NCBI GenBank assembly: GCA_029250605.1
Contig: JAQXEZ010000014.1
Location: forward strand, 62,001-126,000
Origin: Candidatus Thalassarchaeaceae archaeon
GTDB taxonomy: Archaea; Thermoplasmatota; Poseidoniia; Poseidoniales; Thalassarchaeaceae
Direction: 5' to 3'
Length of the DNA stretch: 64,000 nucleotides
Shown here: positions 1 to 64,000 of the stretch, piece by piece
How the letters are laid out: each line of letters begins with the position of its first letter
Position numbering within the stretch: position 1 is the first letter of the stretch
Position numbers and translations under genes: made by a program
The notes under the pieces: model-generated
The model's database searches: none
What the model was told of the DNA's origin: nothing
The model's input: the letters and a program-made list of their open reading frames with translations, nothing else

Positions 1-441
1 TTGCCAACCCGCAATACCCCTCTTTTGGACCATTTGAATGGCCTTTGAGTTTCCAATGCCGGATAGTAACTGGAACGAGTGGAATTTCAAGGACATTGGT
101 CCTGCACTGTTGTAGAATGAGATGTGCCTTTCTGGATCTGCTTGAATTGAACTGGAGAGACCTGAGATTAACTCTTGTTGCGAGGTCCCGCTGAGATCCT
201 TGAGTCGCACTTCTGAGAGGGGTCCGATGCTTTCTGAGGAAATTTCGATTACCCCCCCTACGGATATTCCGTCTATGTTGCTTGCTCTTGCTCTTAGCAG
301 GTACAAAGATGGTTCGCTAATGCATTGAATCTCGTGGCCGACTGGTCTTCTTTCTTGTATGTCAAGAATCCTCAGCCTAGCCTCTTTGTGGAGGGGGTCG
401 TTGGCCTCCTCGCCGGGGTCTTTAGAATCCTCGGGCTGCAT
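1..441 (-). CDS. DUF655-like helix-hairpin-helix protein (partial, C-terminus runs off window)
   Basis: Own reverse-strand translation from ATG at 441: MQPEDSKDPGEEANDPLHKEARLRILDIQERRPVGHEI...FHSFQLLSGIGNSKAIQMVQKRGI; HhH motif LLSGIGNSKA; lies directly downstream of rpoF as in other euryarchaea. Not in the supplied ORF track because it is open at the edge. Confidence 0.75.
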   Translation of the reverse strand, partial: MQPEDSKDPGEEANDPLHKEARLRILDIQERRPVGHEIQCISEPSLYLLRARASNIDGISVGGVIEISSESIGPLSEVRLKDLSGTSQQELISGLSSSIQADPERHISFYNSAGPMSLKFHSFQLLSGIGNSKAIQMVQKRGIAGWQ

Positions 442-503
442 AATCTCCAGCCCCCCAGAATGGTTCTCCCTGATGAATGAGTTGTTTGAAAGTGGTTTGA
501 TCA

Positions 504-875
504 CTATAGGACATGTTGCCTGATCACAGTGATGACTTCTTCTATTTCCGAGGTGTCCATTGCGATTCTCTTGCTAGCGATTATCACTCTTAAATCAGAA
601 ACTGTGAGAGGTGATAGTTCGGCTATCTTTGACGAAACTTCGGGATACTGCTTCAGTTTCTCATTTTCCATCAAGGCGACAAATAGGGAAGAGTAGACTG
701 CTGGATCGGTCTTGATTTTCCCCGACGGGTGCCCACTGGCACTGGCCTTCCATTCTGCATGTTGTAGTGCCATCGTCTGCTCGTAGGAGATTTCTCCTCT
801 TCTCTCGATTGCTTCCAGGAGCCTGTCTCTCACAGTAGCAAAGTCAACGAATTCTTTATCAGTCATTTTTTTCAC
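504..875 (-). CDS. rpoF: DNA-directed RNA polymerase subunit F (Rpb4-like)
   Basis: Length, Rpb4-like C-terminus (SPLTVSDLRVIIASKRIAMDTSEIEEVITVIRQH), and position next to L21e. Confidence 0.85.
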   Translation of the reverse strand: MKKMTDKEFVDFATVRDRLLEAIERRGEISYEQTMALQHAEWKASASGHPSGKIKTDPAVYSSLFVALMENEKLKQYPEVSSKIAELSPLTVSDLRVIIASKRIAMDTSEIEEVITVIRQHVL

Positions 876-1169
876 CTACTCAATCGGTCTGAGGTGTTCA
901 GGCCGGGCCACTACGGTCTTCATCATATTGCCATCGGCGACCCTGACCACATACGCTCTTCCCTGAGTGCCTGAGATTACTCCGGTCCTTCCTTGGAAAC
1001 GCCTGTGTGGCATACCCTTCTGCTGAGCGCCATCGAGTACGATAGCCACCTTGTCGCCTTCCTGATATGTGTGCATCGATCTGCTGATAAACAGCCTCCT
1101 ACGCTCCCTCTTGTCCTTCCTGAGGATGCTTCTAGTACCCTGTCTAGTTCCCTTTGTCCTAGTGACCAT
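876..1169 (-). CDS. rpl21e: 50S ribosomal protein L21e
   Basis: GTRQGTRSILRKDKRERRRLFISRSMHTYQEGDKVAIVLDGAQQKGMPHRRFQGRTGVI is a canonical L21e signature. Confidence 0.95.
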   Translation of the reverse strand: MVTRTKGTRQGTRSILRKDKRERRRLFISRSMHTYQEGDKVAIVLDGAQQKGMPHRRFQGRTGVISGTQGRAYVVRVADGNMMKTVVARPEHLRPIE

Positions 1170-1244
1170 GCTCTCACTGCTCCATTATCGCGAATTCGGG
1201 CGACCTGTGGGGCGTTCTTAAGGACTCGGATGTCATTTTCCTAA

Positions 1245-2789
1245 TCATTCGTAGTGAATCTCAAGCACATCTAGCCAGATGACCTCGCAATCCGTTCCTA
1301 GAACACTTTGAACGGATGGAGTGGTTCTGCCCTCGTCAGAGTGCACCAGTTCCTTAACGTAGGTTCCAGCTTCACATCTCAGGGTGATTTCGATCTCATC
1401 ATCTTCGAAGCTTAATTTGTCGATGGAAGTGATTTTTCTTCTTCTTGTCTTTGCAGCTCTCCTATGGGATACCCTCTGTGGTGTTTCTTGATCGATTACT
1501 TGGCCATCTAGCGAGAGGATTGATTTTTCTGCGGTTTCTTTGTCAACCGGGCCCTCTGGTCTGAATCTAATCGTGTAGGTCTTCTCGGACCTAGACTGTT
1601 TTACCTCGTTGACTTTCTTCCTTGTGCACCAGGTAAATCTGTCGACCTCAACCTTCCCCGGAGCGTGTCCTTTTACCAACTCGACCAAGTCTTCGACTGG
1701 TAGTGTCCTCTTTGACGGCTTCTTGACTTCCAATACAAATGGACGACCTGAACCGAGGCACCTGACATCGATGTCTTCCCTTCCCATCCCATGGAATGAT
1801 GTGTCTTCTGCGTCGAGGGCATCCCTAATTGGCTCGCCAATCAGATCTTGCACCGAGTCAACGTACTGAAGACCGGTCTCATCACAGGATTCGCAACCCT
1901 GAGCTCTCCCCCTACAAGCCCGGCAAGGCCAACGTGTTTGCGGAATTCCACGTGAGAGTTTCCTATACCTACCATAGAGGAAAATTGGCCTCACGTCTAC
2001 GTCGACCCTTAGCGTCAAACCGTCAACTAGAACCATTACATCTGGTTTCTCCTTGACGAAATCTACTTCCTTACCGAGACCCCTGATTCTCTCGTGAATC
2101 GATTCTACGATAGCCCCCTTGAGATGATAGGAGCCGGGTGCTCCATACTTACTTCTGATTCGATCCTCCTCTTGTACGAGGTCCTTTGGCAGGTGAATTC
2201 CAAATTGCATCGTCGAGAATTCTGTTTTGGAAAGGGTTTCGAACACTCTGTCCACGATATTTTCTACATCGTCGAATAGGTTCTCACATAGAGGGCAATA
2301 GTCCTGGACAATTTTTGACTCCAAGTCTGCATCCCTCAGGAAGGCCTCTTCCCTGATTAATGAGCCGGAATCCGGTCCAGATCCTTTGGAATGGAATCCT
2401 GAAACTCGAGCTAAACAATGGTCACAAACTCCAATTTTAATCACATGGGCTATGCCCAAAGGAGCGGGGCAAGGTGGAGAGTCCCAATTCACTGTGCTGC
2501 CCTCGAATTCCAAGTCATCGCCATCAAACCATATCTCCTCCGAATTGCCTTCTTCTGACTCTATCTCTTCGGATTCTAGTTCAGATGAGGCGTATCCTGC
2601 TGAGGCATAGAGTTGCCACTCATCCACCTCTTCCAGTTTGTCTCTATCACCTCCCGGTTCTATATCTCGCATGTAAATCGCCGCCGAAACGCAGGGGAGG
2701 ACCCTCTGCTTCGACAAGGTCCGGTATGGAAGTGAGGATTTGATTCCTTCGTATCGGGCTAAGAAGAGGGAGAGCCGTGCAATTCGCAA
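1245..2789 (-). CDS. pus10: tRNA pseudouridine synthase Pus10
   Basis: FHGMGREDIDVRCLGSGRPFVLEVKKPSKR catalytic-domain motif, Cys pairs CDHC / CPLC. Start may be internal (Met at 2672). Confidence 0.9.
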   Translation of the reverse strand: MRIARLSLFLARYEGIKSSLPYRTLSKQRVLPCVSAAIYMRDIEPGGDRDKLEEVDEWQLYASAGYASSELESEEIESEEGNSEEIWFDGDDLEFEGSTVNWDSPPCPAPLGIAHVIKIGVCDHCLARVSGFHSKGSGPDSGSLIREEAFLRDADLESKIVQDYCPLCENLFDDVENIVDRVFETLSKTEFSTMQFGIHLPKDLVQEEDRIRSKYGAPGSYHLKGAIVESIHERIRGLGKEVDFVKEKPDVMVLVDGLTLRVDVDVRPIFLYGRYRKLSRGIPQTRWPCRACRGRAQGCESCDETGLQYVDSVQDLIGEPIRDALDAEDTSFHGMGREDIDVRCLGSGRPFVLEVKKPSKRTLPVEDLVELVKGHAPGKVEVDRFTWCTRKKVNEVKQSRSEKTYTIRFRPEGPVDKETAEKSILSLDGQVIDQETPQRVSHRRAAKTRRRKITSIDKLSFEDDEIEITLRCEAGTYVKELVHSDEGRTTPSVQSVLGTDCEVIWLDVLEIHYE

Positions 2790-3082
2790 ACCTCTCTGAG
2801 GTGTGAGAAAGAATGGATACCGCTAGAGCATCCCGTTGGCCACTCCAATTGTACCCCATATTGCCCTACGGGAGTGGCCTTTGGCTTTTCGATTCTCAAA
2901 CGTAATATCTCTTCTTCGAATTCTAACCTTCTCTGCTCATTCTCCTGGCGTGGTTTGCATTTTGCGCACCGGCAATTAGAACGTATTTTCAGGTAACTGA
3001 TCCTGAATGAGTTTCCATCTGCAAATCTCATTGTGCAATACTCATCACTTCTCTCTAATTCGATAAGCAATTCTCTTGACAT
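2759..3082 (-). CDS. DUF971 domain protein
   Basis: MSRELLIELERSDEYCTMRFADGNSFRISYLKIRSNCRCAKC...QYGVQLEWPTGCSSGIHSFSHLREVC resembles the DUF971/GBBH-like N-terminal domain. Start set at MSRELL rather than ORF start 3118. Confidence 0.75.
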   Translation of the reverse strand: MSRELLIELERSDEYCTMRFADGNSFRISYLKIRSNCRCAKCKPRQENEQRRLEFEEEILRLRIEKPKATPVGQYGVQLEWPTGCSSGIHSFSHLREVCELHGSPSS

Positions 3083-3122
3083 GCCAATACCTCGCGTCAA
3101 TCGACCTAACAAAGACACCTCT

Positions 3123-3755
3123 ATGATTGTATTTCAATTTGGAGCGGAAAAGAAATTGAGCCTAGCCAGTCGTGAGGAGTTTATGCGGGCAATCGGTGAG
3201 GTCATTTCCTTCTCTGACTGGCCTGATTTCAAACCCAACATGACCCCTAGGGAGATTTTTTTCGAAGGAAGTTTTGGTGGGTCTTACTGGAGGCCGATAT
3301 TCTCATCGGTCGTTTCGAAGAGGCTCAGTGATCAGCATCTAGAGTTTGAAGAATGGTGGGAAGGGATAGAAGATCGGATGATGACCAACTCTGATTATGA
3401 TCGGAATAGGAATCGGTTCGGTGTTAATTGCGGAACTCCGCTAGAAATGTGGGAGTCAAAGGGTTGGATACGAGAGCAAGATCCGTATGGATGGGTTCAG
3501 TGGTATTGTAGATTCTTCAAAGGTAGGAGGAGCCCGGACGATGAGAGGCAGATAGGAAGGTGGAAGGCCTTTGCAGGTCCGAGGGGGAGATTCAGAATTC
3601 AGTTGATGAATCGCGTTATTTCCAAAGAAGGAAGACATGACGATGAAGAAATAAGTCCTGTAATCAGGCAGTCTCTCCAGCATTGGGCATACAGACTCAC
3701 CGTTTCTGATTTTGAAGAATATTCATTTGAGAAGTGGAAAGGGAGTATTTCGTAA
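3123..3755 (+). CDS. Conserved uncharacterised protein resembling a family known mainly in fungi/plants
   Basis: GSFGGSYWRPIFSSVVSK...WWEGI...YDRNRNRFGVNCGTPLEMWESKGWIREQDPYGWVQWYCRFFKGRRSPDDERQIGRWKAFAGPRGRFR. Start placed at MIVFQF. Confidence 0.7.
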   Translation: MIVFQFGAEKKLSLASREEFMRAIGEVISFSDWPDFKPNMTPREIFFEGSFGGSYWRPIFSSVVSKRLSDQHLEFEEWWEGIEDRMMTNSDYDRNRNRFGVNCGTPLEMWESKGWIREQDPYGWVQWYCRFFKGRRSPDDERQIGRWKAFAGPRGRFRIQLMNRVISKEGRHDDEEISPVIRQSLQHWAYRLTVSDFEEYSFEKWKGSIS

Positions 3756-3829
3756 CAATGAAAATTCCACATGTGAAAAATGAAATAGGTAAGTTTCCGG
3801 CAACGCTTGTCTGATACTGGGGAGTTAGT

Positions 3830-5230
3830 ATGTACAACTACAAACACGAGACTATCGTAGAAGCCGATGCTGAGTCAACCTTCGCCTGGTTTGAGCACGA
3901 GGGTTCTTTTCGGAGGCTAATGCCACCTTGGGAAGTGGCTGAGGAGGTTCGGGCTGATGAATCTCTGGAGGTTGGTTCTCAGAGGGTATTCAGATTCCCT
4001 ATGGGCCCAATCAAAATGACGTGGGTGGCAGAGCATACTGGTTACGAGCCCCCTCATTTCTTTTCCGATAAGATGGTGAAGGGGCCATTCTGGTCGTGGA
4101 GTCACGATCACCATCTAATCGAGGAAGAAGGGGTGACTAAAGTTGTTGACGAAGTGACATACCAGGTTCCATTTGGACCATTGGGGAATCTAGCTGATAG
4201 GGTTCTGGGGGGTAGACTTGTCAGGAGGAGGCTGGCCCAAATGTTCACTGCTAGGGAGTTGAGATTGCAGAGGGACATGGCGCAGCATGCTAAGTTCTCA
4301 GAAGTTGGGAGGAAACGGATACTTGTTGCGGGTTCGTCGGGCATGATTGGCACTCAACTGGTAGCTTTCCTCGATACCGGAGACCATGATGTCTGGAGGT
4401 TGGTTAGGAGGCCGGTGAAAGATGATGCGAAGGAGTTGCAATGGGATCCTTCATCAGGAGCCATGGACGAAAGAATTCTGGAGGGTTTTGATGCGATAAT
4501 CCATCTCGGAGGAGAGGGTATTGGCGACAAGAGATGGAGCAAGAAGCGGAAGAAGACGATTCGGGACTCTCGTGTAGACAGCACGACTCTTCTGAGTGCA
4601 GCAATTAGCAAATTGGACCAGAAACCCGAGGTTTTCATTCTAGCGAGTGCTATTGGTTGGTATGGAGATCGTGGGGACGAGGAATTGGATGAAGAAAGTG
4701 GTCTGGGGGAGGGTTTCCTCCCCAGCATTTGCAAGGAATGGGAGGCTGCTGCAACACGAGCGAGGGACTCGGGGATAAGGACGATTTTCCTTCGAAGTGG
4801 GATCGTTCTGTCTGGGACAGGCGGCGCCCTAGGGAAGATGTTGTTTCCATTCAAAATGGGAGCAGGTGGACCGATGGCAGGTGGCAACCAGTGGATGTCT
4901 TGGATATCTCTGGATGATGAAATATATGCAATACACCACCTTCTGATGAATAGCGATTCTCATGGGGTGTACAATCTTACTGCGCCAAATCCTTCTAGGC
5001 AGAAGAGTTTCGCAAAGACGTTGGGCAAGGTCTTGAGGCGCCCTGCCTTCGCTCCGCTTCCGGGTTTCATTGTCAGGATTCTATTCGGAGAAATGGGGGT
5101 AACGCTCACCCTAGAGAGTCAGAGAGTAATGCCAAACAGATTGATATCAGAGGGCTATGAATTCCTACATCCAAAACTAGAATTCGCCTTGAGCGATACT
5201 CTGGGGGCATGGAGAGATCTGCAGCTCTAA
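3830..5230 (+). CDS. SRPBCC domain fused to TIGR01777-type NAD-dependent epimerase
   Basis: N-terminal SRPBCC-like ~150 aa, then RILVAGSSGMIGTQLVAFL (Rossmann), FDAIIHLGGEGIGDKRWSKKRKKTIRDSRV and SAIGWYGDRGDEELDEES, typical of TIGR01777. Confidence 0.88.
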   Translation: MYNYKHETIVEADAESTFAWFEHEGSFRRLMPPWEVAEEVRADESLEVGSQRVFRFPMGPIKMTWVAEHTGYEPPHFFSDKMVKGPFWSWSHDHHLIEEEGVTKVVDEVTYQVPFGPLGNLADRVLGGRLVRRRLAQMFTARELRLQRDMAQHAKFSEVGRKRILVAGSSGMIGTQLVAFLDTGDHDVWRLVRRPVKDDAKELQWDPSSGAMDERILEGFDAIIHLGGEGIGDKRWSKKRKKTIRDSRVDSTTLLSAAISKLDQKPEVFILASAIGWYGDRGDEELDEESGLGEGFLPSICKEWEAAATRARDSGIRTIFLRSGIVLSGTGGALGKMLFPFKMGAGGPMAGGNQWMSWISLDDEIYAIHHLLMNSDSHGVYNLTAPNPSRQKSFAKTLGKVLRRPAFAPLPGFIVRILFGEMGVTLTLESQRVMPNRLISEGYEFLHPKLEFALSDTLGAWRDLQL

Positions 5231-5234
5231 ACCC

Positions 5235-8200
5235 TCAGACAGTTGTCTCTTGTGCCGTTTTCGAAATTTCGTCTCTGTATGCTAGTCCGAGCGCTGCGGG
5301 AGCGAGGACTAAACTTGCAACCAGTGAAAGCCCGATCATTATCGCGCAGAATAGTCCAAAGGTCGAGAAGAACCCCATTTCTGACTGGTTAATTATCGCA
5401 AATCCGGTAATGTCGGACACAGCCGATCCAAAGAGGGCTATGCCCGAAGCCCCCCCTACCGCCTCAATCGATTTCATTGTGCTAACTCCCTTCTCCTTCT
5501 CCTCTCTGAAACGTTCAATGATGTGTATAACGTAGTCGATTCCGACACCTAGAGAAATTGCTGCAATAGAAACCGTAACCATGTTGAGGCCGTATCCCGC
5601 AATTCCCACAATCGCATACAACCAAACAATCATCAAGAATATTGGAGCAGTGGTTATCGTTGCTAGAATGAGGGGCCTAGTTCCCCACAGAATTGAGAAG
5701 AATACGGCTAATATGGCGAAAAGGATCGCAAAATTGGCACCTGCTAGGAAATAGGAAATCACTGACATCAGTACCACATTAAGCATTATTCTTGGTACGA
5801 TTTGCCGTGGTTTCCTCCCGACATCCATCAATCTTGTTGACGCTGGTTTATCCTCCCGGAAACCCCACCAAAGTGCCATAATACAGAATACCAATCCTAG
5901 CAGGAGCGTATCCTGAAGATCATCCTGCATAGAGTCGGCAGCGACGAATCTGATAACTGGCTCACCGGTCGGCAATGCCCACGTTACTGGGTGTTCCGGA
6001 TCTTCAAATGCTGATTGCAAATCGCCTCTTTCTCGATTGGGCGTCACAGAGAGGTTCTGGATCGGTAATAGATCCTCTTCCAACTGTTTCAAAGCCGGTT
6101 CGACAAGGGCAAACTGCTCAGGGCTTGAAATGCCGAAGCGTAGTGAGGTTCTAGGAAATCTGGGTTCATCGCCCGAAATTGTCAACCAAGGCCTTTGGAA
6201 ATCAATCTCGCCTTCCACCTGGAGGAATTCTCCTACGATGCTGGTTGAGAGAGCGGGGTAACCACCACTAGCTGGGACGCCTCTAGTCAACATGAATCCA
6301 TATAGGAAGGATAGGCACTTGCTGTCGTCAATCGAAGGAACGGAAATGAGTTCCATCTCCCTATTGGGAACTAGAAGAGTCTTACATCCAATACCCCCGC
6401 CATTGGTATTGAAGTCCCATCCGGCTTGTTCGAATGGTGTCTGGTTCCACGCCATCGCACCTCTGACGTACCAAAGCATCAAATCGATCCCAATCAGTTC
6501 AACCTCGCCATTGGGCATTCTAGAAATCTGATCTGGGTCATCGGGTCCGTGAGAATTCATATTTCTACGGAGTTCATCAATCGCATCGAGGACGAGGGGG
6601 TTTGAGATATTGCCCTCGATCAAGATGTATGCGGGTTCGCCTTCGTCACTGAAGCGCTCATTGATGAGGCCGACTCCGACGGCCAAGTCTGAATCTGCTT
6701 CAATGAAGTCTTCAACCTGGAAGTCACCCTCCAGAGACAGCATGATGGGGGTCGCCAGTGCTGTGATGAGTAGTGAAACAATGACGACCGCGGGGGCGAA
6801 CCTTGCAGCCAGTGAGGATACAGAAGATAGCCAAGAGCTGGGTATCATGTGGATGATATCCTTTCTCTCTGCATCCAATCTGCCTCTAGATTCCAGCCAG
6901 AGGTCGATGTCGAGTCTGGCTAGAGGCACCCATAGGCCTGTTAGGAAGAAGGCGCAGAATACGCCAATTCCTGCCTCTATTCCGAACGATCTGAGCGCTG
7001 AGATACTCGATGTCATGTTGGCCATAAAGGCAACGATTGTGGTGACGGATGTGAGCATGATGGCTAGTCCGACTTTGCTAATTGCCTTGCGTACCGCCTG
7101 TTCTGAATTTGCCCCTGATCTGCGTTCCTCCTTGTATCTGTGAAGACTGTGCAGGCTGTCATCGATTTCCAGAGCCAGTATCAGTATTGGCAGTAGATTT
7201 GAGAATTGTGACCTGAAAATAATCTCATTCCCGGACCACTTTCCGATTATGATTGCCCAACCGATCAATCCATACATCCAGACTAGGGATAGGGCTAGGC
7301 TAGTGGCAACTATGCCTACGTCTGAGACTCTCCTCAGACTGGCCCAGAGAAGTATCAATATGGCAAATCCCATCAATAATATCAGAAATGCGCTAGAGAT
7401 TAGTTCTCGGTTAATTTCGACGTTGATTGACTCAGCGAACATTAGAGAGACTATCGTTTCGTCGCTCTCCCTGAGATCCTCCTCCAGGGATAGGTACAGC
7501 CACTCAACGGAGCACAGAGGTTGTCCAAGCTCCTCTCTCTGCCTACAAACCTCGACAGAGTTCCGGATCGGTTTTGTCTCCAAATCGAGTCCGTTCCACT
7601 CATAGCCGAACTCCGAGCTGGCGTTCTTCCAAGTGAAGGTCCAACCGTTCTGCTGCATTTCGTCCCTATCGAAGTTGATTATCATCCAAGCTGCTGATGC
7701 TGACCATCTGCCTCTTTGCCAGTTTTCAGAAACCAATGAGCCGTTCTCAGAGAATTCATGGCCGACCGGCCCAACTACGACTCCCATTTCATCAGGCAGG
7801 AAAGCACGGTCGTTAGACAGGAATCTAAGAAAGGCACCATTGCTGTTGTTTGCCATTCTATGGGCTGCTAAGTCTATGTGATCTTGTGTCACGTTCGGAT
7901 CATCGAAGGAGAGGCAATCCAGATCCCCACAGTTGTCCCAATTGGTTGGGGCCGGGTCAGTTGATGCAGTTATGTCAAGAGTAGCAGCAAGCTTGTATGG
8001 ATTAATCCTGGGTGCTGTCAAAGAGGACTCATTGGCCATAAAGGTCCGGAATTCGGTTGCCAAGTCTAGAATCCCCAATGCTGGGTCTCCAGAAATCTCA
8101 GATGCTAGAGGGAGATAGAATTCTGAAATCTCACTTTCTCTCATCGTACTTGCATCGTGATCGATCTCTCTGAGGACGGTTAGATTCAGAATACCGCCCT

Positions 8201-8513
8201 TTGGTTCTGAGATTCCCTCCTTGACTCCAGGAAAATCGGCAATCATCGTTATGTCCGATTCAGGTTCACCGAAGTGTTCCGGGTTTCTAACAAAAATTCC
8301 GAAGCCCCAAATGTTTCCTGCTGCGGTGAATTCTTCTCTCAGAACTTTATTGGCATCTAATTCTGGAGACTCCATGTCATAGGATTCAATGTCAATGGGT
8401 TCGGAAGAAGCGATAATCCCGGGAATCATGAAAATTGAGACTACTATTAAGGCGAAATGTACCTTTTTCCGACGTGGTATCAAGTAGTCGGCTAGACTCT
8501 CGAAGTCTCTCAC
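5235..8513 (-). CDS. RND/MMPL superfamily transporter
   Basis: 1092 aa, two halves with multiple TM segments and large extracytoplasmic loops; LEIDDSLHSLHRYKEER and LGVGIDYVIHIIERFREE motifs. Confidence 0.88.
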   Translation of the reverse strand: MRDFESLADYLIPRRKKVHFALIVVSIFMIPGIIASSEPIDIESYDMESPELDANKVLREEFTAAGNIWGFGIFVRNPEHFGEPESDITMIADFPGVKEGISEPKGGILNLTVLREIDHDASTMRESEISEFYLPLASEISGDPALGILDLATEFRTFMANESSLTAPRINPYKLAATLDITASTDPAPTNWDNCGDLDCLSFDDPNVTQDHIDLAAHRMANNSNGAFLRFLSNDRAFLPDEMGVVVGPVGHEFSENGSLVSENWQRGRWSASAAWMIINFDRDEMQQNGWTFTWKNASSEFGYEWNGLDLETKPIRNSVEVCRQREELGQPLCSVEWLYLSLEEDLRESDETIVSLMFAESINVEINRELISSAFLILLMGFAILILLWASLRRVSDVGIVATSLALSLVWMYGLIGWAIIIGKWSGNEIIFRSQFSNLLPILILALEIDDSLHSLHRYKEERRSGANSEQAVRKAISKVGLAIMLTSVTTIVAFMANMTSSISALRSFGIEAGIGVFCAFFLTGLWVPLARLDIDLWLESRGRLDAERKDIIHMIPSSWLSSVSSLAARFAPAVVIVSLLITALATPIMLSLEGDFQVEDFIEADSDLAVGVGLINERFSDEGEPAYILIEGNISNPLVLDAIDELRRNMNSHGPDDPDQISRMPNGEVELIGIDLMLWYVRGAMAWNQTPFEQAGWDFNTNGGGIGCKTLLVPNREMELISVPSIDDSKCLSFLYGFMLTRGVPASGGYPALSTSIVGEFLQVEGEIDFQRPWLTISGDEPRFPRTSLRFGISSPEQFALVEPALKQLEEDLLPIQNLSVTPNRERGDLQSAFEDPEHPVTWALPTGEPVIRFVAADSMQDDLQDTLLLGLVFCIMALWWGFREDKPASTRLMDVGRKPRQIVPRIMLNVVLMSVISYFLAGANFAILFAILAVFFSILWGTRPLILATITTAPIFLMIVWLYAIVGIAGYGLNMVTVSIAAISLGVGIDYVIHIIERFREEKEKGVSTMKSIEAVGGASGIALFGSAVSDITGFAIINQSEMGFFSTFGLFCAIMIGLSLVASLVLAPAALGLAYRDEISKTAQETTV

Positions 8514-8557
8514 GGTCCAATCGCAGGGAATTCAATATTTCACTGATTGTATTCTGT

Positions 8558-9541
8558 TTACAAGCCGCTGTCTTTGAGAGATTTCAGTGCCTCTACCTGT
8601 GACTTGGTAAGTTTCTCGAGTTCGGACAAAGTGAACTCCACGTCCAAAGCCCCGCCGGCGTGCCCATGGCCTTGAAGGCGTCTTCTATCACCAATTCTAG
8701 TTCCACGTGGGACCTCTATCTGCAGTCTCTTTCCGGATGGGGTCTTAATTCTCACTTTGCCTCCAAGGGCCAGCATTGTGTATGGGAGTCTGACTTCTTG
8801 TATTAGTCGGCCATCTTCCCATCGGCGGTCCTCGTCGGCATCGAGTCGGACTGTGATAAGCAGGTCCCCTGAATCACCCTCTGGGTGCTCGTGACCCATT
8901 CCCTTTAGACGTAGTAAGTGACCGTGCTCAGCTCCTTTGGGTACTCTTACCGTAATGGAACTTCCCTTTGTGATGACTCCGGTTCCTCTGCATACAGAAC
9001 ATCTCCTTGTTGAGCCAAAGCTGGAACCATTGCAATCCGGGCACCTCCGCATTCTTCGATGGCTAAATTTGACTTCAGTACCACTAATTGCTTGATCAAG
9101 AGATATGTCCAAACCGGCTTGAATATCGGCACCTTTGGAAATCTGCTGACTGGGGCTGGGCCCCCCCCTAGTGCCTCCAAATCCAGAGTCGGATCCAGGA
9201 CTCTGGCTACCTCTGCCGCCCATAAATTGTGAGAAAATATCTCCCAAATCCACCCCCCCAAACGGGGATCGGTTCCTTCCACCTTGGAACATCTCCTCCA
9301 TTCGCCTCTGTTGATCGTGCTGACTCCTGCCCTCAGCAGTTCCAATCGACTCATATGCGGATTGTATTGCCTTGAATCGCTCTTCTGCTGCAGCATCTCC
9401 AGGATTCCTATCTGGATGGTATTGCCTAGCTAGCTTACGATATGCCCGCTTTATCTCTGCATCTGAAGCATCCTTTGAGACGTCCAAGGTTCGATAGGGG
9501 TCTTCGGGCACAATAGTACTCCAGAAGGCATTGTCCTTCAA
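8558..9541 (-). CDS. DnaJ family chaperone with reduced zinc centre
   Basis: J-domain DPYRTLDVSKDASDAEIKRAYRKLARQYHPDRNPGD, G/F region, CPDCNGSS...CSVCRGTG, C-terminal substrate-binding domains. Confidence 0.92.
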   Translation of the reverse strand: MKDNAFWSTIVPEDPYRTLDVSKDASDAEIKRAYRKLARQYHPDRNPGDAAAEERFKAIQSAYESIGTAEGRSQHDQQRRMEEMFQGGRNRSPFGGVDLGDIFSQFMGGRGSQSPGSDSGFGGTRGGPSPSQQISKGADIQAGLDISLDQAISGTEVKFSHRRMRRCPDCNGSSFGSTRRCSVCRGTGVITKGSSITVRVPKGAEHGHLLRLKGMGHEHPEGDSGDLLITVRLDADEDRRWEDGRLIQEVRLPYTMLALGGKVRIKTPSGKRLQIEVPRGTRIGDRRRLQGHGHAGGALDVEFTLSELEKLTKSQVEALKSLKDSGL

Positions 9542-9599
9542 CCTGATGAGGAAGAGTGCTAACCGGTGTTCTAATCATTGGTGCCTTGCTGGGAGTGGC

Positions 9600-10199
9600 A
9601 TGGGAGTCGGTTGGGCGGTCTTCAGAAACTATGCTGGACACGCAAAAGAGATTCTTGGAGATGTAACAGACTACCCGCGCTTCTTCCTAATGCCTCCGTC
9701 TGCCATGGTAGAGGCCTCGGATGATGGGGGCAATGTAGTGACGCTCCTTGAGCCGGATGAGCATATTGATCATGAGGTGGAGATGGTATTCAGGCTTGGG
9801 GATGGTCTTACTCCAATCCAGATGTGCGTTGGGATTGATACAACAAATAGAACTCGTCAAACTATGGCTAAGATAGAAGGTTGGCCATGGTTAGAGGGCA
9901 AGGGTTTCAGAGGTTCCGGAGTTCTAGGGACATGGACTGATTGGGATGATGGAGAGGTGGAAATCGGCCTCTCAGTAAATGGGGAAACTAAGCAATTGGC
10001 ATCAACTGATCTAATGGTGCATTCGGTAGAAACTCTATTGTCTCATCTCAATCGCTGGTACGATCTAGAGGCAGGGGACTTTGTCTGGACTGGAACGCCA
10101 AAGGGTGTTGGCCCGATGAAGCCCGGTGACGTCATTAACGCGTGGATGAAGAACTCTGATGGAGAAACCATTAGCATACTTAATGCGGTATGCGAGTAG
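9600..10199 (+). CDS. Fumarylacetoacetate hydrolase family protein
   Basis: YPRFFLMPPSAMVEASDDGG...IDHEVEMVFRLGDGL...WTGTPKGVGPMKPGDVI. Start at MGVGWAVFRNY. Confidence 0.88.
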   Translation: MGVGWAVFRNYAGHAKEILGDVTDYPRFFLMPPSAMVEASDDGGNVVTLLEPDEHIDHEVEMVFRLGDGLTPIQMCVGIDTTNRTRQTMAKIEGWPWLEGKGFRGSGVLGTWTDWDDGEVEIGLSVNGETKQLASTDLMVHSVETLLSHLNRWYDLEAGDFVWTGTPKGVGPMKPGDVINAWMKNSDGETISILNAVCE

Positions 10200-11473
10200 T
10201 TTGGAATAGGGTAGTTAGCATGGACTCCGGAACCAGGAGAATCACAGATACTTGGCTGCTAGATGACAGTGGCGAGGTTCACAAGGGAGACTTACTGCTG
10301 CATCAAGACGGGTCTTTCTCACCCAGCAAAGGTGATGAGGACGTAGTGGAGATCATTGACGGATCGAAGCGCCTTGTGACCAGGTCCCTTCAGAACTGGC
10401 ATACGCACATGGCAATGGTGCTGAACAAGTCAATGGGAGAGGGGTTGCCTTTGATGGAATGGCTTGAGACGTCCATATTCCCGGTTGAGAAGGGACTGAC
10501 GGAGGGGTTTGTGGAAAATGGCACCAGGGCGGCCATTGCGGAGATGATTGCAACTGGGACCACGTTTGCATGTGACATGTATTATCATCCTGAGGTTGTG
10601 GGAGGGGTAGTTGCTGAGAGTGGGATTCGTGCGAAGGTCTGCGGCCCAATTACAGACTTCCCAACTCCATCATATCCGGAAGGGGCCGGACAGGCTCTGA
10701 AGAAGATTGAAAGTTTGCTGTCGGAAGGTTCTCCGGTGCCTAGTAAAATAGAGTATGGGATCGGAACTCATTCAGTATACACCTGCTCAGAGGAGACTTT
10801 GCTGAAAGCATCCGAGTTATCTCAGAAAAGTGGTTGTACACTTAGCATCCACGCGTCCGAAACTAGGGGAGAGGTTGCTGACTGTCATGCAAAACACGGA
10901 ATGTACCCGATAGAGTACTTGGACTCGATTGACTATTTCACCGAGGGGACGGTTTGCGCCCATTGTGGTTGGGTGACTAAGAAGGAAATGCGGATACTTG
11001 CTAGTCATGCCTCTCATGCAGTACACTGTCCGACAAGCAATCAGAAGCTAGCGTGCGGAGGTACCATGTCATATCCCGCAATGGTGGAAGCGGGCGTTGA
11101 TGTCAGGCTAGGCACTGATGGTGCTGCTAGCAATAACTCGTTGGACATGAGGGCGGAGGCTAAGGCGGCTAGTCTAGTACAGAGGCATGATCATTGGGAC
11201 GCTAGGATTCTCGGCCCTGAAGAGACGTGGTCCCTAGCAACCAAGGGGTCCGAGGACTGGGTTACTTGGGATCTTTCGGATATCAGAATGAGGCCATGGG
11301 GCAGAGGAGGTAGGAGGTTGTTACCAAATCTGATTTACTCTGGAGCAAGGGTTCTGGACGTGTTCGTCAATGGGGAGGCAATTCGCAGAGATGGGGTAAC
11401 TTTGACTTTGGATGAAGCAGAGGCTTCTCTGGCTCTGGAATCATCTGTTGAGGAGTATTACAGAGAGTTGTAG
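10190..11473 (+). CDS. Amidohydrolase family protein (cytosine deaminase/SsnA-like)
   Basis: QNWHTHMAM, SIHASETRGEV, VCAHCGWV, LGTDGAASNNSLDMRAEAK metal-binding motifs; start overlaps upstream stop. Confidence 0.88.
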   Translation: MRVVWNRVVSMDSGTRRITDTWLLDDSGEVHKGDLLLHQDGSFSPSKGDEDVVEIIDGSKRLVTRSLQNWHTHMAMVLNKSMGEGLPLMEWLETSIFPVEKGLTEGFVENGTRAAIAEMIATGTTFACDMYYHPEVVGGVVAESGIRAKVCGPITDFPTPSYPEGAGQALKKIESLLSEGSPVPSKIEYGIGTHSVYTCSEETLLKASELSQKSGCTLSIHASETRGEVADCHAKHGMYPIEYLDSIDYFTEGTVCAHCGWVTKKEMRILASHASHAVHCPTSNQKLACGGTMSYPAMVEAGVDVRLGTDGAASNNSLDMRAEAKAASLVQRHDHWDARILGPEETWSLATKGSEDWVTWDLSDIRMRPWGRGGRRLLPNLIYSGARVLDVFVNGEAIRRDGVTLTLDEAEASLALESSVEEYYREL

Positions 11474-11474
11474 T

Positions 11475-12614
11475 TCACGGATGGAATAGGAAAGCGGCTC
11501 CTAGCACGGCGTACGATGACAATAGCATGGCCCCCTCCAACCAGTTTGACTTCCCATCTGCAGCAATCGAATTGACGATCATCACTGCTAGGAAGGCAGA
11601 GACGGTCTCAAGCATTCCAAATTCGAAGGTCAATGGAACGTCTAACAGCCATGCTAATACAACCATTAGTGGAGCTACGAAAACTGCAATCTGGGTGGAT
11701 GAACCCATGGAAATTGCGAAGGATAGATCCATCTTGTCCTTTGCAGCCACTGAGACTGCAGTGAAGTGCTCAGCAGCATTTCCGAAGAGAGGTAGTAGGA
11801 TTACGCCGATGAAAAGATGCGGTAGTCCGATATCTTCGGCTGCTGCCTCCACTGAATGCACTAGAATCTCGGCCATCCAAGACACTAGAATCGTGGCCAC
11901 TACAAGGAGGATGACTGCATCTCTCTGAGTCATTTCTGGATCCTCGTGATGAGAGCCATCGGTGGCAAAAAGGTGCACATGGGTGCGGAACTGGAAGAAT
12001 AGAAACAGGCCGTACATCATCAGGAGAATTACAGCAGCGATATGACTCAAGTCCTGAACTCTTGAATCTCCCACTTCTCCTCCAACAGTTGAGTGGAAAA
12101 CTGTGGGTATTACTAGGACGATCATCGAGAGGAGGAGGAGCGAGCCATTCGAGCTAACTTGGTTCTCCGAATAGCTCTGCTCTGAATGATGGATACCACC
12201 CCAAACAAATGCTAGACCCATGACCAACAATAGATTTCCCAGGATACTTCCAATTAGGCTTGCTTGAACTAAGTGAACATAGAATGATTGTGCCTCTACA
12301 TCAGCTACCTTGGAGGCTTGGAGGATAAGTAGAACGGCGATGATGAGTTCTGCGGCATTGCCAAATGTCGCATTCAGAAGTCCTCCAAGTGAATCTGAAG
12401 TTCTTAGAGCGATTTCCTCAGTGGCTCTACCCATTAGGAAGGCAAGAGGCATTATGGCCACCAATGACGAGAAGAACGCCAAGGAGTAGTTTTGTTCTAC
12501 ATAATTGTAGTAGGCCGTTAATGGTATTGCAATGAGCAATATGTTCAGCTTTGTGTCTCGGGGATCCAGGGCTCTAATCCATCTTACCGACTCCGTCATA
12601 ATCGGTCGTGGCAC
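11475..12614 (-). CDS. Ca2+/H+ antiporter (CaCA/CAX family)
   Basis: Paired repeats SLGGLLNATFGNAAELIIAVLLI and GVILLPLFGNAAEHFTAVSVA with ~10 TM helices. Confidence 0.92.
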   Translation of the reverse strand: MPRPIMTESVRWIRALDPRDTKLNILLIAIPLTAYYNYVEQNYSLAFFSSLVAIMPLAFLMGRATEEIALRTSDSLGGLLNATFGNAAELIIAVLLILQASKVADVEAQSFYVHLVQASLIGSILGNLLLVMGLAFVWGGIHHSEQSYSENQVSSNGSLLLLSMIVLVIPTVFHSTVGGEVGDSRVQDLSHIAAVILLMMYGLFLFFQFRTHVHLFATDGSHHEDPEMTQRDAVILLVVATILVSWMAEILVHSVEAAAEDIGLPHLFIGVILLPLFGNAAEHFTAVSVAAKDKMDLSFAISMGSSTQIAVFVAPLMVVLAWLLDVPLTFEFGMLETVSAFLAVMIVNSIAADGKSNWLEGAMLLSSYAVLGAAFLFHP

Positions 12615-12681
12615 CAGTTTTCTAGGTCAATGTTACGCCTCGGCACGGAGCGTTCTTGTCGTCTTTGCAACACGAGATGAC

Positions 12682-13224
12682 ATGGGAGGGGCATTCAGAT
12701 TAGCAATGACTGGTTCTCCAGGTACTGGAAAGTCGACCGTTGCCTCCTTGCTTGAAGGATTCGATTATTGTATTGAAACCGTAGAGGATCTTGCCGAGGA
12801 ATTTGGATGCATAGACGAGGTTGACCCCCACGACGGAGCGAGACCGGTTGACGTAAAGAGGCTGCAAAAAGAACTGGAGTCGGCATGGGAAGAGGACCCA
12901 AGAAGGCCAACTGTCATTGATGGTCATCTCTCTCACCTGCTAGGAGTAGACTGCGTAGTCATTCTGAGATGTCGACCGGGAGAGTTGCGTGAAAGACTCA
13001 CAGAGAGAACTTACTCGAGTCAAAAAATCGACGAAAATGTCGATTGGGAGATACTTGGTGGGCCATGGACGGAGAATATTGGCGGCAAGCCGACAATCGA
13101 GTTTGATACATCGTTCGAGAGGTCGGAGTCAATAGTTGCAGCAATTCTCAAATGGGCTTCAGATGACTTCAAGCCAAGAAGTCCACTCAATCCAATTGAC
13201 TGGGTTGGTAGAGGAGAAGTCTGA
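12682..13224 (+). CDS. AK6/Fap7-like adenylate kinase
   Basis: FRLAMTGSPGTGKSTVASLLE Walker A, DGHLSHLLGVDCVVILRCRP, DENVDWEIL. Start placed at MGGAF. Confidence 0.85.
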   Translation: MGGAFRLAMTGSPGTGKSTVASLLEGFDYCIETVEDLAEEFGCIDEVDPHDGARPVDVKRLQKELESAWEEDPRRPTVIDGHLSHLLGVDCVVILRCRPGELRERLTERTYSSQKIDENVDWEILGGPWTENIGGKPTIEFDTSFERSESIVAAILKWASDDFKPRSPLNPIDWVGRGEV

Positions 13225-13225
13225 G

Positions 13226-13903
13226 ATGTTCGAGAAAATGAGGGAAAGGTGGACTAAGGCAATCACTCCCTTAGTTCATAGAATGGAAGGTGTGGACCCC
13301 AGCACCCTTACTTGGACAAGCCTCGCTCTTTCTCTGTTGGCATTCTACCTGCTTATGGCCGCGGAGAGAAATACGGAGGGTGCAATCTACATCATTGGAG
13401 GAGTCATAATTGTCCTAATTGCAGGAGTTCTGGATGGTTTAGACGGGGCTCTTGCCAGACACCAGGGAACCGATGGGCCATATGGGGACTTTCTCGACCA
13501 CACTATTGACAGGATTGTAGATGTTGGAATCCTAGTGGCAATTGGGATGAACGCGGACTTTGTGAACAATCCCAGTTCAGGGTATATCGCTGGCCTGCTA
13601 ACTCTCTTCGGTTCGTACATGGGTACGCAAGCTCAATCTGTCGGACTGGGCAGAATTTACGGTGGATTCTCGAGAGCAGATAGGATGGTGTTGACTTTGG
13701 TTGCTCTAATTGTGACAGCATGGCAGGCGCAGGGAGATGTTTCAGGGATCTCTATCGAAAATTATCACTGGTTAGCAGACTGGGCATTATTGGGGAATGA
13801 GAAGTTGAATGGAATGACGTTCGCATTGGCTATTTCTGCATGGGGAGGAGTATACACATTCCTAGTTAGGTTCGTCAAAACAAGGAATGGCTTGATCGCA
13901 TAG
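13226..13903 (+). CDS. CDP-alcohol phosphatidyltransferase (archaetidylinositol phosphate synthase-like)
   Basis: DGLDGALARHQGTDGPYGDFLDHTIDRIVD matches the D-G-x2-D-G-x2-A-R-x8-G-x3-D-x3-D motif; multiple TM helices. Confidence 0.9.
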   Translation: MFEKMRERWTKAITPLVHRMEGVDPSTLTWTSLALSLLAFYLLMAAERNTEGAIYIIGGVIIVLIAGVLDGLDGALARHQGTDGPYGDFLDHTIDRIVDVGILVAIGMNADFVNNPSSGYIAGLLTLFGSYMGTQAQSVGLGRIYGGFSRADRMVLTLVALIVTAWQAQGDVSGISIENYHWLADWALLGNEKLNGMTFALAISAWGGVYTFLVRFVKTRNGLIA

Positions 13904-13957
13904 TGGAAACTTAGAATGATGGTGAAAATCTACTTCTTTCTGGACTAGAGTGGGGCA

Positions 13958-15109
13958 ATGGTTATCCTCTATTCAACTCGCCTGAGGAATGTGAAGCACC
14001 TAATCGATAGAGTTCTAGAGCTTCAGGATGATGAGGCAGGGCCTCCGAAGATTCCTGAAATTGAAGAGGTCCCGGATCTAGAAAATCTACTGAAGTCACT
14101 TCAGCCGAAGATTAGAGTCTTCGGTTGTGGAGGATGTGGATCCAACACAGTCGCCCGATTAGAGCAAGAAGGATTGTTCGATGATGAATATGTCAAGGGG
14201 ATGGCAGTAAACACGGATGCTCAACATCTGTTGAGAGTGAATGTGGAGAACAAGGTCCTGATTGGTCGCTCCGCCCGAGGCAGGGGGGCGGGGGGCGATC
14301 CAGAGAAGGGAGAGCAGGCAGCATACGAGTCGGAAAGAGTGCTGAAAACAGAGGTAGAGGAATGCGATCTGGCATTCATCACCGCGGGTCTCGGAGGTGG
14401 CACTGGGACAGGGAGTGCGCACGTCGTCGCTAGACTCGCAAAGGCAGCCGATGCACTGACGATTGCGGTTGTTAGTTATCCCTTCGTCTCCGAAGGAGCT
14501 GTGCGCAGACAGAATGCCGAATGGGGACTAGAGAGACTAAGGGAGGTATGTGACACAGTTATCGTCCTTCCAAACGAAAGATTGCTAGAAGTTGAGGGGG
14601 TTAGGGACCTACCTCTAGATGCAGCATTCAGAGTAGCGGACGAATTGCTAATGAGGAGCATTTCGGGCGTCTCGGAGATGATTGCCAAGGAAGGAGTGGT
14701 CAATCTTGACTTCCAGGACCTACGATCGGTAATGGAGAACGGTGGTGGAGTGGCGATGATTGGCCTAGGTGAAGCGACCGTGGAGGAAGGTGCAGAGAAG
14801 GCGACCATGGAGGCTTTGCAATCACCTCTTCTTGATATCGACATCTCTGATGCAAGAGGTGCGCTGGTAAACGTAGTCGGTGGACCTGGTTTGACTCTCG
14901 GAGAGGCGGAGCAATGTGCAAAGATAATCCGAGAGAGCATCAACCCATATGCCAGGATGATTTGGGGAGTGACAACAGATGATTCGATGGGTAGCGATAT
15001 CAGGGTTCTTCTGGTTCTGACTGGAGTGAAGAGCGAACAGATTCATGGAGCAGCCCTTCACACCCAAATGAGAAATCTCAGAAACAGAACAGTAGAATTC
15101 GTAAGTTAG
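13958..15109 (+). CDS. ftsZ: Cell division protein FtsZ
   Basis: RVFGCGGCGSNTV, AVNTDAQHL, AFITAGLGGGTGTGSAHVVA tubulin signature. Confidence 0.95.
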   Translation: MVILYSTRLRNVKHLIDRVLELQDDEAGPPKIPEIEEVPDLENLLKSLQPKIRVFGCGGCGSNTVARLEQEGLFDDEYVKGMAVNTDAQHLLRVNVENKVLIGRSARGRGAGGDPEKGEQAAYESERVLKTEVEECDLAFITAGLGGGTGTGSAHVVARLAKAADALTIAVVSYPFVSEGAVRRQNAEWGLERLREVCDTVIVLPNERLLEVEGVRDLPLDAAFRVADELLMRSISGVSEMIAKEGVVNLDFQDLRSVMENGGGVAMIGLGEATVEEGAEKATMEALQSPLLDIDISDARGALVNVVGGPGLTLGEAEQCAKIIRESINPYARMIWGVTTDDSMGSDIRVLLVLTGVKSEQIHGAALHTQMRNLRNRTVEFVS

Positions 15110-15200
15110 ATTCTTTACAAAATGAAGAATGAAAATACTTTGTCTTCCCGTCGCCCTTAAATGGAATCTGTAGGTCGCCGGAATGCTTCTAGGTGTTAGC

Positions 15201-15464
15201 ATGGCGGTTGAGAATTCCAAGGTGGGTCCGATTGAAGAGCTTGCCCAGTCTTGGCAGGACGAGATTGAAGGTCGTGTAAAGGGCCTTCAGACCGGTTCCT
15301 ACGCCAGAATACTGAAGATGGCGAAGAAGCCCTCGAAGCAAGAGTTCAGGCAGACCGTGATAGTTTGTGGGATTGGGATGTTTGTGTTGGGGGCGATTGG
15401 TTTCGTCATCCTAGCCCTAATGGTCAATGTTTTCCCTCCATTCTTCAACTGGCTGGTAGGATGA
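15201..15464 (+). CDS. secE: Protein translocase subunit SecE
   Basis: Short protein with amphipathic region (MAKKPSKQEFRQTVIVCGIGMFVLGAIGFVILALM) and one TM, directly upstream of Spt5. Start at MAVEN. Confidence 0.85.
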   Translation: MAVENSKVGPIEELAQSWQDEIEGRVKGLQTGSYARILKMAKKPSKQEFRQTVIVCGIGMFVLGAIGFVILALMVNVFPPFFNWLVG

Positions 15465-15465
15465 G

Positions 15466-16341
15466 GTGGTAATAATGTCAGAATCTTATACGGTGTATAT
15501 CAGAAGCGGAGAGAAGGTCCTACTGATGCAGCGATCGGATGAGGTTGCTGACTTCCCCGGTGCATGGGATGGGATATATGGTGTCGGCGACCCCGATGAT
15601 CACGATTCTGTAGTATCAAGGATTTCGGAGTGTACAGGAATTAGTCCCGATAAGATGAGTTTTGTTCGCTCTGGGATGGCTAGGGGACTTGCATTTGGAA
15701 ATCGTCTTAATGACGTGACGCCGATACTTTTCATTACCGAGGAGACTGAAGTAAGCCCGGGTGCGTTGTACAAGAACAGCGAATGGGTTGACCCTGGGAA
15801 GATCCAGGACAAAGACTACGCCACCCCTCAACTAAAGGAGATGTATGGGGACGTTGCTTCTTACCTGTACATTCTCAAGACTTCGATCGGCCAAGAGCAA
15901 AACGTAGCAGGTGAGATCAGGGCAAGATTATCTGGAACTGGTTCTCTGAAGGACATTCAAGACAAGGTCTTCGGGGTACTCAGCCCGCATTACATGAAGG
16001 GTTTCATCTTCATCGAGGCTACTGCGATGCATCATGTCCAGAAGTTGATCGGGCGTGTTGGAGTAGGAGTGACTCCCCTAAAGAACTGCAGCAAGGTGTT
16101 AGGAGGAGAGGCGCCTCTAGAGGACGTGCTTCCATACCTAGAGCCGAAGGCGGCCACCTCTGGAATCGAGGAGGGTTGCATAGTCGAGATCTCAGGAGGC
16201 GCGTTCAGGGGACAAGCAGCACGGGTAACCAGAGTTGCCGAGACAAAGGAAGAGGTCACTGTCGAGTTGTTCGAAGCCGCCGTACCGGTTGCGCTCACTG
16301 TTAGGGCCGACCAAGTGAGAGTCACTCAGAGAGTGGAGTGA
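15466..16341 (+). CDS. spt5: Transcription elongation factor Spt5 (NusG NGN+KOW) with N-terminal Nudix-like domain
   Basis: NGN: LYILKTSIGQEQNVAGEI...PHYMKGFIFIEA; KOW: EEGCIVEISGGAFRGQAARVTRV; N-terminal VYIRSGEKVLLMQRSDEVADFPGAWDGIYGVGD...SRISECTGI resembles Nudix. Confidence 0.88.
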   Translation: MVIMSESYTVYIRSGEKVLLMQRSDEVADFPGAWDGIYGVGDPDDHDSVVSRISECTGISPDKMSFVRSGMARGLAFGNRLNDVTPILFITEETEVSPGALYKNSEWVDPGKIQDKDYATPQLKEMYGDVASYLYILKTSIGQEQNVAGEIRARLSGTGSLKDIQDKVFGVLSPHYMKGFIFIEATAMHHVQKLIGRVGVGVTPLKNCSKVLGGEAPLEDVLPYLEPKAATSGIEEGCIVEISGGAFRGQAARVTRVAETKEEVTVELFEAAVPVALTVRADQVRVTQRVE

Positions 16342-16424
16342 CCCGAGAAGTGTCTTTTTTCGGTTTACATCATTATCAAATAGGGAGAGCAGGTCGGCGA
16401 GTTCCGCGATAAGAGGTCATTTTC

Positions 16425-16703
16425 ATGTCAGCACGGAATGAAACCCCCCACAAAGTCATTCAAGCACTGGGGAAGAAGAAGTGCAACGGGTCATGGGAAG
16501 AGTCTGTGGAGAACCTGACAATGGATCAGGTCAAGGAGTTAGCAGAGAGTCAGAAGGACCGTCTGACTGGGAAGTCAATTTACGCACGCTGCAGAGAAGT
16601 TATGGGGACATGTGTTTCTATGCGGGTTAGAGTAGAAGGAATGGAGCCTAAGGTGGCTCTTAACGCAATGAGCGAGGGGGAGTTTAGCGAGCATTTCAGC
16701 TAG
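16425..16703 (+). CDS. rpl11: 50S ribosomal protein L11, C-terminal domain only
   Basis: TPHKVIQALGKKKCNGSWEESVENLTMDQVKELAESQKDRL...CREVMGTCVSMRVRVEGMEPK matches the L11 C-terminal rRNA-binding domain; located before L1. No N-terminal domain. Confidence 0.85.
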   Translation: MSARNETPHKVIQALGKKKCNGSWEESVENLTMDQVKELAESQKDRLTGKSIYARCREVMGTCVSMRVRVEGMEPKVALNAMSEGEFSEHFS

Positions 16704-16759
16704 ATTCGCCACGAATTGCGGGAGAGGCATGAGCCTCGCGAACCGCAGAGGTGGGAAAA

Positions 16760-17404
16760 ATGAGAGAAAATCTGCAAACTGCGATTCAACAGGCAATAGA
16801 GGGGGCTCCGGAGAGGGGCTTCGTCGAATCCATCGAGATTTCTTTCACAATCAAGGATGTTGACCTGAAAGTTCCGACAAATAGAATTCAGGAAGAGGTC
16901 AGGCTTCCCTCTGGCAGGGGGAAGCCAGTCAAGATAGCCATGTTCGCTGGAGGTGAGATGGCTGCCAAGGCTAAGGCAGGTGGTCTCGAAGTAATTGATC
17001 CATCTACGATTGAGGATTTGGGAGGGGATCGCCAAAAAGCTAGGAAGATGGCCAAGAATTACGATTTCTTCCTCTCAGAGATTCCACATATGGGGACGGT
17101 GGGTAGATTCCTGGGTGGCGTATTGGGACCAAGGGGGAAGATGCCTCGACCAGTCCCTCCAACTCTGGATCCTTCTGCTCTCGCGACAGGACTCAAGGAC
17201 ACAGCAATTGTCCGTTCTAGAGACAGGGTGACATTCCACACAGCATTGGGCTCGAGAGAGCAGGGTATCGACGACTTGACCGCCAACGCAGTAGCCATTT
17301 GGGACAGGGTCATCGGGAAGCTTGAGAGGGGGTCCGGGAACATTCGATCTTGCTTTGTCAAGACATCCATGGGGCCTTCCATTAGAGTCGAGGTGATCTT
17401 GTGA
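16760..17404 (+). CDS. rpl1: 50S ribosomal protein L1
   Basis: FLGGVLGPRGKMPRPVPP signature; operon position. GTG at 16751 is an alternative start. Confidence 0.95.
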   Translation: MRENLQTAIQQAIEGAPERGFVESIEISFTIKDVDLKVPTNRIQEEVRLPSGRGKPVKIAMFAGGEMAAKAKAGGLEVIDPSTIEDLGGDRQKARKMAKNYDFFLSEIPHMGTVGRFLGGVLGPRGKMPRPVPPTLDPSALATGLKDTAIVRSRDRVTFHTALGSREQGIDDLTANAVAIWDRVIGKLERGSGNIRSCFVKTSMGPSIRVEVIL

Positions 17405-18414
17405 TTCCAAAGGTAGCAGGATGGAAGAAAGATCGCGTGTCAGAGTTGACGGAGGTTTTCAGCAGAGAAGGGGTAGTAGCTGTCGTCGATGTCTCTGGCG
17501 TTCCTGCCACCAACATGATCGACATGAGGAACACATTGAGGAAGAGAATGAGCATCAGAATGGCCAAGAAGTCATTGGTGAAGATTGCTTGGTCCGAGGC
17601 TGGTAGACCAGAGAGCGAGATAGAAGCACTTCTGGAAGGGGCACATCAACCTTGTATTGTTCACAGTGACTCTATGAATGCGTTCGAGATCTTCGGGGAA
17701 CTGGAGAAGACACGTCAAGGCCGAGCAGCAAAAGCGGGTGAAAAATTCCCGAACGAAGTTACAATTCCTGCTGGACCAACAGAATTCGGACCCGGACCAA
17801 TCGTAGGGGAGTTCAACGCGGTAGGAATTCCTGCTAAGATTGACAAGGGGAAAGTCGCGATCCAGAAGGATACCACCTTCTCTGAAGGAGACGAGATTTC
17901 TGCGGATCTGGGGATCATGCTAGCAAAGCTAGGGATCAACCCAATTGAGATTGGTCTAATACTGATAGGGGCAATTGAAGAGGGGCATCTTTTCCAGTCG
18001 TCTGATCTTGATCTTGATACGGACGGTTTGAGGAACGACATAGTGAGTGCAACTTCAGGTGCTTTCAATCTGGCTTGCAACGTTAGGTGGTTCTCCTCCA
18101 TTACCACTCCAACTCTTATTTCCAAGGCTTCTTCGGAGGCTCTTTCGGTTGCCTTGGAGGCTGGGATCGTCAACGAATCGACCGCAGCAGCCATACTATC
18201 ACAAGCACGCGCGCGTGCTCTGTCCCTAGCTGGACAATTAGATTCCTCAGCTCTTGATGAAGAGATACGGGCTGCTCTAGGAGCAGCATCTCAGAGTGCT
18301 GAAGTCGCCCCCTCCGAGGCGACAGATTCGGGAGAGGCCGACGAAGCCGAAGCCGAAGAGGAAGAGGAGGAAGGGGATGCAGGGTTCGATGGACTCGGCG
18401 ATCTCTTCGGATGA
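17401..18414 (+). CDS. rpl10: 50S ribosomal protein L10 (P0)
   Basis: Archaeal L10 length, acidic tail EEEEEGDAGFDGLGDLFG; overlaps L1 stop (GTGA). Confidence 0.95.
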   Translation: MIPKVAGWKKDRVSELTEVFSREGVVAVVDVSGVPATNMIDMRNTLRKRMSIRMAKKSLVKIAWSEAGRPESEIEALLEGAHQPCIVHSDSMNAFEIFGELEKTRQGRAAKAGEKFPNEVTIPAGPTEFGPGPIVGEFNAVGIPAKIDKGKVAIQKDTTFSEGDEISADLGIMLAKLGINPIEIGLILIGAIEEGHLFQSSDLDLDTDGLRNDIVSATSGAFNLACNVRWFSSITTPTLISKASSEALSVALEAGIVNESTAAAILSQARARALSLAGQLDSSALDEEIRAALGAASQSAEVAPSEATDSGEADEAEAEEEEEEGDAGFDGLGDLFG

Positions 18415-18431
18415 AAAAAAAGGTGAATGAA

Positions 18432-18746
18432 ATGGAATATGTATATGCTGCAATGTTGTTGCATTCTGCAGAAAAGGACATCGATGACAAGGCCATCAGC
18501 TCAGTGCTGAAGGCTGCTGGAGTCGAGGCTGATGGGGCCCGAGTAAAGGCCCTAGTCGCCTCATTAGGCTCCGTCGACATCGGTGAGGCCATGGCGACCG
18601 CGGTCGCCGCCCCAGTAGCTTCGGCTGCTCCTTCTGCTTCTTCCGGTGGAGCTGCCGCAGAGGCTGCTCCAGCCCAGGAAGAGGCTGTTGAGGAGCCCGA
18701 GGAAGAGGCGGGCGGCTTCGAAGGTCTTGGCTCCCTATTCGGCTGA
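18432..18746 (+). CDS. rpl12: 50S ribosomal protein L12 (P1)
   Basis: MEYVYAAMLLHSAEKDIDDKAISSVLKAAGVEADGARVKALVASL and tail GGFEGLGSLFG. Confidence 0.95.
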   Translation: MEYVYAAMLLHSAEKDIDDKAISSVLKAAGVEADGARVKALVASLGSVDIGEAMATAVAAPVASAAPSASSGGAAAEAAPAQEEAVEEPEEEAGGFEGLGSLFG

Positions 18747-19279
18747 TGCAAAGATTGGAACGAATGAAGCAAGCCGCTATGGGCGAGGGCCTCGAGGGTG
18801 GTCTGAGACGAATGGAGCGGACGCTTGAGATTCCAGTAAGCATAGTGCCCACTGAAGCAATCAGAGCCATGCGGATAATCGGCGAAAGTCGAGGATGGGA
18901 GATGGGTCGCTTTGAGGAGACCACGTTGGTCCAGAGATGGGCGATAATCGTACCAATCGCAAAACGGGCTAGGATACTCGGACTGAAGGTCTCGTCCGGA
19001 GAGGCCGAGGGTCTTGCCATTCGGACTTGGAGTTATGTGCCTGGTTCTTCCGGAAGGATGTCTTTTGTCACCTTCAGGATACCAGAGTTGTTTGATGGTG
19101 AGAAGTGGGAGGAGTTTTTGCTCGAATGGTCTAGGATGCTTCCCAGATGCCCTTGGAAGTGGACCTTCATGGAGAGATCGGTTATTGGCTACCTTCTTCC
19201 TGAATTCAGAAATTCGCGGAAGTTGTTCTCCAAGGAAGGGTTGGACATAGGTAGTTGGGAAAGTTCACAGGATAACTGA
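18746..19279 (+). CDS. Hypothetical protein translationally coupled to L12
   Basis: 177-aa ORF whose ATG overlaps the L12 stop (TGATG). No family recognised. Confidence 0.65.
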   Translation: MQRLERMKQAAMGEGLEGGLRRMERTLEIPVSIVPTEAIRAMRIIGESRGWEMGRFEETTLVQRWAIIVPIAKRARILGLKVSSGEAEGLAIRTWSYVPGSSGRMSFVTFRIPELFDGEKWEEFLLEWSRMLPRCPWKWTFMERSVIGYLLPEFRNSRKLFSKEGLDIGSWESSQDN

Positions 19280-19349
19280 TTGCAGATTATAGAGTACAGA
19301 TAGGGAGAGCATTTGAAATGGTGCTCTGAGAGCGAAGGGTGAAACGGCC

Positions 19350-20036
19350 ATGGACTTCCAAGACCTGGTAGACACTCCCCAGAAGGTAAAGACGTTAGCA
19401 GGGACTCTGGTTTTCCTGGTTGCATTCCCTGTCTACTTCGAAGTCCTTCCATCCCTGATAGACGATGACACCTCAGGAGGGGGTTCCTCGGGACTTTCTG
19501 GTTCACTGATGATTAGCTTCGAAGAGAGTACGACGTCACTCAGTGAATCAGTAACCCTTGGTGATGGGGATAGTCACGATTCTTTCTTCGACCTTACGAC
19601 TGAGTCGGCATTAAGCATCGGGTATGTAGAGTTGGAAGTTTCTTGTTTCGATAATGATGACCCGGGGCCGGGTTTCACTGACACCGTGGAAGGGGTCAGC
19701 GACCTCATTGATGTCGAAGGATACGCCTCTGGGCACGTAGAAGACCAGAGTGCAGATGGAAGTTGCTCGGGCGGGGGCAATGGTGGCTTTTCCATCCGTT
19801 GGGACATTACTCCGAATTACACTGGAGAAGACTACACTGAAGAGGATTTGAATGAGAATGAGATTAGGCAGGTATGGAATTCTGAGGGGAGAGGCATGGG
19901 GTCATGGATTGCGACAATCACAGCTTCGATAGAAGCGGCCCCGATTGCAGGTGGCTTCATTGACAACGATGAGGACTTCGATATCACTTGGACCGCTGTT
20001 TTCTTTGAGTTGAGTATTGAGGCTGCAAGTAGCTAG
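19350..20036 (+). CDS. Hypothetical membrane-anchored extracytoplasmic protein
   Basis: N-terminal TM (LAGTLVFLVAFPVYFEVLPSLI) followed by acidic, Ser/Gly-rich domain. Confidence 0.65.
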   Translation: MDFQDLVDTPQKVKTLAGTLVFLVAFPVYFEVLPSLIDDDTSGGGSSGLSGSLMISFEESTTSLSESVTLGDGDSHDSFFDLTTESALSIGYVELEVSCFDNDDPGPGFTDTVEGVSDLIDVEGYASGHVEDQSADGSCSGGGNGGFSIRWDITPNYTGEDYTEEDLNENEIRQVWNSEGRGMGSWIATITASIEAAPIAGGFIDNDEDFDITWTAVFFELSIEAASS

Positions 20037-21316
20037 GTCTTTGCCTGGATGCTGACTACGTCCCCGTCAGCTAGTTCGTGTTCTGCTCCAATCACTCTTC
20101 CAGATCTGGCGTCAATCGCCCTTACGAATCCCTCTCCAAGGTCGGAGTGAACCTCGAATGCCAGTCCCTTTGCAGTAGTTCCCCTTTGAATCAGAATTGC
20201 ATCTGGGAGAGGCTTGCCATCCCCATCGACCCAGTGAGTCTCGTCCTGAACCGGATATGCGACGATTCTGGATAGTTGGCCAAACACCACCCCCGATAGC
20301 AGGCCGACCAAACCTCCTCCGTCCCACGAAGACAAGGTGGTGGAAATCGAAGAAAGTGCTGCCCTCTGCTGCTCGGAGAGATTCTCTTCGCCGTCTGCAG
20401 TCAGCTCAAATTCTGAATCGCCCAGCTGGTAGGAAACCAGCCCAGAGGATGAGGCCCGGCGAAGGGCGAGCTCAGCCTCGGCACTGGTGAAGACGAGTTT
20501 GCCTCCGTTCGACTCTACCTCGGCCTCTAACTCGGGCCCGAACTCCTCGATGTTGTCTGCCTTGTTTGCGGCTACTGAGATTGGGAACATTGACTTCCTG
20601 ATCGCAGAAGACAATGTTCTGAGTTCTTCGTGACCCCAAGACGCAGGGTCTGCAGAAGATGGCAGTTGCCTCTCTACCGATGAAAATCCTACAGAGACGT
20701 GGTGTTCAGTGGCTCCAATTCCTGTCAGCCTCTCGAGTATGTGTTCGCGAATCGCCCTGAATCCTTCGGCTTGCGCCTTTCTGGAGGCTCGGTCCCATCC
20801 GTTCTCCACTATCCCCAGAATCCATGAATCTAGCTCCCCAATGAGGAAACTGTGCTCTTCGATCGGTTGGGAGCCTCCTGAACCGACTGGGTTTCCCTCC
20901 AGATCGGTTGAACCGGACACGTCGACCACCTGGATTAAAGCGTCACATCTTGAGAGGTCGGAGAGAAACTGGTTCCCTCTACCTCTGCCCTCGTGGGCTC
21001 CGGGAACCAAACCTGCGACATCGATTAGAGTCACCGGAACCATGCGCTTGAACCCGGAACATGATCCTGAATTGGGGTTGCAGATACTACCCCCCCTAGG
21101 ATCTTCGTCAGAAGTGGATTCGAGTCTGCCGGAGGACTCCCTACGCTCCCTCAGACTGGAGCAAGCGCATCTCTCTGGCAATGGAATCCAAGTTACTCCC
21201 ACATTAGGATCAATGGTCGTAAATGGATAGTTTGCAATGTCAACAGGCATTTGTGTTAGTGCGGAGAATGCAGTTGACTTTCCGACGTTCGGCTTTCCAA
21301 CAAGGCCTATCCTCAT
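20033..21316 (-). CDS. YchF/OBG-like GTPase with TGS-like C-terminus
   Basis: MRIGLVGKPNVGKSTAFSALTQMPVDIANYPFTTIDPNVG; LIDVAGLVPGAHEGRGRGNQFLSDL; NKAD. Start set at MRIGL. Confidence 0.93.
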   Translation of the reverse strand: MRIGLVGKPNVGKSTAFSALTQMPVDIANYPFTTIDPNVGVTWIPLPERCACSSLRERRESSGRLESTSDEDPRGGSICNPNSGSCSGFKRMVPVTLIDVAGLVPGAHEGRGRGNQFLSDLSRCDALIQVVDVSGSTDLEGNPVGSGGSQPIEEHSFLIGELDSWILGIVENGWDRASRKAQAEGFRAIREHILERLTGIGATEHHVSVGFSSVERQLPSSADPASWGHEELRTLSSAIRKSMFPISVAANKADNIEEFGPELEAEVESNGGKLVFTSAEAELALRRASSSGLVSYQLGDSEFELTADGEENLSEQQRAALSSISTTLSSWDGGGLVGLLSGVVFGQLSRIVAYPVQDETHWVDGDGKPLPDAILIQRGTTAKGLAFEVHSDLGEGFVRAIDARSGRVIGAEHELADGDVVSIQAKT

Positions 21317-21366
21317 GCTATCCCAGAGGTGGCAGAACCTGACGACACATTGACTATGTGGTCGAT

Positions 21367-23028
21367 TCACAACTCAGTAGGGCTTCCAGGCATATCGGTG
21401 CTAGATTCGGGTACAACTACTGTATCGAGTTTTCCTTCTCTCTGTGCTAGAATCTTCCTCACAGTGGTCTCCTTGGTTAGCTTGTAGGGACTGGGTATTG
21501 AAGTTGAAGATGGGTTTGTCCCTTCGGTGGCTAGAGTGCCTCTGAATGACCCGCTGATCATGTTCAGTGAGTGATAAATCGAGCCAAGGACGGCCCCATA
21601 GAAGAGAATGGAGCCCAAAGCTCTGATACGACTGGACATAGAGTTCTCCTCCTCGATAGCAGCTTCTAGAAGAGCCATGTCAGAGAAGTCGGCCATCATC
21701 GTGAAGACCAATCCGGAGAATGATCCTCCTGCCATCAACCAGAAGGCCCACCTAGAGCGGTTGACAGAAAGGACGTTTCTCCCTGAGACCTCGGGGAAGA
21801 TGGACAATGCAGCTCCAAGGGATGCGGGGACGAAAACAACCCAAACACCCATCAAAACTAGGGATGTGTGAATTCCTGTGAGCTCATTGGTTCCAGTAAG
21901 ATGATCTGTGAGTACGAAGAGACCACCAATGGAGATGGGTACAGCCATGAAGGCTGCCAGATTGATCTCTGGCATTCCTGGGTAGTCAGGGTTCTCCATG
22001 AACACGTCATCGCCCCTCATTGTCCCCAATACATTGGCTGAAAGAGCGATTATTGGAATTAGAGAAAGTGCAAGAAGGAATGAGCCTGCTACGATATCGT
22101 TCCTAGAAGGTTCGAACGAAGCTGCACTGATTCCGAGGAATTCAGAGGCGATTTCACCTTCAATTAGCCCTGCTGGGTTAATTGTGAGTATTGCCCCTAC
22201 CATGGTCACTGCTGCAAGAGACCTAGACCAGAGTGGATTTCCGCTTCCCCTAGAGGCACCGTATAGAATCGCACCGGACATCATCAGGAAGAAGGACGTG
22301 CCTCCCATCCTAGTTGCTAGCCACTGTCCTGAGCCCGAATCCAGAGGGCCTGTGATTGCTATGACGACAACCGAGACGGGCGCGGAAATCATTCCAATAA
22401 TCATCATCCATGCCGGTAGTGGCATCTTCTTGGTTCGAGATGCCGCAGTTAGGAGCATATTGACGATGACGGCAATGAGTGCTAGGTTGGAAAGTAGAGT
22501 GGCTAGTGGCATGACCTTGATGCCCACAATCTCCGGCTTGTTTGCTGCTATGAACATCACAAATACTGCAAGTGTCCAGACGAAAGACATCAGAGTAGCG
22601 TTCTTTTCGGTTGCAAGAGTTGTCCCTCCCAGCTCAGGGACGATGTGCATAGAAGAGCCGATGAGGAGCATTCCAACGGACCCGTAAACGGCAACGAGGA
22701 AGCCAGAGGTGATTAGGGAAGTTGAAGCAGGGTTTAGGCCCCATGACGAAAGGCTGTGAAGTGCTTCTGGGTCATGTGAAAGCCACAGCCCACAGAAGGT
22801 AATTACCGATGCAGGGATTAGCCAAAGAGCTCCTTGGATAATCCATGAAGTGGCTGCAGATCCTCTCTTCCCTTCTACGAAGTCTATTGGGGGGCCAAGG
22901 GCTTTCTCAAGCATGAACATGCTCATGCTCTTTGAAACATCTGTGAAAACCCATACCCCCCTATTGACGAGCACGAAAACAACGAGTATGGCTAACCAGA
23001 AAGCGGCCATGGATGTAATTAGTCCCAT
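21367..23028 (-). CDS. Heme-copper oxidase subunit I-like membrane protein, apparently lacking most metal ligands
   Basis: Multi-TM protein; segments resemble HCO helices VI and X (FFLMMSGAILYGASRGSGNPLWSRSLA; IHTSLVLMGVWVVFVPASLGAALSIFPEVSGR). Confidence 0.6.
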   Translation of the reverse strand: MGLITSMAAFWLAILVVFVLVNRGVWVFTDVSKSMSMFMLEKALGPPIDFVEGKRGSAATSWIIQGALWLIPASVITFCGLWLSHDPEALHSLSSWGLNPASTSLITSGFLVAVYGSVGMLLIGSSMHIVPELGGTTLATEKNATLMSFVWTLAVFVMFIAANKPEIVGIKVMPLATLLSNLALIAVIVNMLLTAASRTKKMPLPAWMMIIGMISAPVSVVVIAITGPLDSGSGQWLATRMGGTSFFLMMSGAILYGASRGSGNPLWSRSLAAVTMVGAILTINPAGLIEGEIASEFLGISAASFEPSRNDIVAGSFLLALSLIPIIALSANVLGTMRGDDVFMENPDYPGMPEINLAAFMAVPISIGGLFVLTDHLTGTNELTGIHTSLVLMGVWVVFVPASLGAALSIFPEVSGRNVLSVNRSRWAFWLMAGGSFSGLVFTMMADFSDMALLEAAIEEENSMSSRIRALGSILFYGAVLGSIYHSLNMISGSFRGTLATEGTNPSSTSIPSPYKLTKETTVRKILAQREGKLDTVVVPESSTDMPGSPTEL

Positions 23029-23037
23029 CTTTTCACC

Positions 23038-23316
23038 TCACTCGCTGGTTGCCTCAGTCAGCATTGTACCCAAAATTGCGAAGACGCCAATCATTGCTCC
23101 TAGGATGAAGAACCAGATGCCAGAGTCGAAGACGCCATCAAAAACCGGAAGAACCGAGGAAATAACCGGAAGATCGCTGCTCGGGAACAGTATTCCATAA
23201 AGAACCAAGAAAATCATGGTTGAAACAAAACCCATTACCAACATTACCCATGAAGATGAGGGTTCTCCCTCACCTTGGAGGAACTCTCCAATCAAAGTGG
23301 ACCTGTCATCGGACAA
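23038..23316 (-). CDS. Small two-TM membrane protein, likely co-transcribed with the HCO-I-like gene
   Basis: 92 aa, two hydrophobic segments, 9 bp upstream of the HCO-like gene on the same strand. Confidence 0.6.
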   Translation of the reverse strand: MSDDRSTLIGEFLQGEGEPSSSWVMLVMGFVSTMIFLVLYGILFPSSDLPVISSVLPVFDGVFDSGIWFFILGAMIGVFAILGTMLTEATSE

Positions 23317-23401
23317 TCAAACACCCCGGAATCGTACAATTCCGACTCTACCACCAGAGATTTGCCCTTAAGCATTGGGCGTATACAGTTTGTCAATCGG
23401 G

Positions 23402-24535
23402 TCAAGGGGCACGAACTATGTCTATCGGGTTTCCACGTCGGAATGTTCCAGATCCGAGTGTGATAGGGAGGTTGAGGTCGTTTTCCAACTCTGCTCTCCA
23501 GTGTGCCTCACAGGAGCATTCCAAGTGGTGGAACTCATGGGTGTCCCCGGACACTGAATATCTCTCAATAGCTGCTACTACCTCTGAATCGCACGAACCG
23601 CAATTGTGGGCGCCACGAATCTTTCCACCTGCCGTTGGATGAACGATGATTCGGCAACTGGAGTCCACCAGATTTTCATGGGCTCGCTTAATCATCTCCA
23701 CCAACGACCATAGCCACGGTGTTCTGTATTCCTTATTCCTGAAAAGCCTGTCAACTACCGTGTTCTTCTGAATATTCATCGGGTTAACAGAGACCTCGTC
23801 GGAGAGGGGTGCAACGTCAATGAGCCACGAAGTTGTGTGGATGAGTGCATCTCCCTCTGACATGAAAGGCGGTTTGAACAAGAGGTAGGTCTTGACCCGC
23901 AAGTCGTTCTCCCTCAGCATTTCGACCGCTCGATGCCACTGTTTAGTTGTGAATCCCTTATTGACGTGGAACCTCAGAACACTGTCATCGTAAGCCTCTA
24001 GGCCAATTGCAACGGTGCATCCGGGATGTCTTGCAGCGACCCATTCAATCTTCTCTGGGGTGCACATCTGTGCTTGAGCCTCAACCACCAGGTGAAGACC
24101 CATATCAGCAGTCTCCTTGAGAACAGCCTCCTGCCACTCGGGAGGGTTCTCCCTATCCTCGAAAAATGTGCCTGATGTGTAGACCTTGATCATCTGACAC
24201 CCCTCAAAATTATTGGTCGACTTCTTCGCATATTCCCATTGAGAGAACATGTCCTCGGCAGAGACATCGTCTCTCACGTCATTGAAGTATCCGCAGAACG
24301 TACAGCCTGACTTCCACCACCAGGCACATCCCTTTGACCTGAGAATCACAGTGGCAGCCGTGCATGGAGTTCCATCTGGGAGGTTCTCGGGGGTCTTGTA
24401 CACCGTAACTGGCCTACTTGCATCCCAAGATTCCCTGAACGAGATTGACTCTGGTGTGTTCTCTGGTGCCTTCACCAGATGGTGGATCTTCACTGCCTTA
24501 GACCCGTCGCCCATGATGCCACATGACTTGCCCAT
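23402..24535 (-). CDS. Radical SAM archaeosine biosynthesis protein (RaSEA-like)
   Basis: RSKGCAWWWKSGCTFCGYFNDVRDDVS, MIKVYTSGTFFEDRENP, VAIGLEAYDDSVLRFHVNKGF, LLFKPPFMSEGDAL typical of the TIGR01210/RaSEA family. Confidence 0.88.
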   Translation of the reverse strand: MGKSCGIMGDGSKAVKIHHLVKAPENTPESISFRESWDASRPVTVYKTPENLPDGTPCTAATVILRSKGCAWWWKSGCTFCGYFNDVRDDVSAEDMFSQWEYAKKSTNNFEGCQMIKVYTSGTFFEDRENPPEWQEAVLKETADMGLHLVVEAQAQMCTPEKIEWVAARHPGCTVAIGLEAYDDSVLRFHVNKGFTTKQWHRAVEMLRENDLRVKTYLLFKPPFMSEGDALIHTTSWLIDVAPLSDEVSVNPMNIQKNTVVDRLFRNKEYRTPWLWSLVEMIKRAHENLVDSSCRIIVHPTAGGKIRGAHNCGSCDSEVVAAIERYSVSGDTHEFHHLECSCEAHWRAELENDLNLPITLGSGTFRRGNPIDIVRAP

Positions 24536-24647
24536 GACACGCGTTTGGCGCTTTGCTCTTGATATTGACGTGTTGCCCGTTCACGATAAGACACTAGGTG
24601 TTGTAGGATACACTAAACCCTAATCAGGCCTCCGAGGCCGGAGTAGA

Positions 24648-26453
24648 ATGGGTTTCGGAACAATAGAAGGAATGGGTGATGAGGAAAACCGGGCACTGAG
24701 GAGTTGGTACTGGTATGACTGGGCAAATCAGGCATTTGCCCTCACTGTCCTCACGGTACTGGTTCCGCAGTTACTATCCAGCATGTTCGAGTTGTCGACT
24801 GGAGGTGGAACCGAGGTAGGAAGCCTGAAGATAACTGGGGATACCTTCTACGCAATTATCCTAGGATCGGCTAGCCTGTTCGTGGCTATTGTCAGCCCCG
24901 TGCTTGGGGCAATAGCCGATCGGATGCCTATCAAGAAGAAGATACTCTGGGTTTACACCGTTATCGGCGTACTATTCACCGCAATGATGGGTGTAGCACC
25001 TCACCTAGAGGCTGGGTCTGCTTACAGATTCCTCGCATTCTGCCTAGTAATAGGAAACATAGGATTTGCTGGAGGGAATGTGATTTACTATGCATTCATG
25101 CCAAACCTTGCGGATAGTGGATCCATGGATCACGTTTCCAGTTGGGGGTATGCCTACGGCTTTGCTGGGGGGTCGCTAATCCTGATTGTCCACCTCTTGG
25201 TAGGACTCACTGGTTTCTTCGGAGTCAGTGATCCGTGGAGCCCATGGGTGTTGAGTTTCATCTTCGTTACTAGTGCGATGTGGTGGTTGGGCTTTGGGAT
25301 GCAATTGTTTAGGAATACGCCAGAGCCTGAGATTCCAAACCCGAAGGAGTACGATTCTGCTTTGGAAGCTGTTAGGGATGGGATTAGTGAAGTAAGGAAG
25401 ACCTTTGGGGAGATCCGAAAATTCAAGATTCTCGCCATTTACCTTGCATCATACCTGCTTTTCTTTGATGGAATCAACACCATAGGAGGGATGGCTTCGG
25501 CTTTTGGCGACTCTGTACTGCGACTGAATCCGACGATGAACTTCGTCCTATTGCTAATGGTGAATATTACAGCAGTTCCAATGACGGTAATAGGAGGCAA
25601 GTTGGCAAACAGGTTTGGAACGAAGAGAGTACTTGGTTGGTCTCTCGGGGTATACTCAGTAGTCGCGATACTAGCAGTTGGATTCGCCCCTCTGGAACTA
25701 GAGGACGACCACGAGCGTTATGACTTCCAGTACGATTTCAATGACGAGACTGGCGAATATGAACTTACAACCCTGTACGACAGAGGAGTTAAGGGGTGGG
25801 TTAGCAAGTCTGGAGATGGGGACCTGGATTTCAGGGACTCTTTCTTCGAGTATATGTTTGAAACCGTTCCTGACACGAGTGAGAGTGAAAGGTGGAGTGA
25901 CGACGATGTGGTTATTGACTCCATTTCTATGAGTCAAGCTACTTCTCTCCGCAGTGAGGTGGCCATGATGAGTGAGCACAGGTTCTCTTTCTCGTTCGAG
26001 GGAGGGGATCTGGATGGGAGTAGATATGTTGGTGAAGAACACCCGACAATCATCGAGGGAGAGCTTGCTGACTGGTGGCCAAACCTGTTGAGGGACAATG
26101 TTTGGGAACCTCTGAACTTTGGCGTCAGTCTTCAATGGATAATGCTAGGTATGATGGTCGGAATCGTCATGGGGACAGCGGGCGCCCAAGCCAGAAGCCT
26201 CTTTACGATGCTCACACCTTCCTCAAGATCCACTGAATTCTTCGGGTTCTTCGGGTTCATAGGCAAGGCGGCTGCGGTTTTCGGCCCCATCGTCTATGCA
26301 ATCAGTGCAGCAACAATGGGGAGCAGGATGGCAGTGGCTAGCGTAGTGGTCGTGATCCTAATCGGATGGTCACTATTCATCTTCATCGACGTTGAAGAGG
26401 GTATCAGAGTGGCTAGACAAGAGGACATCGAAGCCGGACTGATAGTTGAGTGA
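24648..26453 (+). CDS. MFS transporter, UMF1/Atg22-like
   Basis: RSWYWYDWANQAFALTVLTVLVPQ signature; ~12 TM; long acidic insertion. Confidence 0.88.
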   Translation: MGFGTIEGMGDEENRALRSWYWYDWANQAFALTVLTVLVPQLLSSMFELSTGGGTEVGSLKITGDTFYAIILGSASLFVAIVSPVLGAIADRMPIKKKILWVYTVIGVLFTAMMGVAPHLEAGSAYRFLAFCLVIGNIGFAGGNVIYYAFMPNLADSGSMDHVSSWGYAYGFAGGSLILIVHLLVGLTGFFGVSDPWSPWVLSFIFVTSAMWWLGFGMQLFRNTPEPEIPNPKEYDSALEAVRDGISEVRKTFGEIRKFKILAIYLASYLLFFDGINTIGGMASAFGDSVLRLNPTMNFVLLLMVNITAVPMTVIGGKLANRFGTKRVLGWSLGVYSVVAILAVGFAPLELEDDHERYDFQYDFNDETGEYELTTLYDRGVKGWVSKSGDGDLDFRDSFFEYMFETVPDTSESERWSDDDVVIDSISMSQATSLRSEVAMMSEHRFSFSFEGGDLDGSRYVGEEHPTIIEGELADWWPNLLRDNVWEPLNFGVSLQWIMLGMMVGIVMGTAGAQARSLFTMLTPSSRSTEFFGFFGFIGKAAAVFGPIVYAISAATMGSRMAVASVVVVILIGWSLFIFIDVEEGIRVARQEDIEAGLIVE

Positions 26454-26464
26454 GGTGAAGAAGG

Positions 26465-27169
26465 ATGAATTTTTCTTTGGTCCAACACTTACTTACGATT
26501 CCAGTGGCGATTTTCTCTGCAATTGTCTGGGGCATTGCTGCTGTTCCTTCTTACCTACTATTCATGGAAATCTCGGAATGGAGTAAGGCCCAGGATTTCT
26601 GGATTGAGGCTTTCGGGATTTGTGTGGGGCTGGGTATTGGATACTTGTTATGGGGATTGACATTGCTGCTAATCTGCGGCGTCCTTGGAGGACTGTTGCG
26701 ACCCCCTCTGAAAGAAGGCCGATACCCACTCAATAGTTGGGTCACGATTGCATGGGCTTGGTCGCTAGTTTTCCACAAGGTGGCACAGATGTTCATCAAG
26801 AATATAGTCCCATCACTACAGGTTAACATATACTACAAACTAATGGGCGCTAAGATTGGGAAGGGCGTCCAAATTCTCACAGATTCGCTGAATGACGCTC
26901 ATATGGTGACTCTTGGAGATGGAGTAGTAGTTGGTGGAAATGCGACAATAAATGGGCATCTGGTTGAGAGGGGGGAAATTGTTCTGGCTCCTGTTCATGT
27001 TGGGAACAACGCAGTGGTTGGAGGGGGGAGCACGGTTCAACCCGGGTGCACAATCGGTGAAGGAGCGGTCGTAGCATCTAGAGCCGTGGTGCCTAAATGG
27101 ACCAATATCCCCGATGGTGAAGCTTGGGGAGGAATACCAGCCAGATTCATCAAGAAGGTGGGAGAGTAG
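26465..27169 (+). CDS. Membrane-associated hexapeptide-repeat (left-handed beta-helix) acyltransferase-like protein
   Basis: Three N-terminal TM segments; GDGVVVGGNATINGHLVE...VHVGNNAVVGGGSTVQPGCTIGEGAVVASRAVVP. Confidence 0.8.
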   Translation: MNFSLVQHLLTIPVAIFSAIVWGIAAVPSYLLFMEISEWSKAQDFWIEAFGICVGLGIGYLLWGLTLLLICGVLGGLLRPPLKEGRYPLNSWVTIAWAWSLVFHKVAQMFIKNIVPSLQVNIYYKLMGAKIGKGVQILTDSLNDAHMVTLGDGVVVGGNATINGHLVERGEIVLAPVHVGNNAVVGGGSTVQPGCTIGEGAVVASRAVVPKWTNIPDGEAWGGIPARFIKKVGE

Positions 27170-27171
27170 GG

Positions 27172-27795
27172 TTACTCGTTCTCAGTCTCGGGTTCATCTT
27201 CATCATCTGAGGACATTTCTTTTATTTCCTCTATGACAGCCTGCTTCTGGGCTTGGAACGATTCCTGCTTGGAGTGAATTTCCTTGGCTGTGGCAATGGC
27301 CCTGTCAATCATGTCGTGACGGATCTGGATTGCTTCGTTGAGGTCCTCGAAGAGTTGTAGGTGCTGAACATACCAATCGTCCCTCGCGGATAACTCTGAT
27401 TGTGCGGCTTGGTTTGACTCGTCTATCTCCTCGGCAACAGTGAGTACCTGGCCGAGTCTCGCCTTCTCTCTTTCCAGCAGCTCCTCGGTCTTGTCGAGTT
27501 TGCTCTCCAAGTATGGTATCTTCGTGTTTGCCTTGGCTAGATCGACTTCCATCTCGTCCTTCTGCCTACGTAGGTTTGAGAGGAGGTTGTTGATACCTTC
27601 CTTCTCGGTCTCCTTGTCGATGAGTTCTCGGTTTAGGGCCTCGACATGGGCCTTCATCTCGCTGATATCGGCCTCTTGTGCTTGGTATGCGACCAAGAGC
27701 TTGTCCAGAGCTTCCTTGTCCTTGGCAGCCTGCTGCTCCAGTTCTTGGATAGTCGGCTGGGAGTCTGCTCCGGCTGAGTCGTCTTGGCCCATCAT
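27172..27795 (-). CDS. Coiled-coil protein of unknown function
   Basis: Heptad-rich, charged 207-aa ORF (VEALNRELIDKETEKEGINNLLSNLRRQKDEMEVDLAKANTK). Confidence 0.75.
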   Translation of the reverse strand: MMGQDDSAGADSQPTIQELEQQAAKDKEALDKLLVAYQAQEADISEMKAHVEALNRELIDKETEKEGINNLLSNLRRQKDEMEVDLAKANTKIPYLESKLDKTEELLEREKARLGQVLTVAEEIDESNQAAQSELSARDDWYVQHLQLFEDLNEAIQIRHDMIDRAIATAKEIHSKQESFQAQKQAVIEEIKEMSSDDEDEPETENE

Positions 27796-27861
27796 CTTCC
27801 ATGGTGCGCAGGTAACCCCGATATAACCCCGGCGGCACTTAGGCCGGGGAGAAACGGCTAA

Positions 27862-29280
27862 TCATGGGTTTCCGCAAATAGCTGAGATTGTGGCTGAAAG
27901 GGCTACCGTCAGCCTCTTCGAAGAGGGGATGTGTAATTTCTCATCTGGACCATGCGCGTTGTTTCCAGGACCAGAAGAACCGGTGCAGAGAAACATTGCT
28001 TCAGGGTATTTGCCCTGCATCATAGCCATGAATGGAATTGTGCCACCAGTCCAGGTGGCCAAGGGAGGGAGGCCTGTTAGCTCCATTGATGCGTCATGGA
28101 TTGCATCCGAAACGCTGCCAGCGAGAGGAGGGGCGTGGAATCCATCTGCACACGAGTCTGGGGTGAAGGTGACCTCGGCACCGTATGGTGGGTCTTCCTC
28201 GAGAGCCTTCTTGGCGCAGGCTATCGCAATATCTGAATCGACGCCTGGTGGGATTCTGAAGCTTAGTTTTAGATCGGTGTTTGTTCGGAGTACGTTTCCT
28301 GCGACTTGTACCGATGGCATCCCATCCGCCCCGATGATCGAGAGTGTTGGTTCCCAGTTCATTGCTATTATCATGTCCTCGGTTGTATCCGAAGCCTGCC
28401 TGAGCGAGTCCACGGTGGGGAACTGCTCCCAGATGCTATTGCCGACTATTTCTCTAAGTGCAACGGCCTTTTCCCTGATCTCTTCGGGGATTTCGACATG
28501 CATCTCGGGTATCAGAACTCGTCCGGTGGCCGAGTCTTCCACGCGGTCCAGGAGGATTCTCAGAATCCTGAATGACGAGGGGATCGAGCCTCCTGAGTTC
28601 CCAGAATGGATGCCCTCGTGTGATACCTTCACAGAAAGAGTTCCAGAAACCAGTCCCCGTAGGGCTTCGGTCATCCAGACGTGATCGTAATCCGGGCCAC
28701 CGCTATCCATGACGACGACCATGCCGGGGTCTCCCAACTGATCCGTCAGTTCCTCTAGGTATGGCGGGAGGTCGAATGAGCCGGATTCCTCGCATGTCTC
28801 GATGATCAACGTGCAACGTGGGTGTGGCACCCCGGCCTCTTGCAGGAGCCGGATGGAGGTGGCGCACAGGTACCCCCCGTAACCATCGTCAACGGAGCCG
28901 CGGCCATAGAGCCAAGTATCCCTCCTTACGGCCCTCAGGGGGTGGAGCCCCTCTGACCACAGCTCAGGCTTCGACGGCTGCTTGTCGAGATGGGAGTAGA
29001 AGATCACCTCGCCGGGTCCGGTTCCCTCGATAGTTACCAGGAGCACGGGTGATAGGTCGTCGATCCTATGCGTCTCGTATGACATCCCGGAGATTCCCTG
29101 CTCGTCGAGCCATTTGCAGAATAGCTCGATGGTTGCGTCCAACTCGCCTAGGTTGGCCCAATCAGGCTCGAACAGCGGGGAGAGGGCCTTTATCTCGATA
29201 AAATCAGATAGGCTTGGAAGAATCGATTGCTCCCATATCTCATCACTTCTATCCATCAAATCCCCCAGGTCCAGCGCCAT
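27862..29280 (-). CDS. M20 family metallopeptidase
   Basis: VIFYSHLDKQP, YGRGSVDDGYGGYLCA, IETCEESGSFDLPPYL, GNNAHGPDEKLHIPS. Confidence 0.9.
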   Translation of the reverse strand: MALDLGDLMDRSDEIWEQSILPSLSDFIEIKALSPLFEPDWANLGELDATIELFCKWLDEQGISGMSYETHRIDDLSPVLLVTIEGTGPGEVIFYSHLDKQPSKPELWSEGLHPLRAVRRDTWLYGRGSVDDGYGGYLCATSIRLLQEAGVPHPRCTLIIETCEESGSFDLPPYLEELTDQLGDPGMVVVMDSGGPDYDHVWMTEALRGLVSGTLSVKVSHEGIHSGNSGGSIPSSFRILRILLDRVEDSATGRVLIPEMHVEIPEEIREKAVALREIVGNSIWEQFPTVDSLRQASDTTEDMIIAMNWEPTLSIIGADGMPSVQVAGNVLRTNTDLKLSFRIPPGVDSDIAIACAKKALEEDPPYGAEVTFTPDSCADGFHAPPLAGSVSDAIHDASMELTGLPPLATWTGGTIPFMAMMQGKYPEAMFLCTGSSGPGNNAHGPDEKLHIPSSKRLTVALSATISAICGNP

Positions 29281-29314
29281 GACCCCTACCCGGGGTGTTC
29301 ACTCATGGACTCTT

Positions 29315-32300
29315 CTACTGAGGCATATCAGACGATGAGCAAATCTTGCACTTCTGATTGGGCGCTCTCTGGAATTTCTCGATCTCGGAGATGGGGAAAT
29401 CCGACGCGAGGGACATTCGTGCGGTTCTTGATAGGGTCTCAATCAAGTCAGACTTCGCCTCTTCGAGTAGCGCTTGTGGGTATTCGACCAGTCTTCCAGT
29501 GACTCCGACCAGGATGGCTGGAGGCAGGACCTGCCTGCTTGGGAGGCCCTCGCTTGACCTATCGGATTCGGATTCCTCCAAGGCTTGGTGGTACAGTGCC
29601 ATTTGCAACCTGTGCTTGCGTAGGAGCTCCTCCTCCCCCTCACAGGTGGGCCCTGTTGTTTCATCCCCCAGAGCCTCCAATAACCCGCTTTGAGACTCGT
29701 CCAGGAGGCAGTGGGCGTCGGTCGTCTTTAGGTCGATGGCTCGGATTGTCGGCTTTCCGTTCACATTTCTCGTGCAGAGGACAAGGTCAATCACCCCGCT
29801 CATTTCTATGGTGGTGGAGTCGATTGTCACGAGGTCCTCTACTCCGTCTGGTGACCACTTGCCTCTCCTGACGGCTTCGAAGGAAACGGGCATGGAGAGG
29901 TGGAATGGCATCTCGGTCCTGAGGCCCTCCACGCGCATTCCGTCAAACTCGGTTCCGCGTATCATCTCGCCCAGCCTCCCGTCCGAAACTCTCTGGGCCA
30001 TTATCGTGGTGGCCTCTGATACCTTAGCGGCATCTGCATCGGCTGGTAGGAGCTCGGAGAAAACGGTACTGTGGATGTCTTCGTCGGTGATCCTGTCCTC
30101 TGTCTTGGTAGTCCAGGATGACGGTAGCGCGGTGCTGGGGCCGTCTTCCCCGGGGCCCGGGTTCCCGATGCCGATCTCGATGATCCTGTGGAAAACGTTC
30201 CCGAATGTCGCGGGGTCCACGGAGAGTACGGGCTTCGTCGTTCCGGCCGCTCCACTTCTGGCAAACATCGAATCTGGTTCTACGCCTGCCCTTACCTCGA
30301 GCCAATGGCATCTGGGGCATTCGAAGTATCCGGGGAGTTTGCTTGGTTTCACACGGACTCTGGTCGAGGATTCGGTTCGTGGGGAGGGGTGTGTTGGTGG
30401 ATCTGTTGTTTGGTTTCCACGGGAGGCTAGGTCGATTGACTCGACTCTCTGGATTGGGGTCATGATCGCATTGCCGTCTTCGTTTGTCTCCGGGAAGCAG
30501 TCGGGATGGTGGAGCATGGTAATGCCCATCTTGCCAGTTCCACCGAGGAATGCATCCTCAAGCAGACTCCCTGGGTCGACGGTGCTGCTTCCCCCGTTTG
30601 CCAGAACCGGTTCCGAGCCGACTTCCGATGGGTCTAGCCAGGGCGACTCTGGTTCCTCTCTCCTCCATGATCCCATTCTCAATGATTCGAGCCACATTTG
30701 CCCCAATTGGGGAGCGTTTTTGTCATAGGTCCACGGGAGCACGATGCCCTCGTCTTCCAGCCACTGGGTCCCCCTCGGGGAGCCTGCGATGATTATCTTC
30801 TCTTCTGCCCTGGTTGCGGCGACGTAGAGGAGCCTCCTTGCTTCGGCATTCTTCCTAGCCCTATGGAGGAGGGAGACGTGCTCCCATATCGCTGATCTAG
30901 GCGTTTTTCCTTCTGCGGGCCATGGGTTGGGATGTCCTGCGAACATCTCAGGGCTGACGATGAGTCTGCTGTTCTGTTCGTTCCTCATGTTAGTCTGCCT
31001 GGAGGAGAACAGGTCGGCTAGGATGACGACCTTGGCCTCGAGTCCCTTTGAGCTGTGGATCGTCATTACTTTGACTGCATTCGTTGGGGGGGTGGTGGAT
31101 GCCTCGATGGCCTGTGAGCTGCTCTCCCTGAGGTCGCGAAGCCTGTCGGAGAGGACTATCGGGTCGCCACCGACCTCTGCGGTCAGCGTCCTGATCAGGT
31201 CGACGAACTGTTCCGCGTCCTGCCTTGAGACTTTATCAGGGAATGCGACGAGCAGGTCTGAGCGGTCAATGGTGTCCTCAAGGAGCTCTACGAGGCTAGA
31301 AGAGCTGAGTTCGCGCCATCGCGATACCAATGACCGCTGTCTGTCATTGGAGCAGTTCGATTGCAGCCTGGAGAGCAAGTCCTCCCCCTTCTCCGAATTG
31401 GAGAGGAAGTCGTGCAGTTGGGTGTCGGTCATCCCGAATAGTGGCGAACGGGCCACCCATGCTGCGTTGTGCCTGGATCCCGGCCTGGCCACTAGTTGGA
31501 CTAGCCCCTCCAATGCAGCGGCCGCTGGGCGTTCCAGCAATCCGCCTTCGCGGTCGACCTGTGTCGGGACTCCGAGATCATGCAGATGCCTGATGATGAC
31601 GTCCCTTAGATTGACTCTGTTTGGCAGGAGTATTGTGATTTCTTCGGGCCTTACTGCGTCTTCTGGTTGGACTGAATTCCATGAGTTGTCGGCGGATCTT
31701 ACCCTTACCGGGCTCCCTTCGATGAGGCTCCTCACTCTAAGTGCGATGAGCATAGCTTGCCTCTCCAACCGATCCAGCGACCCCGGTCCGAAGGGATCTA
31801 GATGGACCCGCAGATCTGTGGCGGGATCAGTGGATCCATCTGAGTCGGGTGGGCATATCCACTCTATCGAGCCTGGGTTCTGCCTCTTCTCCGGGAATGA
31901 GTGGAGAGTCTGGGACGAGGCATAGAATTCCCCTCTGGAGACTAGCCTGTGCCTATCCGAGAAGACGTCCTCCCACCATTCGTTCATCACGTCCAGAAGA
32001 CCTCCTTCGGAGCGATAGTTCACCTGCAGTGGGATCATGCCCTGCTTGCGTGCCCTGACCTCCTCCCCTGACGGGACTGGTAGATCCCAGTCGGTAGAGT
32101 CGAATGGGATCCACGCGGATAGGTCCCTGCCTCCCCTGTGCATGTACTCAGATGCGGTCGCAATGTTCGATTTGTGGTCGTTCCTCGGGTCCCTGCTATG
32201 GGACTCTTTCCTGAGGGTCGGTTTTCTGGTAAGCTCCGGTACGCTGGAGAACTCATGCACGTTGATTGACCTTAGTGACTTGGCGAAATCCAGGAATCCG

Positions 32301-34252
32301 GTAACCTCTGCCTGTCTGAAGGCATAGATGCTCTGCTTTACGTCTCCAACGTAACACACGGTGGGCTCCCAAGGAGTGTCTGGCTTGGGAGGATCGCCTT
32401 CTCTGGTCTCCCTTGGCCCCCAGAGCCTGGATAGCAGCCTCCATTGGAGTGGGGAGTTGTCCTGCGCCTCGTCGATGATGAAGGCCCGGTACCTCCTTCT
32501 GATTTCTTCGAGGAGTTGCCTCCGGCTCTCAAGATCTGTTCGGGTGGCTCCCAATTTGGATGACCATGCGCCGGCCGATTCTGGATCTAGCTCAAGTTTG
32601 GATAGTGCATCCAGTGCCCTGGAGATGTGATCATCCCTCCATGGGCTGTCTGGGCTGATTGAGTCTAGTTCCCCTTGGACCGAGGGATGGTAGAACGTCC
32701 TGCAGACCTCTGGGCAATTTGCCAGCAGCAGGTCCCCTGCAAGTCTCTGAATGTCGTCGAAGTCATGGACCTCATCGCGCTGCTTCAGATTCTTCATCAC
32801 CCCCTGGAATCCCAGGTGGAGGAGATGCAGGTCCCGTAGGTTCTGTATCTCTGCGTCCAATGAAAAGTGACGGTTCTTCTTCGGATTTTCCAGCCGCTCG
32901 GGGATTTCCAGCGGGAGGGCCTGGGATGGTCTTTCCCAGTCATGGGGTACCTCTGGAGGGGTTGACTCGTCGAGGATGATTGCGGTTCTCACGAAGTGAA
33001 GCATCATGCTTCCCAAATCATCTGACCAGATTCGCTGCAGCTCCGAAATTTTCGACTTCATAGTGGATGTGTAGGTGTTTTTCTGGGTCTTGTCCTTTAT
33101 CTCCGCATAACTCCTAACTCCCGCTGGCCAGGAGTCGGATGGGAACTTCATTCTCGGGAAGAGTTTCATCTCCTTCCCCATTAGTGTCGATGGGCTGACG
33201 ATGCAAGTCAGAACGTGCCCCATCCAGCACAGCTTGTCCCATTCCCCTGGAGGGGGACCGTTCCGGTCTAGTTCGTCCAGTGATGCCATCCGAGTCTCGG
33301 AGGACCAACCGGCAGCCGAGGGTGACTGGAGTGATTCCTTGATTATCTCGCAGATGTCTGACACAATCGAGTGAAGTCTCTGAGACTGGTTGGAAATCTC
33401 CTCTTTGTCCACAGAGGACATGATCGTCGATAGTAGCTTGTTTGAATCGAAGGAACCCGTTTCGTCCATAATCTTGCGAGAGGATTCCTCGACGAAGACG
33501 GCTTTTCCCACTAGCGTTCTTAGGACTCTGGCTGCTGATGTCCTTCCGGAGTAGTGACGAGCGACCCGGTCCCTGGCTGAGAGCACCTCCGAAGCGATGT
33601 GGGCCGGTATTCCGGCATCCACCGCCTCTCCGATTCGATTCCTCTCGCTAGCGAGTCTCCAGATTGTCCTGAGTGCGGTCTCGACCAGTATCGCCCTTGA
33701 TGCATCCGACACGTTCTCCCGGCTCAGTGCGTCTCCGAGCTTTCCGCGGTATGGAGAAACCAACTGGGATAGAAAGGAGTCTATCGTTCCGATCGGTGCG
33801 TCTTCCAGGAGGGTGAGTAACTGCTCGACGAATCCTTGGCTCTTGACCCTCGGATCGAACCTGTGATTTCCGTCATCTCCCAACGGGCCTGGCCTGATCC
33901 TAGAGATTGCGCTGCGGAGGCGATCTTTCATCTCGTCTGCGGCCCTGTTTGTGAAGGTGAGGAGGACGACCTCGCCTGGGAGCAAGCCGTCCCATTCTTC
34001 GAGGTTGATTCTCTCCGATGCGGGTGCTGTGACCATCCCCCCTCCTGTGCTGGAAGGCCTGGCTGGCTTGGGAAGGAGTCTGGTTGCCCGTTGATCCGTA
34101 GCGAGGTAGTGCTCTATGACGCGGTCAACTATTGTGCTCGTCTTGCCGGTGCCGGCACCCGCGTCGATGACGATGTGCGAATCGAGGTTGAGGGCCAGGC
34201 GCTGGGCCGTGTTCAGCCGGATCAGAATGATCCCTCCATCCTGACGTTGCAT
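29315..34252 (-). CDS. addA-like: AddA-like UvrD/Rep superfamily helicase-nuclease
   Basis: LNTAQRLALNLDSHIVIDAGAGTGKTSTIVDRV (Walker A), FIIDEAQDNSPLQWRLL (Walker B), YVGDVKQSIYAFRQAE; C-terminal PD-(D/E)xK-like GVIDLVL...IRAIDLKTT. Confidence 0.88.
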   Translation of the reverse strand: MQRQDGGIILIRLNTAQRLALNLDSHIVIDAGAGTGKTSTIVDRVIEHYLATDQRATRLLPKPARPSSTGGGMVTAPASERINLEEWDGLLPGEVVLLTFTNRAADEMKDRLRSAISRIRPGPLGDDGNHRFDPRVKSQGFVEQLLTLLEDAPIGTIDSFLSQLVSPYRGKLGDALSRENVSDASRAILVETALRTIWRLASERNRIGEAVDAGIPAHIASEVLSARDRVARHYSGRTSAARVLRTLVGKAVFVEESSRKIMDETGSFDSNKLLSTIMSSVDKEEISNQSQRLHSIVSDICEIIKESLQSPSAAGWSSETRMASLDELDRNGPPPGEWDKLCWMGHVLTCIVSPSTLMGKEMKLFPRMKFPSDSWPAGVRSYAEIKDKTQKNTYTSTMKSKISELQRIWSDDLGSMMLHFVRTAIILDESTPPEVPHDWERPSQALPLEIPERLENPKKNRHFSLDAEIQNLRDLHLLHLGFQGVMKNLKQRDEVHDFDDIQRLAGDLLLANCPEVCRTFYHPSVQGELDSISPDSPWRDDHISRALDALSKLELDPESAGAWSSKLGATRTDLESRRQLLEEIRRRYRAFIIDEAQDNSPLQWRLLSRLWGPRETREGDPPKPDTPWEPTVCYVGDVKQSIYAFRQAEVTGFLDFAKSLRSINVHEFSSVPELTRKPTLRKESHSRDPRNDHKSNIATASEYMHRGGRDLSAWIPFDSTDWDLPVPSGEEVRARKQGMIPLQVNYRSEGGLLDVMNEWWEDVFSDRHRLVSRGEFYASSQTLHSFPEKRQNPGSIEWICPPDSDGSTDPATDLRVHLDPFGPGSLDRLERQAMLIALRVRSLIEGSPVRVRSADNSWNSVQPEDAVRPEEITILLPNRVNLRDVIIRHLHDLGVPTQVDREGGLLERPAAAALEGLVQLVARPGSRHNAAWVARSPLFGMTDTQLHDFLSNSEKGEDLLSRLQSNCSNDRQRSLVSRWRELSSSSLVELLEDTIDRSDLLVAFPDKVSRQDAEQFVDLIRTLTAEVGGDPIVLSDRLRDLRESSSQAIEASTTPPTNAVKVMTIHSSKGLEAKVVILADLFSSRQTNMRNEQNSRLIVSPEMFAGHPNPWPAEGKTPRSAIWEHVSLLHRARKNAEARRLLYVAATRAEEKIIIAGSPRGTQWLEDEGIVLPWTYDKNAPQLGQMWLESLRMGSWRREEPESPWLDPSEVGSEPVLANGGSSTVDPGSLLEDAFLGGTGKMGITMLHHPDCFPETNEDGNAIMTPIQRVESIDLASRGNQTTDPPTHPSPRTESSTRVRVKPSKLPGYFECPRCHWLEVRAGVEPDSMFARSGAAGTTKPVLSVDPATFGNVFHRIIEIGIGNPGPGEDGPSTALPSSWTTKTEDRITDEDIHSTVFSELLPADADAAKVSEATTIMAQRVSDGRLGEMIRGTEFDGMRVEGLRTEMPFHLSMPVSFEAVRRGKWSPDGVEDLVTIDSTTIEMSGVIDLVLCTRNVNGKPTIRAIDLKTTDAHCLLDESQSGLLEALGDETTGPTCEGEEELLRKHRLQMALYHQALEESESDRSSEGLPSRQVLPPAILVGVTGRLVEYPQALLEEAKSDLIETLSRTARMSLASDFPISEIEKFQRAPNQKCKICSSSDMPQ

Positions 34253-37200
34253 GTTTCTCTAACTGGGCAGTATCCACAGACCCCTGGTGATGGTGTTGGG
34301 TGGACCTTGCCCGAGTTTGCGTTCGAGGCTACCTTCAGGGCAACTGAGAGTCTCTGTGCCATCCATGATCTGAAGTGATCGCTTTGGGTTTTCTCGTCCT
34401 CGTCGGGGAATCTGTGTGTTGTGCTTGTGATTGATGACCTTGTCCCAATGTTGAGTCCCTTGTGCGAATCCGAGTATTGGGTTGATACCTCCAGGAGGTG
34501 GTCCGAGTTGTGTCCGAACACGGATATGCCCGCTGCAAGGACCAGGTCACCCGGGTGGGCTTCCTCCCATGCACGGGCATAGACCGCCAATTGCAGTTCT
34601 TCGAGTAGGCCCTTGTAGTGCCGATTCCTATGGATGGGTGACTCCGAGGTCTTGATGTCCCTGATGGCTATTATTCTCTTTGGCCTCCACCCCGTACCAT
34701 GGACTCTGATTGGTGCGACGCTGTCGTCCCCGTCATTGTCGACCCACTTCCCGGAAGCCGGGTCGAGGGGCAGTAGGTCTACTCGATCTATCCACCCCCT
34801 GACCTTGATGGGCTCGGTATCACCGTACCCGGAGAGTTCCTTTGGGAGCGAGATGCCTACGTTGTCTGAGCCTTCTTTCCCAATCATCCACTCTATGGAT
34901 ATGGGGGCAGAGTCGGCAATCTGCAGTTCTGCTGAGACGATGCTGCCCACCCTGCCGGCAGGGGGTGTCGGGGTAGGGTCGGCGAGCCAGCTGCTCCATT
35001 CCTGTCTTGACATTCCGGTCAACGACCTCAGGCGCTGTGTGGAGACTGCATCTGATCTCTCCAGCCAAGGGGCCCTCGAATCTAGAGACTCCAGTGCTAT
35101 CTTCATCATCTCGTTCGGATTCAAGCCTGATTTCCCGACGCTCGAATGCCCAGATTCCCCGTCGAAGGTTCGTTCCTCGCTAGTTGGGAAATCCAGGATA
35201 TTTGCGATGATGTCGTGATGGACATTGTGAAGCAATTCCCCATAGGTCCTGTTGTCGATGTCCTCACCTTGCAGTTCTTCCGTGCCTGCATCCAGTTCCC
35301 TCGAGAGCCACCCACTCCTAGGGCACCTCAGCCAAGTCTGGAGTCTGGTTGGCGACCAGATGGGGACATCCAGTGACACCCCCTCTGAGTGTCCGTGTCT
35401 GGAGTCGGTCACTGATGATCCGGTTGGGGAGGGGTTTAGCGGTCTCGGGTCTATCGAGAGGGATGGTTTCCCTCCTGATAGGCCCCCCAAGATTGGCCAC
35501 CTCCGGTTTGTTCGGGGGTTTTCGACCCCGGGAGGGTTCCTTCCATGGAATTTTAGTCCCTCGAGGGAGAATATGTGCTCTCCAGCATCTTCTGGCAGAT
35601 ACCCATCCTCCTCGGCGATTGAGGGTTGTCTTCTTTCGCGGTCCCTCTGGACGTGTGTGTCGATTGGAATCGAGATCGCGCTAGGGTTGATTGGGGGCTT
35701 GGATGGGTCTCGTGACTCCCTGATTCGCAAGCCGTCGTCCTGCCTGGCGTCCCTCGGGGAGACGAATGCAATGGAGAACTGGTAATCCCCCTCCTCGATT
35801 CCCTCGACATCGGAGTCGCTGGCCCATTCCCTGATTGGTGCGGATGGTGGGGCCGTTTCATCCATGCTCGGATCGAGGATTATCACTTCTGGCGAGGATT
35901 GCAGGATGTGCTGCAGGCTGTGCCTGGCATCCCTGATCGGGGCATCGGGCCTGAGGATGCCTAAGGAATGGCGTTCCTCCTCACCTAGGAACGGCGTCTT
36001 GGGGACTCTTAGGTCCCATGAAGAGCTGGAAAGGTTCGCCATGACAATCAGATCTGAGGTGCATCCAAGAGCCTCGCTCGGACTTAGCACTGAGACGTTC
36101 CCGGAGAAGTTTGGGCCACCTGGGACTGCAGACGATTGCTCGGCTAGTGAGGCTAGTTCGTCCACCCAATCGGACCCAAGGGTCGGACCTCTCTGTCCTG
36201 ATCTTCGCTGCATCTCCCTCAGGACCCCCCGGTCGCTAACCAATGCGTGTACTGCTGCCGCTGGGGAGAGTCCCTGCCCCCGGTAGAGCTGCATCTCAGA
36301 ATCGAGGTCGATTAGGGACAGGGTGTTATTCAGCCATCGGTCTCCGTCCAGGGCGATGTCCGGCAGGGGGAGCACGGAGCCCGTGTAGCACCCAATCGGC
36401 TGCCCGATGCCCCGTACCAGTTCCCTATCCGGGCCCCGGAGAATGGGGAATAGGGAATTGGCCAAGCAGAGAAGCCACCATTGTGCCGCTTCCTTTGTTG
36501 GCCCGTCCCTCTCGTCGGAAGGTGGTCGCGAGAGGGTCTCGATCCACTTGAGTAGAGCTCCTGGGCCTCCGAGGACGTGTTCATTCCTCGCTAGTTTTGT
36601 GAGTAGCTCGGAGTCGGCGGAAGGGGGAATCTCGGGATCTGTTGGGTGCTCGGAAGTAATCTCAAACGGAGTGATGGAACTCTGCAGGGAAAGGGCCCTC
36701 AGGTTCTCTAGCGAGAATGCATCAGGGCCATGAGCAAGGCTTGCGAGTCGCAATATCCAGTGCCCAATGGGGTGGGACGAGGGTGGCTCTCTCCCCCTCT
36801 CTAGGCAAATTCCGATTGCCCCGAGGTACTGCCCCCATCTGTGTCTGTTTTTCTCGATGGCCGGATCGATGATGATGATCTCCGAGTCACCCCTAGCGAG
36901 CCTCTCTGAGACCAGTCGTGTCGTGACGTCGAAAGAGTGGGCCTCCCTCCTGAGAAGGATCCTTGTGACTGCCGATGGAACTGCCTTTGCAGTGGTCCTG
37001 CCACTGGGGACCCAGTTCGGGAGGTCATGCGGATCCTTGACAGGGTGCTCATCGACGAGGAGGCTGCCGTGATGCCCGAGTCGGAAATTTCCAGGATGAG
37101 CGAGTTGGTGGATTGGGCTGTGCTTTGACAGCGATAGGAGCATCTCGGTGTGGGATCGGCATAGGGTAGGAGAGTGATCAAGCATGATTATGCCATCTAT

Positions 37201-37833
37201 GTCAGAGACCGTGAAGGGAGTGGTGCCTCTCTCCAATGAGTCGATGATTCGACCGACGGCCATATCCGGGTGGGTGAATCGCAGCTTCCCCTCCAGGCTT
37301 TCGATGACCCTTCTGAAAGTCACCATCCCTGGTCCTTGCCACCTACTGACCGCCATCTCCCTGGAAAGCTGGTAGTGGAGTTCGGCTAGGGCCTCGGTCT
37401 TTCCCTTCCCCCACCTCATGTCCGGCAGCGGGTTGATGAGCGGGAAGCCGAGTCTTGCTGCTTCCCTCCTGCACTCGCTGTGAATAACGGACAGCAACGG
37501 TCCGTCATTGGAGAGGACTCGGGGCATCCTGAGGTCCGCGACCAGTGATGAGATGAGGGACTCGATCGTGTGGTGCAGAGTACGATCCACTGCTCCTCTG
37601 AGGCCTATTGAGGAGAGCAGTTGCATCCTGGATTTCTCTGTGGGATAGACTACCAGTATTCTCCCGCTGAGATTCGTGTCTGTGCTTTGGACTCCCAGAG
37701 ACTGACGCCTGATCTGCTCCTTGAGCCATTCTGGCAATGGCCCTCTTGGGACCCTCTCGCTGGTCACACAATGTCCCCTTGCCGCCAACATGTCATCTCC
37801 GAGCATTGACCATGCTCGGGGGTGGTTATTCAA
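34222..37833 (-). CDS. addB-like: AddB-like protein with C-terminal PD-(D/E)xK Fe-S nuclease-like domain
   Basis: 31-nt overlap with addA-like gene; WLRCPRSGWLSREL...RGWIDRVDLL...IRDIKTS...CGYCPVRETC pattern; no Walker A seen at the N-terminus. Confidence 0.8.
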   Translation of the reverse strand: MNNHPRAWSMLGDDMLAARGHCVTSERVPRGPLPEWLKEQIRRQSLGVQSTDTNLSGRILVVYPTEKSRMQLLSSIGLRGAVDRTLHHTIESLISSLVADLRMPRVLSNDGPLLSVIHSECRREAARLGFPLINPLPDMRWGKGKTEALAELHYQLSREMAVSRWQGPGMVTFRRVIESLEGKLRFTHPDMAVGRIIDSLERGTTPFTVSDIDGIIMLDHSPTLCRSHTEMLLSLSKHSPIHQLAHPGNFRLGHHGSLLVDEHPVKDPHDLPNWVPSGRTTAKAVPSAVTRILLRREAHSFDVTTRLVSERLARGDSEIIIIDPAIEKNRHRWGQYLGAIGICLERGREPPSSHPIGHWILRLASLAHGPDAFSLENLRALSLQSSITPFEITSEHPTDPEIPPSADSELLTKLARNEHVLGGPGALLKWIETLSRPPSDERDGPTKEAAQWWLLCLANSLFPILRGPDRELVRGIGQPIGCYTGSVLPLPDIALDGDRWLNNTLSLIDLDSEMQLYRGQGLSPAAAVHALVSDRGVLREMQRRSGQRGPTLGSDWVDELASLAEQSSAVPGGPNFSGNVSVLSPSEALGCTSDLIVMANLSSSSWDLRVPKTPFLGEEERHSLGILRPDAPIRDARHSLQHILQSSPEVIILDPSMDETAPPSAPIREWASDSDVEGIEEGDYQFSIAFVSPRDARQDDGLRIRESRDPSKPPINPSAISIPIDTHVQRDRERRQPSIAEEDGYLPEDAGEHIFSLEGLKFHGRNPPGVENPRTNRRWPILGGLSGGKPSLSIDPRPLNPSPTGSSVTDSRHGHSEGVSLDVPIWSPTRLQTWLRCPRSGWLSRELDAGTEELQGEDIDNRTYGELLHNVHHDIIANILDFPTSEERTFDGESGHSSVGKSGLNPNEMMKIALESLDSRAPWLERSDAVSTQRLRSLTGMSRQEWSSWLADPTPTPPAGRVGSIVSAELQIADSAPISIEWMIGKEGSDNVGISLPKELSGYGDTEPIKVRGWIDRVDLLPLDPASGKWVDNDGDDSVAPIRVHGTGWRPKRIIAIRDIKTSESPIHRNRHYKGLLEELQLAVYARAWEEAHPGDLVLAAGISVFGHNSDHLLEVSTQYSDSHKGLNIGTRSSITSTTHRFPDEDEKTQSDHFRSWMAQRLSVALKVASNANSGKVHPTPSPGVCGYCPVRETCNVRMEGSF

Positions 37834-37848
37834 CCCAACTGTTCTCTC

Positions 37849-38862
37849 TCATTGCATTGGCTCGGAAAACCTGTCGCGTCTGGGTACCAACGCTGCAAGC
37901 ATGCACAGTAGCGTGGATAGTGCCGGTGCTGGAATAGAGTTTGCATCGGTGGGACTGCGGATTGTCCAATCCACCAACAGGATCACGGACATGTCGTCCC
38001 CATCCCAAGGTTCGGGGGGATCGAGGAGTATCGAAGATGCATTCTGGGAGCCTATGTTGATCGCCTCGTGAAGGACATGGCTGTAGTTGCCCTTCCCATT
38101 GCTTCCCTCAGGGAAGTATGCACTGTTTTCGACGAACATCAGCCAACTGGTAATTTCCCAGTTTTCCATACCGGAAAAGAGGCTGATGTTCCATTGGAAG
38201 GAGGAAAGTTCGGGAGCCTCATTGTCCTGAAGTACAGCTAACTGCAGACTACTGTCGTAATGAGAGAAGGGGTGGCTGGGGAACATGTGCAGGGCAGTCT
38301 GATAGTCAGTTTGCAAACTGTTAGATTTGGTACTAGTTCCAGTGTACATCCTCTGTCCATCGAACACCTTGGATGGTGCCGACCTTTCGGTTCCGGTGAT
38401 TTGTACCGTTCTCCCGTCTGATGACTCGTAAGACCTGTCGGTGGACAGAAGTGAACCGCTTCCGTATGAATCGACCCATCGTGAATCTGTCGAGTTGCTT
38501 CCGAAGGGATCCAGGGTCTCGTAGAGGTATCTGTGATAGTGTATCCTTGTGACATCATGAGATTGGACCATACCTAAGTTTTCGAGTGCCTCATCCAAGG
38601 CCTGTTCTGTCTTGACGCAATTCAAGCACCAAGTGGCTGTGTATACTTCGACGATTCTTGGCAGATGAGCCACGCTTGACTGGTTGAGGGTTAATTCGTC
38701 ACTGGTGTTATTCATGTCAATGGAAATGCCGCCTATCGTGCCGCCGTATGTCCCTATCTCGTCGAATACCCTGGCTTCATCCCAGAGGCTGTCACTAGCC
38801 GCTGAGGCCTGAATTGGCAAGAGGATGATCACAGTCAGGAGCACTGCCAATAGACGCCTCAT
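37849..38862 (-). CDS. Secreted thioredoxin-like-fold protein with C-terminal anchor
   Basis: Signal peptide MRRLLAVLLTVIILLPIQASA; VEVYTATWCLNCVKTEQALDEAL (CxxC); C-terminal IPAPALSTLLCMLAALVPRRDR. Confidence 0.7.
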   Translation of the reverse strand: MRRLLAVLLTVIILLPIQASAASDSLWDEARVFDEIGTYGGTIGGISIDMNNTSDELTLNQSSVAHLPRIVEVYTATWCLNCVKTEQALDEALENLGMVQSHDVTRIHYHRYLYETLDPFGSNSTDSRWVDSYGSGSLLSTDRSYESSDGRTVQITGTERSAPSKVFDGQRMYTGTSTKSNSLQTDYQTALHMFPSHPFSHYDSSLQLAVLQDNEAPELSSFQWNISLFSGMENWEITSWLMFVENSAYFPEGSNGKGNYSHVLHEAINIGSQNASSILLDPPEPWDGDDMSVILLVDWTIRSPTDANSIPAPALSTLLCMLAALVPRRDRFSEPMQ

Positions 38863-38901
38863 ATCCGACTCGAGGTGGACGGGTTATTGAACGCTTACGG
38901 G

Positions 38902-39972
38902 TCATTGTGAGGCTTCGAAGGCCTCTATGGCCCTGTCGATGTCCTCGTCAGTGATGTGGAGATGCGTTACCGCCCTGACTATGGAGTCTGTTTCCTCGCT
39001 CACGTCCACCCCCCGGCTAGCGAGCCTGTTGGCCACCTCCTTCGCGCTGCCTTCGTCGCATTGCACGTAGACCATGTTGGATTGGACTCCCTCCAGTTCG
39101 ACCGAGAAGGAGCTCATTCTGCTGATTGCCTCTGCGAGCCTGGATGCCCGGATGTGGTCCTCTGAGAGTCGTTCTATGTTGTTCTCCAAGGCATGAATCC
39201 CTGCCGCGGCGAGTATCCCTGATTGTCTCATCCCCCCTCCGAAGGTCTTCCTCCACCGGTGAGATCGGGAGATTGTTTCTCGGTCTCCGACTAGAACCGA
39301 ACCGACTGGGGCGCCTAGGCCCTTGGACAGGCAAACAGAGATGGTATCGAAATCCCTGACCATCCGAGCAGGGCCCGTGCCACTGCCAATCACTGCATTG
39401 AACAGCCGTGCACCATCTAAGTGGGCTCGGCAGTCGTTCTCATGGGCTACTTTGCATATCCCGTCCAGGGCTTCCTGCTGGTAAATCGACCCGCCTCCGA
39501 CGTTGGCAGTGTTCTCCGCGCATACCAATTTACAATCGGGGAAATGGGAATTGCTTCCGGCGGTCTTCCTAATCGCGTTTTGGACGCCCTCGGGTGACAT
39601 CTGCCCCCAGTCTCCGTCTACTAACGAGATGGAGCACCCGGCCAGGGATGCATACGCGCCTGATTCCCATAGGTAGATGTGGCTCTTGCGATGGGTGACT
39701 ATCTCATCGCCGTGGTTCGTTTGTGATTTTATTGCGATGTTGTTCGACATGGTTCCAGAGGGGACGAAGAGGGCTGCCTCCTTTCCCAGCATCCCTGCGA
39801 CCATCTCCTGGAGTTGTATCACTGTGGGGTCGTCTCCCCAGACGTCATCGCCGACTGCGGCCTTCGACATAGCCTCCCTCATTGGCGGCGTCGGTTGTGT
39901 GACCGTGTCACTCCGCAGGTCGACTCGGTCTCCTGGGTAATCCCTCATGGGCCTCCCTGAGGGTCCTTTCAC
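38902..39972 (-). CDS. Low-specificity L-threonine aldolase family (PLP)
   Basis: VDLRSDTVTQPTPPMREAMSKAAVGDDVWGDDPTV; CLSKGLGAPVGSVLVG Lys motif. Confidence 0.93.
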   Translation of the reverse strand: MKGPSGRPMRDYPGDRVDLRSDTVTQPTPPMREAMSKAAVGDDVWGDDPTVIQLQEMVAGMLGKEAALFVPSGTMSNNIAIKSQTNHGDEIVTHRKSHIYLWESGAYASLAGCSISLVDGDWGQMSPEGVQNAIRKTAGSNSHFPDCKLVCAENTANVGGGSIYQQEALDGICKVAHENDCRAHLDGARLFNAVIGSGTGPARMVRDFDTISVCLSKGLGAPVGSVLVGDRETISRSHRWRKTFGGGMRQSGILAAAGIHALENNIERLSEDHIRASRLAEAISRMSSFSVELEGVQSNMVYVQCDEGSAKEVANRLASRGVDVSEETDSIVRAVTHLHITDEDIDRAIEAFEASQ

Positions 39973-39998
39973 ATAACTGGTGTGTCTTCAGTGGGATG

Positions 39999-42900
39999 CT
40001 ACTTCTTCCTGATGTCCTCTGAGTACATGTACGCCTTTCCGCGGCCACCGCCGCTCGATTTCTTCTTGTTTGAGATATAGAGTATGGCCATGGTACCGAA
40101 TACGACTGCAGGTACGGCTACCATCATGACGGTCATCCATAGCGGCCTCTCGATATCGACGCACTCGATCTGTCCGCTGAGTTCCTGCTCGGTCCCGGAC
40201 GGGCACGGGGATTGCCCGATCGCGCCAGTCTCTGAGACGAAGTTGCCCGGATCCGCTGGGAGGCAGGCGATCCTGCCCTCCGTCGATTGGTAGGTACCTG
40301 GTTGGCATGGGCTTTGCGAAATCGCAGCCGAAGACGAGACGAAGTTACCTGGGTCGGCAGGGATGCATGTGTCTGCTCCCTCGTCCGGTTGGTAGTCCCC
40401 GGCCTTGCAGGTGGTCTGAGACACGGCCCCTTCCTCTGGTACGTAGTTTCCAGGGGTGGCTGAGAAGCAGGAGTCCTGTCCTCCGAATGACTGGTACTGT
40501 CCCTTGGGGCATGGTGTCTGACCGATGGAACCGAGCGAGTCTGCGTAGTTTCCAGGGGTGGCCAAATCGCATGATGGCTGGCCGGGCTCCGATTGGAATG
40601 TGCCTGCTTCGCATTGGGTCTGCGAAGACGCACCGGACTGATTCACGTAGTTCCCCGGGGAGGCTTCGATGCAGGTTGTTTGCCCGCCTGGCTGGTACTT
40701 CCCGATGGGGCAGGCCGAGACTGACGAGCCGTCTGAGCTAGCCACTTGTCCGAGTGGTGGGGTCTCGCAACCCGAGGAGCCGGCTTCGGACTGGTACTCG
40801 CCTGGTGGGCAGGGCGTAGCACCAGTTGCACCATCTAAATCGACATAGTACCCTGGTTCGGCAGGAGTGCAGGAGGCCTGGCCCGGCTCCGAGGAGTAAG
40901 CCCCGTTCTCGCATTGGGCTTGGGATGTTGCTCCTGTGGAGTAGTATCCCGGATCAGCAAGGATGCAGGAGGCCTGGCCCGAATCCGGCTGGTAGCTTCC
41001 GGCTTCGCAGGGGTTCTGATCGGTCGAGCCCTCCTCATCCGTGTAGTGTCCGGGATCAGTCTCCAAGCAGGAGTCCTGGCCGGAGGAGTTCTGGAACTCA
41101 CCGGGTTGGCAAGGTGACTGCGAGGTCTGCTGCAACCCGTTTGCGAAGAAGCCGGGTGAGGCATCGGTGCAATTTGCCTGACCTGACTGGGAGGAATATG
41201 TTCCAGTGGTGCATTGCTGTTGAGCGTCTGAGCCCTCTGATGGCACGTGGAATCCGGGGCCTGCCTGGAAGCAGGAGCTCGCTCCGGACAGCATCTGGTA
41301 TGTGCCCGGGGGGCAGGGAGTCTGCTCTTCAGAGGCGAAGCCTATCACGAAGTGTCCTGGATCTGCAATATTGCAACCGGTTGCTCCTGATGACGGTTGG
41401 TATGATCCTGCAGGGCATTGATCCTGACGAGTTGATCCTTCGTCCGAAACATAGTTGCCCGGATCAGCGAGTAAGCAAGAGACCTGGCCTGAATCCGGTT
41501 GGAAGCTACCGGCTTCGCAATTGGTTTGAGCAGAAGAGCCTGCATTCCCGACGAAGTTACCTTCACTGGCATCAATGCAATCTGTCTGACCGGAGCTTGG
41601 CTGGTATGTCCCAGGGCTGCATGGGAATTGCTCGTAGGGATGAACTCCGGCAGCGTAGTGTCCTGGATCGGCATCGAGGCAATACCCGTTTGCATCGTAG
41701 GTCCCGGGGGTGATGCAGCCTTCGGGGAACGGATCGAGGATGTTGACTATCCCATCGTCGTCATTGTCTCTCTCGCTCATCAAAGCATGTCTGCCGGCAC
41801 CAAGATCGACATATGCTGGCACGTCGCTGTCGACGCCTTCGCCCAGTCCGAGTGTTCCCTCTACATGGGCCCCCCAGCAGTATACCGACGCATTGGTCGC
41901 GATCGCGCAGGTATGACGGGCACCCGCCGATATTTCGGCCAATCCTAGTCCAGATGGCATCAGGACGGTTACGGCGGTCGAACTGTTGTTTGTGGTGCCG
42001 TCACCGAGCTGGCCGTAATCGTTCCACCCCCAGCACATTGCACTACTATCATCGAGAATAGCGCAGCTGTGTGCATTTCCGGTATCTATCGATATTGCTG
42101 TTCTTCCTTGGGGCAATTGTACGGCCCTTGGGTAGGTAGAGTTGTTTGTGCTGCCATCACCGACCTGCCCGCGATCATTCGATCCCCAGCAATGCACCGA
42201 CCCGTCGTCGAGTATCCCGCATGTGTGGTATGCGCCAAGATCGAGTGCGACCAAAGAGCGGTTAGTTGGAATCACGGACATAGGCGTAGGGACGTTCCTG
42301 TTGTTATATGTCCCGTCACCGAGATGGCCGTTGAAGTTCCGCCCCCAGCACATCCCGCTGCCATTGTCGAGGATGACGCAGGTAGAGTCGAAATCGGCAC
42401 TTACCGATACCGCATGCCGACCCGTAGGGAGTTCGATTTGAGTCGGGGCGACTCTTCTATCGTAGTCACCGGTTCCTAGCTGACCATTCGAGTTGTCCCC
42501 CCAGCACCATACGGACATATCTGGTTCCGTTATAGCACAAGTGTGATGAACACCGGTAACCGCGGTGATGAAAGTCCTACTCCCGGCCATGACAGAAGGA
42601 CCATGTGGATTGTAGCATGATCCGCCGCAACTAATGTGGTTATGACCGATCTGACCATTGCTGTCCTCGCCCCAGATAAACGTCGTGCCGTTTGCCGTTA
42701 GGGCAGCTGTATGATGACCACCAGGACTCGTCTCAATGATGTCAGTGAGGCAGCACGAGGTTGAGTCAACTTGGTTGACGCTGACTGGAGTGTGTTCGTT
42801 CTGATTCGAGCCCCCGTTCCCCAAGTATCCCGAGCCTGAGTCCCTGCCCCAGCATTTCATCTGATTATTGTCCATAACCACACAGGTGTAGTTAAACGCT

Positions 42901-43106
42901 GCTCCAATTGCAGTCAGGGAATGTATCGACCCTACGGTTGAGCCTGGGAAGTTGAGGCCAGAGTGGGTATTAGAGGAGATAGTTTTGTCGTCTATTTCCT
43001 CTCTATATTCGGATTGAAATCCCATGGACATGGACATCCCTAGGAACAGTAGAGATAGGACTAGCGCAAGGGTTCTTTTGGGTACATACTGGGTGCTCAT
43101 AGTCAC
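39999..43106 (-). CDS. Surface protein: RCC1 repeats plus ~15 cysteine-rich (GCC2/GCC3, ephrin-receptor-like) repeats and C-terminal TM
   Basis: N-terminal hydrophobic signal; repeated [26 protein letters not shown] (RCC1); repeated [23 protein letters not shown]; C-terminal TM and basic tail. Confidence 0.9.
   Translation of the reverse strand: [1035 protein letters not shown]
40157..41690 (-). repeat. ~102-nt tandem coding repeat (about 15 copies of a ~34-aa Cys-rich unit)
   Basis: Repeated protein unit xxPGxYxxxxGxxxQxxCxxGxYQxxxGQxxC within ORF 39999..43106. Confidence 0.85.
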
Positions 43107-43200
43107 CGAAGCATAATACCTGTATTAACGGTTTTTTCAGAAATGCTAGATTTCGGAGCCATATGGTCAAACTAATTTGCGAGATGCCTCACGTAGAGAC

Positions 43201-44460
43201 ATGGCAGAGCATGGGGTGGATGTGGAATCCTTCCTATCTGACAACTGCCCGCCCATGGGAATCTACGAGACGCTGTACGCATTCAGGGACTCTTTCGGGA
43301 GCTTCATGGGGACCGAGGGCACGCACCCGTGGTCCCAGGGCTTCCCTCTCACGACTCCCCTGGAGGATTTCGGTGGCCCTTCGCTCCCCGATAGCATAGA
43401 TGTCACTTGGCAGGACCGTTTCTATCCCAAGGCATGGGGTCATCCGGAGTTGCGCAATGCGATTGCGGGTTACTACAACACCCAGTACGATTCCGAAATC
43501 ACCCCAGAGAACGTGATGGTGTTCGCAGGGGGGAGGCCCGGGATTTACACCGTATTGGCGTTCCTGAAGGAGAGCGTTCAGGCGAGGATCGGTAACATAG
43601 AGTGGCCGGCGTATCTTGACATCATGGAGCAGACGAAGACAAGCTTCCAGATTGTCCCATTCACCAAGGGGAACAACTTCCACCCGAGCAACGAAGAGTA
43701 CTTCGATCGCACTGGCCTGAATGCAAAGACCCGTCTAATGCCGATAATTTCCAACCCGCAGAACCCATCCGGTCAGACTCGATGGGGGGATGAGCTAGAG
43801 CACCTGATCCAGTTGGCGGAGCAGCCGAAGAATGGGATTCTTCTTGATGAGGCATACGAGATGTTCCATTCCCCCTCGGTGAGTGGCATCCAATTCGTGC
43901 AGGATTTGGATGGGAGCAACGTGTTCATTGCCGGAGCATGCACAAAGGGCCTCCAGTCTCCCGGCATTCGTGTTGGGTGGATAGTCGCCAGCAAGAAGAA
44001 CATCGAGACCCTATCGAACTACTCCAGCTTCGGCATGGGAGGAGTCAGTCACCCATCGCAGCTCTATGCAGTCAAGCTTCTGGAGCCGGGGCGGGTGAAG
44101 AGAGCCAGGAAGGCCGTGGAAGAGCATTACAATTGGCAACGAGAGAGATATGGGAAGGCATTCGAAGACATGGGCCTAGGGGTGTACACAGGAGATGGTG
44201 GTTTCTACCACTGGCTAGAACTACCCGAGGGGATGGAGAGCGCTGAGCTGAACAAGAGGCTGTTCAAGCACGGCGCAGCAATACTCTGTGCATCTGATTG
44301 CGACATGGCTCGACCTCATTCGAAGGAACTGGGTTATGTCACTCCATATTCTCGCTTCTTCCGCTTTTCTTTTGGCCCTCTACTCCCAGAAACATTCGAG
44401 TCTGACATTCAACTTTTCAGTGAAGTTCTTGATGAATACAGGCTCGAAGTTGGGAGTTGA
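43201..44460 (+). CDS. Class I/II PLP-dependent aminotransferase
   Basis: ISNPQNPSGQTRWGDELEHLI, ILLDEAYEMFHS, FIAGACTKGLQSPGIRVGWIVAS. Start placed at MAEHGVDVESF; ORF extends to 43177. Confidence 0.9.
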   Translation: MAEHGVDVESFLSDNCPPMGIYETLYAFRDSFGSFMGTEGTHPWSQGFPLTTPLEDFGGPSLPDSIDVTWQDRFYPKAWGHPELRNAIAGYYNTQYDSEITPENVMVFAGGRPGIYTVLAFLKESVQARIGNIEWPAYLDIMEQTKTSFQIVPFTKGNNFHPSNEEYFDRTGLNAKTRLMPIISNPQNPSGQTRWGDELEHLIQLAEQPKNGILLDEAYEMFHSPSVSGIQFVQDLDGSNVFIAGACTKGLQSPGIRVGWIVASKKNIETLSNYSSFGMGGVSHPSQLYAVKLLEPGRVKRARKAVEEHYNWQRERYGKAFEDMGLGVYTGDGGFYHWLELPEGMESAELNKRLFKHGAAILCASDCDMARPHSKELGYVTPYSRFFRFSFGPLLPETFESDIQLFSEVLDEYRLEVGS

Positions 44461-46004
44461 ATCCGGTCAAAGCCTTAAGTGATGGTTTTCCTCCAAAAGC
44501 CGTGGCGACAGGACCGACCGCAGAACAGGCTGCCAAACTTGCCCAAGCAACATACAAAGAATTCTTGGAAGAGCCTGAGCGTTCGAAGCAAATTGCGAAT
44601 ATCCCGAAGCTATTGAAGAAGTTCGAGGGTAACTATGGGACTATGGTCAAAGGCCTACAGAAGAAGTATGGAAAGGTGACTAAGAAGTCTGCGGCACCGG
44701 ATCCAGAGCCGGAGCCGGAGCCAGTGAAGAAGGAGAAGGCACCCTCGGATCCGAAGGCCGCGGAAGCTGCTGCGAAGGCCGCAGAAGCTGCTGCGAAGGC
44801 CGAGGCCCTTGCTGCACAGGCTGAACTGAAGAAGGCGAAGAAGGCACAGATGGGTGATGCCAAGGCCGCTGCGAAGGAAGCGAAGGCTGTCGCAAAGGCC
44901 GAGATCGAAGCAAAGAAGGCCCAGGCTGGGAGGAAGGCTGCAGAGAAACAAGCTGAAGCCGCGAAGAAGGCACTCGAAGAACTGAAGACTTCGTCGAGGC
45001 TCTCTCCTGAAGAGCTCAAGGAGAGAGAGAGGGAACTCAAGGAGAAGGTGAAGACGGAGACTGCCGCTGGCAAGGAATTCGGGAAGGAAGCGAAGGACAC
45101 TATGGCTGAAGCAAAGAAGCTGGGTTCGGAGGTCGCCAAGGAAGGCAAGGCTGCGGCGAAGGCAGAGGCGGAGCTCATGAAGGCCAAGATGGAAAGGAAG
45201 GTTGCTGAGAAGCAGATCAAGGCATCTGGCAAGGCGAAGTCGAAGGCGGAACAGCAACTAGAGGAATTCAGGGCAAAGCGAGAGTTGGCCGAATCGCAGA
45301 TGGAAGATACGATGGCGAAGAAGGAGGAGGCTCTGGAGGCCTCGAAGGCCGAGGCCACTGAGGCAAAGGGTGCCCTGAAGGACGTAAAGGACCAGATGAA
45401 GACTGAGATGGCTGCTGCCAAGACTCTGGCGAAGGAAGTGAATGCCAAGCAGAAGGAGATACTCAGGGTCGAGGAGGAGGCGAAGAAGGCCGAGGCCCAG
45501 AAGCTACAGGTCCAGAAAGAGATTGAGGACAGCAGGAAGTTCAAGTCCGAGACGGCCAAGGAGGCCGAGCGGGTAGAGGCAGAGGTTGCCAAGATGCAGA
45601 GCGAGATGAAGGGGAAGGAGGAGGCCCTCGTGGGAGTTGAGACTGCGGCAATGAAGGCTGAGAGGGAGGCTGCTCATGCCGAGTTGAATCTGAAGGCCAA
45701 CCTAATGGACAGAGAGGAGTTGATCTTGGAAAGAGTCGGCCTAAAGGCCGTTCAGGTAAACTGGGCACAGATTGGGGAGGCCGAGGATCAGAGGCCGGAC
45801 GACCTAACCAGGATCCAAGGGCTTGACGAATTCGCGCAGAAGAAGTTGAATTCTCTGGGAATTCACACCTATGACCAACTGTCAAGGATGGACCCACTCA
45901 CAGCAGAGGTAGTCAATGACGCCATGGAGTTCACACCCGGCAGGGTCACCAAGATGATGTGGTCGCAACAGGCAACGCAACTGATGCACGAAAGAGGCCG
46001 CTGA
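44457..46004 (+). CDS. Ala/Lys/Glu-rich coiled-coil protein with C-terminal HhH-like module
   Basis: Long coiled coil; C-terminal NWAQIGEAEDQRPDDLTRIQGLDEFAQKKLNSLGIHTYDQLSRMDPLTAEVVNDAMEFTPGRVTKMMWSQQA. TTG start predicted. Confidence 0.75.
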   Translation: MNPVKALSDGFPPKAVATGPTAEQAAKLAQATYKEFLEEPERSKQIANIPKLLKKFEGNYGTMVKGLQKKYGKVTKKSAAPDPEPEPEPVKKEKAPSDPKAAEAAAKAAEAAAKAEALAAQAELKKAKKAQMGDAKAAAKEAKAVAKAEIEAKKAQAGRKAAEKQAEAAKKALEELKTSSRLSPEELKERERELKEKVKTETAAGKEFGKEAKDTMAEAKKLGSEVAKEGKAAAKAEAELMKAKMERKVAEKQIKASGKAKSKAEQQLEEFRAKRELAESQMEDTMAKKEEALEASKAEATEAKGALKDVKDQMKTEMAAAKTLAKEVNAKQKEILRVEEEAKKAEAQKLQVQKEIEDSRKFKSETAKEAERVEAEVAKMQSEMKGKEEALVGVETAAMKAEREAAHAELNLKANLMDREELILERVGLKAVQVNWAQIGEAEDQRPDDLTRIQGLDEFAQKKLNSLGIHTYDQLSRMDPLTAEVVNDAMEFTPGRVTKMMWSQQATQLMHERGR

Positions 46005-46586
46005 TCACTCGGCCGGGGCATAAATCTGGAATCCGCTTAGAGGCGGGGTGTATACATGCAAGTTGATCAGGTTGGAGTTCTCCTCGTTGGATACGCGGTG
46101 GATGTCTGGCTCGGCTGCGGCGCAGACCTCGCCGGGCATGTATCTCCTGTCAGAGACTGGATATGCTAGGCCGTCTCCATTGGTCTCGTAAACGGTCTCG
46201 GTGGATACTCCGGAGGCAATCAGGAATGCGCAGTCGCTTCCAACGTGGTCGTGGATTGGGGTATCTTGGCCCGGCTTCCAGCATATGGCTACTAGCTCGT
46301 AGTGCTCGGTCCTCTTGATCACGTTCCTCTGATATCCGTCATCGGAATATCCTATGCAATCCTCCAATGCCGCGATGTTGACATCCAGAGATGAAAGCCT
46401 CGAGTCGAGTTCGTCCAAGCCAGGTCTTCTGTCTATGCCATCGAGCCACATTGTGAGGTCCCGCAGGCCATCACATTGGGACAGAAGGTCTGCACGAACA
46501 TCATCAGATAGAGGGGCATGCGTCACCACATCCCTCGCACGTGGGGATGGCTCAAGACTCTTCTGACAAAACACGCGCTTGCCCAT
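46005..46586 (-). CDS. Cysteine dioxygenase type I family (cupin)
   Basis: YELVAICWKPGQDTPIHDHVGSDCAFLIASGVSTETVYE...DIHRVSNEENSNLINLHVYTPPL. Confidence 0.85.
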   Translation of the reverse strand: MGKRVFCQKSLEPSPRARDVVTHAPLSDDVRADLLSQCDGLRDLTMWLDGIDRRPGLDELDSRLSSLDVNIAALEDCIGYSDDGYQRNVIKRTEHYELVAICWKPGQDTPIHDHVGSDCAFLIASGVSTETVYETNGDGLAYPVSDRRYMPGEVCAAAEPDIHRVSNEENSNLINLHVYTPPLSGFQIYAPAE

Positions 46587-46603
46587 TAAAGATGGAAGGC
46601 AGA

Positions 46604-46975
46604 CTAGTTGACCAAGGAAAACTGTCCGGTTATCTTGTCGATCTGGTCCCTGGGTCCAGGACCGATTCCCACAACCGTCTCGGTCCCAGGTGGAATCTCA
46701 GTATGCCCGGCATCGGTGACCAAGTGGCACACCAAGCCCGCCTTCTTGGCTCTGGAATGAGCCTCTTTGAGGGAAACTAGGTCGGGGACCTTACAGACAA
46801 TTTTTCTCGCCCCCCTCCTAAGATATCGATCTAGTGACCTAGGATTGCTTCTTTTTGCCGAGAGGACACACTCCGCCGAGGCGTGAGCGCATTGTGCAGC
46901 CAGTTTTCCCTTCGACAGTTGCAAGTCCTGCCTAGTGACGAGGACCATAGTGAGTTCGTCAGTTGGGGGCACCAT
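46604..46975 (-). CDS. pth2: Peptidyl-tRNA hydrolase 2
   Basis: VLVTRQDLQLSKGKLAAQCAHASAECVL; VTDAGHTEIPPGTETVVGIGPGP. Confidence 0.95.
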   Translation of the reverse strand: MVPPTDELTMVLVTRQDLQLSKGKLAAQCAHASAECVLSAKRSNPRSLDRYLRRGARKIVCKVPDLVSLKEAHSRAKKAGLVCHLVTDAGHTEIPPGTETVVGIGPGPRDQIDKITGQFSLVN

Positions 46976-47612
46976 CTCTCACCGATTCCAATGCCCGAGA
47001 AGGCCGGTGTCTGGACATCATTTCACCCAAGGGGGATGCCATCCATGCAACGAACAGTACGTTACCTGCTACGTGGTACAAGTCAAAGACCAAACCGTTC
47101 AACAAGTAGGGAACCAGCATCGAGGAGCCGGCTTCAAACAGGATGCTTAGTGAAACGAACCAGTTGAATGCTAAACCGGATACGGCTGCGATTACAGCCA
47201 GAAGGCCGATTCTGACTCTCCCCTCAATGAGGATTCGATTCGCAAACAGCGCGCCAGCGATGCCGATAGCACCCCACCCTATCGCCTGGAAAAGGGTCCA
47301 GGGGCCGTGACCGAGGAGCAGGACGTTCGATGCTAGTGCGACGGTGGCAGCGAGTGCGATAGCACGAGGCGCTCCATAGTACGCGCCCGTCAATAAGACG
47401 AGAACCGTCACTGGCTGAACATTTGGGATTGGGTCTAGGAGAATCCTGCCCGAGACTCCGAAGACTGCGAGTAGGACTAGCATCCCCCACTGACTCTGAT
47501 CCATCAAAGAGCGCTCGCTCCTAATCAGAGAAAGTACTATGATCGATAGGATTGCAATATTTAGGAAAAGTGACTGGTTTGGCGTGATAGCAATATTATG
47601 GAAGTCGTACAA
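46959..47612 (-). CDS. ECF transporter S component-like membrane protein
   Basis: GRILLDPIPNVQPVTVLVLLTGAYYGAPRAIALAATVALASNVLLLGHGPWTLFQAIGWGAIGIAGALFA. Confidence 0.75.
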   Translation of the reverse strand: MYDFHNIAITPNQSLFLNIAILSIIVLSLIRSERSLMDQSQWGMLVLLAVFGVSGRILLDPIPNVQPVTVLVLLTGAYYGAPRAIALAATVALASNVLLLGHGPWTLFQAIGWGAIGIAGALFANRILIEGRVRIGLLAVIAAVSGLAFNWFVSLSILFEAGSSMLVPYLLNGLVFDLYHVAGNVLFVAWMASPLGEMMSRHRPSRALESVRDGAPN

Positions 47613-47663
47613 TCAATCACCCCGTCCCTCTGCCTACCCGTCACCACTTCATACTTACTAATC

Positions 47664-48215
47664 TCACCATGTGCCAACACTCCAAGAAATTACGTCGCCC
47701 TCGGACATTACCAAGTCGCCGATGCCGACCATGGACGTCGCCCCGTTGTGGTCTAGGTTCCAATAGGCCCCGTTGAAGTCACCCGTCATGGTGTCTGCAT
47801 TCAGACCTCCGATAGTGTGGACGAAATGGCCCCATTGTCCTACATCATAACCGACCGACAGGGGCCCACTTACCACTCTGGTAGAGTCCATCATGAAGTC
47901 CAATCCATTGGAGTACCCCTCGAATCCGCCGACGCATGCCCCCGTTCTGTTGAGGTTCTTGTTCACACCCAAATCGGACCCATCGGCCCCGATCATGGTG
48001 ACGCCCTCGGAGAACTCTTCATGCGGCGAGGATGCAGGGAAGTGCACGCAGATAGCCTGCTTGCCTTCCCACTCGGTTGGGAGGCCGTCGTGGGCAGATT
48101 CGTTGTCGTCGATGAATTTGGAAGCCTCTTCGGAAAGGATGTCCTGAATTGGGGGGGCTAGGACTATCAAAGCGAGCAATGCTACGGCTGACGCTGGTTT
48201 CAGAAAATCAGACAT
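47664..48215 (-). CDS. DUF4430 (transcobalamin-like C-terminal domain) secreted/anchored protein
   Basis: N-terminal hydrophobic segment; HFVHTIGGLNADTMTGDFNGAYWNLDHNGATSMVGIGDLVMSEGDVISWSVGTW. Confidence 0.7.
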   Translation of the reverse strand: MSDFLKPASAVALLALIVLAPPIQDILSEEASKFIDDNESAHDGLPTEWEGKQAICVHFPASSPHEEFSEGVTMIGADGSDLGVNKNLNRTGACVGGFEGYSNGLDFMMDSTRVVSGPLSVGYDVGQWGHFVHTIGGLNADTMTGDFNGAYWNLDHNGATSMVGIGDLVMSEGDVISWSVGTW

Positions 48216-48265
48216 GGATTACTATGTTACAGAAATTGGTCTATCAAGTTAACTTTCTTTGGGTA

Positions 48266-50302
48266 TCACCCGATTTTCTCGTCAATCCTTTCCCTTAGGA
48301 TCTTGCTCACGGCCTTCCCGTCGGCCGAGCCACCGAGCTTCTGCATCACCATCCCCATCAGAGGCCCTACAGCACCCATTCCTCGCTCTTCTATGAAGTC
48401 AGAACGCTCTCTGATGACTGCATCGACCGCTTCCTCTATTGACGAAGTGTCGGCGGGCAGGAAGCCCCTGGACTCTGATTCCGAAGACATCCACGACACC
48501 AACTCCTCGGCAGGTGCTTCCACCGATTCAGCAAGCAGCGTCTCGGCCCCTTCCCTGGTCAACAGGCCCCGTTCTCGGAGATGGACTGATGCGGCCAAGG
48601 CGTTCGGCTTGTCGGTGCCGCTTTCCAGCAGAGCGCTTGCCCATGCTTTCGGGGGGAGCTCTAGGGGGCCATTGATTCCATGGAAGAGGAGGTCGTCAAT
48701 CTCACCATTCAGTAGAGCCTCGACTTGATTTGAGGATAGTTCCAGGACGTTTAGCCGCTCCTTCCTCTCATTGACGGTCAATGGGAGGTTCTCACATATC
48801 GAACTCCACCGGTCAGGAGAGATCTCCAGGACCGGAATGTCTGTCTCCGGATACATTCTAGCCCCTCCCGGGAGGGGACGCAATGCCGTGGTGGTCCCAT
48901 CCTCTGGCTTTCCCTTACGGATGACCACGTTTCTGACCTCCTGCGGAATTCTGTGGAAAGCCATCCTAGCTCTGTAGACCACTGCCTCAAGTGCTAATTC
49001 GCCCTGCCACCTAGGAGCGACGCATAGGACGAAGGCATCTCCTTCTGAGAGCGCCATCTCGCTTCTCACGGCATCGACCTCTGCGGAGCCTATCCCATAG
49101 GAAGGGAGTTCGTCGGAGTGGAATATGCCTGGCACGCCAGCCAGTTTGGCGGCGCCTGCTAGTTCCCTGCCCAGCCTAGGCAGTTGGGAGCCATTTTCGA
49201 TAGGTGTCTTCTTTCCAAGGCGTCCTGAGAACCCCGGTAGGGCGATTCCGAGGACCGAGGAACCGGTCTCTATCGACGAAGAGACCATCTCCGATTCACA
49301 ATCAGAGAATAGCCCCGAGAGCTCGTGGATATCCAATGGGATTCGATTCGATGTAGCGAGTTTGACTCGATTCTCGACGGGTTTGGAATCCAGTCCCCTA
49401 TCTGGTGGGAGTAGTGGGAGTTCAGCTTCACTTCGGAGTTCGTTGGCGAGACGGTAGAAGTGCAGTTGGCGAGCCATCTCTAGACGAATTATCCGAGGGA
49501 TCCAATCCAGATCCTGACAGCCCTTGATCTCGACTCTGTCTCCACACGCGATGCTGACATTGAGGTCCTGTCTAATTGACCCGAGTCCCCTCCTTACCCT
49601 GCGCGTGTCACGAAGCAGCCTGCCAAGGGCCAATGCGGTTTCCTTAGCATGCTCTGGTGAACGGACATCGGGAGCCGTTGCTACCTCCACCAACGGTACT
49701 CCCAGCCTGTCCAGATTGTAGATGATCGTCTCACCCAAATCACTTTTCTTCGTGTCCAGCTTCCTCGCTGAATCCTCCTCTAGGGAGATGACGTCTATTC
49801 CCACTTGGGCTGAATTAGTCTCTATCTTTCCATCGGTTGCTACCATCGTCGTCCTCTGGAAGCCGCTGGTATTCGATCCGTCAACAACCGTCTTCCTCAT
49901 CGTCTGTAGGTTTGGAATGGGCTTTGCATCCATCAGCGCGGCCATTGTCAGAACCACGTCCACCGCTTCTGGCTCGTGGTTTCTGGGAGGGGATTCGTCC
50001 AACTCAATTAGGCCCGCGTTGGGGGGTTGGACATACTCGAACGTTCGATTCCTCCTCTGCTCGAACCTTGCTGCAACATCGGTCTCGCCGCCCTCCCCCC
50101 TTGATGCTCGAAGCCTCCTAGTCGATCTGGGCCATTCAGCTGGGATATCCTCAGACTTGTACTCATAGAGCTTGCTGGGCATTCTGGAATGGAGTTTTGC
50201 AGTGTCCAATTGCTGATGTATCTCGAGCCCACACATGAATCCCAAGGACACTGGGTCAAGCGCTTCTGGTTCTGTGATGTCTCCGATTGGCTCCATTTGC
50301 AT
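48266..50302 (-). CDS. gatE: Glutamyl-tRNA(Gln) amidotransferase subunit E
   Basis: FMCGLEIHQQLDTAKLHSRMPS; GSNTSGFQRTTMVATDGKI; LGSIRQDLNVSIACGDRVEIKGCQDLDWIP. Confidence 0.95.
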   Translation of the reverse strand: MQMEPIGDITEPEALDPVSLGFMCGLEIHQQLDTAKLHSRMPSKLYEYKSEDIPAEWPRSTRRLRASRGEGGETDVAARFEQRRNRTFEYVQPPNAGLIELDESPPRNHEPEAVDVVLTMAALMDAKPIPNLQTMRKTVVDGSNTSGFQRTTMVATDGKIETNSAQVGIDVISLEEDSARKLDTKKSDLGETIIYNLDRLGVPLVEVATAPDVRSPEHAKETALALGRLLRDTRRVRRGLGSIRQDLNVSIACGDRVEIKGCQDLDWIPRIIRLEMARQLHFYRLANELRSEAELPLLPPDRGLDSKPVENRVKLATSNRIPLDIHELSGLFSDCESEMVSSSIETGSSVLGIALPGFSGRLGKKTPIENGSQLPRLGRELAGAAKLAGVPGIFHSDELPSYGIGSAEVDAVRSEMALSEGDAFVLCVAPRWQGELALEAVVYRARMAFHRIPQEVRNVVIRKGKPEDGTTTALRPLPGGARMYPETDIPVLEISPDRWSSICENLPLTVNERKERLNVLELSSNQVEALLNGEIDDLLFHGINGPLELPPKAWASALLESGTDKPNALAASVHLRERGLLTREGAETLLAESVEAPAEELVSWMSSESESRGFLPADTSSIEEAVDAVIRERSDFIEERGMGAVGPLMGMVMQKLGGSADGKAVSKILRERIDEKIG

Positions 50303-50331
50303 TACCTAGGGAGGGGGTTGGACTCATAGGG

Positions 50332-52533
50332 TCAACGGGTGAAACGGTATTTATCGGTCGATGCTTCGTACAACTCCCCGGATTGGAGCATCTTGCTGAT
50401 GACTCGGTCTACCTCATTCTCGGAGATTTTCCTCGGAAGTGCGAGATTGTAGATTTCAGTCAGTTCCGCCTCTCCCTTTTCGGAGCAAATTTCCCTGACC
50501 ATGTTCATTATCGAAGAGTTGTTTGAACGGGCACTAACAGAAACTCCGGAGTGGAGCTCTGATTCGTCCTCTATCCCGGACTCTTCCCTCCAATGCCTGA
50601 ATACGGCTAGAGCAACCTTGGCGTTTTCCACAGTGGCTACTTCCTGGAGGTGCATCCTAGCATGGGCCTCTGTGAGACGAATCAGCGCCTCCAGCGCTCT
50701 GGCAGTGATTGGGATCACCGTGTCCTTGTCCCCATATTCGTTTTGGGAGGGGCTTTCATCCTCGCGACCGAAGGACTGCCTCTCTTCCGTGTAGTACTTG
50801 AGGATCGCATTCTTTGCTTCTTCGTTCAGCTGTGGGTGTATGTTTCGCTTTGCGAATGCGATGTACTTCCTGAGGAAATTCTGGGTGAGGTGCTCCTCCC
50901 CGTTGTCCGGGGTTACTAGGAAGGATGTCTCCTCGGGGTCCGAGGATCCCAAATCGATGGAGTTCTCCAACAGGGCCTCGCTCTTCCCAGCAGTCCGGTT
51001 ATCCAGTATGTGCCTGGCAATCCTCTCGTCATCATGAATGCGGACCTCGTCTCTGATCATCCAGATAATGTCGAACCTGGAAGCCAGTGGTGGAGGCAGG
51101 CCAGTCTCCTTGAACGACCTCATCACACTCGTGTTTTTTCCCCTCTTGCTGAATCTACCATCCTCTGGGTTCGCGGCCGCAAGTATCGCGCATCTGGAGT
51201 GAAGTGTTGCAGTTATCCCTCCCTTGGCGACGTGAACCTTCTGTTGCTCCATGGCAGGGTGCATCATCCTCCTGTCATCAGTGGATATCTTGTCGAACTC
51301 GTCGATTGCGGCGAGCCCCCGGTCGGAAAGGGGGAGCACACCTGCCTCGAGAGCGAACCTTCCATCTCCGAATGCATCCCTGACTGCTGCTGCAGTTAGC
51401 CCCGCACCTGTGGTCCCTCCACCCGTGGCGAACCTCCCCCTCGGGGAGAGGGCCGAGATGAATGTGAGCAGTTGTGACTTGGCGACACCCGGATCGCCCA
51501 TGAGCAGTATGTGGATGTCGCCTCTGGACCTGGTCTTGTCATTCAGCCTGCGTGACACCCCCCCGAATAGCTGTAGAGCGAGAGAGCGCTTCACATGACC
51601 TAGGATTCCCGTCGCAAAGATTGAGGGGGCTATGGAGCGTTGAATCAGGGACATCAGGTCCTCTCTCTTGGAGACCTCCAGGATTCTTGCACTATCTTCC
51701 TCGTCGATATCTATCTCAGTGAACGGTGTGCTCTCGTGCTCCGAGCTGATCAGGTGGTATATCACATCGAACATAGGGGTCTTCTTGCGGTTTCTCACCT
51801 CGCTTCGCACGACTGGGATTACGTTCGCAGTTATCCTCTCCCCGGGGAGGTGCTTGTTGACCTGATCGCCCTCTATCAGGACCATCCCCCTCGTTGGCTG
51901 TGCTCCGCTTGGAACGTACTCGGGCTGCTCTTGGATCTCGATCCACTGGTTGTTCACCATCCTGGAGCTGATGAGGATTAGATCGAACCTGGTTTGTGCC
52001 TTGGGAAGACCGCATCCATCGCCATCTGGGCATTTTAGGGGCTCCCTCAGCTCACGCTCGTTCTCCTGGTCTACCTCAATCTCCACGCCGCATGACTCGC
52101 ATCTGAAGACGGCCCTGTGAATTCTGGGCTTGATCGAGGAAATCTTGGTCACGATTACATCTACGCTGCGTAGTTTGTCTATGTCAGAGCTGCCTATATC
52201 CCTCAGAGGGACCCGGGTGTCGCCCGGTAGTTCGCCGACTCTGAGCAATGCGTCTATCTCTTCCCCCCTCTCCCTGCAAATCTCCATCAGGGTCTTGGAT
52301 CCGGCAGATAGGACCTGCTTGGGATACTGAAGCACGTCCTCAGCGAAGTCTGGGTCGAAGGTCTGGAGCTCGTGGAACGGGACCGAGAGGAAAGGAAAGT
52401 TGGACTGCCTTGAGAGCAGGGTCATTACCTCTGTCTCCTTTGCCTCCTCGAGGAATGTTCTCCATCTGGCGGAGGCGTCATGTGCTGCCATTGTCATCTG
52501 ATTTGCCACCGGGCTTTGCGAGTCGGAAGACAC
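50332..52533 (-). CDS. mcm: MCM replicative helicase
   Basis: ILLMGDPGVAKSQLL, AIDEFDKISTDDRRMMHPAMEQQKVHVAKGGI, PPPLASRFDIIW; no intein seen. Confidence 0.97.
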   Translation of the reverse strand: MSSDSQSPVANQMTMAAHDASARWRTFLEEAKETEVMTLLSRQSNFPFLSVPFHELQTFDPDFAEDVLQYPKQVLSAGSKTLMEICRERGEEIDALLRVGELPGDTRVPLRDIGSSDIDKLRSVDVIVTKISSIKPRIHRAVFRCESCGVEIEVDQENERELREPLKCPDGDGCGLPKAQTRFDLILISSRMVNNQWIEIQEQPEYVPSGAQPTRGMVLIEGDQVNKHLPGERITANVIPVVRSEVRNRKKTPMFDVIYHLISSEHESTPFTEIDIDEEDSARILEVSKREDLMSLIQRSIAPSIFATGILGHVKRSLALQLFGGVSRRLNDKTRSRGDIHILLMGDPGVAKSQLLTFISALSPRGRFATGGGTTGAGLTAAAVRDAFGDGRFALEAGVLPLSDRGLAAIDEFDKISTDDRRMMHPAMEQQKVHVAKGGITATLHSRCAILAAANPEDGRFSKRGKNTSVMRSFKETGLPPPLASRFDIIWMIRDEVRIHDDERIARHILDNRTAGKSEALLENSIDLGSSDPEETSFLVTPDNGEEHLTQNFLRKYIAFAKRNIHPQLNEEAKNAILKYYTEERQSFGREDESPSQNEYGDKDTVIPITARALEALIRLTEAHARMHLQEVATVENAKVALAVFRHWREESGIEDESELHSGVSVSARSNNSSIMNMVREICSEKGEAELTEIYNLALPRKISENEVDRVISKMLQSGELYEASTDKYRFTR

Positions 52534-52705
52534 GGCCTATGAACAGTATGGTTGGAAAATCGAACCCCTTTACTTCCAGTGGAGAAATGTTGTACCCTCA
52601 GGGCTCTTTTCTGGTTGTTTCCCACTTCTACTGGAGTTGGGATTGGGGGCCCTCCGAGTGAAGTGGTGATGGTGAATTTGAAGTCTTAGACCCGAATGGG
52701 CACGC

Positions 52706-53143
52706 ATGGAGTACCGACGGATTGGTCGAGACCTATTCATTCGGCTCGACAAGGGCGAGGAGTTGCATTCCTCGATAAGGAGTCTGAGCGAACACGGCAT
52801 TACGGCGGCTGCCATCACCAGCGGGATAGGGAGAGTCCGAAACACTTCGATAGGGTATCTCGACTCCGAAGGAGTCTACCAGAAGGTTGTGGTGGATGAG
52901 CCAATGGAGCTACTCTCGATGCAGGGAAACCTTGCTCCTGGACCAGATGGCCCCTTCTCGCACATCCACATTGTGGCCTCAGACGATGACCATGTGGTCA
53001 GAGGCGGACACCTCTTCGAAGCCACAGTGGAGGTAACTGCAGAGATTCATATGAGGGTTCTGGGAGATGATTCAACCCCGATGGAACGAGAAGCGACCGA
53101 AAGCGAATTCCTCAGGATCTCATTCTGTGAAATGGGGGGGTAG
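52706..53143 (+). CDS. PPC/DUF296 domain protein
   Basis: FIRLDKGEELHSSIRSLSEHGITAAAITSGIGRVRNTSIGYLD...SHIHIVASDDDHVVRGGHLFEA. Confidence 0.88.
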   Translation: MEYRRIGRDLFIRLDKGEELHSSIRSLSEHGITAAAITSGIGRVRNTSIGYLDSEGVYQKVVVDEPMELLSMQGNLAPGPDGPFSHIHIVASDDDHVVRGGHLFEATVEVTAEIHMRVLGDDSTPMEREATESEFLRISFCEMGG

Positions 53144-53145
53144 TC

Positions 53146-54891
53146 GTGAGAGTGCTGTTTGCACACGGTTTCGAAGGTAGTCCGTCGGGGTCAAAACCCA
53201 CGTACATGAAGGAAGCCCTTGGGTGGGACGTCACTGCACCAAAGATGTCAGAGTTAGGATGGAGCATTGCGAGTCAGACGGAGGTCCTCCTTCGTCTCCT
53301 GGATGAAGATGAGTTTGACCTAGTCGTGGGCTCCTCCATGGGGGGACTAGCCGTGGCAAATGCCTCCTCAATGAGACCCCAGATGGAAATCAAGCTGTTG
53401 CTGATTGCCCCTGCATTCGGTCTTGCGGAGAACTGGGAAGGAATGGGAGAAACTGGTAGGAGCGCATGGAAGACGACCGGGGAGAGGCGCTACACGGGCT
53501 TCGAGTTGGACATTGTCCTCCCATGGGAGTTCATGGAATCGGCAGAGGAGATGTCATGGCCCGTACCAGCCCACCCAACGGCAATAATGCACGGGAAATT
53601 CGACGAAGTGGTCCCAATCAGCTTTTCTCGCAAGGTGGCGGAAGATTGCGAGGACGTTAGGCTTCACGAGATCGATGACAGCCATCGAATGAAGAAGTCA
53701 ATGCGGTTCATTCCGGAAATCGCTTCGAATCTGATTGAAGGAACTGAGATTTCTTCGTTCGAGATGCTTGAAGACGATGATGGAGATGCCCCGGAGAGTG
53801 AGGAGAAACTTGAGGAACCCGAGGAGCCATCACCGGAAGTGAGCGAAAGCGAGGAGGCGAGTGGGGTTGAGGATCAACCCGACATCGAACGACTAGAGGC
53901 TGAGATGAAGGAACTCGAAGCAGAGCTTGAGAAGAAGAAGACCGCTCTAGAGGAATCGAAGGTTGAGGCCCTCCCAGAGCAAAGTGCTCTGGAAGAGGAT
54001 GGCCCCCAGGAGGAAAGGGAACGGGAGTCGATAGAGGCCAGCGATGCGATAATCAAGGCTGATGAGGCAGTGGAACTGGCTCGGAAAGAGGTCGAGGAGG
54101 CTACCCAGAGAGCAGAGGAAGAGGGGGATGAGGCCGAGGAGGCTCGGTTGATCGCGGAAATTGAGGAGGATGAGGCGAAGGAGGCTCAGGCCGATGCAGA
54201 TGCAGCCAAGAGGAGGCTCGATGAGGCCGTCAGGAAAGCCGAGTTAGCCGAAAAGAACGCGGAGCAGTTCACCGAGGAAATTGAGAAAGAGAAGAGAGAG
54301 GATTTGTTACTGGAGAGGATTGGCCAGAGGAGGGGTGACCTAGATTGGGCTACGATCGGAGCGAATTTCCAAGGCAAAAACCCCGATGACCTCACCATGA
54401 TAAACGGAATCGACGAATTCACAGCGAAGAAGTTGAATTCTCTGGGGATATTCACGTACGAGCAAATCTCCAGGTTTGATGAAGAGATTTCGGAGGCGGT
54501 CAATGATTACCTTGAGTTGCTGCCCGGGAAGGTCACAGAGTTTGCCTGGGCAAAACAGGCCATCACAATGCTTGGTCTACAGGGGGTCGACAAGTCTGCA
54601 AGAAGACAGGAAGATGATGATAGCGTGATTGCAAACCTCAGCGCAGGCCAAATCAAGTGGGCCCAGATAGGCAAGGCAGGAGACAGGAAGTCCGACGTCC
54701 TGACTATGATTAAGGGAGTTGATGCCGAGACGGAGAAGAAGTTGAAGGTCCTTGGAATAAGGACCTTCGAACAGATATCGAGAATGGATAATGAGACTGC
54801 CGAAGCGGTGAATGGCGCACTGGGTCTAGTGCCAGGAAGGGTGTCTAAGATGATGTGGGCGGAACAGGCCAAGGCCCTGAAGAAGGGTTAG
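53146..54891 (+). CDS. Alpha/beta hydrolase (YqiA/UPF0227-like) fused to coiled coil and two HhH-like modules
   Basis: FAHGFEGSPSGSKPTY, VVGSSMGGLAVA nucleophile elbow, HGKFDEVVP, DDSH; acidic coiled coil; two copies of WAxIG...LTMIxGxD...KKL..LGI.T.EQISR.D. Confidence 0.85.
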   Translation: MRVLFAHGFEGSPSGSKPTYMKEALGWDVTAPKMSELGWSIASQTEVLLRLLDEDEFDLVVGSSMGGLAVANASSMRPQMEIKLLLIAPAFGLAENWEGMGETGRSAWKTTGERRYTGFELDIVLPWEFMESAEEMSWPVPAHPTAIMHGKFDEVVPISFSRKVAEDCEDVRLHEIDDSHRMKKSMRFIPEIASNLIEGTEISSFEMLEDDDGDAPESEEKLEEPEEPSPEVSESEEASGVEDQPDIERLEAEMKELEAELEKKKTALEESKVEALPEQSALEEDGPQEERERESIEASDAIIKADEAVELARKEVEEATQRAEEEGDEAEEARLIAEIEEDEAKEAQADADAAKRRLDEAVRKAELAEKNAEQFTEEIEKEKREDLLLERIGQRRGDLDWATIGANFQGKNPDDLTMINGIDEFTAKKLNSLGIFTYEQISRFDEEISEAVNDYLELLPGKVTEFAWAKQAITMLGLQGVDKSARRQEDDDSVIANLSAGQIKWAQIGKAGDRKSDVLTMIKGVDAETEKKLKVLGIRTFEQISRMDNETAEAVNGALGLVPGRVSKMMWAEQAKALKKG

Positions 54892-54901
54892 TTGTTTTTT
54901 C

Positions 54902-55621
54902 TCATTTCCCGGTCGAGCCGAGGAAATACTCCCCTATCTCTGGATCAGTCAGGATGTGCTGAGCATCCCCCGAATGCACAATCATGCCATTTGAGATGAT
55001 GTAGCCCCGATCTGACCTAGCGAGGGAGAGTCTGGCGTTCTGCTCGACGATCAGGATTGTGATCCCCTCGTCACGAAGTGAGTCTATGCTCTGGATAATC
55101 TGCTGCTGGTAGAGTGGTGAGAGAGCCGCAGTAGGTTCGTCTAGCAGGAGGAACTTGGGGTCTGATATCAGAGCCCGGGAAATTGCTAGCATCTGCCTCT
55201 CACCACCAGAAAGGGATGCTGCGAGGTCGTATTCCCTGTTCCTCAGGTCCGGGAACATCTCCAATGACCGCTCGATCCTCTCGCTAAGGACTCCCTGCGA
55301 GAGGGAGTTCCCCCCCATCTGGAGGTTCTCAAGCACCGACAGGGACGGAAACACGTTGTCCACCTGTGGGACGTATGCGATGCCATGGTTGACTAGTTGG
55401 TCTGTCCTCCATCCGGAGACGTCCTGACCTCTGTACTGCACCCCTCCACGATAGTAGGTAGCGATTCCGAAGATCGTCTTGATGAGAGTGGATTTGCCAC
55501 AGCCGTTGGGGCCGATTATCGTTACGAACTCGCCCTCGTCGACGTGCATGTCGATCCCATACAGGATCTGAACCGAACCATAGCCGCCCTCTAGGTCAGA
55601 GACATCCAGGACCCTGGTCAT
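54902..55621 (-). CDS. livF: ABC transporter ATPase LivF-like
   Basis: IIGPNGCGKSTLIKTIFG, SLSGGERQMLAISRALISDPKFLLLDEPTAAL. Confidence 0.93.
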   Translation of the reverse strand: MTRVLDVSDLEGGYGSVQILYGIDMHVDEGEFVTIIGPNGCGKSTLIKTIFGIATYYRGGVQYRGQDVSGWRTDQLVNHGIAYVPQVDNVFPSLSVLENLQMGGNSLSQGVLSERIERSLEMFPDLRNREYDLAASLSGGERQMLAISRALISDPKFLLLDEPTAALSPLYQQQIIQSIDSLRDEGITILIVEQNARLSLARSDRGYIISNGMIVHSGDAQHILTDPEIGEYFLGSTGK

Positions 55622-56415
55622 TCCTCCTCCTCCCTTTCTTCTCCAGCGGCTCCGAGGTAGGCCTCGATGACTGCCCTGTTCCCCTTGACCTGGTCGGGAG
55701 TGCCCTGCATGAGGACCTCTCCCTCGTTCATCACTACGATTCTGTCCACGCCTTGTCGGAGGATGAAGTCCATATTGTGCTCGATGATCAAGACCGATAT
55801 CCCGGTCTCGTCCACCATCTTCCTGAGGTTGTTGAATATCTTCATCGCAAGAGGCCCCGCCACTCCTGCTACTGGCTCGTCCAAGAGGAGGAGTTTCGGC
55901 ACGCCCATCATCGATCTCCCGATGTCTACGAGTTTGCTCTGCCCGCCGGAAAGTTCGCTAGTCAGGTTGTGTGCCATGTGAGGGACCTCGAGTTGATCGA
56001 GGGTGGAGTATGCCCTCTCGAGCCGTTCCTCCTCGTTTGGGTTCCACCACGGCAGCAAGAGTGCCCTCATCCGATCAAGGAACGACTTGCCGAATTGGTT
56101 TCGCGGAGGCACGAGATCGTTCTCTATCACGGTCATCTCGCGCCACAGGCGGGTGTGCTGGAACGTCCGGGTCAGGCCGAATTTCTGAATCTGGTCTGGC
56201 CTCATGTCTGTGACGTCCTTGCCGAAGACCTCGACGGTCCCGGCCGTCTTCTCGAGGAGACCGCTGATGCAGTTGAACGTCGTTGACTTGCCACATCCAT
56301 TGGGGCCTATCAGGCCAACGAACTCTCCCTCTTGGACATCGAAGGATACGTCGTCCACTGCTACTAGCCCTCCGAACATCTTTCGCAGCCCCTTGACTCT
56401 CAGTGCGGGATTCAT
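55618..56415 (-). CDS. livG: ABC transporter ATPase LivG-like
   Basis: LIGPNGCGKSTTFNCISGLL, LSGGQSKLVDIGRSMMGVPKLLLLDEPVAGV; overlaps livF start. Confidence 0.93.
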   Translation of the reverse strand: MNPALRVKGLRKMFGGLVAVDDVSFDVQEGEFVGLIGPNGCGKSTTFNCISGLLEKTAGTVEVFGKDVTDMRPDQIQKFGLTRTFQHTRLWREMTVIENDLVPPRNQFGKSFLDRMRALLLPWWNPNEEERLERAYSTLDQLEVPHMAHNLTSELSGGQSKLVDIGRSMMGVPKLLLLDEPVAGVAGPLAMKIFNNLRKMVDETGISVLIIEHNMDFILRQGVDRIVVMNEGEVLMQGTPDQVKGNRAVIEAYLGAAGEEREEEE

Positions 56416-59400
56416 TCGAACTCACCCCCGGTTGGCCTCTCTGGCCTGCTAGGGACCTCTGGGAGCAACCCTCGTGGGTTGTACTTCAGCGAGAATAGCA
56501 TTAGTAGGCCGACCAGTAGCAACTTCACGTATGCCATTCCAGCACCCGCGATGGACACCTCGCCCGTGATGTCGGTGGCCTCTAGTATCGACCTCTCCCC
56601 CATCACCAGGGCGGTGAACGCGAAAAGTACCGTCCCGCAGACTCCAACCTCCAAGACTGCCCTCGATCTGATTGCGTATCCGATGACGAGTATCAGGAAG
56701 AATGCCCTCGTGACCTCCCACTGGTCAGTGATAACCCAAGCGAAGAGGCTGTCGATCCGGCCTGCTGTCGTGTAGAGAGGGAGGTCGGGAGTGCTCGCTG
56801 CGACTAGGACGTTGAAGACGAATTCCATCAGGACTATGATGAACGCGCCAATGACCATGCCCCTGTTGTTGGCAGTCCCGCCTATCACGAAGGCCGCCCA
56901 TACTAGGAAGGTTGACTTTGCCGGGTTCATGAAGGGAGCCTCTATCCCTGATAGTCTCCATATCCAGATCGCCCCTGCCAAGGCTGCGATTGCGGCCCCG
57001 AGGGCGAGGGCCGTTGCCTTGTGGGTGAGGACGTCGTGGCCGTGGTGCTGTGCGACCTCCTCGTCCTCTCTGATGGCCTTCAGAATCCTGCCCCATGGGG
57101 ATTCCATGAGAGTGTCCAGGAGGAACCAGACGACCATGACTGAGACGAGTCCGAATAATGCAAGGAAGGTGAAGTACGATGCCGGCTCTCCGAGATTCAG
57201 AAGGTCGCTAACGAACATTGACGGGGAGTCGGCCATTTCGCTCTTGCAGGAGTTGATCACTCCGGCCGCAGAGGTGAGCTCCTCTCCCGGACCGTACTTC
57301 GTGCTACCGCAGAACCACCACTCGTACAGCGGCTTCGGATAGCTGAAGATACCCTGTGCGGATACGATTATACCCGTCCGTAGCAGGGGCTCGGCTTGCA
57401 TCATATACTTGAGCATCTCACCCAGGGAAATGGTGACGATTGCGAAGTAATCCGTCCTTAGCCGTGCAGTGGGATATGCCAGCCCCCATCCAATCGCTGC
57501 TGCGACCGCCAGCGCTGCGATTACCGCAGGGACCATGCTCCAGCCATATCCGTGCATCTCCTTGGGCGCGGTTAGGATTCCGACCAAGATAGCACCAATC
57601 GCGACGAAGAATATGACTCCGAAGTTCACCATCCCGGTGTAACCGGTATGGAGGTTCAACGAGAAGCACATCAGGATGAATATGCATAGGGTAGAGATTA
57701 CGTTCGAAACCTGGAACAGTTTGTCCGCCCTCCATGTCTCGGACCCTGTGATGGGAAGCCACCAGAGGAATGCAAGGAGAATCAGCAGCAGGGCCAAGAA
57801 TGCTACGTTCGACCCGACTCTTCCCTTCCTTCCATAGGGATCTGGAGAGAATCCCATACCCAGCTTCGATGACGTTTCGGCAGTCTTCCCCTTCACCCAC
57901 GCAGTGGTAATCGTTGCCTGGTCCTTGATCCAAGTCCTAGCTACGAGGATAGCATCTGAGTGCCACTTGTCAACGGGCTTAATTCTGGAACTCGCACCTT
58001 CCCAGTAGGTCGGGAGTTTTGACAAGAGGGACGTGATAACCCCCAGCAATGCCTCGACAGCATCTTTGATTTTGCCTTCCCGTGGGACTACATAGCGCAC
58101 ATCATCTAGATCCACGACACCATCCCTGTTCGCGTCGAATAAATTTGGCTCATCTCCCCTTAGTATCCTGATTCCCTCGTATATCGCGAATGCCCAAAGA
58201 AGGAGGGGCACGAGTGGCCAAATCAGATCTCCAGCATCGGAGATCAGGTTCATCGTCTGGATCTCGGTCTGCATCAGATCGAGCCATGACTCGTCCAGAG
58301 CGGATGGTGATTCCGAGAAGTAGGGGGAGTCCTCGACGAGCAGGGTGCCATCGTCCCTGCCTGTGAGGACCTCTAGGTTAGTCACGGAGTAGTCCCCAAT
58401 TGAGGTGTCTAGCTCCTCGATGCGCGAGGCTTCCTCGGCGGATGGGTCGATGATTAGTCGCAGGTGTGCCAGTTCCGCCTTCATGTCATCCAGTGGTTGG
58501 GAGCAGGTCGCCCCGCAGCCGCCGTCGGCTAGAGACTCGCTGCTGATGAATGAGGAGAACCTGTGAAAGAAGTATGCTGCTATGGCAACGAGGGAGAACG
58601 TCTGGGCCTTGTCCGATCTCCCGCCTCTCCAGTGATGCAGCCCGAGCATTCCCGTAGGCAGGAAAGCCAGGGCCGCTCTCGTGTTCCTGGTTCCATCCAT
58701 GTCTGAGTCGGCCTTCTTCCTCATCCTCTCTATCTTCCACTCCTCCCATGCATGGCCTATCCCCTGAGGCATCACCAGGAGGATCGCGATCAGGAAGGCG
58801 TAGGGCATTATGTCCTGCAAGGAGGCATAATTCGACCTATCGAGGGGGAATCCAACCCCCTGGAGGACGGGGGTGGTCACCGCTCTGACCAATCCAACGA
58901 TGAGCGAAGCGAAGATCGCACCGGGGATCGAGCCGATAGTCCCGAGGACGATCACCGCGAATGCCGGCAGCAGCAGGTTGAATGCGGTTCCCGGATTGCC
59001 GAGGACGGTCATTGCGAACACCGCACCACCGGTCCCGGAGATGCCTGCTGAGAGGAATGCACTCGTCATCTGCACCCTCTCGACATTGATCCCACTGCTG
59101 GCTGCGAGGTCCGGGTTGTCGGCTACTGCCCTCATGCGCATACCCAAGCGAGTCTTGGTGAGCAACAGGTAGAGCATTATCGCCGATGCGAAGATCGTGG
59201 TTGCTACTGCACCCTTGAAGAATACGTAGTGATTTGTCGCTTCAATTACGCATGGCATGAGTTCGTTGGTGAGTGGGTCGCGTGCGAGGTTGTCGACATC
59301 GTAGAACTCTATGGCTGGCTTGGAACCACCTGAACCGGGGTTGTCGTAACTCCAGCCCTCTGTTACAATCCTCTCGAGGATGGGTTCCCCGGTAGCCTCG

Positions 59401-60518
59401 TCGAAGAGGAGATCCCCCGTCTCTGGATCGGTGGATTGCTCGCAGTTGTTGTGAGTGTACTCCTGCGGGTTCGCATCGAACCGACCATCGGCGTCTAGGT
59501 CCTCGCCAGAACCCGGGATGACGTCGCCTATCTGCGATCCGAGGGGGACTAGCCCCTGGTCTGCATGCTGCTGCGTGTAGGTCTCGACGTCGAAGACGCC
59601 GTTGCCGTTGGCGTCCTCGCTGTCGTTGAGTGACCTGTCTCCGAGTATTAGCCTCAGTTTGTTCGTGGGAATCGTCCACTTCTGGATGCTTTGGGTGCTG
59701 ATGTCGAAGTCTGGATAGAATTGTCTCTTCTTTGAGGAGAACCTGAGGTAGAAAAGAGCCCGCAGGGCCAAGGCCACCCCTAGTGATGCGATCATCATCA
59801 CCTGCGGGGTCGCGTCCCTGAGTCTGAATCCCCGGTAGACCAGCAAGTCGGTCATCACCCCGGCAATCCCCGTTAGGATGAAGGCGGCCACGACCACTCT
59901 GAACAGCAGTGACCATACCAGGACCCCATCCTTGGGGGCATCGAACAGGGGGGAGTAGGAATCGGTCCAAGAGATGACGAACACTACGAACATCCCCACC
60001 ATGAAGAACTCAGACTGTGCGAAGTTCCCGTACCTCTGGACCTTGTAGGTCAGGGTGAGCCCCAAGGCTATGGAGAGGTATGTCGACGAGTGTGTGAGCG
60101 TGTCCCTCCCGATGGAGACGGAGTCGAAAGTGATCATTGCGGTGGAATCTAGGCCGCTGAATAGGAACTCCAGAGTGATGAGCGCGACTAGTAGGAGGAA
60201 GAGCGGCGAACCTGCCACCCCGACGCTACGCAGGAGGCTCGGTTTCGCGTCATCATAGAGTATCTTGACGTAGAAGAACCCGCATGAGATAGCTTGGAGG
60301 ACTTGGAAGAGCCAGATCAGGTCGTTTGGGAGGTTCCCCCCTAGGAAGTAGTCCAACAGGTTCAGCGTGCTGATCTGGTTGAGGAGGCCACAGAACGCAT
60401 CCGCCATCAGCAGAGTCGCTACAATCAGCCTCCTTCTGCCTCTGGTGAGTTCATCCCAATGTTCCTTCTTGAGACTCCTGAGACTTGAAATTAACTCGAT
60501 GTTCCTTCCCCCCAGCAC
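56412..60518 (-). CDS. livHM: Fused LivH-LivM permease with Ca-binding-like insertions
   Basis: LivH: GLTLTYKVQRYGNFAQSEFFMVGMF...TKTRLGMRMRAVADNPDLAASSGINVERV; LivM: CFSLNLHTGYTGMVNFGVIFFVAIGAI...RTDYFAIVTISLGEML; single 1368-aa ORF. Confidence 0.9.
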   Translation of the reverse strand: MLGGRNIELISSLRSLKKEHWDELTRGRRRLIVATLLMADAFCGLLNQISTLNLLDYFLGGNLPNDLIWLFQVLQAISCGFFYVKILYDDAKPSLLRSVGVAGSPLFLLLVALITLEFLFSGLDSTAMITFDSVSIGRDTLTHSSTYLSIALGLTLTYKVQRYGNFAQSEFFMVGMFVVFVISWTDSYSPLFDAPKDGVLVWSLLFRVVVAAFILTGIAGVMTDLLVYRGFRLRDATPQVMMIASLGVALALRALFYLRFSSKKRQFYPDFDISTQSIQKWTIPTNKLRLILGDRSLNDSEDANGNGVFDVETYTQQHADQGLVPLGSQIGDVIPGSGEDLDADGRFDANPQEYTHNNCEQSTDPETGDLLFDEATGEPILERIVTEGWSYDNPGSGGSKPAIEFYDVDNLARDPLTNELMPCVIEATNHYVFFKGAVATTIFASAIMLYLLLTKTRLGMRMRAVADNPDLAASSGINVERVQMTSAFLSAGISGTGGAVFAMTVLGNPGTAFNLLLPAFAVIVLGTIGSIPGAIFASLIVGLVRAVTTPVLQGVGFPLDRSNYASLQDIMPYAFLIAILLVMPQGIGHAWEEWKIERMRKKADSDMDGTRNTRAALAFLPTGMLGLHHWRGGRSDKAQTFSLVAIAAYFFHRFSSFISSESLADGGCGATCSQPLDDMKAELAHLRLIIDPSAEEASRIEELDTSIGDYSVTNLEVLTGRDDGTLLVEDSPYFSESPSALDESWLDLMQTEIQTMNLISDAGDLIWPLVPLLLWAFAIYEGIRILRGDEPNLFDANRDGVVDLDDVRYVVPREGKIKDAVEALLGVITSLLSKLPTYWEGASSRIKPVDKWHSDAILVARTWIKDQATITTAWVKGKTAETSSKLGMGFSPDPYGRKGRVGSNVAFLALLLILLAFLWWLPITGSETWRADKLFQVSNVISTLCIFILMCFSLNLHTGYTGMVNFGVIFFVAIGAILVGILTAPKEMHGYGWSMVPAVIAALAVAAAIGWGLAYPTARLRTDYFAIVTISLGEMLKYMMQAEPLLRTGIIVSAQGIFSYPKPLYEWWFCGSTKYGPGEELTSAAGVINSCKSEMADSPSMFVSDLLNLGEPASYFTFLALFGLVSVMVVWFLLDTLMESPWGRILKAIREDEEVAQHHGHDVLTHKATALALGAAIAALAGAIWIWRLSGIEAPFMNPAKSTFLVWAAFVIGGTANNRGMVIGAFIIVLMEFVFNVLVAASTPDLPLYTTAGRIDSLFAWVITDQWEVTRAFFLILVIGYAIRSRAVLEVGVCGTVLFAFTALVMGERSILEATDITGEVSIAGAGMAYVKLLLVGLLMLFSLKYNPRGLLPEVPSRPERPTGGEFE

Positions 60519-60565
60519 GACTGCTCCACAGATGTGGAGGTGCCGGAGTAATCATTGTTGTTGGG

Positions 60566-60599
60566 GGCACCTTAGCGGACCGAAGCCCGCCAAGGTGCC
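60566..60599 (-). promoter_or_regulatory. Intergenic 15-bp stem-loop with cUUCGg tetraloop
   Basis: Minus strand GGCACCTTGGCGGGC-TTCG-GTCCGCTAAGGTGCC; all 15 positions pair (two as G-U). Confidence 0.8.
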
Positions 60600-60625
60600 T
60601 TTACGTGTACCAATTGCCTTTCTGA

Positions 60626-63600
60626 TCAGAGATCAGTAATGCCTGTGGATCCCCAGTGCTGGTTGCAGTCGAATGACAGCGATTCAGCAGTGCCGTCGGT
60701 TGAGACTGACCCAGTGTAGGACCCGATGCAGTAACCGGATCCCGGGGTGTCACCGTTCGCTAGGAACGTGATCGTGCCTGATGCACCGTTCCATCCCGAT
60801 CCTGCCGTACCTGCAATCGCCTGAGAGGCGGTGATGCCTGGTGTGGTCAGGAAGGTGAAGGCGGAGAACGCCATCATGGTCAGAGCGTCGAACGCCTCAG
60901 CGGTGAAGATACCCGATCCGCATGGTGGCGTGGTCGCGCACAGGTAGGCGAAGGTCTGGGAGACCTCGCTTGCTGCTGCCGCTGCTGGCTTGGTTGCGAT
61001 GACGCCGTTCAGGTTGGCTGCGCTCGTGTAGTTCCCGATCGCGGTCTCTGCGATTCCGTCGGTTCCGTAGATCTGTCCAGCGAATCCAGCTGCTGCTAGC
61101 TCGCCGATGATCATGCCGCCGTCGGAGTTGTAGGACACCGTAACCACAGATGTGCAGCTGTTGTCCGAGACTGCCTGGACTACTGATTGGTAGTCCGTGG
61201 TGGTGGTCTCGTCGTAGCCGATCTGAGTGCATAGGGTGTTGCCTGCTGCCTCCCAGTTCGTCTTGAACGAGTCAGCAAGACCTGCGCCGTATGCGTTTAC
61301 CATGTGGATCAGTGCCACGCCGTCAGTCGCCTCGCCGTTCGCGGTCAGTAGGTCTGATAGTGCCAGACCCTGCCCTGCGTCGCTTGGGACGACCCTGAAG
61401 AAGTCAGGGTAAGCGGTTGCGTCGCTGAGTGCTGGAGATGTGCTCGCGTACGAGATCATTGGGATCCCTGCTGCTGAGAGGACTGCGTTAGCCCCTATCG
61501 AAGCTCCGGAGCATGCTGCTCCGGCCACTCCCCATACGCCTGCGTCGACTAGTGCCTGAGCAGAGGTAGCTGCAGTCGTTCCGTCGCAAGCTGTGTCGCC
61601 CCAGACGATCTCGAACTGGACACCGTTGCTGTATGCAATGGTGTTAGCCAGAGATAGGCCGATGCTAGCTGCTGCCTGGAATGGAACCCAGAAGTCGCCG
61701 ATTGCTGGGCTGGTTGCGTCGCCCATGAAGCCGATCTTCACAGTAGTGCCTGCGAAGACTACGTCGGCTAGTCCGCCGGTTGCCGTCCACATCCTGTCGC
61801 AGTTGAAGTACTGGCCGAAAGTTGGGACGTGGTGGAAGGTGCACACATCGTACCCTGACCCGGCAACGTCTCCGTTGGACAGGAACACGTGAGTGCCGCT
61901 TGCGCCTGCAAATCCGTCTCCGCTGCCTTCCATGTTGATGTGGTTAGCCATGTTGGCTCCATCTTCGTGGGCTGCTGCGGCGCCGATCATCATGACTGCG
62001 TCGTATGCCTCGGAGGTAAAGATGCCAGTCGAGCAGACGGAATCGGCTGCGCATGTAGCTGCGAAGTCACCGCTTCCGGAAGCTGCCCTAGGCTTGGTGT
62101 TCTGGACACCGTTGGTAACCTCGGGTGCGTTGAACGACTCGAGGGCTGCCTCTCCAGCGAATCCATCCGCCCCGAAGACCGGTAGGGCTGCGCCCAGTCC
62201 GGCCATTGTCTCGAGGATCAGTGCCGCGTCCGTGTTGTACGCGATCAGAACGACGGAATCGCAGGATCCGGCGTCGATGACGCCCTGAACGAGGCTGGAT
62301 GCATCGGTTAGGGTGGTCTCATCGTAGCCTGCCTGCGTGCATAGGGTGTTTCCTGCTGCTTCCCAGTTCGACTTGAACGAGTCAGCGAGGCCAGCACCGT
62401 AAGCGTTGACCATGTGCAGGAGAGCGGGGCTGGTTACCCCAGCTGCCGCGACCATGTCGGACATTGCCTCACCCTGGATCGCATCGCTTGGGACCACTCT
62501 GTAGAAGTGTGGGTAAGCGGTTGCGTCACTGAGTGCTGGAGATGTGCTCGCGAACGAGACCATCGGGATCCCAGCTGCTGAGAGGACTGCGTTAGCCCCT
62601 ATCGAAGCGCCGGAGCAAGCTGCTCCAGCCACTGCGACTACTCCAGAGTTAATCAGAGCCTGAGCAGAGGTACCTGCAGTGGTTCCATCGCACCCGGTGT
62701 CACCGTATACTAATTCGTAGACGATGTCGTTTCCGTTAGCGTCGTCGTGGCCTGCTGCGTTCAGAGCCGTGATGGCTGCTGCCGTAGCGAAGTCGAAACC
62801 TGGTCCGAAGTTACCGATTGGGCCTGTAGAGTCGTACATTGCTCCGATCTTGATGACGGTTGTTGGTAGTGGTAGCGGCTCTCCATCGAACATCGGGTTA
62901 GCGGTGCCCATGTAGTGAGCTGCGATCTCGTCAGCTATCGCGTGCGCGATGTCTGCGTCGAATCCGACCACGTTGTTGTCTGCGTCATAGCTCTCGAAAG
63001 GAGCGTAGAACGGGTCCGTGCAGATCCTCAGTGCTCCGGAGTCCAGGACACCAGCGAGGTCGCTGTTTCCACTGGGCTCAGGGTACGCGGTAGCCGTGTC
63101 AGCAGTGCTGTCATCCGCAAGGGTGACTGCACCGTTGAAGGATGCTGCGTAAATCGAGTCATACTCTCCCGAGTCGACTATAGCGCTGATTGCCACGTTT
63201 AGGGCATCTAGGAGGTCGCCCGAGTCCTCGCGGACTGCGAAACCGAAGTTCTCATCGGAGAAGGTCGTCATCAGAGTTCCTTCCAAGGAGAGCACGGGTG
63301 CATCTCCCATTGCGTACATCACGTCACCGTTGTTCAGTGCTGCGATAACTGATGGGAAGTCCTCGTACCCAGATGTAGTAGCCATTGCAAGGTTCGCATC
63401 TGCGTACAGGTCAGAGGTCGTCCCGGACTGTACTCCGATGGTGACTCCGGCTGCATTCAGCTCGGAGACATCGCTGATGGATGCGGATCCGGATCCACCG
63501 ATTACACCCTGGCTACTAGTGTAGTAGGCAGTGGTGAAGTCGACGACTTCGTCACGCGCAGCGGTCTTGGTCATGGCTGAGATGATGACATCGCACATCT

Positions 63601-63784
63601 CGCCGGCATTCAGGTTGGGGATGATGGGGTCCCAAGCGGACTCCACCCATACTACGCTGACGTCGCTGGCCGCATTGTCTGCGTCCCAGTCGTCGTCCCC
63701 GCCTGCGCATCCAGCGAGACTAGCCGCTAGCATGCTCAGGGTAAGCATCATTGCTATCATTTTCTTGTTATACATAGTGTTCAC
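60626..63784 (-). CDS. Multidomain substrate-binding lipoprotein: permuted SBP_bac_3 plus two tandem LivJ-like domains
   Basis: Lipobox LAASLAGC; SBP_3 C-terminal part (41-218) precedes N-terminal part (243-292); then two LivJ-like repeats. Start may be ATG at 63775. Confidence 0.88.
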   Translation of the reverse strand: MNTMYNKKMIAMMLTLSMLAASLAGCAGGDDDWDADNAASDVSVVWVESAWDPIIPNLNAGEMCDVIISAMTKTAARDEVVDFTTAYYTSSQGVIGGSGSASISDVSELNAAGVTIGVQSGTTSDLYADANLAMATTSGYEDFPSVIAALNNGDVMYAMGDAPVLSLEGTLMTTFSDENFGFAVREDSGDLLDALNVAISAIVDSGEYDSIYAASFNGAVTLADDSTADTATAYPEPSGNSDLAGVLDSGALRICTDPFYAPFESYDADNNVVGFDADIAHAIADEIAAHYMGTANPMFDGEPLPLPTTVIKIGAMYDSTGPIGNFGPGFDFATAAAITALNAAGHDDANGNDIVYELVYGDTGCDGTTAGTSAQALINSGVVAVAGAACSGASIGANAVLSAAGIPMVSFASTSPALSDATAYPHFYRVVPSDAIQGEAMSDMVAAAGVTSPALLHMVNAYGAGLADSFKSNWEAAGNTLCTQAGYDETTLTDASSLVQGVIDAGSCDSVVLIAYNTDAALILETMAGLGAALPVFGADGFAGEAALESFNAPEVTNGVQNTKPRAASGSGDFAATCAADSVCSTGIFTSEAYDAVMMIGAAAAHEDGANMANHINMEGSGDGFAGASGTHVFLSNGDVAGSGYDVCTFHHVPTFGQYFNCDRMWTATGGLADVVFAGTTVKIGFMGDATSPAIGDFWVPFQAAASIGLSLANTIAYSNGVQFEIVWGDTACDGTTAATSAQALVDAGVWGVAGAACSGASIGANAVLSAAGIPMISYASTSPALSDATAYPDFFRVVPSDAGQGLALSDLLTANGEATDGVALIHMVNAYGAGLADSFKTNWEAAGNTLCTQIGYDETTTTDYQSVVQAVSDNSCTSVVTVSYNSDGGMIIGELAAAGFAGQIYGTDGIAETAIGNYTSAANLNGVIATKPAAAAASEVSQTFAYLCATTPPCGSGIFTAEAFDALTMMAFSAFTFLTTPGITASQAIAGTAGSGWNGASGTITFLANGDTPGSGYCIGSYTGSVSTDGTAESLSFDCNQHWGSTGITDL
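61231..61530. repeat. Coding repeat copy B (LivJ-like domain 2), near-identical to 62338..62636
   Basis: e.g. agtgctggagatgtgctcgcg[t/a]acgaga[t/c]cat[t/c]gggatccc[t/a]gctgctgagaggactgcgttagcccctatcgaag in both. Confidence 0.85.
62338..62636. repeat. Coding repeat copy A (LivJ-like domain 1), near-identical to 61231..61530
   Basis: Direct repeat, offset about 1.1 kb. Confidence 0.85.
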
Positions 63785-63816
63785 ACTATCCGTAAGCCCC
63801 GCGAAATACCTGCCGC

Positions 63817-63824
63817 ATATAAAC
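63817..63824 (-). promoter_or_regulatory. Candidate TATA box for the substrate-binding lipoprotein gene
   Basis: Minus strand GTTTATAT about 40 nt upstream of the likely start; AT-rich island in otherwise GC-balanced sequence. Confidence 0.4.
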
Positions 63825-63900
63825 TATAGTGATTTTCTGTTTATAAGTAAATATCTGTAAATGGTCTTTGTTGGGCGAATTTCATGGTTTTTCTGCCCGA

Positions 63901-64000
63901 ATGATTCTCCTCCTGAGAACGGCCTTCCGAGAGGATGAAGTTGCTTCCTCTCTGCGACGTACCATGGAGGACCCATTGGACTACGCATCAAGTGGAGTCG
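63901..64000 (+). CDS. Partial CDS running off the right edge; product unknown
   Basis: Open frame from ATG at 63901: MILLLRTAFREDEVASSLRRTMEDPLDYASSGV; divergent from the lipoprotein gene. Confidence 0.4.
   Translation, partial: MILLLRTAFREDEVASSLRRTMEDPLDYASSGV

Follow-up and report, generated by a model that had tools for sequence, protein, structure and literature searches.

A covarying hairpin with fixed flanks after a receptor gene of Candidatus Thalassarchaeaceae belongs to a class of 3' elements

The window, a stretch of 64,000 nucleotides, is derived from a 1.48-Mb genome of a Candidatus Thalassarchaeaceae archaeon assembled in 20 contigs, here called the source genome. A gene for a livK-type receptor lipoprotein is followed in the window by a gene for a permease of the LivH/LivM type (Table 1). 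The receptor is a fusion protein that combines one SBP_bac_3 domain with two ANF_receptor domains, and the permease consists of one polypeptide that contains three BPD_transp_2 stretches as well as an acidic, DxNGDG-like insertion. Between the two genes lies a hairpin, the stem of which starts 26 nt after the receptor stop codon (60626-60628) and ends 47 nt before the GTG start codon of the permease. The stem is enclosed by two conserved flanks, of which the ACGNAA core on the 5' side is common to other hairpins of the class described below.

Table 1. Features at the receptor-permease junction, in coordinates of the window
Feature	Coordinates	Strand	Basis and remarks
Upstream gene, 1052-aa livK-type receptor lipoprotein	60626..63784	-	Pfam (SBP_bac_3 and two ANF_receptor/Peripla_BP_6); relatives
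Conserved 5' flank ACGUAAA (ACGNAA core), abuts stem	60600..60606	-	No variation at A, C, G, A, A across 22 orthologues
Hairpin, 15 bp, loop UUCG	60566..60599	-	Sequence and fold; covariation in 69 distinct relatives
Conserved 3' flank CCCAACA, abuts stem	60559..60565	-	Sequence comparison; consensus C-rich, then CAA(C)
AT-rich box (about AAUGAUUA)	60545..60552	-	Conserved behind the liv hairpin of several relatives
Downstream gene, 1368-aa permease, BPD_transp_2 (LivH/LivM type)	56412..60518	-	Pfam

Read on the minus strand from 60599 to 60566, the hairpin is GGCACCUUGGCGGGC[UUCG]GUCCGCUAAGGUGCC, in which all 15 positions are paired, two of them as G-U. An 86-nt minus-strand piece was predicted to fold at -32 kcal/mol (z = -3.4), and none of 200 shuffled sequences folded equally well, as compared to z = -1.8 for the plus strand, on which the stem was broken. 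Among the 837 ORF 3' regions of the source genome with a scorable hairpin it ranked first, with a score of 37 versus 27.3 at the 99th percentile. No U-tract follows the stem in the source genome, so the U-run of an intrinsic terminator is missing. The original prediction of a perfect 15-bp minus-strand hairpin with two G-U pairs and no U-tract was exact in these respects and agreed with the folding energies, which it had named as a check together with conservation and covariation in related genomes; the distance to the lipoprotein stop codon, given as 27 nt, is corrected here to 26 nt.

Conservation was assessed with a covariance model of the liv hairpin, which matched 81 of the 149 genomes of the same family. 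Nearly all of the 87 matches that were fetched are located between receptor and permease genes, and a few weak ones after other genes. In 22 orthologous junctions, drawn from the first 60 relatives, the stem has been rewritten yet kept (GGCACCUUGGCGGGC, GCAGUGCGGCGGG, GCGCUCGGCGGG, GCACCCCAGCGG, GCGCCUCGACGGGC), and the flanks are fixed as ACG(U/A/C)AAA on the 5' side and CCC(A/C)AAC on the 3' side. Across 69 distinct sequences, aligned by fitting to the covariance model, 98.3% of the cells pair and double compensatory changes were observed at 12 of the 14 pairs. The covariation score was reached by none of 500 shuffles, and pairing fell to 31-61% when the partner column was slid; a plain MAFFT alignment of the 22 junctions gave the same picture. 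Wobbles on the fixed pair columns comprise 29 G-U as compared to only 2 A-C, which supports selection at the level of the transcribed-strand RNA. We used the fixed-column count because the stem finder that underlay an earlier count, of 55 G-U versus 2 A-C, is itself biased toward G-U, and that count was set aside. Such selection had been proposed from the window alone, and this proposal withstood the comparison with related genomes.

The UUCG loop was also part of the original prediction; it is present in the window, but it was rejected as a conserved feature since the loops vary, mostly between 3 and 7 nt, and just 3 of about 82 relatives have C[UUCG]G. Five or more U in a row follow the stem in 23 of the 87 sequences: the 3' flank is replaced by CCC and seven to nine U in genus g18, and some others have five or more U. 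Membership in an Rfam family was rejected, with no match in the window and otherwise only a chance miRNA match of 19.5 bits versus a gathering threshold of 74. A REP/BIME repeat was likewise rejected, as the element has a single DNA match in the genome and class members have their flanks, not their stems, in common. The exact flank pattern, searched as a genome repeat, gave one true copy and a second match without a hairpin.

The hairpin had been treated as a single structure in the original prediction, which correctly located it and missed that it is a member of a multi-gene class with conserved flanks. Class members were found by reading the whole genome, listing the hairpins and ranking the 837 scorable ORF 3' regions by hairpin strength. 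The five strongest 3' hairpins follow the genes for the livK-type receptor, proteorhodopsin, a dppA-type receptor, an aapJ-type receptor and a 200-aa putative membrane protein. All five have an NCGNAA flank (ACGUAA, ACGAAA or UCGCAA) and a stem that begins 26-35 nt after the stop codon, and three of them belong to unrelated ABC operons (liv, dpp/opp and aap), where each is located exactly at the boundary between the receptor gene and the first gene for a permease. Genome-wide, ACGNAA with a strong stem was found at four sites, all intergenic; as a control, seven permutations of the motif, which together occur about 13,700 times, gave two sites, neither of which is intergenic. A class-search match at G000:C5:4082 has a poor hairpin and was taken as false. 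The sixth-strongest 3' hairpin (G000:C2:87028-87058, minus strand), located after a 137-aa ORF, has no ACGNAA flank and may be a different element.

The gene for the 200-aa putative membrane protein (G000:C5:134484-135086, L153) faces a convergent neighbour, and the 3' element was observed in several genera. The protein contains a GAHxLPxVTW motif and gave no Pfam match and no credible PDB match; that it is aquaporin-like is only an impression from this motif.

The same architecture, with different stems, was identified after orthologs of proteorhodopsin, DppA and AapJ in the source family (f1), and a class model recovered mostly the same genes again, including that for the 200-aa protein. The architecture consists of ACG(U/A/C)AA, a G+C-rich stem of 11-15 bp, a free loop and a C-rich flank that ends in CAA(C), and most stems begin about 13-42 nt downstream of the stop. 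In the trimmed class alignment, all ten pairs show double changes and covariation was 0.98 as compared to 0.21 in shuffled alignments; because the members were picked for having a hairpin, this figure describes rather than tests them. The search of 195 genomes of the order used stricter filters that miss weak members; all listed matches were in the source family and, provisionally, none were found in the sister family. Rhodopsin genes of the sister family often have a 3' hairpin, with ACGNAA absent. Members of the class were found in one family of the Poseidoniales (Marine Group II), and this family is most likely Ca. Thalassarchaeaceae. The ACGUAA-hairpin architecture was also observed in G016 (L299, G016:C36:144508-144560), after the gene for a large protein with DxDxDG repeats of thrombospondin-type-3-like character.

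Rhodopsin genes are followed by the element both with ribA downstream and with other downstream neighbours, and in gene order the element goes with the upstream gene. The proteorhodopsin gene of the source genome (L197, G000:C20:32917-33765) is of the sister-family type and occupies a ribA-linked site at which congeners carry a different rhodopsin. Its product shares about 70% identity with rhodopsins of the sister family versus about 31% with those of the congeners. The ACGUAA flank and stem, in turn, match the element of four congeners at 83-85% (~84%) identity and that of two more distant ones at 56-63%, while the 35 nt before the element, the 100 nt after it and the end of the coding sequence are only about 50-57% identical to those of the congeners. 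At this locus the element is hence present next to a different upstream gene. Rinke et al. (PMC6461757) describe how transferred copies have taken the place of proteorhodopsin genes ("overwrite"). It looks as if the rhodopsin gene was exchanged at the ribA site and the resident 3' element retained, an exchange that is deduced from pairwise identities rather than from a gene tree. The locus can be regarded as a natural experiment in which the element was kept and the gene apparently exchanged.

We consider it probable that the hairpin belongs to the 3'-UTR of the receptor mRNA and, as a member of the class described above, fixes and protects the end of this upstream message. Exonucleases that degrade RNA in the 3'-5' direction would be halted at the stem, so that the receptor (or rhodopsin) mRNA would keep a defined, protected 3' end and outlive the permease part. 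Either way, with a stem that stops 3'-5' decay or one that marks an end made by processing, receptor mRNA would exceed permease mRNA, and far more receptor than channel protein would be made from the abundant, end-protected messages. We infer such 3'-end protection and differential stability, and also a dedicated protein, for which ACGNAA is probably the binding or cutting signal.

In the original prediction, 3'-end protection or an effect on receptor-permease stoichiometry was held to be more likely than termination. This explanation is also the best supported one here, since the place of the element after the upstream gene is kept at several loci whose downstream neighbours differ, and since published lists of top-expressed genes name the livK and aapJ receptors. 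According to published metatranscriptomes, livK, aapJ and proteorhodopsin belong to the most highly transcribed genes of Thalassarchaeaceae, and full transporters are encoded beside the receptors; the co-located permeases are not named in the text on top transcripts (PMC9723583). Differential decay serves to stabilise the binding-protein gene in five ABC operons of E. coli, in the case of malE by means of an intergenic 3' hairpin (PMC5927463). As at malE-malF, a stable hairpin is found here downstream of the stop codon of the upstream gene, and judging by the published lists this gene may also be the more expressed one.

More tentatively, the class may represent a dedicated archaeal 3'-end system, loosely akin to that of the histone stem-loop, in which an RNA-binding protein or nuclease of the Thalassarchaeaceae would recognise ACGNAA, stem and CAA on a small regulon of exported or membrane proteins (ABC receptors, rhodopsin and the 200-aa protein) and would form, protect or localise the messages.

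The terminator-like U-runs after the stem in 23 of the 87 sequences, with CCC and seven to nine U in genus g18 or five or more U elsewhere, count against a protective element. They are the basis of the main rival, in which the hairpin is a transcription terminator or attenuator, perhaps a partial one, between the receptor and the permease, where the polymerase pauses and leaves and a fraction passes. Since U-tracts follow the stem in related genera, and the form in g18 has the shape of a classic intrinsic terminator, the 3' ends in this genus and in other carriers of U-runs may be made by termination; the hairpins after the genes for rhodopsin and the 200-aa protein can also sit at the ends of transcription units. 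We nevertheless regard termination as the less likely explanation. The livK member of the source genome has no U-tract, mapped archaeal terminators are U-tracts for which no hairpin is required (PMC8716108), and termination leaves the invariant ACGNAA flank on the 5' side of the stem unexplained.

It is also conceivable, though improbable, that a separate receptor transcript ends at the element and that the permease is transcribed from its own promoter directly after it. The box AAUGAUUA, which lies about 30 nt ahead of the permease start and is kept in several relatives, is a possible candidate for a weak TATA box of the permease, and the average A+T content of the genome rises between -33 and -24 relative to ATG start codons. 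Such a promoter could produce two separate transcripts and would thereby count against the protective reading. However, the box is weak as compared to the TATA-like boxes of the livK, rhodopsin and 200-aa protein genes, there is no obvious box at the aapJ-aapQ junction, and an EM motif search yielded a start-codon-proximal motif rather than a TATA-like one.

A DNA-level site (an operator, a recombination site or a mobile element) with an incidental RNA hairpin is disfavoured as very improbable: covarying conserved inverted repeats can also be DNA sites and the rhodopsin element was retained beside a gene of another clade, but the strand asymmetry of the wobbles, the variable loop length, the asymmetric flanks, the sense-strand placement after stop codons and the stems that differ wholly between copies, unlike those of a mobile repeat, all speak against it.

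If the hairpin is a protective 3'-UTR element, it would by analogy work like the malE-malF stabiliser. It resembles the malE-malF hairpin and the other decay-regulated ABC operons of E. coli (PMC5927463) in that a stable hairpin is placed between binding-protein and permease genes, and at malE-malF in that the binding protein is needed in excess. Unlike malE-malF, the element is archaeal, is not a REP repeat, has invariant ACGNAA and CAA flanks, is also found on the genes for rhodopsin and the 200-aa putative membrane protein, and has a stem that is rewritten from gene to gene. The 3' stem-loop of metazoan histone mRNAs is likewise short and located in the 3'-UTR, has conserved single-stranded flanks and serves a set of highly expressed genes. 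The two are not homologous, and the stem sequence is conserved in the histone stem-loop, as compared to only the flanks in the element. The intercistronic stem-loop of the puf operon in Rhodobacter capsulatus provides segmental stabilisation of an upstream membrane/photosystem message and is not known to have a shared sequence tag. The element is similar to this decay terminator (cited in PMC5927463) with regard to such an upstream message, but occurs in another domain of life. Like the archaeal U-tract terminators recognised by aCPSF1, it is an archaeal 3'-end signal, and some stems in relatives carry U-runs; those terminators need a U-tract and no hairpin, whereas in the element the hairpin is constant and the U-tract is absent in the source genome (PMC8716108).

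Marine Group II comprises abundant archaea that have not been cultivated. Our literature search yielded no paper on an element of this kind in these archaea, and in the literature found neither receptor excess over channel from one operon nor abundant rhodopsin messages was addressed for them. In our best reading, the hairpin is a malE-malF-like element for 3'-end stabilisation or processing that bears a sequence tag specific to its lineage. Being compact and having fixed flanks at five genes, it provides a testable rule for post-transcriptional control in Marine Group II archaea.

Follow-up and report, generated by a model that had tools for sequence, protein, structure and literature searches.

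The SBP_3 domain of a three-receptor lipoprotein encoded in the analysed stretch of DNA (64,000 nucleotides, called the window below) is, by sequence alignment, almost certainly circularly permuted. This permutation is the main point, and it was overlooked in the earlier note, which had described one SBP_3-like and two tandem LivJ-like domains on one chain. That domain content was confirmed by Pfam: SBP_bac_3 (PF00497) scores 91.0 bits (cut-off 26.4), Peripla_BP_6 167.9 bits and ANF_receptor 196.2 bits in the window protein, each in two stretches and all far above cut-off. The two SBP_bac_3 stretches stand in reversed order, with profile positions 37-129 (aa 41-216) first and 1-37 (aa 241-290) after them, and the PDB alignment to AncCDT-1 (5t0w) is reversed as well (aa 42-215 match 62-244; aa 241-288 match 14-61). 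The chain is laid out as follows.

63710..63775 (-), lipoprotein signal peptide from the likely ATG, MYNKKMIAMMLTLSMLAASLAG (from the sequence and comparison with the ortholog start)
63707-63709 (-), lipobox Cys directly after the signal peptide, invariant in 33 orthologs
63131..63670 (-), aa 39-218, first-encoded segment of the permuted SBP_3 (S3B), equal to SBP_3 profile 37-132
63071..63130 (-), aa 219-238, closing linker, FNGAVTLADDSTADTATAYP region, bridging the old C and N termini and homologous to the linker of the sister-order permutant
62900..63070 (-), aa 239-295, second-encoded segment of the permuted SBP_3 (S3A), equal to SBP_3 profile 1-37
61790..62863 (-), aa 308-665, LivJ-type domain 1 (Peripla_BP_6 / ANF_receptor), from Pfam, AlphaFold and Foldseek
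60641..61747 (-), aa 680-1048, LivJ-type domain 2, from Pfam, AlphaFold and Foldseek

S3B contains strand 2 of lobe 1, then lobe 2 and then the return to lobe 1, while S3A contains strand 1 and helix 1 and bears the TDPFYAPFE ligand motif. The linear order of SBP_bac_3 (strand 1 first, in one stretch) is obtained after rotation alone. The rotated domain gives one unbroken Pfam stretch over profile 1-129 (105.1 bits vs 95.9 in two stretches), its PDB matches turn full length (for example AncCDT-1 15-244), and it aligns with L043 and L039, canonical-order cousins from the same archaeal family, at 54% over 252 aa with one single-residue gap. A second copy of S3A was absent from the window and from five neighbourhoods. 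The single full complement of the domain in each chain ruled out a pair of partial tandem SBP_3 copies.

Structure prediction, which the earlier note had called for, was carried out with AlphaFold and gave a pLDDT of 84.7 and a pTM of 0.59 for the full-length chain (81 and 0.74 for the permuted SBP_3 module). In Foldseek, the LivJ part matched LivJ proteins and mGluR ectodomains, and the module matched amino-acid SBPs with ~176 of 278 residues aligned. Such partial coverage is expected when a permutation meets a sequential aligner, since Foldseek follows chain order only; among the 50 PDB matches listed for the module, no well-fitting alignment extends over the entire permuted chain. The widest alignment was to the SBD1-SBD2 tandem of GlnPQ (6h30; 257-261 columns at 17-18 A), probably because this tandem presents both parts in the permuted order.

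The earlier note had counted a lipoprotein of 1052 aa. Its lipoprotein nature stands; the length is that of ORF 60626..63784(-) counted from a GTG. In the closest ortholog (91% identical) the frame opens just three codons ahead of a conserved ATG (CNTMYNKK), leaving the upstream GTG without conservation, and the true start is therefore probably the ATG at 63775, which would give a protein of 1049 aa and a gene at 60626-63775(-). The earlier note had also raised a misassembly of separate genes. This was ruled out by recurrence across relatives: alignments that span all or nearly all of residues 1-1052 exist in >30 related genomes (59-91% identity), single-cell genomes (AG-/AH- isolates) among them, and the fusion is thus genuine. 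Dozens of genomes of Ca. Thalassarchaeaceae (Marine Group IIb) show the same three-receptor architecture, and the named relatives belong to Ca. Thalassarchaeaceae / Ca. Poseidoniales. When named loci with both SBP_3 segments were compared, 74 out of 76 were permuted and the other two encode different proteins without LivJ domains; the fused protein has the same permuted order in 74/74. Outside the class, no reversed pair of stretches was present among the SBP_3 matches listed for 390 genomes of the phylum.

Both SBP_3 segments are under purifying selection, with pairwise dN/dS of ~0-0.16 for S3B and S3A alike, similar to the LivJ domains. The residues invariant in 33 orthologs (W, T, T, R, QxGT, GD and C-x-D-x-x-Y-x-PFE) are divided between the two segments, and we take them to be the amino-acid contacts of LAO/HisJ/GlnH-type receptors. 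Aligned to solved SBPs, the domain has the alpha-amino-acid ligand site of SBP_bac_3: Asp/Tyr after strand 1, an aromatic residue, S/T..R, GT and the lobe-2 Asp. The ligand site would be composite: S3A would supply its Asp/Tyr motif, and S3B its Trp, Thr/Arg and lobe-2 Asp. The module is very probably a functional amino-acid receptor. Duplication and truncation would pass through a stage in which the segments are tandem-pair leftovers, halves of different domains that are nonfunctional or are completed by another chain through a domain swap, and the AlphaFold model leaves room for a swapped dimer. Such leftovers are very improbable here, as each chain has exactly one full domain complement and selection acts on both segments, which share the invariant ligand residues between them.

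The lipoprotein gene is the first of a four-gene Liv operon, and the complete downstream Liv permease/ATPase set described earlier was found by Pfam:

56412..60518 (-), LivH-LivM fused permease, 1368 aa
55618..56415 (-), LivG-type ATPase
54902..55621 (-), LivF-type ATPase

LivJ-type receptor, LivH, LivM, LivG and LivF are all present, as in a HAAT (LivJ-LivHMGF) system. The LivH-LivM fusion is the sole BPD_transp_2 gene found in the source genome; the operon permease is LivHM and not HEQRo-type as in a PAAT system, and the receptors sit on a separate lipoprotein ORF, unfused to the permease. Within its LivH half, the LivH-LivM chain also has a long Asp-rich, calcium-loop-like insert, and a further segment separates the two halves. 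Next to the operon, at 53146-54891(+), an ORF appears to start with an N-terminus resembling alpha/beta-hydrolases, continue with a long, charged, coiled stretch and end in a pair of similar repeats (LTMINGIDEFTAKKL / LTMIKGVDAETEKKL). The order [S3B-S3A-LivJ-LivJ]-LivHM-LivG-LivF is kept at every locus with a long enough contig. In sister family f2 (Marine Group IIa by kinship), LivJ-LivJ or LivJ alone stands ahead of LivHM, and no SBP_3 domain was matched in f2 among the genomes listed. Since f2 has LivJ receptors before LivHM without SBP_3, the SBP_3 domain was probably added in front of a pre-existing LivJ receptor.

Three operons (L058, L059 and L110) are mosaics, with an SBP_3 module 87-100% identical to that of the window and LivJ domains and LivHM at 57-65%; L112 shows the opposite pattern. 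This suggests recombination between strains with a breakpoint between SBP_3 and LivJ1, and such separate recombination of the SBP_3 and LivJ parts fits exchangeable modules. Other variants were noted among the relatives. In genome G051, the permuted protein (L037:3819-7709(+)) has a zinc ribbon, a probable membrane helix and Asp-rich repeats ahead of it in place of the lipoprotein signal; the repeats resemble thrombospondin type 3 repeats. In G047, Pfam places a LivJ-type domain fused ahead of an SBP_bac_5 peptide receptor (L054:3742-6897(-)), and the two permease genes after it look DppB/DppC-like. This archaeal family may habitually mix receptor folds within a chain.

The lipoprotein with its permuted SBP_3 and two LivJ domains is probably the receptor of a Liv-type (HAAT) amino-acid ABC importer in which all three modules would feed LivHM-GF. 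Three binding modules, one type II (the permuted SBP_3) and two type I (LivJ), would hang from one lipid anchor. In the permuted module a linker of ~30 residues would join the old ends, and the new ends would be neighbours in lobe 1, where helix 1 is followed by strand 2 in the canonical order. Lipid anchor and LivJ1 would then both attach to the module at a single spot; because the new ends lie adjacent in this topology-based geometry, the module would be a pendant between the anchor and LivJ1. It would most likely bind a polar or cationic amino acid, the LivJ domains would bind other amino acids, and the three receptors would take turns on the single LivHM-GF translocator. Multi-ligand capture is the most economical reading. 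On balance, the SBP_3 module would deliver its ligand to LivHM.

The usual docking partners of SBP_3 domains are HisMQ/GlnP-type permeases, not LivHM. The earlier note had made the same point, and the source genome does hold a separate HisMQ-type operon at C7, composed of an SBP_3 and two HEQRo permeases. That the permuted SBP_3 is the sole PAAT receptor of the genome was ruled out by this canonical PAAT operon; because the operon has its own SBP_3, the permuted one is an extra receptor. The HisMQ-type permease could instead receive the ligand of the permuted module in trans, and HEQRo permease matches accompany the permuted protein in most of its genomes. Delivery of this kind seems rather improbable: the module is tethered to LivJ and encoded with LivHM wherever the flank suffices, the HisMQ operon is already served by its own SBP_3, and genome G051 (86% complete) has the permuted protein and no HEQRo permease match.

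The unusual pairing of SBP_3 with LivHM could also mean that the module is a sensor or gate, in which a second ligand allosterically modulates LivJ capture or docking and is itself undelivered. The recombination of SBP_3 apart from LivJ in L058, L059 and L110, as if no permease match were needed, points the same way. We consider this unlikely. The sequence data give no sign of coupling, the ligand-site residues are those of transport SBPs, and a permutant in the sister order (see below) adjoins an ordinary amino-acid permease. In the GlnPQ-type importers (Lactococcus lactis), several receptors on one chain likewise serve one translocator, and the two receptor domains of GlnPQ, the multi-receptor chain studied best, act largely independently (PMC8025302), which argues against assuming allostery. 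In GlnPQ, however, the domains share a single fold, keep the canonical order and are part of the permease chain, whereas the window encodes a separate lipoprotein with two predicted fold types. Delivery to LivHM by an independent SBP_3 module remains the preferred reading.

Six genomes from a sister order of the same archaeal class encode this domain in a second permuted form, whose opening lies where the chain passes from lobe 1 into lobe 2; one of the six copies is truncated. By kinship this order is probably Marine Group III. The second permutant is a stand-alone protein of ~320-350 aa with a signal peptide and a C-terminal membrane anchor, encoded (lobe 2 first) at these loci:

L167:2753-3763 (+), stand-alone permuted SBP_3
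L168:3372-4412 (+), stand-alone permuted SBP_3
L169:5454-6482 (+), stand-alone permuted SBP_3
L170:2631-3590 (+), stand-alone permuted SBP_3
L171:5652-6389 (-), stand-alone permuted SBP_3

At L169, the one locus examined for its neighbours, the gene is divergent from genes for a GlnP/HisM-type permease and a GlnQ-type ATPase, so that a HEQRo-type permease lies alongside, as in PAAT systems. The closing linkers FDGAVVLTDDTDANTATSYP (L103, Thalassarchaeaceae) and FGDEIVVLTDDTDANTADAYP (L170, sister order) are nearly identical, and none of 2000 shuffles was as good; for the window's own linker against the sister-order linker, 16 out of 5000 shuffles were as good. Because both permutants have this near-identical linker, they quite likely share one common ring closure and differ in their openings.

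In the tree, a single clade (100/99) unites both permutants with the two canonical cousins, apart from the canonical SBP_3s of the phylum, and the cousins nest within the Thalassarchaeaceae permutants. Forcing the Thalassarchaeaceae permutants into one clade was rejected mildly (AU p = 0.02), while a constraint that keeps all permutants together and the cousins apart was not rejected (p = 0.285). The nesting of the cousins would require a reversal or a more complex history, and reversal to canonical order in the cousins is doubtful. Circular permutation by duplication and truncation is a described mechanism (PMC3320104). A tandem duplication with truncation would probably precede the split between Thalassarchaeaceae and the sister order, and the two lineages would retain different reading windows of the duplicated domain. 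Within the class, a tandem A-B-A-B intermediate was looked for and not found, and the tandem SBP_3 arrays of family f17 are canonical repeats; one f17 locus, L157 (G404:C3:64300-68300), has four tandem canonical SBP_3 domains in one ORF. We tentatively consider a single closure in the Poseidoniia ancestor that was later reopened in lobe 1 (Thalassarchaeaceae), at the lobe crossing (sister order) and at the original point (two genomes). If this is true, all three rotations of one receptor domain occur in one archaeal class and in two transporter classes.

The window protein resembles the SBP_bac_3 polar-amino-acid receptors (GlnPQ SBD1/2 6h30, AncCDT-1 5t0w, LAO/HisJ) in sequence family, ligand-site motifs and probably in its lobes, but it is permuted, fused to two LivJ domains and encoded in a Liv operon. 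With the LivJ-LivHMGF branched-chain amino-acid importer it has LivJ domains, LivHM, LivG and LivF in common, although its receptor is LivJ-LivJ with a permuted SBP_3 ahead and LivH and LivM form one chain. The ionotropic glutamate receptor ectodomain (type I ATD and type II LBD) has on one chain the two receptor folds predicted for the window protein; the window protein, in contrast, has them in the opposite order, lacks a channel insert between its LBD halves and is encoded in an ABC operon. By Pfam, its Lig_chan-Glu_bd match is weak and below cut-off and Lig_chan is absent, a short linker alone joining S3B to S3A. For the same organisms, most MGIIb subclades have branched-chain and L-amino-acid SBPs according to Tully 2019 (PMC6336850), where the transporters are annotated as present, and the parts of that paper seen do not mention a shared chain or a permutation. 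A single chain that combines type I with type II receptors to serve one translocator lies outside the tandem designs that we found described.

Circularly permuted binding proteins are commonly engineered as biosensors. Our search for natural circular permutation of SBPs in the full-text literature, with subscription journals mostly outside its scope, gave engineered cases, reviews or unrelated work alone; natural permutation was thus not found described for the SBP_3 receptor family in the literature searched, which is no proof of absence. Other permuted SBP_3 domains may be overlooked, because order-sensitive annotation gives two partial matches. The hosts are marine archaea of high abundance that are presumed to feed on protein and amino acids. 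In these lineages, two natural permutants of a textbook receptor fold have been retained under selection over a wide phylogenetic distance, and they make it testable whether moved chain ends alter ligand capture, permease docking or the choice of permease class.
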